A stretch of 64,000 nt of DNA from assembly GCF_965638725.1 (NCBI RefSeq), contig NC_134959.1, forward strand, positions 14,805,417 to 14,869,416, read 5' to 3'. Origin of the DNA: Aptenodytes patagonicus. Its lineage: Eukaryota > Chordata > Aves > Sphenisciformes > Spheniscidae. Positions 1 through 64,000 of the stretch are shown piece after piece; within the stretch, counting starts at the first letter, position 1, and every line of letters begins with the position of its first letter. The notes below the pieces were generated by a model, which saw only the letters and a list, made by a program, of their open reading frames with translations, made no database searches and had not been told where the DNA came from. A program made the translations under genes and the position numbers.

Positions 1-3000
1 CCAGCCCAAACAGTGAGGAGTAAGGCAGCGTGGTTATCTGTAGCAAATGTAGAGCTTATCTGAAGCTCTGCGGTTCCCCTCCTCATCTGAAGTGCTGCAA
101 GGGGCACACTGATTGATTACAGGGAAAGGTGGTAGTCATTTCAGACTTGGTTTTGCACCCCCCAATTCATGCTGAGGGGTTTTCTCCTGCTGTACCTCTC
201 CACAAGCTCCAGGGACAGCACTGCCTCATCTGGGGGAGGAGGGGGCTGCCCCTGCTACATCAGTGGCTGGTTGTCCCACAAAGGGAGGAAGATTTAAAAT
301 TAAAAGAATAACACTGTTGAAGAACAATGATGTAATTTTCTGACTTGTTAGGGGATGACTTGGCAAACAACCTAGCTGCTACACAAGGCCATTTCTTGTC
401 AAGACAGCACTTCAGACTTGCCTCCCTGCTCCCTGGCACCAGGGCCTTCATCTTCTTGCCTGACTACAAGCACCTGCATGTAACCTCGTCATTAAGGCAA
501 ATCTAGCTCACCACAAAAGCCCACAAGAGCCCAGCAAAGCAGCCAGGCACACCAGCAGGTCCCTGGGCCTTCTGAGGCAGTGCCAGGTGGGGTCACAGCC
601 ACAGAACAACCCATTGCACCTATGCAAGGTGCCAAGAGCACCACGACAAGAGCTGAAAGGCATGGCTAAACCCCAGTCTCTGTGGGCTTCTCAGGTAACG
701 TGCGACAGCCCTATGTCTGCATGTACTGGAGCAAAATATTCCCATTTGGCAGGTGTAGGAGCGGGGCACGGAGCCATTGTATGGCATTCCCAGAGAAAAA
801 TCATGGGGAAGTCTAGTACTCTAGCAAAGAACATTTTCAATTGCTCTACTGCTTATGAGGTATTCTAGGTCTTTTTCCCCCACTGATGCAAATTCAGAGT
901 TGCCTTACACCAATAAAGTTCATCCCAATATAAAAGAATTTGTACTGTAGCAGCTCTACAGTTTAACATAGCTAATAAATGTTTTATGAAAAAAAGGAGG
1001 TGGGTGGTGAGTTAAAAGTTATGACATAGCTCGCAGCACTTTAGCTTTACTTCCCATGTGTTTTTTTCATGAAACCATAAGTGAATTTTTTGAAATATTG
1101 TTTAAAGTTGAGATAATATATAGCCAGTTATTAATTTCTTTGTCTAATTAATCATTTACTGAGTTTTAAACCAGAAGCTCCAACTCAACTGATTTGCCTC
1201 AAAAGCTGTTTCATACACTCTAGGCTCACACCTACAGTTGTAAAATCTTTTGGCTAGAATGTATCATTTTTATTAACCTAGATGAAGACATGTAAATATC
1301 AGTGCCTAATTACCAGAATCTGTGTTGTCTAGGAATCCTTTGGGAAAAGTGGATTCAGAAAACAGGAATATAGATCCAATTTGCTGTCAGAAAGGTGAGA
1401 TTCATACAATTTGTCATGCATTACTGTCCAGGGTTCAGGTATGATAAGCAGAGACAAGACATGCTGTATGCAGCTTATTCCTCCTAGAAATATTTGCATG
1501 GCAGTAATTTATCTACTCAGTAGACATGAAGGGACAGGTAAAAGGTTAAAGACAAAGCTCAAGGTTGCCAAGCTTTGAGAAAGGAATAAATAGTGGAAAG
1601 GCCAGACAAACAATAAAATGGGGCCAGGACCAACTAGGTAAGTCATGGGGTAAACTTAATTGCAAATTTAATAAGCATAAAACGTAGTAAGTCCAAGAAC
1701 AGGTTAGATACATAAGGAGAAAGTTATTTTGCAGCTGCTTAAACATTTATTGAAAATAAATGTTTCCACCAGCTTTTCTCTGACAGCTATGCAAGAAAGC
1801 ATTCTGGAATTAGTTTCTCATTTAGGAGGCAGAGAACATTCACAGAGAGGAGAGTAGATCATTAGTCATCGCTGTAACATCAAATACCTTTATGAAAAAA
1901 TTAAGACATTTAAGAAAATTTGAAAATTTAAGAAAAAAATAAAATTTAAGAAAGATATTTACAGATAAACTGAATTTATAATTTCAAATATAATCCGCTA
2001 ACAAAATGCATCGCTCCGAGTTGAGTGTACAAACCTTGTGTTAGTCAACAGTTCTTTCCCTTTATATTTAAACATTTCTCCTTCTGCACTTCAAAGGGGA
2101 ATTAAAGCTGCAAAATAAAGAAACTTACATTTATCAGTGACGTAAGTGATCGGAAGGACAAAACTCTGAGATGAGAAGGCTCCATTCAAAGTTTAGTCTC
2201 AAGGCTCAAGTGTCATCAAGAATTTAACCACAATTTTATAATACAATTCCTGCACAAAGGAAATGGCTGGAAGTTGTACTAGCAGCCTCATCTTTTCACA
2301 TATTGCTCCTTGACCTACTGACAACCTGCACAATAGAATCACCATTGGCATCTGGCACAGAAACAGGCAAAACTGTGCTGGTATTGAAAGCAGAAGAGTT
2401 ACATTTTTATTGGTATCTTCATAAATGTAAAGCTTATTTTAAAAAAGGGAGATAAGAGGCTGTCAAGAGATAAGCCAGCCTTAAAATGAAGTGCAAGAGA
2501 AAGAAATGCTACCTACACATCACGAAGGCAGCTCACTCAATTATGGTTTTGAAAAGATGAGAGGAAAGAACCACAAAATTAGTTTTTAGCCCCAGTCCTT
2601 TAATAAGGAGTAAGGACTCGGGAAATAAAGGCATAACATCAAAGCATGAAACATGGCATGTGACCTGATAAATAAATTAAGATACTAAACTGCCAGTCTT
2701 AGCATTAGGCTTTCACTTGACTCAGGTATTTCTTTACAGTCACTAAGTGGCAAACATTTATGGGTTTATGCATGTTGAGATACTGCAATGGCATTTATGT
2801 TCATCAAAATGCAATGGTTAGTCCTGAAGTCAAGTGTCCTGAGCAGAACAAAACAGAAGCAGTGGGCTAGGAAAGCTGCAATGAATTCTGTCGTTCACAT
2901 AATGGAAAAAAATGCTTGTAAATTACACCTTTCTCTTTTCCTTTCTATCCACTGCTCACACTAAAACAAATCATGTACTGAAGTGAACTTTGATTGTCAT

Positions 3001-3602
3001 CTCAATTTAAGAATGGCCACAGTGAAAAATCTGGAGCAGACTATTCACATCCACTTCTAGGCAATGCATTCATTTCTAGTGAAAGCATACACCTGCTAAG
3101 CTACTTTCAGAAATTATTCCAAAGTCGATTTGCTGGCAACATGCTTTTCCCTTCTTAACACCGTATTTGATTGTTTCATAGGACATCCTGAATCACTTAG
3201 GAGTTAGTATTTTCCTACATACATTTCATACACCAGTTCAAAAACTGACCTACAACTCTTGAAGACAGTACAGAGGTTTGAAGAAGGCATCTGGCTTTGT
3301 AATTAAAAATCAGAGAAGCACTGAGAAGGAAGAGTCCTCAATCAGGCAGTCCTCCCAATTTTTCCCTCAAGTAAAAACTAATAATGTGCAACAGTGAGCC
3401 GCTGAAGTGCCCTTGTTTTACTGAATGTTCCACAGCTGTGGGCTGATGAGATTGCAGTGGAAAGTATTTTTTTTAATTTTCCATTCATTTCCAAAACCTC
3501 AGCTGCTGCAAGTGGCATACAGTTCTAAAAATTTTAGAATAATGCACTGAAAGGTACAGTATGAATACCACTACTAGACGGAGACATCTATTTTGATCTC
3601 TC
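1..3602. other. Intergenic DNA downstream of SHCBP1
   Basis: This AT-rich stretch lies beyond the 3' end of SHCBP1. I find no exon, conserved reading frame or clear repeat in it. The first 900 bases are somewhat richer in GC than the rest, and the short open frames there (60-93 codons) match no family I recognise. Exons of a neighbouring gene cannot be excluded by eye. Confidence 0.5.
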
Positions 3603-3608
3603 TTTATT
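3603..3608 (-). terminator. SHCBP1: Candidate polyadenylation signal of SHCBP1
   Basis: AATAAA on the minus strand (TTTATT on the plus strand). It is the first canonical signal after the SHCBP1 stop codon and implies a 3' UTR of about 0.7 kb. Cleavage would fall 10-30 bases further toward lower coordinates. This is inferred from the motif only. Confidence 0.5.
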
Positions 3609-4280
3609 CAGATTAACGGAGTTTAGTTAGATGCTGTCCTCCCTAAGGAAAAAGGTGCACAGGCACTGGTAGCTGGGCACAAAAAGACACAGAAGACTGA
3701 ACGATGCTACCCTTCCAAGTGCTAAGTTTTCTAGAAAATCCTTCAAGCGTGAGGACGTGGCAGCCAACCACTACATTCGTACGGAAGAGCATTTCACTAG
3801 CTTCTGTTCAATGTAAAAAATTAAAAAGTATGTCAACCTCTTATAGGAGTCAGCTGCAAACTAACGACACTAAAAAAATATGGAGGAAGATGTACCACTA
3901 ATTGCTCCACATTTGTTGTCCACTCTTTCATGATGAACCCTATCTATATTTTCTTTCTTTGAAGATTTTTTTTTTTCTCTACAATGAGAAGTTAAATAAA
4001 TACACTAAAAAAATCATCAGAGAGCTAGCAAAGCAGCAGCACATAGATTAGCAGAATACATGCACAGTCTCCATGGTAGAGTTCTGTTTTCTACCATGTT
4101 ATCCATACTTGCAGCAAGGAAGCAAAGTTTCCACATGCAATACATATACTATTAATAAATATGTCACATTATAGTAACATTATGGAAGGCTAATGGAACA
4201 GGTTAACTCCTTGGAAAGCAGCAGTGAAAATAATAGCTTGTGCAAATCTGTTATTGCAATGCCATTAGGAGTGAGGACAG

Positions 4281-7200
4281 TCAGAAAAGAAAGGTACCAA
4301 AACTTCCTTTCCCATTCCACTTGAACTGGTTGCCCACAATAGAAACAAACATTTCCTGTGACATTAAGTTGTCGTCAGCTTCTGTGATTCCCAGTTCACT
4401 CAGTCTTTTCTTGTGCATCTGGCTCTTCTTTGCAGAAGTAGCCCCAAGTTCATTTGCAATTTCATAATTGCCTTCAGTTTGTTCAGAAATCTCAGCTTGC
4501 TCGTAAAGCTCCAACTCATCAGTTACACATCCAGGTAGTTGTTCTTGCCTGAAGCCCTCTACACAGGCTGTCCCATCACCTGACTGGGTAGGCTGCGTAT
4601 TCCCTAAGTCAGGAAACAATAAGAATGTCATCAACAATAACGCAAAGCAGCCAAATCATTTAAAACTCCTGGAATTAAATCTTCTTCAGGCTTAACATTT
4701 TCACCTCATCCCACTCACTTTTTGGGTAACTTAGTGACAGCCACATATTCCAAATACAGTGTAAGATGCTTACAGAAAAGGTTTCTTCTTGAGATGACTT
4801 CAAGGTGCCAAGTGATAGTGATATTAGAGAAAATTACAGTGGATTTGCACATTGCACTTAGTGACAGTTCTTCTTGACTAAGACATAGTATGAGAAATAC
4901 AGTTGTCACTTTTTATTTACTGCAGAGAAAAAATTCTGTGCTGGGAACACGTCTCAGCTCTAATGCACAAAAGAAAAAATGAGCAGAGAATTATCATGAA
5001 CCAGAAGAGCTGTAAGAGAAGCCATATCTCCTTTCTTCCTGGTCACACTCGTGTTTCTGTATGACCAAAGGAGGCCATCAGTCATACAGGCTCTGCTTAG
5101 TAGGGAGCACAGATCAGGTACGTGAGGACTTTACAATGAAAGTGCACACACACCATGAAGCACAGACATTCACAGTATTTCTCTGCAGCAAGTTCATCCT
5201 TTAGGAAATTCCAGTGTTCTGAGCGTTATGAAGATTTATTTCAGCTAAATTAATCTAGACATTATTAGAAAATTTAAGAGACTCAATTATGAATTATGCA
5301 ATCCAAAACCCCGGGTATACTAGATTTACTAGTTTTAGGAGTTTCTTCTAGGAAGAGAAAAATACCTTTTGTTCTCTCTGCTGAAGCATCCTTTACATCG
5401 GAGGGCATTGTTGGTCTAACCAGGACCACACCATATCCTTCATTATTATGGATCATATTATTGACCATGGTTATCTTGGGGATGTCATAATGTTCATCTA
5501 AAAAGTTCTACAGCAAAGAAACGGAAATCCAACATGTTATGTCCAGCTAAAGGGATGCAAAATATTCCAGTTTTAGGTAGAATCAGTTCTATGTATTGGC
5601 TAGAATTTTCTTATTTGCTTTTGCAAGTGACATTGCAAAAGGCATTTTCTTTCTGGCAGATAAGAAATATAACAAGTATACTGCCTTGGTGGACCAACCC
5701 AAGACGAACAAGGACCATCATCACCATATGTGAAATATAAGTTCTATCATAAGGCAGCAAGGTTATAAGCCAACCTAAAAGCAAATTATTTGCATTAATA
5801 CTAGCAACTATAAGCTTTTGAAAAACAAGTACATTCTGCCTTGAACTGACCTTTATAAGTATTCCCTCCTTGCAGTGGTGTATGCCGTTGTCTAACAGGG
5901 TGCATGTACTACCTGGATATATTTCAACACCAGCACCCTACAAAATAAAATTGATGGCAGTTCACAAATAGTTCAGGCACATTTCCAATTTAACTTGACA
6001 ACTCCATCACGGATCTTTGTGTTCATCTACCAGTTTGCACAATGCAAAATTGTGTTACTGCTCCAGCTTCACGGCTTTGTTAACCAACTTAAGCAGCAAT
6101 ACCCAAAAAGGTTGAGGCCCCATGGATAATATTATTGCCACCAGTCCATAAAAGCTCTGTTAAAGAGTAACTGTGCAGCCTTGCATTACTTTCTTGTTCT
6201 TTAGTCATCCACCTCAACAGTCAAAGCCCCATCATTCTTTGAAATATCCTAATCATAGTTCAGTTCTGTGTTTATCATCTTTCTGTAAGAATCAATGAAC
6301 AAGGTATCCAAAAAGGGCCTTTCATTTGCAGAACAAATGCTAGGTTTGATAAGAAAATTATTTATGGGTAAAGAAAACAGAAAATCACTTTAAAAGTATT
6401 ACAGGACATGAATCAGTCCAGCAATGCAGCAATGATTATTTCACAGATGTCCCCTTTAACTATATCATTTTGGTATCATCACACACAAATCAGCATGAGA
6501 CACTTCACTGGATACTATTGGAGGCTACAAGACCCCTGGGACCAGTCTCTTCAACTCAGTAACATGTAGCTGTCCAAAGTGAATTTGTAAAGGTTCTCTC
6601 AGGAGCGACAGAAGTCATCCCGTTACTGACTGCATTATTTCCAAGCAGAAACCTTTATTTTAATTTAGGAAATAAGCCAGAGTTAAGAATTCGTTTGTAC
6701 CTTGGCACCATACAGATCTGAGTTTTTCATTAATAGCTCAGCTGATGTTCGTATTGTTATGCCTGTAGTTTCACACTGTAACACACAATTCTCCAGGGTG
6801 GTTTTCCCATGATGGACATCTACGTACACAGAAAACAAATATTGTTAAATAAACCAGTTACATAAAGGCAAGCCCCTCCTTGGAGGGGATGGACTTGTAA
6901 CATTTTTGCACTGTGATAGTATTTCCATTTTAATTTTATCCATTTCAGGTTAATTTTACTGATTTGCTCATGCATGGTTTGAAGTCATACTATTTTTCTA
7001 GTGTAAGCAGGAACACTGCTGCAAGGGAGCACTAGTCAAAGATTTGTCTTAGAGATTTTTTGGCCTTTTTTTTTTTTTTTGAAAGTGACAGCAACTATTC
7101 TTTTCATTACATTCCTAAGAGACTTTTGAATTAGTAAGATATTAAATACACGTATACAGGTGTTAATAAACATTCTAACATGTTTAAAACCAAATGTCTG

Positions 7201-10200
7201 TTGAGGCAAAGTATTAATTAGCACCTTCTGCAAAGACAGAAGGCCATGGCCCATAAACTCATTGGATACAACTTAGGATTATTTGAGCCTCAGTTTGAAT
7301 GTGCTGTCAGCAAAGTTCTACACTACTTCTACAGCCCATGCCATTCCTCAGTGGAGAGCTGGCTGGATTCAACTACAGCTGAATATTGCCATGGGAGTTC
7401 TTATGTGGAAAGAGGAATTATTTCCTTTTCCAGGTAGCCTGACACAGGCTGTGCAGCAGTCAGAGTCAGGTTGCCTTAACAGCAGAAAAAAGATCAAGTC
7501 AAATGATCTTATCCAAGTATAGGAATAAAACACAGGAGCCACAATACCTTGAAAGTACAAAGAGTAGAAGTTATTTTGATGTCCACATTATAAGCAAGTT
7601 TAAAAAAAGGGGGAAGCCTTGATATTTATACCTGTAGGGCTCCTCTCTACAACATTTTGTTAAAACTAGTAAACTCTAACACTGGGTCCTAGCTTTAATT
7701 CTAACAGTAAATTATGGAAGATTCACAAAAAGGCCAAGATGCTTTTATACTTACTTAAAATCCCCTCCACAGCATCATGTTGCACTAACTTCAAGCTGGA
7801 GATCCTTATATTGGCTCCCGTACAGTCAACAAAGTTGTCTCCTTTCCCTCGTTTTTCTATCACAATATCATCTGGCAGGCCATAGCCTTAAAGCAGAGGT
7901 GAAAGATGCAAGTTTGATGAATAAATGGTAACAGTCAGGTGCTCAGTACATAACAGACATTTAAATTAAATATGGAGGTTTAAAACTTCAGGTCTAATAC
8001 CTTGCATAGGATTTTCCACCCAGTGGCCAGGCTACACCTTACATGCCCTCTGTACCAAGGTACAGGCACTCAAAACCAAACTCAAAAGTTACCTTACTTG
8101 AATGACACACAATAAAATGCAAAGTTATTTTAGACAGTTGAACAAAAGGGTAACTGAGCTCACATTTGCCAAAGCCAAAGTTCTCACTCACAAAAGTTAC
8201 AACAGAGCAGGGAGATGCAGTAACCAAGGACACACAGGCACCTGCAGTCTGCTTTCAAAGTACAGAACTTCACTAGAGCAGGCAGAGGTTCCAAAGAGCA
8301 CAAGGGAAAAAGCAGTCACCGCCACAATACAAGGAAACAAGTGCAAAGGACTTAATGTTGTTAGTAAGCTTTACTCAACTTCCCTATTTAAATGAAACTT
8401 GGGTCAAAATTTAATGTTCCTGTGTTACATGGGCTTCCAGATTAATTCAGATTAAAAAGAAACTTTCACAAGCATATGCCAACATTGATTTACTAAGCCA
8501 TCCACAGCTGTAAGCATTCAACCACTTACAGGGAAATTTATGAGCATGTAAAAAGCTTTTATTGCTTGTCACTGACAAGAATCATGATAAGGAAAGCAAT
8601 AATGTAACGTCTATTAAAGCAGCACAAGTCCTATCATTTTCTGAAAGCACACACGAACTCAGATAAGAAATGCCTGAGCAAGATGCTAGCTTTTAACCAA
8701 GTACATAAATAAATACTGTAATGTGCAAGTAGAAAGGTTAAAAAAAGAAAAAACCTTTGAACAAGTGTTGGCAGAAAGTCTTAAAGACAGCAGATTTAAT
8801 GCAAGTTAAGTGACTAATGCTTCAAAACACTATACCATCTAGAAATCTTTTCCCACTGCTATTGATTCATGGTCACCCCTGGGGAGGAGGTGGCATGGGG
8901 CAGTTTACTTCCAGTGCATAAAAAGAGAGTACCATGAGACAGCAAGTTGCAGATCTGGTTTAACTTCACACCACTACAGAAAGAGGTTATTATCCAAGGC
9001 GAGAGTTTTTGGAATAATTGTCCTACAGACTACGTACAGTTTTTCTAACCATGCTTTTAGCTTGCTTTACACTTCACCTCTGAAGCAGCAGCTCTAGAGT
9101 AAGAAGGAAACCGGTGACAAGACAGGGAATAGAGAAGGAAAGAGTCACCTGCTGTCAAGTGGTGTTCAATACACAGCGTGGTCACGGCTGTACACCCTGC
9201 CTGTAAGCTAAGTGACTCCACAGGAGCTAAAGGCAATTGTCATCCAGTAACACTGATCACAGATATTAGATGGGCTGATGCTGCAGGTTCCCATCCAGCT
9301 TGAACAACTACTGTACAAGCAGAAGGGAAGTTCTTAGGTGCCTTTGCTACACACTTTCGTCAAGCGTTAAAGTTATCCTTACCATGATTACCTGCAGCTG
9401 CTGCTGCTTTAACCTTATTTAGTTCTTGTAAGTTTTTATTTATCCCTGACTTACTAATCCTCATACTTTCAACCTTAGTACTGACTTGCACAGTGGCTGG
9501 AAAAAAATAAAAGCTCTACTAAGCAAAGTGACATTATATCTTTGATGAGTCACCCCTTCATCCCAAGAAAGCCACCAAAACGGCCAGCTGCTCAGATTAG
9601 TGCCAGCAAAATTTTTCTTGATGCTCCTACTTCAAACATTTTTGGCTGCTACTATGCTATAAAAACTTCTCTAACAGGAGTCCATATAAGAAGATTAAAT
9701 ACCCTGACACATACTCATTATTCAAAGAGTGGTTCGTACTAAAGATACATATTTATATGCCTTGCTCATTAAAATAGAGCAGCTCATCCTTTAATAGGTG
9801 TGCTATTGCACCATTTGTATTACTGTTTCCTCAAAGCTAGAAAAGCAATAAATACCACCCCACACAATTTTAGAACAATGTCATTCTTGCAGATAAATAA
9901 AGCACTTTGAGGTCCTTTATCCTACAGGTGCATTGTCTATCAGCACGCATATCTGTATAAATCAAACATACACAAGAGAAGGGCGAGAAAGAAAATGACA
10001 CTCATAAAACAAGAGGGACAAGAAAAATAAAGTCCAGAACAGCAGGAAATTAAACTCCCAGCCTTCTTCCCATTAAGAAGTTTTGACAAGATAAAAATGT
10101 AGCTAAGTAAGTATCTGAACAGCTGCACAAGCCCCAGTGATATATGGACTATTACACTGCAACAGAGTGTGCATGCCTAAAGCAGAGGAATTACACTGAG

Positions 10201-13200
10201 AAATCAAGAATTGCGAGGAAGAGATAGCAGCATATCCTAGACAAGGCAGAAGTATTTCAAAACCAAATATTTTGCAAGAAAAATGGAATCTCATATGCTG
10301 TGTTTGTTTCTACAGAATAAATACACGTTATATCAACAGCTCCCTCCTCTACCCATGCGCTTCACGTAATGCAGATTCACATTGGTAGCCCACACACATC
10401 ACTGACGTGCAGTAAGTGCCATAAACTAAGTTCTAATAGCACTTGGCTCTTTCCCTCTGCATTCACCAGTGCTATACCAGCAGTGAGTCTCAGAGTATAC
10501 CTCTGAAGCAGATTAAGACATGCAAAGAAGAACAAGGACATCTCTCAAGTACTCTTAAGTTACTGGCTCTAAAAACTGAAGCCTCTCAGAATGACTTTTG
10601 TGCTTCCTAGATTAAAAAAAAAGAATCAAGTCCCTCGTGTTTCTGTTGAATCCTATTATCTATATAATCAGGATTTATCCAGACAAATAGTTAGGAGGAA
10701 ATGATGAATTTGCTATTAATCAGCAATATTTGCAGTTTATTTGCAGAAGTAACTATGGCTAATGAAACAGGTTACTCCATCCTGCATTAGACATGGCTCT
10801 ACAAGCAGAAATAGGAACACTTTGAGGAAAAAAGCAAATGCTCCCCCCAAACTCCACAAAAAGTAAATCCTTATGCAGAGCTAGTTTGAGATATTCAGTT
10901 TACTTTGTTTTAAGCTAGCTTTGTTTATGCTAGCAAGCCTTCTACCTTCTAGTTCAACTGAATCAGCAATGCAGAACATGCCATCTACAACATAGTGACC
11001 AGGACAGATGATGACTGTGTCTCCTTCATAACAGGCATTTACAGCTGCCAGTGGATCACTGTGAAACTGTAAAAGACAAATAATATAATCAGCTCCTGAA
11101 GAATGCTGTAAAAATGGATGCATCTATGCCCTTAAAGCTTGCTTTTTGATTAAATGTTGCTGCTTTTGCTTAAAAGAAACCCTTTTAAATGGTACCAGTA
11201 ATACACAATTTCTACTTTTAATTCAAGAATCACAGCACACTCTGGACAAAAAAGCCTTAAAACATTCCTTTGATGTTTGTGTCATGTCCACTCCCCCATG
11301 AGAAAACTGGGACAGAGACACAGATTGAAGAGCATATGCACCAGAAAGCAAACCTGAATATGGCCTTGGTTCCAGGCCAACACTTGAATTGTGCCTCAAA
11401 TGACTTGCCATGAGTTACTGAAGAAATAGATGACAGAAGGTAAAGAAAATAAAAAACACAAACAACTCAGCAACTAGATTTGAGCTGGTCTGAATATGGA
11501 TGTAACTCTCTGCTCCTGGTGCAAGTCACCCCAAAATAGAGTTCAGATATTACAGTGGCAAATATGGGGTCCACATGATCCTTTTTCTTGCTCAAAGAGG
11601 GCAGGCTGATATCCTTAACAAATATTACTGGGGGATTCTCTATTGAAGGATAACAAATAGTACAGAAAAATTGCACATTTATTGCTTCCCAGCAAATTCC
11701 AGGGCAAGCATAGTGAGACCATTTTTCAATGCCAAATCAGAAAATCTGATTTATAGCCCAAAAGTTAATCCAGGACCTTCCCTGTGGCTCCATTTCGGCC
11801 ATCTGTAATTCATGAACTTGATCAGAATACAGCAAGCAATTTCATTTGGGCCCAAGGAATCCAGGCTGTTCTTAACTACTGAAGTGGCAAGTCCTGTCTG
11901 AACTCACTGAAACTAAATGTAACTGCTCTAAAATAAATGTATCTCCTACATAGAACTAAAGCAACAGAATGACATTTCTTTCTTCACACTCTAGATCATT
12001 ATCAGTAGCATCCAAAGTCATAGGTATTTCAAAACTAAATATAAGTATTATGCCTTACCATGTTTCATTGTAGAATTATTACAGAAGGTTTATCTCAATT
12101 TCCTACACACAGGAAGAAACTGCTTGTTTAGAGTACTCAGCAGACACTAATTAATTAAAAGAAGTTATTTGTATCATCCAGTCTTACCACTTATTATTTA
12201 AATTACAGTGCTTTTTTTGAACTAACAAAAATAACACTGTGCAAGTGTAGTATCTTGCACATGATAATTAACTTATTCTTCCACATTGTTTCTTGAGGAG
12301 AAAAAAGTATTGGCAGACAGACAATTCCTGTTACTCTACCTGTATTTCTAGTTCTTCACCACAAGATTCAGGGCAAAGTTTGTCCCTTATCAATGACTGC
12401 AGCAGACTTGCCATCATGGTTGATGATACAACATGAGTTATCTTGGTACCCGTTGGTCTCAGTCCTTTAGCTTGGAGACCACTGTATTTTTGGTAACCAA
12501 ACACATACCTAAAACAAAAGCAACAAAGCCATCAGTTCTTTCTTCAGTAAAGAACGTCCATGTATAGTTTCCCATATGGCCCTCCTCCTTGCACAAACCC
12601 ACCAAGTACCTCAGCAGAGGATTCTCAATTAGTTTTAGCTTTTGTTTTAAGTGCTCTATTTTCTCATACAATTTTAGTCCTTCCACCATGGAGACGTTTT
12701 CTACTTCTGAGTCTGAATCACTGCTTGATATGCTGTTCCTCACATTTAAAAACTTCCTGTAAAGCTCTTCGCATTGAGACAACAAGTTCTGGTAATCAGC
12801 TACAAGCCCAGAAGGCACACGGTGTTCAAGGATGTCATAATGCCTGCAATTCAGAGCAAGGGGTCAGTATATTCCACATTTACAATTTTGAAAGATCAAA
12901 TACAAACCCAGAGAGAACCTGAGGAGTTCTGCATCAGTATTTTAGTAAAGATTCTCTGCAGTCTATATCAACACTGCTCAATTTTTTTTTAAAGCAGCAA
13001 AACCAAAAATCTGAACAGACACAAACATATTACTTTCTAAATAGTTGCCCATCCACCTTGAAAGATTATACACAATTATCAGAAACTCACTCCAAAACAA
13101 AGGCATAAGCACAGCTATAAAAAAAACAGTAAGAATTTAGAAGGTAATTAGATATAAAAATCAGTCTATTTTTAAGAATTTGTTAGAAAAACTGAGGAAA

Positions 13201-16200
13201 ATCTTGTCTGAAATAGAAGAAAAATCCTATAATGTGAAGTCTCTATTAGCAACAATCTAAACAACTACCTGGACAAAAACGCAGAATGAATAAGAAAGGC
13301 ATTATCAGCACCAGATGAAGATGTGAAGGCACTGCATAGTAAATTTTGCACCATCCCAAGAGTATCCTCTACAAATGAAACTGCAGGCCAGAAAATGCCA
13401 GCCCAAAGTTGCATTGCCAAAGTCAGAAAGATAAGGACATCTGCCAGCTAGATGGTGCCAAGAACTCCAGGGCCAATTATGTAGGACCAATAATGGTCAC
13501 TACAAAAAAGCTGGACAGCAATTAATTATATAAATAAAACAAGATTTAATTATTTCGCACCATGTTTGTAGGGAACCAGTTGAACACAGTATAAATAGCT
13601 CTATCCAAGAGGCTACATGAAATAAGGGCAAAGACGTTCCCTCAACTTTCAGAGGTTCTTTAAAGGGTGCACTTAAAGCATGCTGCAAAGAACTGGAAAA
13701 TTTGTAGTCAGAGCAGTCAATATCTATACAGTTGCAATAAACAGGGCATACAGAAACAGCCTCACAAAATTTTGGCAATGGGGTTATCAGAGGCAAAGAG
13801 TAGGTCAATGCAGCATGATTAACAGCAGAAGAATTTATAGCAATATAGAAATAGAAAATATTTGAAGGAAACTGAATGTTGTACATAATTTGGCCCTGAA
13901 ACGCATGCTCTACATTTTAGAGCTGGTCACTGTGAAAGCGCATTAAAACTATCTTGTTTTTTCAAGCTTTAGTTAAACAGTTCATACAGCTTTACTTGCC
14001 TCAGAAGACTAGTAAAACCTAATGTGCAGTGTAAAGATACTGTCTGTTCTCATTAAAACAGTGCACGCCGGAGACCTGAAAAGTTTAAAGCATCATAGGT
14101 TCCATGCATTGAAGATTAATGTTATTTCTGAGCTGACACATCAGTGCTTAGATCACAACGCAGGATAGCACCAACATCAGTGTAGCTTGGAGGACAGGCT
14201 TTGTATCAAGCACAGTATGGGAGAATAAGAAAGGATAACGTTTACTTTTCTGCTTGAAGACATTGTTTAAGCATTTTGGATTCTCACCAAAATGGCTGTA
14301 AGGCCACGCAGTGTTGAAAAAAATAAAAACATTATCGCATGGCACATCATTGCATTCTGGTTTCTTTCCATGTAAAGTCTCCATAAGGCTCCAAAAACTC
14401 AGAATAGCCATTTGCTGGAGCATACAAGTATAGACACTTCAGAAACATGTACAATTTCCATGTATAACACTTCCTCCTAACTTGTATGATCTCAGAAAAA
14501 TACAGGCATATCAGAGTCCTCAAATGTCACATTGTGTCCTGTTTGAAAGAGAGGCCTGCAGCCACCTTTATAATGTGGGTAATTACACTAATTTTGTTTG
14601 TAAAGCACATGCTATATGCTATATTCTAGCACATGTAACGCCATATGCTAAATAGCATTTCAGGGTAGGTTATAAATATTCACTGATGTAGATCCCCTGC
14701 ATCATAGCAGTATCAAACCTGGATATGAATGACACACAGACTTCCAGATACTCATGATGCACAGTTATAATAAGTAAAGGAATTGAAAACTAATTCTCAT
14801 GAAAGACTTAAGAAAAAGATAGTGTGTCAAATCTCAGGGGAAAATCTACAGTAAAAATCACTTTTTAATTATTCGTTCCAGGTATGTTTTATGGTGTGTT
14901 TTGGTTATTTAGCACCCTCAAAAATATAACCAGATTGTGTCCTTGTGCACTGCTTCAGTTCCATATGGCAGGACAACATTAAAAACCCACCTTCACAAAA
15001 CCTAATGCCGACTAATCCCACTAGGGAAAGAAATACACACATTCCTCCTTCAGCGTGACCAATTTACAAGTTTTTGTTTACATTCAGTTCCATTCTGGTT
15101 CTTATTCCATGCCCAGAGGGACCAGAGCATCCCACACTAGCTTTAATTAGGATTACAATTCATAGGCCTGCAAGTTGAAGGAGGCTATAGCTGGGTTTGG
15201 AGCGCCATCTGATGGAAGGTCAAGGATTACAGGGAAAAACTGAGGGTCCAGAAATCAAGTGGCAACCACAGTTGCACCCTCTTTCCATACAAAATTTTGA
15301 CCATCAAACAGTGAATGCTGTTAGAACAAACTTGCTTTGATTTACTAGTGAACAGGGTTTTTTTTAAAATCTAGTTGTATGTTGCTATTCCCACGTCACC
15401 TTTTCCTGTGGTTCTACCCTAATAATATCAAAGGTGTTGCACTTACAATCTCAGTCGAGGCTCAACACATCGCACAAAGTAATCAAAATCATCCTCCTCC
15501 TCCTCATCCCAGGTCCTCCAGATGCACTGGTAGAAGAACCTTTTGAAGCAAATTAAGCGTTTAATCACACAAAGGAGGCCACATTTACCTGAGCAGAGAC
15601 AACAGCACTGGAAACACGAATGTAACCAATTTGAGAATTCATCTCAAAGCATCACCTCTCTCCAATTCCATGTTACTGTCCTGTAAACTACTTAGAATAC
15701 ACAGAAGTTATCTTTGTCTGTTGTTTACCTACATTAAGACTTTTATTTTGTGTATCCAAGTTCAAAATTGATAATAGCCTGACTCCCACTTTCATCAAAA
15801 GAGAGTGAACAGCTAAAAGCTGGATTTGAAAACAAGACTTACACTCAAGATCCTGAGGCTTTTTGACTGTTTGGTTTTGGCCAGGCATCCTTCAGCTAAG
15901 CTTTCTTTTTGACAATGAGTTTGTCACCTCCATCATTCAAGTTTAGATCTCTACTACTAAGTAATTCTCAATAGAATGTGTCTCTTCTCCCCTTTTCCTC
16001 CCACACCACCACTTCTGAAACAGCCCATTTTCTAGACAGGAAGGTCATTCCTCCTGTTTTAGCTTTTTCATCCTGTTCTACTGCCTATTTGCAGACAGCT
16101 TTCAAACAGCACATAGCACATGAAAGCAAGGGAGATGGAAGAGAGACAGAGAGATGATAAAGAAAGGAAAAGAAAATAGAAGTAAGATGTGAACAGACAC

Positions 16201-19200
16201 CTGTAGAATAAAGAGCAAATTTAGGGGAGGAGGCAAAATGCAGAAAAAAGAAGAATGGGACAAAAAAAGGAAAAAATCCACCAAAATGTTATAGAAGAGA
16301 AAGGAACACTGCACTAGAGCCAGCAAGGTGACCCAAGGAAATCTGGGGTGGAGAAGAGATGGAAAGCAACGCAATTTCCCCCCCCTTTTGACACAGAAAG
16401 CAGACTGACAGTAAGCTGCAGGTAAACGTACTTTGTGATTGTGTCATTACCTGTAGCTGCAGAGGACACCACAGATTTTCTGTATGTCTTTCTTTCCTCA
16501 TAGTACCAGTCATCAGATTTACTTCAGAAAGCTTGGCTTGTTGAGCTGCCAGCATGACCACAAGAACTCAGGGCACCACCCATTGGACACTACCAGAGTG
16601 TAATTGTTCAAGACAAAAATTAAACCTTGAGATTCTCCTACCTGACATGCTCTACAGCTAGTGCTGTCTGGTCAAACTCTCCTGACTCATCATACACAAC
16701 CCACAGCTCCTGCAGTGGTATCTGACGCTCCTTGAGCTCCAAGAGTTCCTGCATGCACTCCAAGGTAAAGGTGCTATCTCGTGACTCGCACAGGAAAGGC
16801 TCACTGAGTTGCACAACTGCTTTCAGAGCCGAGTACTCCACATCAACCACCTGTTGGAACAAATAGTTCTTAAGATTTCTCAGAACCTTAGATACAGCCG
16901 AGGAAGGCTAACATGACTTGCGTAAGTCAGCAGGCCATACTGCAAGTGCCAGTTGACCCACACAAACCAACGCACATTGCATAGTACAGCAAAGGCAATC
17001 TATTCACCTGAAGTGATAACCCCAGAATTAGGCTTCTCAGAACCACATATCTAGAGCCTTTTCCACATTCCAAACTTCGTTCAAATCCCTCAATGCTCAT
17101 ACAAGGCCAGTAAGCTGCTTCCCTATTTTGGTTTTTTGTTTTGTTTTAAAAAACAGGCAAAAGCAGTATCCTCAGACTCAAACAAATCAATACCTTACAG
17201 TTCTTAGGGACTCCTTTGGGGCTCATTTTTCAAAGTGCCCACAAGACACAAACAATCCAAAGAGTTAGTCTGGGCCAGTGAAAGCCATTTTGTCACTAAT
17301 TGGGCTGAAAAGCTGAGGGGTACAAAGTTTTTCCCTCTTCAAACATGTAATGGAACTGCAAGTTTGAACATCCAACGTTTGCACAAAGATGCATGACTTG
17401 GACATTGAGACACCTAGAAAAGGAGTATTCCAAACCAGCAATCCTCAGTGGGTCTATAACAGGAGTATGCAATGCGGAAGTGCTACTGTCATTACCAGGG
17501 TGGGTTAAAAGGAAGAATGTTACTGATTAAAAAAAAAAAGGCAAACGATCAGAGCCTGGTATTTGAAAAGACGACATTACAACAGCCAGTTTGGACCAAG
17601 TACTTATCCCCTCTGTGCCCACAGAGTTCTACCTCACAGCTCACTCGCACTAACTTGGTGTTCCCCCTTCCAGTTTCAAGCAAGGAGCCCTTTGAAAAAA
17701 TTCCTATTGCTCTAGCCATGACTGGCAATTAGATATGAAAACATTACTATTTTCTACCAGCTCATAAACTTCATAGGCAAATGATCTGTCTGTTACAGAG
17801 GTAAATTATGTTAATTGGAGATAAATGCCTGAGCAACTGCATTCCATCTACCTCAACAAGGACCTCAAACACATTAGTGCGCCAAACTGCCTGCCATCCA
17901 GATGGTTCAAGGACCTTCTCCAGGTACTCAGCTGTGAATTCTTTCACCTCAGAAGCTTTGCAGTCAGCTAAAAAGAAATTGAAGACAGTACATTTATGCA
18001 AGGAAAGAAAAAAAAAGTCCTCCAGATCATTGGAAAATGAAAGTCAACACAGTTGAAATGTTCCTCTGCCACATCTAAAGTTGGACTTCATTCTGTTTTA
18101 CTCATGATAACAGTCAGCATTTTTGCTGTCTCTCTCAGTACTGAGAGCGCTGGAGAGTCATGCTTCTCTGGAAGAAGAGATCCAGTACTCAACCTTCCAG
18201 GTACTGAAGGTTTCAGTGCCAGGGGTATTAAACAGCTAACCTGTGCCTTATCTTAAACAGTCTTAATACACACAAAAAAGTTCTAGTAAGATCAGTTAAA
18301 ACAAGGCACAGAATCCAGTATTAGCAACTTTTCCTTTCAGTCATTCAGATTTTATTTACTTATATTAAAACCATTGCCTCCTGGTCCACCAGCTAGGGCA
18401 GCTGAGGTTACAGCATAAGTGACAGCAGCACACTACATCTTTTCTAGTCCCTGTTATTAAGAGCATCTCACAGTTTAATATGGAATTGACTCCATTTAAA
18501 CTGGATCATTTAAACAGTCACTACAACAAACATGACTACGTGTTCTTTTTCTACTAAGAAATTACTTACCCAAGATGTAATCCTGGTAAGCTTTAAATCG
18601 CTCGTAAAACAAAAGATGATCAGTGTGAAAAATATCTGGAAAAAGCACGTTCCCATCTGGCACAGTCCTTCCTAAAACAGTCCCTGGTTTGTCACGACTG
18701 CCATAATCACTAGAGGAATCATCATCTTCCTGGAGCAGATCTGGGGAGAGGAGCGGGAACAAAGCAAACCCCACAAACTGTCAGTTCAATGCAATCATCA
18801 CTCACTCCTCTATTCCCAAAGAATTGCTGTTCAGCCCAAGATCTATCGTGAACCTGCTTTCTACAACACATCTTAAGTTATCCTTGATGAAGAAACTATC
18901 TTACTTGGTTACTTGCTCTCTTCTTCAGAGTATTTACCCTGTCCCAAAAGAAGATCTCCCTACTTGTTGCCACCTGCCCTGAGCTGCAGTTACATGCTAA
19001 TTTACTTTGTTCTATATGTAAGGTCTACAATACTTTAGGTAATACATATTATGCTTTGTTAGTACACTCCCTGCATCACCCAGACGTGATATCAAGCAAT
19101 AATCCAAATGATTTTGGAACATGCATAAAACCAGCTGATCCCACACACAACTGATCCAAAATAATGCACAGGATTACTGTGAGCAAAGAGCAAAATATAA

Positions 19201-21158
19201 GTAAGATGCATAATAAAACTGCAGATATTAGTCTCAGCTAAAGATGTGTTTTCACAAGTTGCCCTTTCCTTCTCTTAAGTCTTTTCCTGTTCTTCAGTAG
19301 AAGCATTCTTTTTGTATTTTAATAAACTAACAAGTAACAGAGCCTCCACACCTGAAGTCTCCATGGAAATTCCAAGCAACATATTTAGACGGAAGGGGGA
19401 CAGTGTTGTAATTTTTAGCCCGCTTAAATGGACATTGGCTGAATCTCTACTTTGAAGGGCTCAATCCAATGATAGCACCCCTTTAGAAGTCTCCAAAAAA
19501 GCATCTCCAGTTGTGTTCTCATTACAAACTCAGTGAACTCAGTCACTGTTGGTCTTACAGTATCTCTCAAGTCCGGTCATCCATAAGTTCAGAAAATATT
19601 AGAGAGATGACTGCAGTAAACCAAGGGTGATGATGATTCAGGTCCTTTTTTTTTTCTTTTTGTTAATGTAACAGCTCAAGACACCTTCATTGTCCATAAC
19701 TTGACTCTTTAACAATCCATAGGCCTCTGCATTTTCATTAGACTACAGTCTAACCTTTACTATATACCTAAAAAAAAGAAGAAAAAATCACATTCTATTT
19801 CTAACGCATCCCTTACATTTCAGGATGTGTTATGAAAGCTAGCAGTTTTGGCCTCAAATTTGTTAAAGTTCTTACTTATCAGGGGCCAAACTCAATCAAC
19901 AAAACAAAAATCAGAACCAGTGTATAAGCCAATTACAAGTGCTTAGACAATATAACTTTTCTTTGCAGCAGAACCACTGTAATAACATGTAAAGAAAGGA
20001 AATGAAAAGGTAATTTTAATCATCAAGTGTGATTTATGTAATATTTTCAAAGATTCCTGTAAAACTGTAGCTATGTTACATGTACACTGTAAATAAGGGG
20101 TTTTTTCCTACACACCCATAATCAAATCCAGCAACTGTGATAGCGATACCCTGTACAAGACACACTATGAATTCCAGAGCACAGCATACGTTCCAGAACA
20201 AGCCATTAATTTAGCTTGCTCTTTGTTTACAAACTGCAAGCCTATAACCACATATCAATAATGATCTGGGACTGAATAATGATACTCAATAGATACTAAA
20301 AGCACCAACGTTCCAATATTGTGCTATTAAGGCAGAGGGCAGGGGAGTCCCTTCCGGGAAAGCCTTTTTCCTCCGTCAGCGTTTCAAACACATACGTGTT
20401 CCTGGACGCTGATTTAAATGCCTGGGGTATGCACCTGAGACACACGCCGTAAGTTCATAATCAAAAGGAAACAAATGTTTTACGTTACTGTGTTTATTTC
20501 CCAAGACACCCCTTTGTTCCCTCGCAGGGCCCCATTTCTAGCCCGCTCCCCACCCCACGCGCCGGCAGCCTTACGAACCGGGGAGCGCTGAGCCGCTGCC
20601 TGGGGAGGGCCCCGGGCACGGCAGCCTCCGTACCGGCACCTCCACGGGGGCGGACTGGATACAAGAAACGCTTTCCCCGTAAGGGCGGCCAAGCAGCAGT
20701 ACGGGCTGCCCACTCTCTGTCCGCGGAGGTATCCAAGCCCCGGCCGGAGCAGCTCTCAGCAGCCCGGTCCGATCTCACAGCCCCTCGCCCCGCTGCAGCC
20801 GCCTCACGCCGAGACGCAACCTCCAGCGTCGGCTTCCGCAGCTGCAGAGCCGCCCCGAGCCTGCGAGCCGCGCGTCCCCGCCTGCGCTGCCCTAAAGCGG
20901 GGCGGACGGGGCCAGCGGCCCTCCCGCGGCTCGCCTCTCCCTTTCCGAGCGGCGGCGGAACCGGGGCGCGCCAGGCCGTAGGCGGCCCCGCGCCCTTCCT
21001 CCCCTCGGGGCGGCCGCCCGGGACAGGGGGCCCCTACCTGGCTTCGCCTCCTGGGCGCGCTCCCGTAGGCCGACGCTGCTCACGGCCGGCAGCGCGGCCT
21101 GACCTCGCCCCCGCGGCCCCGCCGCCTCCGCGCTCTCCGGCAGCCCCGGCTCGGCCAT
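4281..21158 (-). CDS. SHCBP1: SHC SH2 domain-binding protein 1, complete, 13 coding exons
   Basis: Coding exons, 5' to 3': 21158-21038, 18740-18570, 17967-17852, 16850-16642, 15539-15447, 12843-12610, 12508-12340, 11066-10946, 7886-7755, 6819-6701, 5937-5851, 5507-5366, 4603-4281. All introns are GT-AG and all phases join, giving 2037 nt and 678 residues (human about 672). The start has a good context (agcATGg) inside the CpG island. The family binds the SHC1 SH2 domain, acts downstream of growth-factor receptors, and localises with centralspindlin at the midbody in cytokinesis. Visible features: an acidic run DEEEEDD near residue 217; a Ser/Asp-rich segment (SSSDSDSEVEN) near 265; from about residue 371 to 550 the right-handed beta-helix (pectin-lyase-like) region, with repeats such as GKTTLENCVLQCETTG and NNMIHNNEGYGVVL; and a highly conserved C-terminus ending NGKGSFGTFLF. 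Identity rests on recognising the family throughout. Confidence 0.96.
13328..13545 (+). repeat. Dispersed repeat, copy A (unknown family)
   Basis: About 215 bases in SHCBP1 intron 5 match, in inverted orientation, a segment at 36929-37145. Shared blocks include CCCAAAGTTGCATTGCCAAA, CATCTGCCAGCTAGA and GTGCCAAGAACTCCAGGGCC. Both copies end with an AAATAAAAC motif on the same relative strand. A frame open in the other copy is interrupted here by a stop (AGA-TAA at about 13431). It is probably an old retroelement or retrocopy; the family is not recognised. Confidence 0.75.
15201..15218 (-). promoter_or_regulatory. Candidate CTCF site in SHCBP1 intron 5
   Basis: AGCGCCATCTGATGG on the plus strand is the reverse complement of the common CTCF core form (CCANNAGATGGCGCT), so the site would point along the minus strand. 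Motif-only evidence. Confidence 0.4.
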
Positions 21159-21570
21159 GCTGCCCGCCCGCCCCGCGCGGCTCCGCCCGCTGAAATTTCA
21201 AACTTCCCCGGCAGCTAACCCTCTGCAACGTCACCGGCAGCCGCCGCCCTGATTGGCTAGCGGCAGCCGCGGGCGAGTCCGGCCGCAACGGGTAGGGCGG
21301 GCGGCGCCGGGGCCGTCGCGCGGCGGGGCCCGGTCGGGGCGCGCCGGCTCTGGGCGGCCGTTTACTGCCGGGGAGGGCTGGTGCGACGGTGCCCGCGGGC
21401 GCGTCCCCGCTGGTCGGGCGTGTGGCTAGTCGTGGGGCTCCGGCGCTGCCCCGCCGGGTGTTCCCGTTACCCGCAGTTGTGCCCGGCGGCGGGGATGACT
21501 GTGGCCGGTACTCCCGTTTTCCGGAAGGCTGGCCGGGCTTCCTCTGGAGCGGGGTGGCGGCCGGAGAGGT
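20520..21570 (-). promoter_or_regulatory. SHCBP1: CpG-island promoter of SHCBP1
   Basis: About 1 kb is strongly GC-rich with dense CpG, in sharp contrast to the AT-rich flanks. It covers SHCBP1 exon 1, the start of intron 1 and the upstream region. There is no TATA box at a convincing distance. Long open frames on both strands here (up to 189 codons) are by-products of base composition. The island extends about 400 bases upstream of the start codon, so divergent non-coding transcription on the plus strand is possible but not shown. Confidence 0.85.
21196..21256 (-). promoter_or_regulatory. SHCBP1: CHR element with upstream inverted CCAAT box in the SHCBP1 promoter
   Basis: On the minus strand, TTTGAAA at 21202-21196 lies about 38 bases upstream of the start codon, with a G-rich CDE-like stretch just 5' of it. 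A CCAAT box (ATTGG on plus, 21252-21256) lies about 50 bases further upstream. A TGACGT-type CREB/ATF half-site falls between them. This arrangement is typical of G2/M genes controlled by the DREAM and MYB-MuvB complexes together with NF-Y, which fits SHCBP1's role in cytokinesis. Function is inferred from motifs. Confidence 0.6.
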
Positions 21571-22660
21571 CGGAAACGGAAAAGGACGCTTAAAACTTTC
21601 CACCTGTCAGTCATAACCAAACCGATAAATTGGGTCCGTTCTTACTAGAGAAAACAGGGAAGTGCCGGCGAGGATGGGCAGCGCCCCTTCAAAACAGAGC
21701 TGTGCTTCCAGAGGTGTTTCTGTCCCTGCGGAGAGGTGTTTCCACAGCGCACTGAGAGAAGGATCAGTCGAGCGTGGCCGCAGAGATGTAAAAAAACCCC
21801 AACAATCTCCCTCCCCCCCAAAAAAAATAAAAAACCACGAACGTAATTCACTGAACGGCTTCTTCACGTATCTCCAGGAAAACATGCTTTGCTTTCAGCT
21901 CTGACCGGCTGCTACACAAAAGGCACCCGATCAAAATTTAAAGCACAGTTCTTTTCCCCTCTGAATTTCTCAGTGCTTTCGACTTTGTGTCTCATCCATC
22001 TTAGCATTAGCATCTCCCATTTGTCTTGACATCTCTTCACAATCTGTTTCATGACCCAGCTCTTCTCTTCAAGCCGCTGTTTGTGTTTTGAGCTCTGTTA
22101 CCACAAGTGCCAATAAGGATTAGAGTCAAAACAAAGTAAGTAAGGTTGAGCTAAGCAGTTGGAAGACATTAATATTTAACTGAGTAGATATTTAGCAAAG
22201 ACGAGGTGACTGCAGGTCATTACAGGATCTGGGGACAGGCAGGAACTGAAGAAAGAAAAAAAATTCAAGATGCTCCAGGAAGAATATGCAGCCCTCTGTG
22301 CAGTGTAGTTCAAAAGAAAGAGAGGATCAGTGTCCTGTGACAGAAGACAACCGCGCAGATTTGGGATAGTACAGATTCTGTTCATGTAACACACCTCTGC
22401 CAATGCTGAAGCCAGGTATGTAGGATTGCCACTGTAGGCCAGGCTTTAGAGAGCTTCTCCTGGCAATTCAATCATTTCAGGTGAATACCACACAAAAACT
22501 GGTTTTGACCTGTATTACCACCACAGGTTGTTGGTGTTATCAACACCTTTAACAAGTGTAGCAGCACACAGTAGAAATTTTAAATCGGGAAGCATTCATT
22601 TCTCCTCCAAACAATGGCTATTTTTAAATGGTTTTTGAAACAATTGCTTCAAAACACAAA

Positions 22661-22679
22661 TGGCCACGAGGGGGCTGCC
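22661..22679 (+). promoter_or_regulatory. Candidate CTCF site
   Basis: TGGCCACGAGGGGGCTGCC matches the CTCF consensus perfectly across the core (TGGCCAC, one variable base, AGGGGGC) and differs only at the 3' edge. It points along the plus strand. It lies about 1.5 kb upstream of SHCBP1. Confidence 0.55.
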
Positions 22680-22985
22680 TTAGATTTCTAACAACATGAT
22701 TAAACTGCTACCAGGTTAGAGTTTCTTCGTGTTTACTTTCCAAATATTAATTGCTTTTGCAGCAGCAGCGCAATGCCTACAGCAGTTTACACATTCAGTG
22801 TAAACCAACAGCCCTATTCACCCTGACATTACACGAGTCTGAGTTGGCATAGGTCCACTGAAACCAACCCTTACCCATCAAAACCCCAGAAGAAAAAACA
22901 GTATCTTAGCCCCCAAGACTTCTCTGCAGTACGCTATCAGAATTTCACCATTACACTGGGTATGCATGTTTAACCATACTCATGT

Positions 22986-23031
22986 AGTTTTCATCTATCA
23001 TTAGTTACAGTTTTCATCTATCGTTAGTTAC
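22986..23031 (+). repeat. 23-base unit duplicated in tandem
   Basis: Two adjacent 23-base copies (AGTTTTCATCTATC, then A or G, then TTAGTTAC) differ at one base. They are followed by degenerate CTACACTAACA-type repeats to about 23080. Confidence 0.85.
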
Positions 23032-24689
23032 AAAATTACACTAACACTTCCTACACTAACACTACACTACACTAAAAAACACTTCTAAATCTCTTCCAAA
23101 AGCTTTTTTTTTTTTTTTGGTAAGGTCATCCTTCAAAGCAGAGTGTGTTTGTAAATGAAGTGTCTGTAATTTATAAGTTTTAAGTAATTAAGAATTGGGA
23201 GTTTGTCCCTACTAAACCTAAAATACCACTGAACGTGGTATTATATTTGAAATGGGATCCCCCATATTTAAAGAGTAAAGTGACACAGTTATTCACGTTA
23301 AGTTCTTTGCTATAAAACCACAGCATTGAGATTCTGCAGTAGGCAACACACATTTGTTATATTGACACAGAAGAATGCCTCTGATATGAAGGAAACTTCA
23401 CTGAATGCATAAGGTTTTGGAATCCAACCTCAGCAACACATACTAGCAAAATTGTATTCAGGCTGTACACTGTGTCAGGAGGAGTAGAGTAAAAAAAGAA
23501 TAAGAAATAGTCTAACAGAGAGGAAAGATAATGGAGGAACAGCAGTAAGAACTTTCACAATAGGAATGGGAAGGAAGATAATACTTGGAAAGAAAAGCAC
23601 TGGAAAAGGGATATTCCACCAAGATGAAGAAGGTCATCTTTTGGAACTTAGGTCTAAGTTACCCTGGTGGGATGTTCCTTGTCTTGTACTTTTTTCAACA
23701 CCTAGAATGAAAAGAGATTATCAGCATGAAAGGACAGAAATAGCAAACACAACAGGAGAAAAAAAATGAGAAAGGCCAAATAAAAGGGAGGAAAAGCAGA
23801 ATGCCAAAGATAGCCTGGAAGGTACATAAGAAGCCAGAGTGAGTCTCAGAAAAAATCAGAAAATGTTTTTGTGACTACCGGAGCACGTGAACAAGCTTTT
23901 TTCCTGAACACAGGAGCTAAATAAAGGATTCAATAAAAAGCATGATGTGGATACAAAAGGAAAGACAAGGGGTAGCAAGTGAAGAACAAGCAAAAAACCT
24001 CATTCCATTATATATTTTAGATATCTGCTGTTAAATTTCCACTATTACATATATTTGTATAGGACTTTAGGCCCACAGTCTTGCCTGTATGTACAACTTT
24101 ATGCATAGAGTAACTGTATAACCATAGTAACTATATAACTGTAAAGTTATGGGTATGTAGGTTCCCATACTATTTAAATATTTAGATTATTTTTTGTCTA
24201 AATAGATAAAAGGAATTCAGGGACTTATCAGGGCTCACAATGGGAAGGTCAGATCTTTCACACCTAGGTGAAACAGGCACAACATTGTGAAGAGGACAAT
24301 CCATTTCCCTCTTTTTGTTCCGTTTTCAGCATAGCTGGGGGCAGAATGTGTTCTAGTATATAAGACACTTCCACAATGTTCAGTTAATTATCCCCAATCC
24401 TTGCAACAGAGCTGTTTTACTTCAAAGAAACACAGTCCTGGCAGGGATTGCTGCTGCAGGCAACGAAGTCATGGACTATTCAAGCTCCATTGCATTCAAA
24501 AACTCCACCGCAGTTGGTTTCTTTCCCCTCATATTGGAAATAGAAACTCAGTCCTCTTACTATTGGAAGCATTCCACTTCCCAGCTTGAATGTGCATGCA
24601 CAATGCAGACCATCAGTTATTTTCTTTTTCTCCCTACAACATTTATCCACGCAATTTGTTCTTGAGCATGAATTAGCGTTTTCCTGGAC

Positions 24690-24835
24690 CTCTTTTGGTA
24701 AGTCATAATCTCTCTCTCCTCTACAGCAGGCTCTCCATTCCCCTCATCTCACTAGCTGCCCTTCTTTGCACTTTTCTCCAAGCTTAATTTTTTCTTGAGT
24801 AAGAGTGACCAACTCTGTGTGAAGTGCAGAGGACT
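24690..24835 (-). mobile_element. Old CR1/L3-type LINE 3' fragment
   Basis: The segment containing CTGCCCTTCTTTGCACTTTT and CCAAGCTTAATTTTTTCTTG resembles the reverse complement of the conserved 3' region of CR1-clade LINEs. It is short and diverged, so the call is tentative. Confidence 0.4.
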
Positions 24836-25310
24836 GGCAAGACTTTACATGGAACATTAACACTCCTGAGTTTGAAAGGAGGAAGAGAAAGTGCTTGCCT
24901 TCACACTCTGTACTCAGCTCTCACACTTTTGAATGAAATCTCATTGCTATTGCTTCTGTCGATGAGATGTGTGCACTTCAGTCACCTAGATGCTTCTAAA
25001 ACCCCTAGCCTTATCTTAAGCCCCAAATATATTTGCTCAGCTGCCTTTCCCTTGAAATATTAAAAGTGAGGAGTGCTAGTATGCAAAACTCTGACTTTTG
25101 AAATCTGAACTAGACCTTCACTCAAAAACATGACATGGCAAATACAGTTTGTAAATCACACAAGGCTATTAATTGCTTTACAGAAATTAATGTGAGTGCA
25201 GCTACATAAACCTAAGGAAATGCAGAGAGGAACTAGTGTCTCAGTACTAAAAGATAATTTTCTTTTGGTATTTCACTAGTTTTAACTGAAGGAACACAAT
25301 GGTAAAACAG

Positions 25311-25326
25311 ATCCCACATGTGGGAT
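25311..25326. promoter_or_regulatory. Perfect 16-base palindrome with a CACATGTG E-box
   Basis: ATCCCACATGTGGGAT is its own reverse complement and is centred on a CACATGTG E-box of the type bound by bHLH-ZIP factors such as MITF/TFE. No nearby gene explains it, and a chance occurrence is possible. Confidence 0.3.
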
Positions 25327-26295
25327 TTGGCCAGTCCAGGTGTCCTGACAACACGTACCTCACAAGCAGCTGAATTACAGCAGCTCCAATGCAGGTGCCA
25401 TGTAGGCATCAATAAGACTGTGTTGGCTCAAAGCCTGGTGGTAACCCACACCCCTGGCTAAGAGAAGCAGCAAGCCAGAAGGGCTGCTGAAGCTGACATA
25501 CACAAGTCAGCCTACAACCCCTTGTGGAGCAGGACTGATGTGCAATGGAAAATTATTGCTGTGTAAAATTATGCTGAGCTGTTGCTTCAGCCCTCCACAG
25601 CACAAGTCTGATGGCTGCCAGTTATTAAAGATAAGAGCATGCAGTTCAGAGGGTCAGGATAGCCCTTCCTTTTATGTGTGGGCTTACAAAGAAAAAACAC
25701 CCATCTACAGAAATATATGTAGGATAACAAACTTACTTGGTTACTCTGGACCAGAACTTCATTATGTGCCACTGATTTCACTGGAGCAATGTCTGTTCAC
25801 GCCAACTGAAAATTTGATTCCAAAGTTAAAAACCTGAACAAAAATAGCAGAGTGTTTTACCCAGTGTTCCTATCCAAAGAAAAAAAAAAATAATTCTAAT
25901 TCACTGCTGGAAGATAAACCCCTTGATATTAGTTCTCTTTTGTGGAAATACATATATCTCAGTTGAGAGCACAGGCTATTTCTGCTTTAAGATGTCTTAA
26001 AATAATATCTTGTCATGTCTCATTACAAGGCAACCTTAAAATACAAATAGAATCAAAAAATCTAATTATTTTATTACATGTAATGAAAAAAAAGTCAGTT
26101 AATATAAGGCTTGCAAATTGGAAAATGTCTATCAAAATTTGTGGAATAAGCACTTGAGACAAGCCAGCAGACATGTGATAGCAATGGGAAAGAAACAACA
26201 AATATGCACAAAAGAAAAAACAAAACTAAAAAGAGACTGCTACATAAGGCAGTAAAAAAACTGTGCTTTTCCTCATCTTGACACAAATTTTCTTT

Positions 26296-26309
26296 GTTGC
26301 CATGGCAAC
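26296..26309. promoter_or_regulatory. Perfect RFX X-box palindrome
   Basis: GTTGCCATGGCAAC is the fully symmetric consensus X-box bound by RFX-family factors. It lies in gene-free DNA about 5 kb upstream of SHCBP1. It is likely an RFX site by sequence; which gene, if any, it controls is unknown. Confidence 0.55.
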
Positions 26310-28694
26310 CACTTTAGTCTCTCTAGGCCTCCATTTGCCCACTATAAAATGCAGATAATATTTTTTACTGCATATGTTTCATTAATTCATTTGCAAACCA
26401 CTTTTATGTCTGGGGATGAATGGCGTCACATAACTGTAGACTGCTGTTAATTAGTTGGTTTATTAGTTATAACTGATGTTCTCTGACAGGTATTTAATCA
26501 GTCTTTAGACTTCCTTTTATAGCTGTATAAACTTAAACCATTGTAAACCTAAATAAGTTGAATCTAACCAGAAAAGCAATTAAACTTTTGAAAACCTGTA
26601 TAGTTTCATTCCCTCAAAAAGTCAAACCCAGTTATTTTTTAGGAACTATTTTGGAGCTTCACATATGAGTCCTCATTCAAATGTCTACATTTATCAAAGA
26701 TGGAACCATATCACTGAGCTCAAGATATCTGACTCCCAGAAGTCAGAAAAATTAGAGCTGGAAATCACTTGGTTGTATCACTGCTTCTCTCTTTATTAAC
26801 TGAGGATGCTTTCTTAAGTGTTTTCTCTAGTGTGATTTGAGTAGTTTTCAGAATCTTCTCAATATTGGCTTCTTCAGGAAGGTACTGGGTGGCCTTAGAA
26901 TTGGTCTAACAGCCACCTTATATTTTAAAATCCCAGTAACAGCACTGTTTATTTGGATTTTCCTGTTTATAGACCCTTCTTTTCCTGCAATTCACCTTAA
27001 CAGCTTCCAAGATTCTTACTGCTTTGCTTGCTGAGCATTGAGTTTTTCTTAACCACAAACATGCCTGGTATTGCTAACTCCTTAATTTTCAGAAATGCAA
27101 GTTTCAGCTGACTGACCTTGTAAACTGAACCTTTGCTGCTTTTATCAAGGAGTTAGTAAAACAGATTTTAGCCTTTTTGCTCATTGAAGAGGATACTGCA
27201 GTTCTGTTTTCATTCACCCCTCCACATGTTTTCCAGTTCCACTGAAGAGCAGGCAAGGTGCTTCAGTAGGAGTAGAACTGGGTCCAGCTGAGGACTGATA
27301 TAATTTAAGTGGGTTTTTCTTTTTTTTTTTTCCTTCATTATTTCACATATATTGAGACACATCTGCCTCTCGGCCATGTTTTCATTTCAGGGAACATTCA
27401 ATCTAGATATTGACTTACGGAAGGAATCTACATAGTAATAGAAAATTCAAGTCTATGCAGATTACTTGACTAAGACTCATCTACAGCAGAAGTGCTATTG
27501 ATCATACTCCCTTAGTATTGGGTAGGCCCCTTCTCGAGATACTCAGCTCTCTGGAGGAAGGTCTGAAAAGAGCCAAGAAGCAGTCCTTTTTTAGATGTTT
27601 CAAAGTTGTCAAGAGCCCCATAAGAATAGACCGAGCCTTACACAAGGTGTTCCTCAACTGACTACAGAGATACAACAGGAACACAGCCCATAACAAAATG
27701 TCTTCTTTCTTTGGAGACAAACAATAGGCAGGCAGATTTTTCAACAGATGTTAAAATTGAAATTGAGTGTTGATGGGAATAGAGACTTTGGGCAAAAATG
27801 GAAATTGTAAACAGGCTTCAGCTTTATGACTAACACTGTGAGATTTATTTATCAGGCATTTAATACTGTATAACAGAGTCAACGCTGTATTTTGCCCTAT
27901 TACTGTCAAAATTTTCATTGCCATTAGTAAGACTAGGCATCATTGCAATCACTGGCCCCTTAACTTTCTGCCCCTCTAGAGCTGCTGACCACATCTTTGA
28001 AAGAATAGCAAAGACACAGTGATTAAAGATAAGGATGAAATCATGATTACTGCAGATGCAGAATGCAACAAATCATTAGGCATAATTATGTCAGGAAGAA
28101 GGCATGCTTGAAAAGAATGAAAATCGCTTGCACTAGTGATTTCGCATGATCATTGCACCTCTTCATTCACTGTAAACAAAACAAAATTAAATTTACTAAT
28201 GATGCAAAAGAATGCAGCTGTTGGTGATGGGATACGTTGTTTTGATCAATGCTTCCTTTCGTTTCAGTTAAAATTTTGAACGTGGCTGTTTAAAAGCAAT
28301 TCTCCTATAATTTTGTGATAGTTCAAGTACTTTAGGTTCTTTTTTCTAAAGGACAGCTGTGTCGTTATGTTGACAACTAATGTGTAGTAATGATGGCTCT
28401 CGGGTCTTAAAAACTAGCTACTAAAGTGTGTTGGAAAAGAGACCAATTAGCATGAAGTGATTTCTGACAAACACTTGTCAGTGGGTTTATGATTATGTCT
28501 TAACAGATGGTAGTTTGAAAGGTTGGAACTATCTGAAGTGAGCTACTTCGACTGATAGTCAGAACAATGATAGGCAGCCAGTTCATTTTGGGCATTATAA
28601 GCCAGAATAAAGTATGCACAGGCACACTGGACTTTTCTAGTTACTTTTCTGTTGTTGACTTGGTTTTCTGTGCTCTGCAATCTGCTTAGCAATT

Positions 28695-28800
28695 TGTGCA
28701 TAATCACAATATGTATATATCACAATATATATCACATGTATATTACTACATACTACATAAATGTGTATATATAATAATGATGCAACATATAACTACATAC
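28695..28800. repeat. AT-rich simple repeat
   Basis: Low-complexity run of TATATATCACAATA-like and TACTACATA-like units, irregular and interrupted. Confidence 0.6.
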
Positions 28801-29502
28801 ACACTCAAATGATAAAGTCAACTCTTTTTCTAATTGAATTCTTAAAATATTTTGGAATTTTAAAAATATGTTGAAGGCCTTTCAGGAAAAAATGTTTCAG
28901 ACAAAATACAGGTTTTCTGCTCCATACAGCAGATACTGGAGTACATTCTAAGGTCCGTGGTTTATAAAACAATAGAATATGTGACCCAGTGATCCCTAAC
29001 TACCGCCATCTATTAATCTAGATAAAATTTGTATGAATCTTACTTTTTATAGGTAGAATGGCATATATGTTTGCATTCATAGGTGTACACATTTCTAGAT
29101 CCCCTAAAAATGTTAGTAACAAATGACCAGGATGAAAGTTATTGTTTTGTGTGGTTACCATAGTTTGTTGGGGTGGGGTTATTGGGGGGTGGGGGGGATG
29201 GTGAGTAAACAGAATACAATATGGAGCTTCTGGGAGACCAAAACCATTCATAAATTGGATCAAATTCAATTAACAGAACAGCTTGTATCAAAAAAGGAGC
29301 TTTTTTCCCCAAATATCAAAACATATTTTGGTTATTTAGTGAAATGTTTTAATTCAAATATGACAATAAAAAGATGCATTTCAACCTATCTATACTATCT
29401 TTAAATTATACCCAAATTAATAAATAAAATAATGATTAAGTAGTGTAAAATAAAATATTATTTTTCTTTTGAATGAACTCTTTAGTTTTATCCAAACCAA
29501 TT

Positions 29503-29519
29503 TCCCCCCTAGTGGCCCT
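29503..29519 (-). promoter_or_regulatory. Candidate CTCF site
   Basis: Plus-strand CCCCCCTAGTGGCCC is the reverse complement of a good CTCF core (GGGCCACTAGGGGGG). It points along the minus strand and so faces the site at 22661. Motif-only evidence. Confidence 0.45.
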
Positions 29520-32500
29520 TTAAGTAGCTGCAAATCTTACCCTTCAAAAATAGGGCCTTATTTATTTAAAAAATAAAAATGATAAATTTAAAAGTATTTG
29601 AAGCCACTGTATTTCTTTCCTTTGTACACATCACCACTCTGTGATAGTGTCTATAATGTAGAACAGATTTCCACTGAAATAAAAAATGTATCTTGTCCAG
29701 CTAAAAAAAAAAATATCCAAGTTCTTGATGTTGATTGTATGCCTTTTTTTTAGATATACCTTTTTTTTGTTTGCAGCAAAGCAGAACACTGTGTGCTGAT
29801 GAGAATCCGTTGCTATGTCTGTACAGACAGGCTTCTTCACAAAATAACTGAAGATTGTCTTTAAAATAAGGCTACTGCTAATGAACTGTCGCCCTTGCTA
29901 GCTTTCCTCCTAGCTTTCCAACACAGGAAAAACACATAGAAGATACCCACCAGTGCAAGCAGACATGTATAAGTAAAAATCCCCAATGTGAAAAATAGTC
30001 TTAACTATTTCAGAAGTGCGCAAAGCCAGAAATTTTGCAACTTCCCCTCAAACATAATATTCTGTAGGTAACACTGTACTGGATAGTAGGATCTCCCCAG
30101 GTTCAGTCCAGCTCACAGCTTTACCTACCTTGTACAGCCACTATCGCTATGCAACAATGCTTACAGGAAATGCACAAACGTCTCAAAACCATGGTGGATC
30201 GATCCTTACCACACCCTTGTGGGGCCTAGAAAATCTTATTTGCACAGAGGACCTGATTTCCCAGGTCATCAAACACTCATGCTCCACTGTCTTAAATAGT
30301 AGGGGCTATGCTCAGGTAACCCCTGAGCAGCATTACAGGAAAACCAAATATTTTAAAATAGAGCATTAAAAGCTTACTCTTCAAGTTCTGTGTACTTTAT
30401 GTGACCATTTGCAACTAAAAAGAAGACAGAGACAGCTTCTAAGCTTCTGCATTCCTCAAAACTGGGGGGATGTGTGAACTGAGTACTTTGGATTATACCC
30501 AAGGAGAATGGACACCAAAATGGCAGATTAAATGCCCTGGTGGCCAATACAATGTAATGTTGATGGAAAGAAAACTGAGATACTCAGATGCATCAGTGCT
30601 TTTTGAATGAAATGTAGCCACTCAGCAAACCAGCCTCAAAGAGCAGCATGTCACCAAAAAGAATGTGTGTGCAAGGAACAGGACAGAACACAACAGACAA
30701 GTTAGCATGTTCTTACATACACGAAGGACAGGACACTGAAATATTTGTGGCTTGCTCACCACATTTTTAAAAAATGAAGAGGGAAACAGAAGAGAGTCTT
30801 TCAGTGTATGACCAAAGTGAATTAAAGTCTGGAAAGACTTTGTACCAAAAGAGACTGAAATTGAGCCTGTTAATTCAAGCATTAAATTGTTTTTCAATGT
30901 TAAAATGAATAGCTTTTCCACACACATAATAGTGCACACTGTTCTATGAGGAGCTGGTCCTCTCCTCTGAGAGAAGATAGATAACTGTGATGAAAAATAT
31001 ATTATGGAAGAATTTACAGCCAGCACCTTAGCTACAGAATGTCACATTACTATTCTAATAGGAAGAGTTATCATTCAGATTGTTTGGCTTTGTATTTCTT
31101 TTTCTATTATTATTGCACTTCCATTTAGAAACAGAGGCTGATCACTAAGAAGAACTTGTTCTTCCACCTCTTTTCACTAGCATAAACCATAATTGCTAGC
31201 CTCCAACATCAGCTGCTTTTGCATATTCCTGCAGAAAATACTGCATTTGGTATTTCTCCACTGAGAAGACAGATACAGAGGACGCCCAGGGTCACACCAA
31301 TCTAACTCTCCAGCTGTTGACCGGTGTCCTCAGTGTACCAGATAGTACGTGCCAGCTGTGCTGTAGCACTGAGTCATGTCACAGCAGCTTACTAGTACAA
31401 AAGAAACATTAACAAATAATGGCAGCACAGCAGGTTTGATGGAAGTACAGCACTAAAGCAGTCAATTTGGTTCAAATGCTTGTTACGCCATAAACCAATA
31501 TCCTCTCAGACAATGTGACACATGCTTTGTACCAAGCGTACAGCTCAGAGTACCTGTTTGTACAACTTTCTGTCTGTGGGAACTTGCAGCCTGGAGGCTG
31601 TTAATAGAGTGAATCAGGCCCACTAATTAACTAATTCTTAGAGCTTTCAAGGAGGCACATCCTGAGTATTTCTGTGAAGTGTCAGAGCCTGCAGCAGAAT
31701 CGGCACAAGAGCCCACACCCAGAGCTCCACAGCTCTTTCTTACCTGCAAAATGAGTCGTCAAAAGGACACTCCCAATGTCTTCTAATCTTTCAGAAAGTG
31801 AAAAGCAAAGCAAGAGTGAGTGGGTTTTCTCCCATTCAGTCCCATTTTTGTAGCCAAATCAATATTCTTATCTCTGAATAAGGGACCCAATATTCAGCTG
31901 TTGTAAGCTACTGCATCTCTTCCGACACCACTGAGATGATATTGACATAAACAAGCTGAGCCCCTCTGTATCTGTCCAGCCTTCTAGGTCAGTATAAGGC
32001 CTCCCCTCCAGGTAAGAAACAAACATTTTATGACCTTCATTATCTCTGTGCTAAAAGTACTGAGCCTTTATACAGCTTACACAGTGGAAAAGTGCAGGGA
32101 ACACATCAGTATTGCATACCACCATTCAGTACCGTGACTTTCACAAGCTGGGTGATGACTAGGAGACTGCTGTGGCCTTTTAGTTATGACTTCTGGAGGC
32201 ACGGCAGAAAAATAAAACACCAACGTGACAGTATCCCTTCTGGCTACCACTCTAAGCTGTAGGAGGCCTGACAGTACAATTGGACCTCTGAGTTCTTGGC
32301 AAAGTTTGTCCAAAAGGGAACAAGTGACAGGACAGAGCTGGAGGTTTCTTTGGCCTGGTAGCATCTAGAAAGGTCAGCAGCAAAGAGCAGTTAATAACAC
32401 AAAATAGTGGCACAGAGTAAATGGCAAATGCTATCACTGTTTTGCATAGTACTTTGAGACACCCAAACAACATTTTCCATAGTAGGATTGCTTCTTTAAA

Positions 32501-32544
32501 ATATTTCCCTTATGTTATAATCCAGAGCACCAAAATAATGGTTT

Positions 32545-32780
32545 AAACCAGCTGTGAAGAAGTGAACGGACTGAGCTTTTTATGTTAGGCATTAGGAAAA
32601 AGGATACTGACATCCTTTTGGAAATTGCCTGGGAAGGGATGAGAAGTTTCCAGTGTTAGACCTTTTTAAGAAGAAATAGACAAGCATCTGTCACTAATTA
32701 AGTGGTTATAATGAGCTCATCTTTGGGCAGACAGCTGATGAGGCACAGCCCTACTTCCCACAACCCAGTGTGCTATTTTG
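32545..32780 (+). mobile_element. Old CR1/L3-type LINE 3' fragment
   Basis: The order of TTAGGCATTAGGAAAAAGGA, CCTGGGAAGGGATG, AGACCTTTTTAAGAAGAAAT and GACAAGCATCTGTCACTAAT resembles the conserved 3' part of older CR1-clade elements. It is diverged, has no intact end, and is close to a separate CR1 internal fragment starting near 33130. Confidence 0.45.
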
Positions 32781-33129
32781 TAAACTGAGTTTTGAAACAT
32801 ACTTCCAACATACTAATGCTTTTTCATCCTCTAAAAGGAGATGAAGGTACACTTCAGCTGTGATCTGCAGGCATCTGAAAGGGAAAAAAGGTCATATCTG
32901 CTTGATGTATTGAGTAAGAGATCCCAGATTTGCTTGTGTTTGCTTGTTGTTTAACCAGCTTGTGATGTTAGTATTCCTTTTCAAATATAAGTTTTCCCCC
33001 TCTTCTCCCACCTGCTACTATGCACACAGAGCTGTCTGTTTCTCTGTCAATGCTGAACTAAAGCAGGTGGAAAGAAAAGCCTCAGTCCTCAACGTAAGCA
33101 GCTCACCTAGGTGCTGTAGTGATTTACAG

Positions 33130-33985
33130 GCGTACTTACTTCCAGACAGCATAGCAGCATTGTGGGAGACTACAATCTTACCTTCAGGAATCCCAGGCCC
33201 CTGAGGCCAGTGGAAAAGCCTGGAGCAAGGAAGACATACCATCAGTGGAGGAGGAACAAATCAGGGAACATTTAAATGCAGTGGACATACACATGTCCAT
33301 GGAAGCTGATGAGATGTACCCAGAAGTGCTGAGGGAGCTGGCCCATGTCACTGTGAGGCCACTCTTGATTACCTTTGAAGGGTCATGGTGATCAGGGAAG
33401 GTTTCAAGGAAGAAAGCAAATGTCACTCCTATCTTCAAGAAGGGCAAGAAGAAGGATGCAGGCAACTGCAGGCCAGTCAGCTTCCCTCGATGCCTGGGAA
33501 GGTGATAGACCAAATAATTCTGGAAGCCATTTTCAAACATATGAAAGACAAGAAAGTGATTGGGAATAGTCAGCATTAGGAACAGGAAATCATGCTTCGC
33601 CGACCTGAAACAACAATGAAATGACTAGCTCGGTGGATGAGGGGACAGCAGTGGATGTTGTTTATCCTGACTTTAGCAAGGGTTTCAAGCACTGTCTTTT
33701 ATTACATCCTTGTAGACAAACTGATCAAGTATGAACTAGATACAAGGACTGTGGATCAAAAACTGATTGAACTGCCTGGGTCAAAGGGTTGCTGACAGCA
33801 GTATGAAGTCCAGCTGGAGGCAGTCACTAGTGGTGTGCCCCAGGGGTCGATAGTGGGGCTGACACTGTTTAACCTCTCCATTAATGACCTGGATGATGGG
33901 ACAGAGTGCACCCTCAGCAAGTTTGCAGATGATACAAAACCAGGAGAAGTGGCTGATAGATGGAAATGCCCATCCCATCCATTAT
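33130..33985 (+). mobile_element. CR1 LINE, internal fragment with reverse-transcriptase region
   Basis: About 850 bases of a CR1 retrotransposon, truncated at both ends. Landmarks in order are GGCCAGTGGAAAAGCCTGGA, the RT-domain blocks encoding VDVVYPDFSKGF (about 33654-33690) and TSGVPQGS (about 33827-33850), and the second catalytic block KFADDTK with the conserved Asp pair (about 33919-33940). Frames are broken by stops and indels, so no active protein is encoded. The element is the same clade as other avian CR1 copies. Confidence 0.9.
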
Positions 33986-34958
33986 GTGCTTTAAACAAAA
34001 ATTCTTCTTTTGCTGACACAAGGGCAACTCCATTTAAACTAATACCAATATAAGAAAAAATGAATGTTCCTTAGGTAAAAAGCTCAGCCCCATACATGGT
34101 AAGACAGTGGTCCCATCTGTTGTTGGAACAAAGCTTTGAGGAAGCAAACAATAAAAATCCAATTAAAGCTGCATTAAAACACATGCAGTAGAGGGTGGCC
34201 TAATTCCCACAGCTCCCAGGCAGTATTGCTCTGGTGTACTCAGCAGCTGCTCAAAGAGCTGGTGTCACAGGGAAGCATGGATGTGCTCAGCTGGGTGGGA
34301 ACTGGCTGGCAGCATGGTGTTCTCAGTGGATGAAAAAAAATTGTGTTCACGATGGTGCTGATGAATAAAGGCTGACTGGCTAACAGCATACCCATCTCCT
34401 ATCTCATCTTTAACATACTAAATATGCAGCTTCCTGCTAGACAGGTAAAACTCCAGCACTCCCGATCTTGCCTATAAAAAGCATCTTTTACTAACGTCCC
34501 TCTATTGGTATCAAGCATTCTGCAACACTCATAACCGCACCACTAGCATGTGCTTGTCACTGATGTTTTTATTCCCATATTATCTAACTCCATTCAAAGT
34601 AATACGGAGGTTCATGTGTTGTCAGTGGCAACAGTATGTTAGTTACCAGTACCATGGTGCCCTGCATGGCACACTATCTCCGGTTTCCTGCTGAAGTCTG
34701 GAGGAGTGAACCTCTTTCAGCAGGCACTGAAATACAGCAGATGACCTGAAAAGCCTTTGCAGGTATATCATCAATATACTTCTAATAAATGTGCTCAGTG
34801 AGAGATCACACTTTTGACAAGACTGCAGACAGACTCCTCTCAAAGCCTTCCAAGAAATGGCACAGTCCTAATTCCCCGTATGTGGCTTCATAAAAAGGTG
34901 GTGCTGTCCACGGCTTAACACTGGTACCTAGCCAGATCTTTCACCTCTGAGAAGATAA

Positions 34959-34988
34959 GGCAGAGAGAGGCAGAGAGAGGCAGGGAGA
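34959..34988 (+). repeat. Short tandem repeat, 10-base unit x3
   Basis: Three copies of GGCAGAGAGA, the last with one substitution. Confidence 0.85.
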
Positions 34989-35585
34989 GACAATGCTTTT
35001 GTTCAGAGCTCTGCTACTGAGAACAGGAAGAGGTTTTCTCTAACTGTATCAAACAAACCTGGTCCAAAATGGTGTATCCAGTACTTACATACATTTGCTT
35101 TATGCCTCATCCATCCTATCTTTAGCTATTTCCTTGAGTCTATCAAACATTATTCTGTATGGAACTCTGCATAATACCAACATACAGCCAGGCTTTTCAA
35201 AATATATAATAGAATAAAATGTAATGTCCCAAATATTCCACTGGTAAGATTGAAATAAGATACTGTACTCATCACTTGCCAATTAGCCTGGTAAAAACAA
35301 CTTGTCACAACCCCTTGCCAGAATTGATATATACTTATCAATGATAAGTAACGATAAAAAACCAGTAGCTTTTAATAAAAGGCCAAGACTGAATCTAGTT
35401 GTTTTCAATGTTAATCACACTGCAATGCCACTTATATTGAGCTGTTGTACTGCATGGGAACCAAAAAGTCCTGCAGAAACTTGCATATCCAGGACAAACT
35501 CAAGGATAAAGCATACAAGTCGGGGCTGAAAGACCAAAACAGTAGCACAAATCCAAGCACAAGCAGTGATTTTTAAGGGACAGAC

Positions 35586-35632
35586 TGTGTTTTGTGTGTG
35601 TGTTTTGTGTGTATGTGTATGCATATAAATAT
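35586..35632 (+). repeat. Imperfect GT-rich microsatellite
   Basis: TGTGTTTTGTGTGTGTG-type run followed by GTATGTGTATGCATATAAAT, interrupted by T tracts. Confidence 0.75.
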
Positions 35633-36711
35633 GCATGGAGAGACCTTACTTAATCTAGGAAAAGACAACATGAAATCAGTAATAGTACAGACTATAGCTG
35701 CACCCAAAAAAGCACAACTGGTACAAAACCACTTCTTTCTTAGGTACTAGAAAGAAAGGTACAGCAAATACTATACCTGTGAATAGAAGAGGCGGCTTCT
35801 GGGGAAGTCAGGTTAGCCTAAATACTGTAGATGCATGATATTTTCTTATGCTGTACTCATGATGTTACCCATCTAATCTTTCTGAGGCCCTGGACTTCTC
35901 CACAAATAACTTACAAAGTAAGAAGGCTCAGTCTGGCACCACTTCTCTCTTCTAAAGTGTCTCCCTTCAAAATAGCTAGTTAGCATGGTTCCTTGTTGTA
36001 AGCGTAACAACAAGCTTAACAGTTATTTCAGAGCCATGAACTTTGCATATAACTGAGAACTTAAAAGTACAAATACCTGCTCAGAAACAGGAAACCATGC
36101 CCAAATTATTGCTTTGCATAGTTTGGTCATCTCATTTAGTTATAATCAACAGGTACCTCATGATTCAAATTTTTAAAGTCAGTCTAACACACCCTGTGTG
36201 GTAACTCACTAGCTTCATCTGCAGTGATGTGTCATAACATTTTAAAACCATATTAACTTACTAATTAATGTCAGGTGCAAATGCACTGCATCAGTTCACA
36301 TCTGAGATGTTATTACTACCTAAACTTGACTTCATATTGCCTGTGTAACTACACAACTTAACCAATTTCTATCCAATGAGCTAAAGTAGCCAACAGCTCC
36401 ACAAATTACACAGTAAACAACAATTCAACAACTGTTAGAACATACCACAAGTTCTTCAGCACTATTTTATGATGATACATAATTAATCACAAGAACACTA
36501 AGAAACAGAATTTAATGAAAGACACAATGAATGCAGCGTACTACAGAAGAACACTAAGAGGTTATGCTTCTAATACAACCTAAGTTCTTTATCCCAAACC
36601 TCATTACTTATATTATCAGTCACAGCAGGAGAAAGTTTCAGTTAATACCTAGACCTTGCCCTTTACTTTAGTGACAACTGAATGTCCTCTTGCCCATGAT
36701 GTTCAAATACT

Positions 36712-36714
<3 letters not shown>

Positions 36715-36758
<44 letters not shown>
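36715..36758. repeat. (TA)22 microsatellite
   Basis: An uninterrupted run of 22 TA dinucleotides. Such runs are prone to length polymorphism and cruciform formation. Confidence 0.97.
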
Positions 36759-36763
<5 letters not shown>

Positions 36764-36928
36764 CCAGCTGGTACTGTACCTTTGCTTGTGGCCTGTGCAG
36801 AAAGCAGCACACCTGAGCACTACATTTAACATTTACTGCATTTTACACTTGCCTGGCCTTCTTCTATTCAGTTCTTTTGACTAGTCCACTTGATACGTAA
36901 AGTCCTGAAAAAAACACTGTATGATTTC

Positions 36929-37145
36929 TTGTTTTATTTGTATTGCTAATTGTTGTCCAGCTTTTTTGGAAGTGACTGTGATTGGGTTTTAGGTGATTGG
37001 CCCTGGAGTTCTTGGCACCGTCTAGCTGGCAGATGTCTTAATCTTTCTGACTTTGGCAATGCAACTTTGGGCTGCTGTTTCTGGCCTGCAGTTTCCTTTG
37101 TACAAGATACTCCTGGGTAATGGTGCAAAATATATTGTGCAGTGA
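36929..37145 (-). repeat. Dispersed repeat, copy B (unknown family)
   Basis: This is the inverted partner of the copy at 13328-13545, roughly 80% alike by eye. On the minus strand it keeps a 60-codon open frame (37128-36946) rich in Lys, Arg and Gln (for example GQKQQPKVALPKSERLRHLP). The frame ends in a stop, followed about 10 bases on by AATAAA. That order suggests the 3' end of a former transcript, such as a retroelement or retrocopied mRNA. The protein is not recognised. Confidence 0.75.
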
Positions 37146-40100
37146 ATCCAACTGTGTCCAGCAGTGTGACTATTCCTGGAGTGAAGCAGATTAAGAAGCC
37201 AGCCTGGAAGAGATAACCTCAGCAGGAAACAGCCATTGACTGAGAAATGAGACATGTTTTTCAAATTTATACTTAAAATAATAAAGAAATTGTGGCCACA
37301 TATAAATAAATACTAACAGGCGTTGTCCTCCAAGTCACTCAATGTGAGGAAAAAGAGTAGCCAGGACAGAAATTCACTAATAAGTCATACACTATGTCAC
37401 ACACAGCTTCTTCAGCTATGAGATGGAGGCTATGTCTGTGCTGCACGTGACACTGCATTGCTGAGACACCCAATGCAGGTTGGTAGTTGATTACTGGAAG
37501 CTGCGTAGAAGTGAAAGAATGGAGCTCTATAGCTAAAGAAGTCCATCACCATACCTAGACTGCTTTTCACCTTATGTGCTTGCGGTACAGACATGCACAC
37601 AGTCACCTTTTTTTTTTCTTCTCTTCTTTTCCCCAGATCAGATCCTTTATTATTGAGTGTTCCATGCAGGTTAGAAACAAGCAGCACCAGAAGCAACACT
37701 TGTTTTTTAAGTGGGATACTGATCTCATTGGCTTATCTGGGGATAGAAGCAGATCCTTCAAAACATGAATGTTTTGCTGGAACCAAAACAGATGGGAGAC
37801 ACACAGACTACTGAAGTAGCAGCTGGAAAAGGCAGCTGGTTCATTTAAAGTAGGCAACAGCTCTGCTTGTTTTTAGGGAGTCTTGTTAGCAAACTGGAAC
37901 TGGAATGGAGACTGCTCAGGGTTTGGTGATGAATGTGCTATTCTGCTGCCTCTGCAGCTGAGAAGAGCACAGGCTGTTCAGGGAGCATCTCTCCTCACAC
38001 TAGCTTAGGAGCAAAGTTTGTGCAAGATTTTTAATAAGAAAATGAAGCTGCTATTAACATATCAAATGACGAGAGCAAATTAAAAGCAAAGCCTATGGCC
38101 ATAGGGAACAAAACAACCCTTATTTTTCTTAGTTTCATGTCACAGCTGACTAAGTGGAAAAATATTTTAAGATGACACCCTCTGGTTGGTTTTATTACCA
38201 CTGACCTCCTGATTGCCAAGAATCCCAGCCATTGTGCATCTCTGCTTCTATGAAAAATTCTCATGCAGACACAACCTTTGCATGATGACTAAAGAAGAGA
38301 ATCCTAGGAGAAAAAAACAAAGCAAAACAAAAGGTGCCGAACAGCCACACAGACAGCTTCCACAGATGTTGATGTATTTCATAGGAAGGCGATGAGAGCT
38401 TTTTCTTATGCAGTTGATTCTGCTTATCTTATAATCTCTTACTGTTTAAGCATTCCTCTTAAGGCTGAACTCAGAAAGGTGGTCCACAGCCTGAACAGAT
38501 TCATCAGAGCTTGACTGTAACTGTAAGGAGCCCTTGAAAACCTACCCAGATGATGAAGAGAATCTAACACAGGAAAAATTGCCAATAATAACTATTATTA
38601 ACAATTGCAATATCATTCGTCATTTACCATAGTGTCACCTCTCAAAAAAACCAGCATGATCTTAATCATGATCAGTGTAGGGGCAAAAATCTTTGAGTAT
38701 TTTTTCTCAGGTTAGGTCCTCACTGAATTCACTGGTGAAAAGGTCACTAGTAAAATAGAACAGACAAGGGCAACTGGAAATTGGTGGTGGAATACTTAAA
38801 AATAGCATATTCTAATAGACAACTGGGGAGAGAAAAGGAGAACATTTTAAGTAGAGAGAGAATTGTTATAACCTTTTCACCTTGAAATTTTCCAAAAAAT
38901 TGTTCACCCTGTCCATGGAATAAATAAGGCTATTGCTGTGTCAGACAAATGCTTCTGAAGGGATATCTGATGGAAGAAAACCCATTAATCTCTATGATGA
39001 CATGACAAGTTCATCACATTGCTAGAAGTGCAGCACCTGTATTTCCACTCCATTTCAATTTTATTCTTTGTACAAATAATAAAAGCTGAACTTATCATCA
39101 AAGGAGAGTAGTAATACTTTCTTCAATCTACCATAAAAGCTAGTTTTCTTACATTGCTATAAGAAAAAATTATAGAAGCAGAGAAAACAAGGCAGATACC
39201 TGAAAAAAATCAAGATTCACATTATCTTCAGCGTTAAATTATCCCTCCAGACCTAGACTGTATTTAAGTATAAATTCAGCACAGCATGGGTGCATGGCTG
39301 ATTGTTATTTAACTCCATTATCCCATGTAAATCAATGTATACCTAAAGTATTTTGTCAAAGAGGCTCTAAACAATTTATTGAAGTGGGACCTGAGTATGA
39401 CTACAGGAAGTCCAGATAGGCTTCCACCCTAAATATTTCAATATGAGATCACCTAGATTTTGAAGAGAAACAAGGTATAAAAAATGTCATCCTATTACTC
39501 AAGGGATGTCTCTGCAAATAAAAAAAGTTTATAATGTCAGGAATTAATTCAGGTTTTTTTGAACAGAAGTGCAGGTGAGGTCATCCTGAATGTGGAACAC
39601 AGGGAAAAAAATTTAAAAACTGGGAAAAGAATGGAGAGCAAGAGGAAAAAGGGCTTGCTACGTTTTTATTAGTGTCATGAGCAACATTCACATCTTTACC
39701 AACAAAATGTACTCTTCTTCAGAGTGTACAATTGTGCTATCCCTGTATGTGGCCAACACTTCATCTTTCATGCTTGCGTTACCAGATGCTGCATTTATGT
39801 GGATGTGCCCATTATTTGTGTCACAGCAAGCTCCAGAACTTGTCATATCAGTGCACTGGCCACCTAATGTGAACAACTGTGGATTTTAACCTTCTTCATA
39901 ATGAAGAATTCAGTAGTTTCTAATCATACTGAACTGGTAAGATTTGTTCAGAATTTTGGTAAGTTTTTTCTATGTAATTTCAAACAATGGTTTAACTGTG
40001 GTAGGGTAATTTAGGAAAAACTATAAGGCAGATATGTCTCCATTTCTCTGCTACTATAAATTGCACATTTCAAGTGTCCCATCATTTTTCTGGTGGTTTG

Positions 40101-43100
40101 TTTTGTCTAGGAAATATTTATATAGCTACAGAAATGTAAACAGAACAATAAAATACCTTACCTGCTTGATTTCTATTTATTTTGCCCTTAACTTAAAATG
40201 AGGTTGAATACTGGACTAAGTGTGAATGGTATCTTAAGAGACCTTATAACACGCAGCAGAGAAAGCTAAGTGCAGGAGTTTGATCTATGACTAAATTAGA
40301 TGCAAATGAGTTTCCCATTATTTAATATACCTAGTAATACCAGTGAGCTATCGCACTTCTTGTTCCTAGTCATCGTGAACCTTATCAAGACAGGTCACGC
40401 TTTGAAAAGAAAAATCAATATAGATTTGACTTTTATATAGCTCTGGATACAAAAACAGCCAAAAGAAAACCAGCCTTGCAACAACCAGGACCCTGAGATT
40501 ATATACCCAGGCAAATCAAAATCCTTGCTCCTCATTTGCAGACTAGGACTTCAAGCCTACATTTGGATGTGCACAGACAAGTTCCCGTTCCTACTCAGAG
40601 CCTGCTACATCAGGGGGACTATCTGTCCAACATAATAGCACGAAATCTGTGGGACATTATCCCCCAGTCTCCTGAAAGGCATTTCCTCGTTCCCCCAGTT
40701 ATACTTAGGCCTAGTGCGTTTTCACCTTCTCCTCTGCTCTTCAGATTCCTTCCAGCTACCAGAGAGACTGGCAGCGCCCCTCTTCCTGGTAAAGAGCACT
40801 AGTGATGGCAACAGTCAGGGCCTATCCTGCTTTGACTGAAGGCCATATTATCTCCCAGGAATATATACCTTACAGTACAAATAGCTGAGAAGATGCCTAT
40901 CAAGTTTAAAGACCACAAATCTGCACTGCACCGAGATATGAAACTCACAGATGACTGCTGCAAACCACAGATTAATTTGTTGTCCCCTGTTAAGACAGGA
41001 GGTCGTTAAGCTTCTAATTACCACCATGGCCATGCACCAGTCACTTCAAGTTCTTAACAAATTACAGCAGATGACAATACAATATAGGCAACAAAAAACA
41101 CAGTGTAAATCTCTGATCATCAGGCATCTTGGTCCATCTGAAAGTCAGACTGTGGTTTTCTAAAGACTTGAACATAGAACCAGAGAGAAGACTTAAAATC
41201 CGAGCACTTTTTTCCTCCAGCTAGATGTATCCACTTCTAAATTACATTCTTTCTCTTCTCCACTCTGGTATGCCATATCCTGACCCATCTGGGATATTAC
41301 CTGACCACTCTAAGTGCCATTGTCTAACTGCACTCCCCAGTATCTTGGAAGAACCATCAATGGAATGGCATGCCCCAGGGGTTGGCCTAGGAAAACAGTA
41401 CTGCAAAGGGCTCAGGTCATGGAATAGTCCCTCCAGATTTCATAGGTAACCATAATGTATATGCCAGAACAATGACTGTGCATAATACCCTATGAAATTT
41501 GCTCTTTTAGCTACACACAAGCTGCCAGGAGAGGAAGCAACACTTTCAAACTCTGGTTGCTAAATTCCCAGTTTTGAATTTTCATTGCCAAGTAATTTGT
41601 GTTGCCTGGATTGTACATCACTGAGGGGCAGCCTGAAGAAATGTTGCATCCCCACTGTGCCTAATTAGCAAGGCAACACTTGAACTTTGTTTGGCTCAGA
41701 TGTGACTGAAAAGGATGGAGTTTAAGGAGATAAGAACCCAAAGGATATGTTCGTATCTTAGTTTTATGGCTTTTATTTTCCCAAGAACATGCGCTCAGCT
41801 TTTAGTTATCCATTCAACTTCAGAAGCTTATCTCAATAGGCAAAATGGAAGCAGTGCTATTTCAACCACGTAATTTTGTCTGAGGATATTAAAGCAGATG
41901 TCCACTACGTTGGCATAATTATGTAAATTGTCCAGGAAACAGGAAATATAGGACTACATTGCCAATGAGACATTCATTCTATTAATACTCAAGACCTCAT
42001 TCTGCAGAAGTTGCTTAAGTGCACACAGTACCTAAATTAAAAAAAAAAAATCTTATTTTTAATCTTATTTTTAAAAGATAAAAACTTACTAAATGTATGG
42101 ACAGGTAAATAATATATGTGTTCATTCCAAAGAATTTACTCTGTTTCCCATAAGCATGCTTTTCCATTTTATTACACTGGAATTATGTTATTAACCTACT
42201 ACAATCTAGTAGGTAAAGATTTTAGTGCATTGTCAGGGAGCTGTTTCTTACACTAAGAGTTATTAAGGATTATTTGTATCCTGTTCTAGAGGAGTTAAGC
42301 TCCAAAATTTAGTACAGCAGATTTCTCATCATCCTTCTTACAAGCAAGATTAAAAATTAAATTTGATGAATCTACACCATGTCAATAGTCCCATCAGCTA
42401 GACATGGATGAATGAGTATTCACAGTAACTTCAGGCATCTAATTGAAATTCCAGTGTTCAAAGCCTAGGTCACTGTATAGGCCTTTGGGAAGCACAGACC
42501 CCAAACGTTGGTGTCTTGATTAACCTTGGGAGGCACCTAATTTATAAACTCAGTCAGCAGAATTTAGTAATTTACAGCAATGACCCTGCAGAGCAACAAA
42601 TGAAAAGACAAATGTAATTCGCTTACAATTTGGACTGGGATATGAAGCTGTGTGAAGAAAACAGAAGATTCTCATAGATTTCTATAAATCCTAGATCACT
42701 TTCTTCTTCTGACCATCTCTTAAATATTTAACGATCAGCACCAGACAAATATTCCACTCAAATCTGGATTTTGACTCTCACAAGCTGCATACACAGGTTG
42801 TTGTGATGATGATTTGAAGGCTATGAATATGCAGAGCAATGTCACAAGCTGTTTTTTATGAGTCAGACATAATAAATGCATGCACATTGAAAGGTCAATC
42901 CTGAATTTCTTGGTTGAAAGGTCAAAACTTTTGTGAAAGGCTTAGGGAAAAAAAAGAATTTTAGGGTTTTTTTTATAAACAGGATGAGGTCACTTGGCGC
43001 ATGGAAGGAAGTATAAATGAAATCAAGAGTTAAAACAAAATGTTAATATTAACAGCTGAAGGAAGATAAAAGGTAATGGAATTCCCATTTTTGAATTGGC

Positions 43101-44385
43101 ACTGAAGACTGGTTCAATGATTATAAAATTCAGTGCAAATCTAAGAACAAGATAATCCCCCCCGACAATAATTACCAGGTCCTGGTATTAGGAAGAAAAG
43201 GACATTTTTATTATTACAGATGCGTGTAGCAGAAATGTTACTACTCATTAAAGTCTCCTATTATTCTGCTGTCAGTTACCCTCTGTTAAGGAAGTCTTCA
43301 TGATTTGACAACTTGTTCTTTAATTGTCACCCCATGCTAGCCTCTAGTTCACAGCCACATTGTGAGCTGAGTTTTCATATATTATACATATTATGTACTG
43401 AGTTTTCCAAGCTTTCACCTTTGATATGATCTTTATCTTTCTAAATGACATTCTCCTACACAGCCAGCACATGGCTTCAGAGAATGCTTTGTGGAGTGAT
43501 AAATTACACTCTGTGTTCTTTTGACAATGGAAGAGTATCCTTATGATCAAGCATTTCTTTGGTTTATAATCCTGAAGTTTGCAAGTTTCCTGTGACAGAC
43601 ATGTCAACTCTAACATTTGGCATTAAGAGGTCTTTAATGCTAATTATCCTGCCATTCCTCAACTCTCTCTCAAGTGTAGTTTTTAAGATTCCATAGATAC
43701 CAGCTGTGTAGTTCTGTTTATTTTTTCCCCTTCAGAAAATTATATGATATTTATTCCCTCAAGAAGAGACTGCTTATACCTAGAAACCTGTACAACTACA
43801 TTTCTGTGTTGTAATGCCGCTTATGCACTGTAATGCCTCTTAGATGCTAGGGTCCCTGTGTGATATTCACACCACTTAAGTTAGGTGCTTCGGTTGTTAT
43901 ATTCTGTGTGTGGCATTTTAAGAAAAGATTCACGAACATTCAGCACACTAAGAGGGAAGCCACAGAAGCTAGCCAAAAGGAAACACTGAAAGAAACATAT
44001 TTTAATTACTTCTTTTCTCAATTTTAGACAGCAAATTCTTGTTTACACGGAGTCATGTATATGCTGGAATTCTACAACTATAGCATTCTCTTTGGAAAAA
44101 AAAATGGGCAGGGGTTATACTTCAAAAAACAAAGCACATGTCCAAATAAGCGGGTTGCAATGCACATTCCCCTCTTCCCCCACTCTTCCTGCAGTAGCTG
44201 TCATTAGAGCACTTCTCTAGTGATGTCACAGGATACTTGCTCGCTGCTCTCTTCCCCGCACTGTCTTCTACAGAGCTATTAGCCACTCTGATAAGCAAAG
44301 CTGCTTCTCTTTTTAGTGGTTAAGAATGACATTGTTTTCCAAAGCTGAAAGTATGAACTGAATGCCTGATTCCATTAATATTTCC

Positions 44386-44525
44386 ATAATAATAATAATA
44401 ATAGAAGAAAAAAGAGAAGAAGAAAGAAGAAAGAAGAAAGAAGAAAGAAGAAAGAAGAAAGAAGAAAGAAGAAAGAAGAAAGAAGAAAGAAGAAAGAAGA
44501 AAGAAGAAAGAAGAAAGAAGAAGAA
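44386..44525 (+). repeat. (AAT)n then polypurine 7-base tandem repeat
   Basis: An (AAT)5-6 run passes into an uninterrupted all-purine tract at 44403-44525. Most of that tract is about 15 copies of the 7-base unit GAAAGAA. Because 7 is not a multiple of 3, all three minus-strand frames encode the same cyclic Ser/Phe/Leu peptide, which creates false open frames. Confidence 0.97.
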
Positions 44526-47500
44526 TATACAAAGCAAGTGATGCAAGATTTTGTTTTATTTCTCATTATCCTACTCTGATTTGATTGGTAATAAATTAAT
44601 TTTTTTTCCCCAAGTCAAGTCTGTTTTGCCCATGACAGTAATTGGTGAATGATCCCTCCCTGTCCTTATCTTGACCCATGAGCTTTTCATTATTTTTTTC
44701 TCTCCCCTGTCCAGCTGAGGAAGGGGAGTAATAGGGCGGCTTGGTGGACACCTGGCATCCAGCCAGGGTCAACCCACCACAACTTACAACAATTTTGAAA
44801 TGAAAACTCCCTTTCAAATTGAAAAACTTAAACATTTCATTAAAAAATAATGCTCTCTAAACACAACATTCCAACATAGAAAACATTTCCCTACTTTTCT
44901 GGTCAAAACCGTATGTCAAATATTGACAAGACTCTGTCTGGACAAGTAAATTCTGCCCTTATCCCAACTGAATTTTTAATGAAATTCACATTTACCAAAA
45001 TAAATTCAGCCAACTGTGCCCAACACACAGATTTCCTGGTACGGGGAATCACTGAAAAAACAGATTCAGATTTGCTCATCTTTTTAACTATAACACACAG
45101 AACCAATGGTTTTAATGTCTGCTACGTTGAGCTTTAGATAGGAATGTGATATTTTGCTAGCACATAAATGAGCACAAAACTTCAAGCATATGAGGACTGT
45201 CAATGACTTATTTAAAAAGAAATAAATGTTTGTTGGGTTTTGGGCTGCTTTTTGTAAAAAATTATTAAAGGCTATCATTTCCTCTTAATGTTCCATAATT
45301 GGTTATTTAAATCCCACTGACACTAATGGGAACAGCCTGCTTAATCACTGCATGCAAAGATGAATATATCTGAACATGTGGTGGGTGGAAGCTGCCTTGC
45401 CTATGGAGTTTAACTATAAACAGAAAAAGGATACGAAATCTATTGTTCTGCTGACATTGTTCTACGAATCGAACAATGTGAATTTTTAAAGCTTTTGTTT
45501 CTAGAATATATTTTCAAAAGAAGACTTTTAAGTACCCTGTCCCATGCAAGACTATTGAGACACACAAAATCTGAGTGATTTTCTATGACCCCAAGTTTAC
45601 AAGTTTATGGCAGAACCAAGAACAGAACACAGGTTTCTGCCTCCTACTTCTGTGCTGCAATGTTCCCTCTGCAATTAGTTAAAACTGATCCTGCGTTTTT
45701 CAGCAAAATGCACAATTGGGGGCTGACTCAAGTACGCTGAAGTCAATGGAATTCTATTTAGTTCAGTGGCTTTTGGACCACTTCGTATGTATTGCATGTA
45801 GCTACGTCTCTTTCATAAATTGTTGATTCACAGCTACAAAGACTGCCTACATACATGCCATTGGGGGAGACATACTGTGTGCATACTGCTGAGCGTTTTA
45901 TTTCTCTTTGTAGTGATCCTAACCAGGAGACCATTATATATTGAGGAGTTAGTGATCCACGATAGAGTTACCCTGAGCAGGCCCAAACCTGAGCTGTGCT
46001 GTGGGAACAGCTTCACCTTCAGGCCTGCGTTGGGCCGCACAATTTCCTTGGTCACAGGATAACCTCAGCCGGCTCATTCTGACAGAGGAGCCCGCAGGCA
46101 GCTCCCGCTTGGCACTGGCAATTACGCTACCTGTGTGCCTCATCTTCATCTAAAAGTGCAGCAAGAACTTCTTATGTGAACTTCCTTTTTGTTTGACAGT
46201 AGAAATTATGAATAGAATCCTTTTCTTGTAAGAAAATCATATAATAGCTCTGATGATCCAAACAGAGGAGCTTCTCTTCGTGGACGGGATCTGCACAGCG
46301 TGCCGTGGGAAAATCCATCCAGGGTCTGTCCGATGCTGTACAAACATGGGGTTTCCAGCATCTCTTAAGATTTATTATCTATATTCCTCTTTTTATTCTA
46401 GCTTATTAAAACAACTGTTTTATTAAGCCAATTGTTGTTGGGTCTTTCTTATGGAGATCCAGAAAGAACTCTGCTGTTTCTCTCTTTCTCATCTCACAAA
46501 ATGTAACAATAGGAAATCTTGGGGTTTGGTGTCGATAATTTGAACTAGTAACCTACTTCATTTCCCTGCAAATGTTGTACAAGTTGTACAACTAGTAACC
46601 TGATTTACAGTGTCATTTCTTGCAAAGACTTTGACCACCATTTTGCATCAAGGACTTTCACTTAAGCTTTTCCAGTGATCATAGAGATAATATGATCTGC
46701 TCAAATTGCTTGTGCAGTCCTAGAAATCTCTGCCACAGGTTTCTATTTCTTGCTGTGTTGCCAAACTATTGCTTATGCTTTAACTTATTTCTGCCTTAAA
46801 TGATTTTTTCCACTGAAAAATAAGTATACCATAACAACCATGTCTTAAACTAATGATACAAAAGGTTAAACCCTTAACTGAAGTTCTACAGACTAGCAAT
46901 AATCTCCTGGCAAACATAATATTGAGGATAAATCACTGTCCCAACTCAATTCACAATAGAATGGGCGTATAAAGGGGTAGTATCACAAAGATGCTGTATC
47001 TCAGATAAAATATTCACAATTCACACCTCTAACACAAGCATTTTCACAATGACCCATTCTCCATATGCTTATCTACTTCTGCCTCTTTAAAGATCTCAGT
47101 TCCTTTTTTCTAATTTTGGTTCTTTTTATTTAATTATTTTACCTTTTCCCCAATTGGCTTTTTCTTGGTTTTGATCTGTTATATTTGAGATATGTCTGAC
47201 CTAACATGAAAGAATCTTTAAAGTGTCCTGTCTAGTTGTGGTTTTTTATTTTTTTCTTTTTTCCAAGTTAATTTGTCAATTATCATGTAATAAGTCATGG
47301 CAATTATATAGTTTCATTAAATGTGTTGTTTTTTCTTACACAAATACACTTCTTCATTTCACCTTTTCTTCTTATTGAGGAGAAGCCTCAGGAGCAAATT
47401 AAATGGGGAAGCCCAGTCATAAGTTGATTCTGACAGGATTAGGTCTGTACAGTCCTCAACCCCGTGCTGTTGAAAGTGAGTTGGTGTAATGAATTCACAT

Positions 47501-47839
47501 ACTTGCAGACAGAAACACAGCTTCTTCATTTTGTCAGAAATACACCTACCTCGCCATCATGAAACATCCTTGGGAATCAGTGTGGGATGGTCTGCTGTCA
47601 AAGTGGGCACTGAAAGACTGTTTTCATTTGTGTTACCTTGTTTCTGCTGTTGGATGTCTTCTTCTCAGCAGTCTGTTATATTCTGTGCTTCCTGCTCATG
47701 AAGTCAATAGCAGGCAGCGTCTTTCTTTTCCTTATCCAAATTCATCTTTTGTGATCCTCTGAAATTCTAACTCATTGTTTCAAAGACAAAGTGCAAACAA
47801 GCTAATCCTGGTGAGGGTTCACCAAAGTACAGCAATATG

Positions 47840-48215
47840 AAAAGGAAGATGCTAAGGGGTATCTAATGACATTCTTCTGCTACCTAAGGACTAATTACAG
47901 AGTCACGTTGTTCTCGGGGTTGTACTGCAAAAGGACAAGAGGCAAGTTTATTTTATAATCCAGTTGTACACACTAGCTGCAGCAAGGAAAATTTGCATTA
48001 GATATAAGGGACTTTTTTTTACTGCAGAGGTGGTCAAGCACTGGAATGAGCCCAGACAGACTGCAGAATCTTCATCCTTGGAGCCATTCAAAACTCAGCT
48101 GGACAGGACCCATAGCAACTTGATCTAACTCCAAAATTGACCCTGTTTTGTGGTCCATAGACCAGATGACCTCCAGAGGTCTCTTCCAACATAAATAATT
48201 CTGTGATATTGTTTG
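47840..48215 (+). mobile_element. CR1 LINE 3' end
   Basis: Landmarks in CR1 order: GGACAAGAGGCAAGTTTA, GCAGAGGTGGTCAAGCACTG, TTCATCCTTGGAGCCATTCA, AACTCAGCTGGACAGGACCC, GATGACCTCCAGAGGTCTCT and the terminal ATTCTGTGATATTG. The last block matches the conserved 3' end and short terminal repeat of CR1. The 5' part is truncated, as usual for CR1 insertions. It is moderately diverged. Confidence 0.88.
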
Positions 48216-48711
48216 TCTTCAATTTTCTGAGTTTTTCAATGTGCTATAATGTTTGGGTCCCTCAGCAATGGGCTAAATACATCCCTGTCAGTTCTGTAAA
48301 GAAGCACATAAACTTCACCAATCCAGGAAAAGTTCTGGATCCCTTCAGTAGCTTCTTTTAAAACTTGTGAAAACTAAAGCCCAAATAACCAACTGATTGC
48401 CTCCTGTCTGCAAGCTAAAAGTTTAAAAAATTAACTAGAAATGTCATGCTGCTATATCCCTTTAAGTCAAACTGCATTTACAAATCTAGTGACCAACTAC
48501 TTTTTTATATGGGTACATAAATGTTGCAGCATCACAGGTGACACTGAGAAAACTAGTGACAGCAAAACTGTATTACACACCAAATTCTCTACCAACAGTC
48601 TAACTGATATTGATATATCAGTAGGAGACTTTGCTCTTAGGTTTTTGTCATTCAGACTCTAAACACCTCTATGTGCCTCTAACAGACAAGATGCAGGACC
48701 ACTGCAGAGCT

Positions 48712-49015
48712 GTGGAATTATAGAAAATAAGGCTGGAAGGGAGTCTGGGAGACTATTTAACCCACTTCCCTCTCCAAGGCATGTTCAGTCATTTCTACAT
48801 CATTCTTAACAGATTTCTGCTGAAACTATTCTTTTGGATCTCTAATGATTGAGATTCCACAGTAGTTTCAGGCAGCCTATTTCAATGTTTCACTACCATT
48901 AGATTATTGTTTTCTTAATTTCCTCTGCTAATATTTAAGACTACTATTTCTGTCCTGTAAAATATGGACATGAAGAACAGTCATCTCTTCTTCTTCCCAG
49001 GAACCACTTTTTATT
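48712..49015 (-). mobile_element. Old CR1-type LINE 3' fragment, inverted
   Basis: Blocks such as GGCTGGAAGGGAGTCTGGGA, TGATTGAGATTCCACAGTAG and GGCAGCCTATTTCAATGTTT correspond to the reverse complement of an older CR1-clade 3' end. It sits about 500 bases from a plus-strand CR1 copy and is more diverged than it. Confidence 0.7.
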
Positions 49016-52000
49016 TAAAGACTACTAAGTATATCTTTGACCAATAAAGTTGGAGATGTCAAAATACAAAACGAGTCATACAGACTCATATACTTTACTA
49101 AACTGAGAAAGGCTTTGACAAAATTCTACAGTGTTCCAACTTTTCTCCAATCCAAAATGAAAATAAATCTTGAAAACACAAAATTTCATTCCAAATGGAC
49201 ATTCAAGTTCCTACCTACCCCTATTAAGTGTAGTGTAGCAAAAACACAATCCTAAATAATAAAATCCCCATGCAAGTCCAAAAATTATGCATAACTATTC
49301 CCTTGACCATCTAAATGCATAACAGAATGACGAGCTACACTTTGCATGCATGTCAACTCTGCTGTACTGTAAATTTTCAATATAACGCTAACCATGACAC
49401 AACTACAGTAAGAACCTAACAGATATATCCTGATAAAGAAACTCTGTAATATTCAAAGGTAGGAAGAAGACAAATAAGCCTAAATATAGTACAGCAGACA
49501 TTTGCTGAGTTTCTGCATAAAGTGAGAAAATAGGTATTGGAGAATGCATAAAAGTGAAGTTTGAAATAAAGGAAATTTGAGTTCCTCCCTTTTTCCTCTG
49601 TAAGAATTTATACCCCACTAATCACATGAGGAAACAAAAGGTATCTGCTAGCATCAGAACAATCTGAATCTGTCTTATTACAAAGCTTACGTGACAATAG
49701 CTGGGTCACTGATTAGTAACAATGATAAGCCATGCTCCCTAACACCACTAAATTCATCTTCTGCTGGCAACACATTCGTATTTGCTCGAAATTTCACATC
49801 CTGCCATTGAAGCAAATAGGCATTAACTTCTCAAAGAGGCATGGGCATTAAGTCACAGTGTTGGGGACTGCTAGTCCAGCTAAAAATGAAAAATGGACAG
49901 CCCTGAAGAAAAAACCCTAACTCGTTCTCAAAGCTGTAAAAACTACAACAGATACTGACACAGCTTCAACTACTACTGATACGGATAAAATGCAGGTTTA
50001 GAGATGCTGGGGAGAATATTCTGAATCTGTGCTTATTATCAGCTTGCCATGGAAATGCCTTCCTGGCTTGGGTCAGAGGGAGATGCAGAAAGCAGATATG
50101 CTCCCAGCTTATTCCTGGGGAATGCCATCTACTGGATGAAAAGAAGGTATTGAGCAAATGCATCCAAATGCCAGAAACACTGTTTTCCTAGGATTTCAGT
50201 ATCACTCTGGCTAGAAATATCGTTGCAGGTTAGCAAGATTGTATATATATGGACGTTATCAGTGCAAATGAAAAAGGTGACAGGCCAGGGGGAAAAGGAA
50301 CTTTTCCAAGGATTAAGGAAGAAGGAACTAAGAATGAGAAATAAGCCACAGTCTGGGAACCTCTGATTTTTGCAATGTCCTCATCACCAATACATTGTTA
50401 AAAGCTATTTTTTGGGAGTCTGTCCAGCTCTCACTGAGTGCAACCAAAAAACATTCAGTCCTCTGTAACGTACTTGCAGCCAAGAGACAAAATTGTGATG
50501 ACATCCTTTGATGCTGGCAACATAAGTGAAACTGCCTAAGTGAAATACTGATGCATCAAGTAGCCAGGATGGGAAGGATACTAATGCCAAATATGTTGCA
50601 TTGCTGAAGTGGTAATACAGGGTACTAGTAATAATAGGTGAAACTGCTGAACATATCCAGAAGAAGCAAAAGGAAATAAAACTATTTGTAGTGTCTATAA
50701 TATATTTCATTATGATGCTTCTCAATGCTAATACAATTTTGCTGTAACTTTGAGGCAATTGCCTATGGGACAACTATTTCTGGTACCTTATTGCAGTCTA
50801 ATTATCCAAGTCCATTAGTTAAATCATATTTCAAATCTCTCACCTATATTCATCAAAAGCACAAGTCTTACTTCTTGACAAATGGTTATTAAAACAATAA
50901 AGCCAAACATAGAGGAGATCTCAGGCTCATGGTATTTGGATGAATTCATATAGAGTGTGACATGGCAATCGTGACATCACCTGAAGCACAGAACACGGTG
51001 CAGAACCAAATCATCCTGGCCTGGCCCCTATTACCTCCCTGATACTGCATTCTTGTAAGCGCAACAGGATTCATTAAGCAGCAAATCACACTTGAAGGGG
51101 ATGGAAACCAGTTTATTGATGTCTGAACAGGTGACAATGCAGCTCATCAAGAACTGAGGGGTTAGCAGTCTGCTTTCTTTGTGCTATTAAGGAAGTAGTA
51201 CATCACCCTTAAGCTCTAGCCATGCCTTTACAAGTGCCTTAAAACCAGGCTGGGATAACTATAGCCAGCTGTTGGTACTGATGCCTACACCAAACCTTCC
51301 TATCCCACAAGCCTCATTATGCATAGGACTGAATTCTACTGAATTTTTCTCTAGTGAAGAAAAAAAATGCATCATCAGTAAATGGTAGGTAACACTGTAC
51401 TCTGAAGCAGATGCCTTTCCACTGGCACAGATCAAACAGGTGTTTTTTCTCTACATGGGCAGGAACAAGAATAATTATTTTAAAATATGAATTGCACCAT
51501 ATGCATGGAGACATCTACAGAACATTAAACAAAACAAAGGGAATCAGTATGCAAGCAAAACCCTGACTGGCAAACGGTATAAGGTTAATAGGAAATTATT
51601 ATAGCAGAATTTAGTTTTCCCCATTCAACTAGGATCAGCTCTGTCTGACAGCTGAATTTGATTTACTGGTTGATAAAGCCATGTATACATTCTCTCAGAC
51701 AATCTAAAAATCATTCCTTTTTTCCTGGCCAAGGAAGCTTTTTCTGTCAAATACCAATCACTCATAGCAAGAGAATAGTTGACAACAACCTATAAATAAT
51801 AAATGGGACTATTAGCAAGTAAGTATTTTGTCAGGAATTTGCAAAACTACTAGTGAATACTTTCCTTCATGTAAGTGAAGGTTCCAGCTATGGTATGCTT
51901 TCATATACTTCACTGAAATGTGCAACAATTGCTCTTCAGTTCACTAGGGAGCAAAGCTTAAGTAAAGCTTTGGTACCAGACAGCTTGTGGCATACCAAGA

Positions 52001-54650
52001 GTTATCCTGTATGTGAAATCCTAGGACTAAAACAAAGTATCTTTAAAAGGAACAAGCAGAGGAAGAAACATTATGTACAGTATGTTATTTGGTAAAAGAC
52101 ACAATGATTTAGCTTTGAGTTCAGATTCAGGCAAAGATCCAATGTAACTGTGCTTACCACCTTACCTAATTGTACTTCAAAGAAGATATTAGCTGAGAAG
52201 GTCTTCTGCATCTTCTGAACCAATAGGCTATACAGCCAGCTGGAGTCTACCCCCTCTCAATGTGGTTGCCCAAGTCTATCTGGAAGCTGAATTTGGGCTG
52301 TTCTGGGAAAAGTGTCATCTGTCTGCGGTGTAGGAAAAACATTCTGTTTTTCTATCATTTCTGTAGATATACTCACCCACATATACTACAGTCATGGGAA
52401 ACTGCATGATTCAGACAGCTCTCTATTTCAAAAATCACTGAATGAAGTCTTATGGAAATGAAAACAATTATCACTAAAGAAATCACAGGAAACAAACATC
52501 AAAATTTCAGATCACGTCAGTATTGATATGCCTTGGAAAACATTGCATATTTCATTATTTTCTTGGGCTACTGTCACTCATCTTTACCAATTCTAATCAA
52601 TTATGTCTCTTGCTCCAAGGGTTAGATAAAGATCAGGAATAAAATATGTTTTCAGAAGTCTACAATTCAGTCTTACACAAAGACATTTTATAAAGAGTTC
52701 TTCATCTACTTTAACTTCATCCCGCAGGATCCATTAATCACAGTGTTCTCCCTCCAGGATGGACTGCTTGGACAATGGAGCCGATGAGGTATAGCTCTCT
52801 TCTCTTTCCTGTGCTCATTTTAAGATTTTTTTTTTTCCCAGTCTGTGCATATATTTACACCACCATAACATATATTTTGAAGTGAAGCTCTTTTCCCAAG
52901 AATTAATGTTCTTAAAAGAAAATCAACATAGCTCAGTAAAATGACAGTAGTTCATGTCCCATGAACAAATCCTTTTTCAGGGAAAAAATGTTTGAAGTCT
53001 GGATTTGTAAAACCTGCTGTTCTGAGTACTGGCCACCTAGTGCACACTTCGATTTGCTGTCTGCAAGGGTCTCCGGACAGCACTAGTAGAGTCTTAAACA
53101 GTAAGTCCCCAAAGTGCAGAATTATAGACCGATAGTTCATGCTTTTAGGAACAGAATTTTGTTAAGAGTTGCAGTTGTCATGCCTTGCCAAAGCAGCAGT
53201 AATAAAGGAGCATCAGAAGACAGTAAAGGTGGTTCTTATGGGACTTACTGAGAATCTCAAAATCTGCCAGGGGGTAATACACTACAAAAGCTACTTCAAA
53301 TACAGTACATAAGCGTACATGCTGCAAACTCTCTGAGCTGCTGTAAAATTACCTTACATTAGAGGAGTTAAAGAATATAGTAATTATTCGTGAAAGAATA
53401 AATGAATTCTCCCATGTTTTCCTGATGATTGAGATATTTATTTTTTCTTCTTTTTCTTGGCTGCCTCTTTGATCTTTTATATTGCACAGCACAATCAGAT
53501 AGCAGTAATTATCAACAAGCTTAATCCTGCCCAAACTGAAGTTAATGGAAAACTGCCAACTGGGCTCAAAGGGAAGTGAAAATGAGTCCCCAAATTACGG
53601 AATAATAATAATCACTGTGGTGATAAGCTAAGGCTTCAGTGTTCCTGTCGCTTTTGCTTTGTGTGCCTTTACTTATTTGCTTTAGGGAGATAATGATATG
53701 GGGGCATGTAAAAAGAGTATTTTGCTCATACACATTGGACATACAGCTGCCATTTCTGTCTCTGGACTGACATAAATAGAGAGGCCGTATCATAAGCAGT
53801 GTAAATTGCAAAATCTCCTCTGTGGAGCTACTGATTTGTAGGGATTACCCGGCCTGGAATTTGTACTTCCAACATCAACAAAGGCTTGATGCTTCCCTCT
53901 GGGGAAAAGGCCAGTCCACCGTTACCCTGAGAATACATGCTCAACCTCAGACCAGTAACAGACAAGTTATTAAGCTGTTCTTGCTTGTCTTACCTGATGT
54001 CCATTTGAATAGCTCTCTCTTTAGAAAGCTGCTGTAACTGCTTCTAAATTTATTTCAAACTGGAGATTTATACAAATCTTTTATAAAAGAGTTTACCACA
54101 TGTGAAACATTGGCTGAATTAAGTGAAGATTATGCATATCCAATGATTGTTTTTGAGCAAGTTCTGTTTTCTTTTAATGACAGAGGCCATACCAAAGGCA
54201 GCAAGTCCCAAACTGCTTACAGTCTCTAGGAAACTCTCAGGGAAAGGCAGGCAAAGCCCATCAATGGCCACGTATTTTAAGGCAGATGATGATCCAGTAG
54301 GCCAAATCATGAGAGTAGAGGTAGGCCACATTTCCCCTCTTAAATTACCCTTCAGTTTTGACAGACTTCAGCAGCCTCTGCAGCTCATTCAGGGGTCACT
54401 GTGTCCCACTCCTCCTCCCTTGCGCTGGGTCAGCCATCTTGCCAGAAGCTAAAAGAAGTCTTAGCCCTTTACCTGGCTGCTCACATGTTTGGTTTCTGGA
54501 GTAGATCTGCCTTCTGTGATAAAACTGGCTCTCCAACATCATTGTCACAATGCACTTTAAAATACTAAGTCCACTGCCAGTTTTGGAAAGAGAGGTCTCA
54601 GAAATACTGTCTTCCTGAAAGTTTTGTGAAAACGAGTAGCCAGGCACGGC
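49016..54650. other. Intergenic DNA upstream of the H3-like receptor
   Basis: AT-rich, with no gene I can support. A CTCF-like motif (TGGCCACCTAGTGCAC, about 53030) and an AAGATGGCTGACC-type YY1-like motif on minus (about 54430) are the only noticeable items. Open frames reach 122 codons (50405-50773, minus) with no family resemblance. Confidence 0.55.
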
Positions 54651-54659
54651 AGTGAGACC

Positions 54660-55620
54660 TTCTTAGTGCTCGCACACGTGGAAAGGCTGAGGCAGCCACA
54701 GCCGCATCCGCCCCACGAAGCTGCAGGCAGCGAGCTCACCCGGAGGCACAAGATGGCCGTCCAGCGCTTCGCCATGCTGCTGGCTCTGCTGGGCCAGCCA
54801 AACGTTCAGGTGAAAGGGGGCAGAAAGTCTATTAGAGATAGCAGAAAGCAAAGATCATTTGAGGACTCTATGGGCCATAGGAAAGAGCTGCAGATATGGT
54901 GCAGGGCATGAGCCATAGAAACAAGGCAGGCAACTGAGACTACCCCACCAGCCACAGCGTAACGAGGAGGCAACTGGGAGATCTGTTGAGAGAGTGGGCG
55001 GGCAGCCGTTGGGGAGCCGTTGGAGAGCCGTTAGGAGGGCGGGCGGCCGTTGGAAGCGTTACTTCACGGCGCTTCACAGAACGGGTTCGTGAGGGAGCCA
55101 GCCTGCGGGCAGCGGGAACGGGTCTCTCCCGCCCACAGTCCTGACAGCGCCGCGGTAGGACTCCGGAAAGTTTTGCCACACCGGCGCCGTCCCAGCAACG
55201 GGTCGGAGCCGAGCGGGCTGCGGGCAGCGCCGAGCCGCACGTCAGCCGCCCCCTCCCCCCGCCCGGCGGGGGCTGTAACGGGGCAGGGGCGGTGCCAACA
55301 GCAGAGCGGGGCTAGCGCCAGAGCCGGGCAGCGGCGGAGCGCCGCGGGCTCTCCGCCGGGAGCCATGGGCCAGGACTTGCCGTGGCTCAACCACACCGGC
55401 AGCCCGCGGGCGACGGGCAACGCCTGTGCGGCGGAGGGGCAGCGCGGCGGGCCCTTCGCCGCCGCCACCGCCGCGCTGCTGGCGGCGCTCATGGGGCTGC
55501 TGGTGCTGGCCACGGTGTTGGGCAATGCCCTGGTCATTCTGGCATTCGTGGTGGACCGGAGCCTCCGCACGCAGGGCAACTTATTCTTCCTCAACTTGGC
55601 CATCGCCGACCTCCTGGTGG
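54660..55620 (+). promoter_or_regulatory. HRH3-like: CpG-rich promoter region of the H3-like receptor
   Basis: GC content and CpG density rise from about 54660 and peak at about 55000-55620, covering the receptor's first exon. It has GC boxes (GGGGCGG-like) and four CCGTT(G/A) motifs in a short degenerate tandem array at 55005-55056. No TATA box is evident. The open frame running into the receptor from 55050 is probably a composition effect, since it would add 105 Pro/Arg-rich residues before the normal N-terminus. Confidence 0.7.
54666..54911 (+). other. Candidate small first exon or upstream ORF
   Basis: Within the 81-codon frame, the ATG at 54753 has an excellent context (AAGATGG) and begins a hydrophobic, signal-peptide-like stretch (MAVQRFAMLLALLGQ). 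After 19 codons there is a good splice donor (CAG|GTGAAA, about 54809). It could be an alternative 5' exon, a separate small gene, or chance in GC-rich DNA. The AAGATGGCC context also matches a YY1 motif. No family is recognised. Confidence 0.25.
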
Positions 55621-58600
55621 GTGAGTTCCGGGGCGCCGGGAGGGGCGGAGGGTTGCGGTCCGTGGCACTGCACGCGTCACCGCCAAGCTCTGTCCGCAGG
55701 CGGCTTCTGCATCCCCCTCTACATCCCCTACGTGCTGACGGGCAAGTGGAGACTGGGCAGGGGCTTGTGTAAGCTGTGGCTGGTGGTAGACTACCTGGTG
55801 TGCACCGCCTCCGTCTTCAACATTGTCCTTATCAGCTTCGACAGGTTCATCTCTGTCACCAAAGCGGTAAGGGCTGGGCAAGCGGTCCTGAGGGTGGTCT
55901 GCAGGGGCTCCAAGGCTGCCCTTTCAAGCAGGATGGTTTGCTTAGGTCACCTGGCTCTCAACCCCATTGCACCTCACTCAAACACCATAGGAGGCGGGGG
56001 GTAGCTAGGCAGTTCCCCTCGGTCTTGGAAATAGTTCTGGGAGTGATCAGGTTTGGTAGAAAAGACATTTGCTTCTCACTTTTACAGTGGAAGAGGTACT
56101 CTGTTTCAGAAACAGACACAGTTTCTATATGCTGCTGTTTGGGCTAGAAGGTCAGAGGGAACAAGGTGTACTTCCTTCCTTCCCAGCCATACCTTGGATA
56201 AACTTAAAAAGTACTACCCAGCTGAAACAGACCATCTCCCTCAGAACATGGCAATGCACTTGTTGACAACTGATAGCCCAAGCCAGCCTAGCTGCATCCC
56301 AGCTGCAGCACAAGGCAGAGAGATCTCCTCGCAGTGGTACCAAACTATTGAGAGAATTAGATGTATACAGCTGTATATGGTTCAGAAGTGGCAAAATATA
56401 AATTAACATTAACGTCTTTCAAAGGATGCAAATGCCATTTCCATGTAACAGCCACAGAAATAACTAGAGCCTTGCCTCAGTCATGTCAGTTATTGAAAAA
56501 GGAGTAGACTAGACTTTGCAAAATCAAAAGGTAACTTCATTTTCACCTAGACCATACTGCCTCGAAGTATTTTGGATGGTGCCGAAATAACACATTTTAC
56601 CTGCTAATAGGTTTCACTCTTTTACACACACTTCTTGATTTTTCTTCAGCCCCCTGTTCCACCCACATTTCCTTAAAACGTTAATTTCGCATCATAGCTC
56701 ATTCTAAATCACACTAAGAGGCAATGATACTTTTTTGGCAAACAGTACAAAGAGGCTGCGAGATCACTTTAACAGTTTAAATGCAACTTAGTGTTTTACC
56801 AACTTCTTTTTGAAGAGGGAGAAATGAACAGATTAATTCTCAAACAGTCAACACTTACAATTCCTTTATTTTCTAGGTTCTGAATTAGCCATGAATTCTG
56901 CTTTCATAAACCAAACTCTCACAACTATTCACATAGTATAAATATATAGACTGGATGGTTTCAGAAACAGAAAGGGATACTGGTCATAATAAGTGAAAAA
57001 AATCAGCCACTTTAAAATACTTCAAATTAATCCTCCATATAAAAATTCTTCCCCAAGCAAGAGTACAGAAGTTGCCTGTTGGGTTAGGGCAGTATAAGAA
57101 CATATGAACAGGAATATATGAAGTTCTAAATTATTCTCTATCTCAATAAAAATGGTAATCTTTCTACAAGACTGCTCCTGAAATCATTAGTAGCTTTGTC
57201 AAGGATTGCAAAATCAGACCCGATTCAGGGAAACTCAGGATTCCTCAGCTGCGTGGGTATTCCACCAGAATAGCATTGGCTTTGGAGATCAACAAATTGG
57301 GGCAGTAAACATGAATCCTATACAGAACTCAAGCTTGAGGACTTCATATTCCAAAACACTGTGTGGCCACTGTAGAGATGCGAAGATTGAATTCCAATCC
57401 TCTATATGAGTATTGTCCAGTACACCAGAGAATTAGAATATTAATTAGATCTTGATTTTTAAGATTCTATTGAATTCTATTGCTGGTACAGTTTACTGAC
57501 TCAGTATTACTGACATACTTTTTTTTTTTTTGCACCTTAGCTGCTCTATTTTCTAAATAAGGGAAATTAGTTACTCCTCTTGTAAAGCACTTTGCAGACC
57601 ACAACACTCCATCTATACATCTTAATTGCAGATAGAAGTTCTGCAAGTACTTCATAAAAGAATGAAATTAAGTGTATCAAACAGAAGTAAAAGCTGTTAT
57701 CCATAAAATTTTTTTGTGTGATTTTCATATTAAGAAAAAAAAAAAAGGCTTTCCCTCTACAAACCAGAAAGAAAAGAACTTGCATGGGTGTTCTATGAAT
57801 TCAGATCCTTTTATGTATTTTAAATTAAATGATACAAAAATTCTAAAGAAGTTAATTTTGAAGGGCTGTGTTTTTAGACATTCTGTAAACTGGTGTCACA
57901 GCTAATGCAACTGCGTATGTAAGCAACTGGTGACAACCAATTCTAGTAATAGGAGTGGTTATTTGCCTTGGAAAAGCCTTGGTTTTCTAGCTTTTAAGAG
58001 CTGATGCACGTTCTCAGAACATATCCAGTCACCTTGATAATGTTTGTTGGAATGGCTATTTCAGAAATAGCTTTTCTGTGGTACCAGTAAGCTTGATATA
58101 ATCCTCATCCCTAAACCAATATATTATCAACCTTCACAACTGACAGAGAGGGTCATATCCCGAGGTAGCCATGTAACTGTTTGAGATACTAGTAATGTAT
58201 GTGACCTAACTTCTCTCTCTCTCAGGTCAGTTACAGGGCTCAGAAAGGGATGACCAGAAATGCAGTGCTGAAGACTATCACTGTATGGATTGCTGCTTTT
58301 CTTCTCTATGGTCCAGCCATTCTCAGTTGGGAGCACATTGCCCAAAAGAGCATCCTCCCTGAAGGAGAATGTCATGCAGAATTCTTCTACAACTGGTTAT
58401 TTCCTGATGATTGCCTCTACTATTGAATTCTTTACACCTTTCATCACTGTTACATACTTTAACTTAAGTATTTACCTCAACATCAGGAAACGCACATCCC
58501 TCAGAAATGAAAACCTATCACCTGGTCAAGAGGACTGTGAAATGAGTTTCCAGGGGAAAAAAAGGGAATACACTGTATTTTTTTTAAAACCTGCTAATAG

Positions 58601-59114
58601 ACACAAACATGAAAAGAAGAGAGCAAGCAGCCTTTCTCCCCCCAAAAAGGCTTCAAGGCTCAGCCTACATAAGCTTGACAATCAGTCATTAAATTTGAAT
58701 GCCAATCAAGACCTTCCACCACTGCAAGTGGAAGTCGAGACCAAGTCTCATAGGAATGGTTTCTACAAAACTACAGAAAGTGTATGCAATGCCACCAGCA
58801 GAGTGGACATTGCTAACACTATGGCAAATAGATTTAGGCTTTCCCGGGATAAAAGAGTAGCAAAGTCTTTAGCAATTATTGTCTGTGTGTTTGGTTTGTG
58901 TTGGGCTCCATATACACTTTTGATGATCATCAGAGCAGCTTGCCATGGGCACTGTGTGCAGTATTCACTCTATGAGACTTCATTTTGGCTTCTGTGGGTG
59001 AATTCAGCCATTAACCCTGTTCTATACCCATTGTGTCACATGAGCTTTAGGAAAGCCTTTATAAAACTCCTGTGTCCAGGAAAAGCCAAAATTCATCCTC
59101 ATATTTTAATGTGA
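55365..59114 (+). CDS. HRH3-like: Histamine H3-like receptor (class A GPCR), three exons, one frameshift
   Basis: Exons 55365-55620, 55700-55866 and 58226-59114; introns of 79 and 2359 bases with GT-AG ends, phases 1 and 0. The product would be 436 residues (human HRH3 445) were it not for one surplus T at 58397-58398. Read literally, translation stops at 58424-58426 after 207 residues. Features in order: N-glycosylation site NHT near residue 9; TM1 with GNALVILAFV; TM2 LAIADLL; TM3 LCKLWLVVDYL with the amine-binding Asp; DRF at its end; TM4 to ECL2 with ECHAEFFYNW; then, after the shift, TM5 ASTIEFFTPF with the H3/H4-type Glu, TM6 FGLCWAPYT, TM7 NSAINPVLYPLCH. The family is a Gi-coupled histamine receptor at the plasma membrane. 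It is far closer to H3 than to H4. Either a very recent pseudogene or a sequence error. Confidence 0.9.
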
Positions 59115-61684
59115 AAAAAAGGAAGTGTGAAGGCTGACAATTAGTACATCTTGCTTTCAGTGGGAGCATAAACTGGTTAATACTCACCTGCAAGTATTAA
59201 GTGCAATGTGCACTGGATAGTTTATGGAATACTGGTAAGTAGGTACAAGTGTACGTATTTATGAATGTATAGAAATACAGTCATCCATGTAGCTAGAGAA
59301 GTCACAGCAATGAAAAGAAAGGTAATTTCTCAGAGCTCTTTAGGAAATTATGCCAACAGTACATTTTCTGGTAATGGTGCACTGGTGTTAAAGTGCTGAA
59401 AAGGGAATACAACATTCATGGCCAATAATTAGAGTTCAGGCGCTCTCACTTTTAGTAACTAACTGTAAATATTGCTGGTAAGGAATTTCATGAAGTGTTA
59501 ACCTTGGACCTGTTATATTTTACCCCCAAACCCACTCTAAGACACCAAGGGTCTCACCTGTTAAGTGTAGTATGCTTTTTCACCCACTTAGTGGCAAGCC
59601 AGACAAGATCATGACCAATGCAAAACAACTAAATACTTGTCTCATGCTTTTCTTTCCTGGTCACCAGAGGCACCAAAACCAGAGAAGGTTACCAGAGAAG
59701 CTGAGCAATTTTAGCAGGTAAGGGAGCACTGATCTGAGTGGAAAAGGTGATTGAGAAATAAGAGTAGACTTTTTAGTAGAACTAAGTTCAGGGACAGGAA
59801 TGTAAAAGGGGTTTGAGCTTTGTAACAGGAAATATGAGAATTGATACACTGGAATAATTTCACCATGAGTTCCTCCCTCAGCTATGACTTCCTGCCCCCT
59901 GCCAGGATCCTGCATGGGCAGGAATCTACTCAAGTCAAACCTCTATTCCGTACAGGACTGACAGGTATTACTCTATCTTCTACTGTAAGTATAGAGTAGC
60001 ATAATTAGTCTATGAGGTCTGTGACAGACAGATCTTGCTATAGACAGAGCTTTAGGTAAACTTTCCCTTGGAGTAATTTTTAAAACATTTCCCATTAGAC
60101 TTTTACTAGTTCTGGCTAGTTCTGAAAGGAAAAAAAAATACTGTATTCCCCTACCCCACGCATTGAATCTATCCATCCATCAAGTCAGTGGTCAAAAAAG
60201 TATTACTTGAAGTGTTGAGACGTTTTCCAAGTCATGCATCGGGAATAGCATGACTCAAAGAAGTCTTAAAATTCACAGCCTTGCTATTGACCATGAGTGT
60301 GAAAAACAAGAACATAAACAACTACATACCATTTCTGCCATTCTGCCTCTGCCACAAGAGAAGCTCACACAGCTAGATCCTGAGTTTTGACTAGATTTGT
60401 CCCACAAGCAGTATCAATTTGAACATCACTAGTGATACAAGTTTGTTTCCACCATCATAAGCATTTTCTATGTAGCTTAACAGATGCTTTCCTTTGCTGA
60501 CAAGTGATAGCTATTGAACAGCCGTAGTTGTCCATTGCCACAGCCAAGATGCATGTTAGTACAGTTGATCTTAAAGTTTACAGACAGTATTTTGAAATTA
60601 TTTACTTTGTAAAATTTCAATAAAAGTAATTAAGAACTGTGGAAGAATAACTCTGTAGCCTTAACAAGTGGTACACAGGAAAATACACTGGCCTACAACA
60701 TTTGGGTAACTGCAGTTGAAACCGCAAAACCATTATTCAAAGACAATTCCTAAGTTACAAGGACTGACCTTGAGGATTACACAAACATGGTTAGCAAATA
60801 TTGTAAACTAGGAGGGCATATCCCTACTAGATGAATGTATCTACATGAACATCATGTTCTGCTATGGATGTTTTATAACAAAACAATCAGCTTAACAGTT
60901 CTCTTAAGAGGAACAGCATCAACAGATACAGAGCAACATTAAGATTTTTGAATAGCATTAATTATACCACTGGGCAAGTAAAGCCATTAAATTATCTCCC
61001 CATTCCTCCTCCCCTCCAAGCCAGACTTATACATCAGTAGATCAATGATCTAGTTGTTGTCTACTCCATAATTCTTGTTTCCTAGGATCGTATTTGCCTT
61101 TTTCAGAAAACAGGCAGCACTACATTATTGGACACTCCCACCAAGGTCTCATGCACTATCCATTTAAGCCAGGACAATTTTCACAACAGTGGTCAACTCA
61201 AGGAGTAAGGAAGTTCAATCAGTTAGCTTTAGAACATTACATTCAGTTAAGGTAAAACAGACATTTCAAAGTTTTCAGCCACTGGCATTAACCTACAGAC
61301 TAGACCAGTCTTCACAGGAGTTGCCATTGGCAATTGCTCTACTGCTCAATTTCCTACAGCTTTGTCATTTAATTGCCACTCATCTCTAGCACAGACCTGG
61401 AATCCAGTAGGATTCTCCACCACTCTGAAGATATGTCACAAAAGCATTTTGACATGTGAACACACATCGTCTCAGCATCATTTGGAAAAAACTAGTGGTT
61501 TTGAATGATAAAATTCTACGTTAGAAATGCTAGCAGCCTCCCAGCTTGTCCAGGTTAACTATGCCTTGATTCTTCTATCCCTACAAAACAGAAGTTCCTT
61601 TGCTTTTATCAGAAGGTTCAACATTAGCATTGGGTTCAACAGTGGGCTCTGAAGAGACATGAAACAACGGATGTTAATAGCAAC
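59115..61684. other. H3-like receptor 3' UTR and gap before the VPS35 3' end
   Basis: Tail-to-tail interval. The receptor's 3' UTR would run about 1.5 kb to the AATAAA at 60619. The next 1 kb has no exon, RNA gene or clear repeat. Confidence 0.6.
60619..60624 (+). terminator. HRH3-like: Candidate polyadenylation signal of the H3-like receptor
   Basis: AATAAA (in TTTCAATAAAAG) is the first canonical signal downstream of the receptor stop at 59112-59114. Confidence 0.45.
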
Positions 61685-61690
61685 TTTATT
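61685..61690 (-). terminator. VPS35: Candidate polyadenylation signal of VPS35
   Basis: AATAAA on the minus strand (TTTATT on plus), about 700 bases past the VPS35 stop codon, giving a plausible 3' UTR length. Confidence 0.55.
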
Positions 61691-62389
61691 GTTTCACTGG
61701 TGCAAAATCATGATGCTGAATAAACTCGTGTAATGCATTTTCCCCTAAATTTACAGTAATGAAGGTTATACATATCTATATAGATTGCAATTTCTCTATT
61801 TTTTTATACTATTTGGAACAAAATTATCTTGATAAATATGCCCTGTGCACAGTACTGGCCCTCACTGAATGTCACAGAGCCTTAATATGCAAAATAGAAC
61901 TTCTGTTTTTGAACATGGCACTTTAAAACTCTCCAAACATGCATTAATATATTCTAGTTTTCAGGGAAAAATATTACACTTAGTCTTAACTTGCATTAAA
62001 AGAAAAGCACAAGCAGAATCTGACATACAATAATCCCAAAAATCTGATGCTCTGTAAGGATCAGACACAGTTTCAGATGACAGCCACTGCCAGTTTAGAA
62101 CTCTAGTGCTACAGAAGCAACAGTGAACAGACAGAAGAGAAGTCAGAACCGGAAGAGCCCTACCATGTCACATGGATTTCAAAGACAGTTTCAGCCATGC
62201 TAACTGATGAAACCTGTAGTTGCTGGTCCAACCTTTCAAATTTGTTAGAGCATTCAACACAAGTGTTTGAAGTGCCAGACTGAACACATAAATGTTAACT
62301 TGATGTTTCTGAAAGGCACAACCTATGAATCTATCTTAAAAAAACATATGGTATGTAAATGAAAAGAAGTAAGTACAGTGTGTATCTTC

Positions 62390-64000
<1,611 letters not shown>

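Follow-up and report, generated by a model that had tools for sequence, protein, structure and literature searches.

Between SHCBP1 and VPS35 in the genome of Aptenodytes patagonicus lies a gene that resembles the histamine H3 receptor; to our knowledge, human has no receptor between these two genes. The locus raises the question of whether this gene is a third member of the H3/H4 subfamily or a relocated HRH3, and whether it still encodes a receptor. Taken as a whole, the explanation in which we place high confidence is that it is a third H3/H4-type gene, most likely HRH5, that it is probably a duplication copy, and that its exon 3 is broken in this assembly by one surplus base. The window, meaning the whole 64,000-nucleotide stretch that was analysed, corresponds to C11:14805417-14869416 in a genome of 1.352 Gb in 618 contigs; coordinates given here without a contig are those of the window.

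Structure and family of the receptor gene

The gene, which is of H3 type and class A GPCR character, occupies 55365-59114 on the plus strand and has three exons with GT/AG splice sites. Exon 1 (55365-55620, +) begins with the ATG at 55365 and, by alignment with H3, covers the N terminus, TM1 and the start of TM2; a GTGAGT donor follows directly. Exon 2 (55700-55866, +) covers TM2-TM3 with the DRF motif, and is preceded by AG and followed by GTAAGG. Exon 3 (58226-59114, +), 889 bases long and net one base out of phase, runs from TM4 to the C terminus, with the final TGA at 59112-59114. A GC-rich stretch around exon 1 (54900-55900, limits set by eye; 58% GC in the bin 54001-56000) is likely to be the CpG island of the receptor promoter. 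Among the other 2-kb bins there is a second GC-rich stretch at 20001-22000 (61% GC), perhaps the SHCBP1 promoter, and the remaining 30 bins have 33-44% GC.

To the left of the receptor is part of SHCBP1 (10884-16907, minus strand), in which two of the tested ORFs (16641-16907 and 12462-12863) match Pfam SHCBP_N and two (10884-11123 and 14151-14438) had no match in the Pfam search. To the right are the last two coding ORFs of VPS35 (62393-63999, minus strand), a gene that continues beyond the right edge of the window. The ORF at 63844-63999 matches Pfam Vps35 and that at 62393-62569 gave no significant Pfam match by itself; searched jointly, the two align with the C-terminal end of VPS35 over all residues (99 of 99). 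Because VPS35 is on the minus strand to the right of a plus-strand receptor, the two genes converge. The exons, the splice sites and the Pfam matches of both neighbours thus bear out the initial annotation in its placing of a three-exon, H3-type receptor gene between SHCBP1 and VPS35. Elsewhere in the window, ORFs at 33155-34050 (+) resemble pieces of a CR1-type reverse transcriptase, as judged by eye from the translation only, and at 44403-44522 the unit AGAAGAA is repeated 17 times in tandem.

Pfam 7tm_1 matches the receptor in two pieces (119.5 and 70.3 bits, profile positions 1-141 and 153-260), and it is only when both frames are counted that the class A (rhodopsin-like) profile extends over TM1-TM7. 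The best solved relatives are PDB chains named histamine H3 receptor, with E values of 3e-83 for TM1-ECL2 and 2.2e-62 for TM5-7, the former of which rules out a chance resemblance to H3. From these chains and from the tree described below, the nearest aminergic relatives are the H3/H4 receptors; the PDB H3 and H4 chains used here are presumably human. The gene retains the key residues, namely the TM3 Asp, the TM5 Glu (STIEFF), DRF, CWAPY, the cysteines of TM3 and ECL2, and NPxxY, and all of the H3 motifs picked out earlier (DRF, AEFFYNW, STIEFFTPF and MIIRAACHGHC) were found in the sequence. By analogy with H3, an intact receptor of this kind would most likely be Gi-coupled and histamine-sensing.

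Three H3/H4-type loci in one genome

The counterparts of HRH3 and HRH4, for which the initial annotation had proposed searching the same genome, proved to be an intact gene on C14 and a multiply broken one of HRH4 type on C2. The search, made with the TM5-7 piece of the window gene, gave 69 places, of which the top three were the window itself (100%), C14:4202111-4202779 (53%) and C2:52275508-52275732 (68% over 75 residues, with one stop); a second piece of the C2 gene was the last of the 69. No second copy or allele of the window gene was found among these places, identity dropping from 100% to 53%. The C14 gene is an intact HRH3, with three open exons and a protein that runs to ...NCWK. In the C2 gene (C2:52275508-52282310, minus strand) all three exons are present, with several lesions: the pieces of exon 3 are in three frames, DRF has become NSF, and TM6 seems to have lost bases where it begins. 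Ahead of TM1 no in-frame ATG was found, although the start may lie in an upstream exon. This gene looks dead, and we class it as a pseudogene. The genome therefore holds three H3/H4-type loci, the window gene standing beside HRH3 and HRH4 as the third.

The window gene has much in common with HRH3 on C14 and in human: three exons, 75-76% identity in the TM regions, the TM3 Asp, the TM5 Glu and DRF. The motif MIIRAACHGHC is found in the window gene and in human H3, whereas C14 has MIIRAGCHGHC. The 76% identity to human H3, and the fact that its best solved relatives are H3 chains, would suit a one-to-one HRH3 orthologue that had relocated, a possibility that the initial annotation had kept in play. 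The window gene differs from HRH3, however, in its chromosome and neighbours, in its broken exon 3 frame and in its position in the tree. The seven-row tree, which includes the window, C14 and C2 genes, human H3, human H4 and an H1-like outgroup, and which contains no H5 sequences, pairs C14 with human H3 (83/97, not starred) and leaves the window gene outside. Trees with a window and C14 clade (AU p 0.018) or a window and human H3 clade (0.019) are both rejected. In TM-block identity, C14 and human H3 agree at 86%, and the window gene is at 75% to C14 and 76% to human H3. It is the C14 gene, not the window gene, that groups with human H3 as a one-to-one orthologue of HRH3 would. An intact HRH3 on C14 with OSBP and GATA neighbours and pairing with human H3, together with the rejected groupings, contradicts relocation, to which we assign only a very small probability; the same evidence upholds the earlier suggestion of a third H3/H4-type paralogue. 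From the tree and the identities, the split between the window gene and HRH3 is most likely older than the split between birds and mammals.

The relationship to HRH4 is less sharply drawn. The window and C2 genes belong to one family and share the three-exon layout and LYE in place of WYE; identity is only 62% to C2 and 50% to human H4, and C2 is a pseudogene by several lesions, where the window gene has a single break. The tree pairs C2 with human H4 weakly (76/93) and the branching order of the H3, H4 and H5 lines is poorly supported (30/22), the outgroup split being the only one starred. Holding the window gene, C2 and human H4 together costs 0.47 lnL (p 0.40) and is not rejected; in this tree, long branches lead to human H4 and to the H1-like outgroup. 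Since C2 is closer to the window gene (62%) than to human H4 (51%), its name HRH4 rests more on its neighbours than on the tree: of the window and C2 genes, only C2 has OSBP and GATA nearby.

These neighbours also bear on the origin of the three loci. The distance between OSBP exons and the receptor is 51 kb on C14 and 109 kb on C2, and C11 has none of the 42 OSBP places in the genome. GATA fingers lie at C14:3.87 Mb (0.33 Mb from the receptor) and C2:53.15 Mb (0.87 Mb from the receptor), and none of the 17 GATA finger places is on C11. The pattern fits the human neighbourhoods, in which HRH3 goes with OSBPL2 and GATA5, and HRH4 with OSBPL1A and GATA6. Cerebellin-type last exons were found among 36 C1q-domain places, about three of which were translated, so that further cerebellin may lie elsewhere; they are at C11 15.89 Mb, C14 7.33 Mb and C2 64.66 Mb, respectively 1.02, 3.1 and 12.4 Mb from the receptor. 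When the C11 and C14 exons were searched against PDB, a three-copy cerebellin-1 fusion topped both lists, and the best single-copy chain was cerebellin-1 for C11 and cerebellin-4 for C14. In human, CBLN1 is at 16q12, CBLN2 at 18q22 and CBLN4 at 20q13. The presence of OSBP and GATA near the C14 and C2 receptors, and of cerebellin on all three chromosomes, fits an origin from one ancestral block, of which the three H3/H4-type genes would be the copies left by the early vertebrate whole-genome duplications; the three gene families were picked with the human map already known, and the cerebellin links on C14 and C2 are loose. Nothing useful on a SALL and cerebellin paralogon was found among the literature matches listed.

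The frame break in exon 3

The coding length of the window gene is 256 + 167 + 889 = 1312 bases, one above a multiple of three. Frame A ends with ...ECHAEFFYNW at 58396, and the H3-like frame B restarts at 58398 with YFLMIASTIEFF, so that the break (58396-58398, +), which leads from FFYNW in frame A to YFLMIAS in frame B, contains one surplus base at 58397, and AEFFYNW and STIEFFTPF are in different frames. Past the break, the spliced reading continues with LFPDDCLYY and stops at a premature TGA (58424-58426, +), giving 207 aa that lack TM5-7 in place of one ORF from start to stop. Two parts of the initial annotation fall with this result: that one spliced product carries H3 signatures throughout, when they are split between frames, and that the gene is intact. 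The break also serves as a warning, as any gene model that spans it would be wrong. Nonsense-mediated decay is not expected for a stop in the last exon, as is the case here, and a product of 207 aa that lacks TM5-7 would not be expected to work as a receptor.

A full receptor could be made if a +1 frameshift were programmed here or if an intron had been overlooked, but all that speaks for this is that the sequence is well conserved to either side of the break. The C14 HRH3 runs through the equivalent position unbroken, and in the PDB H3 chains NW is followed directly by YFL; with no spare residues in either, no intron fits, and we know of no frameshift signal of such a kind in a nuclear receptor gene. 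We consider that a full receptor is made in this way to be extremely improbable.

Other features of the gene point to function until recently. Differences between the window and C14 genes fall on the three codon positions as 44/30/145 over 257 codons, and on the two sides of the break as 27/18/74 over 144 codons and 17/12/71 over 113. In the tree, none of the seven end branches is shorter than that of the window gene (0.068). Periodic differences on both sides, combined with this short branch, are as expected of a gene that worked until recently. When columns with a single odd residue were counted among the window gene, C14, human H3 and human H4, the numbers were 12, 6, 5 and 83, respectively; with C2 added as a further row they became 8, 3, 2 and 42, with 14 for C2. 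The 12 against the 6 and 5 of the HRH3 rows weighs slightly against recent function, bearing in mind that the window gene is also less closely related. Its 12 unique columns are mostly conservative, less so M to T, L to A and W to L, the last of which is common to C2. The gene would thus have worked until recently, and the surplus base at 58397 would leave at most a 207-aa product.

Since the rest of the gene is intact and conserved, the break should be either a null allele that is very recent or still segregating, or an assembly error, and we regard these as near even. For a real loss, fixed or segregating in the species, we would put the chances at one in two. The assembly shows the break clearly, the HRH4-type gene of the same genome carries several lesions, and in the accessible part of a published survey the distribution of H5 among vertebrates seems scattered (PMC6504862). 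Against it stand the length of the end branch, lower than for any other row of the tree, and the lack of a second lesion, so that any loss must be young.

The same wholeness of the gene, in which splice sites and start are in place and no stop other than the final one was found in the open readings of either frame, marks the break as a lone lesion, which together with the mostly conservative substitutions is what would be expected if it had arisen in base calling or assembly and the animal had a working H5 receptor. That assembly errors may exist here is suggested by a gene on C24, presumably alpha-2-adrenergic-like, whose TM1-5 and TM6-7 are in different frames. The break itself (GGTTAT) is outside any long homopolymer, however, and such errors are seemingly uncommon per gene. 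In the 150 of 151 7tm_1 matches that were listed, 124 rows extend over the profile, and by eye 122 of the 124 are without a stop. Six of the other 26 rows, which are partial, were inspected, five showing by eye no frame change, and looking as introns would make them, and the C24 gene showing one. As this list favours intact genes, it bounds the error rate only loosely. An error that masks a working receptor is, on balance, a little short of an even chance. The frame change on C24 (C24:5911126-5912168, minus strand) lies in a GC-rich third loop and is itself either an error or a real lesion.

The published H5 group and possible receptor losses

An H5 (HRH5) group has been named in the H1,3,4 subtree (Rinne et al., 2019; PMC6504862). 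In the accessible part of that survey it is placed in the set without human orthologues and is present in sauropsids, and, like the window gene, it is a third group of this subtree. Matched through this published description, the window gene is most likely the HRH5 orthologue. The paralogue is accordingly not an unreported one, and its supposed loss in mammals is too strong a claim, because the H5 tally includes ‘mammals(4, 2 marsupials)’ (PMC6504862). The accessible text of the survey, which gives for the group (e.g. ENSLOCP00000006664) no locus, function or frame break, was found to make no mention of the SHCBP1-VPS35 locus or of a dead HRH4 beside an intact HRH3 (PMC6504862).

The naming of H3, H4 and H5 genes in birds looks confused. 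As far as the accessible text of a broiler study goes, an extra H3-like receptor is named there too, HRH3L, which lies on GGA2 near 103.45-103.53 Mb, unlike the window locus (PMC7318453). Its chromosome rules it out as the window locus and suggests that it is probably the HRH4-type locus, so that HRH3L appears to be in use for a probable HRH4. In a zebra finch paper HRH3L stands in a marker table, its locus not given in the part available (PMC7599217). An ‘HRH5’ in the accessible part of PMC12752978 seems to be a mistake for HRH2, an entry in that paper's table. In what is available of PMC5334454, zebrafish is apparently without Hrh4, and no third paralogue of H3/H4 type comes up. The literature matches listed include no functional study of H5, a scope outside which most subscription journals fall.

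Four receptors make up the histamine pharmacology that is usually taught. One survey, to judge from its accessible part, gives a name to another of H3-like kind, which human lacks and many other vertebrates have kept (PMC6504862). Pinning it to a SHCBP1-receptor-VPS35 locus, linked to the chromosomes of HRH3 and HRH4, makes its origin and its losses easy to trace. The main point of interest is a possible double loss, in which two of the three H3/H4-type receptors of this lineage are gone or disappearing, HRH4 as the earlier loss and HRH5 as one happening now, a proposal that we hold tentatively and think somewhat less probable than its opposite. Were it true, H3/H4-type signalling would rest on HRH3 alone, and such a natural double loss could reveal what HRH5 is for.
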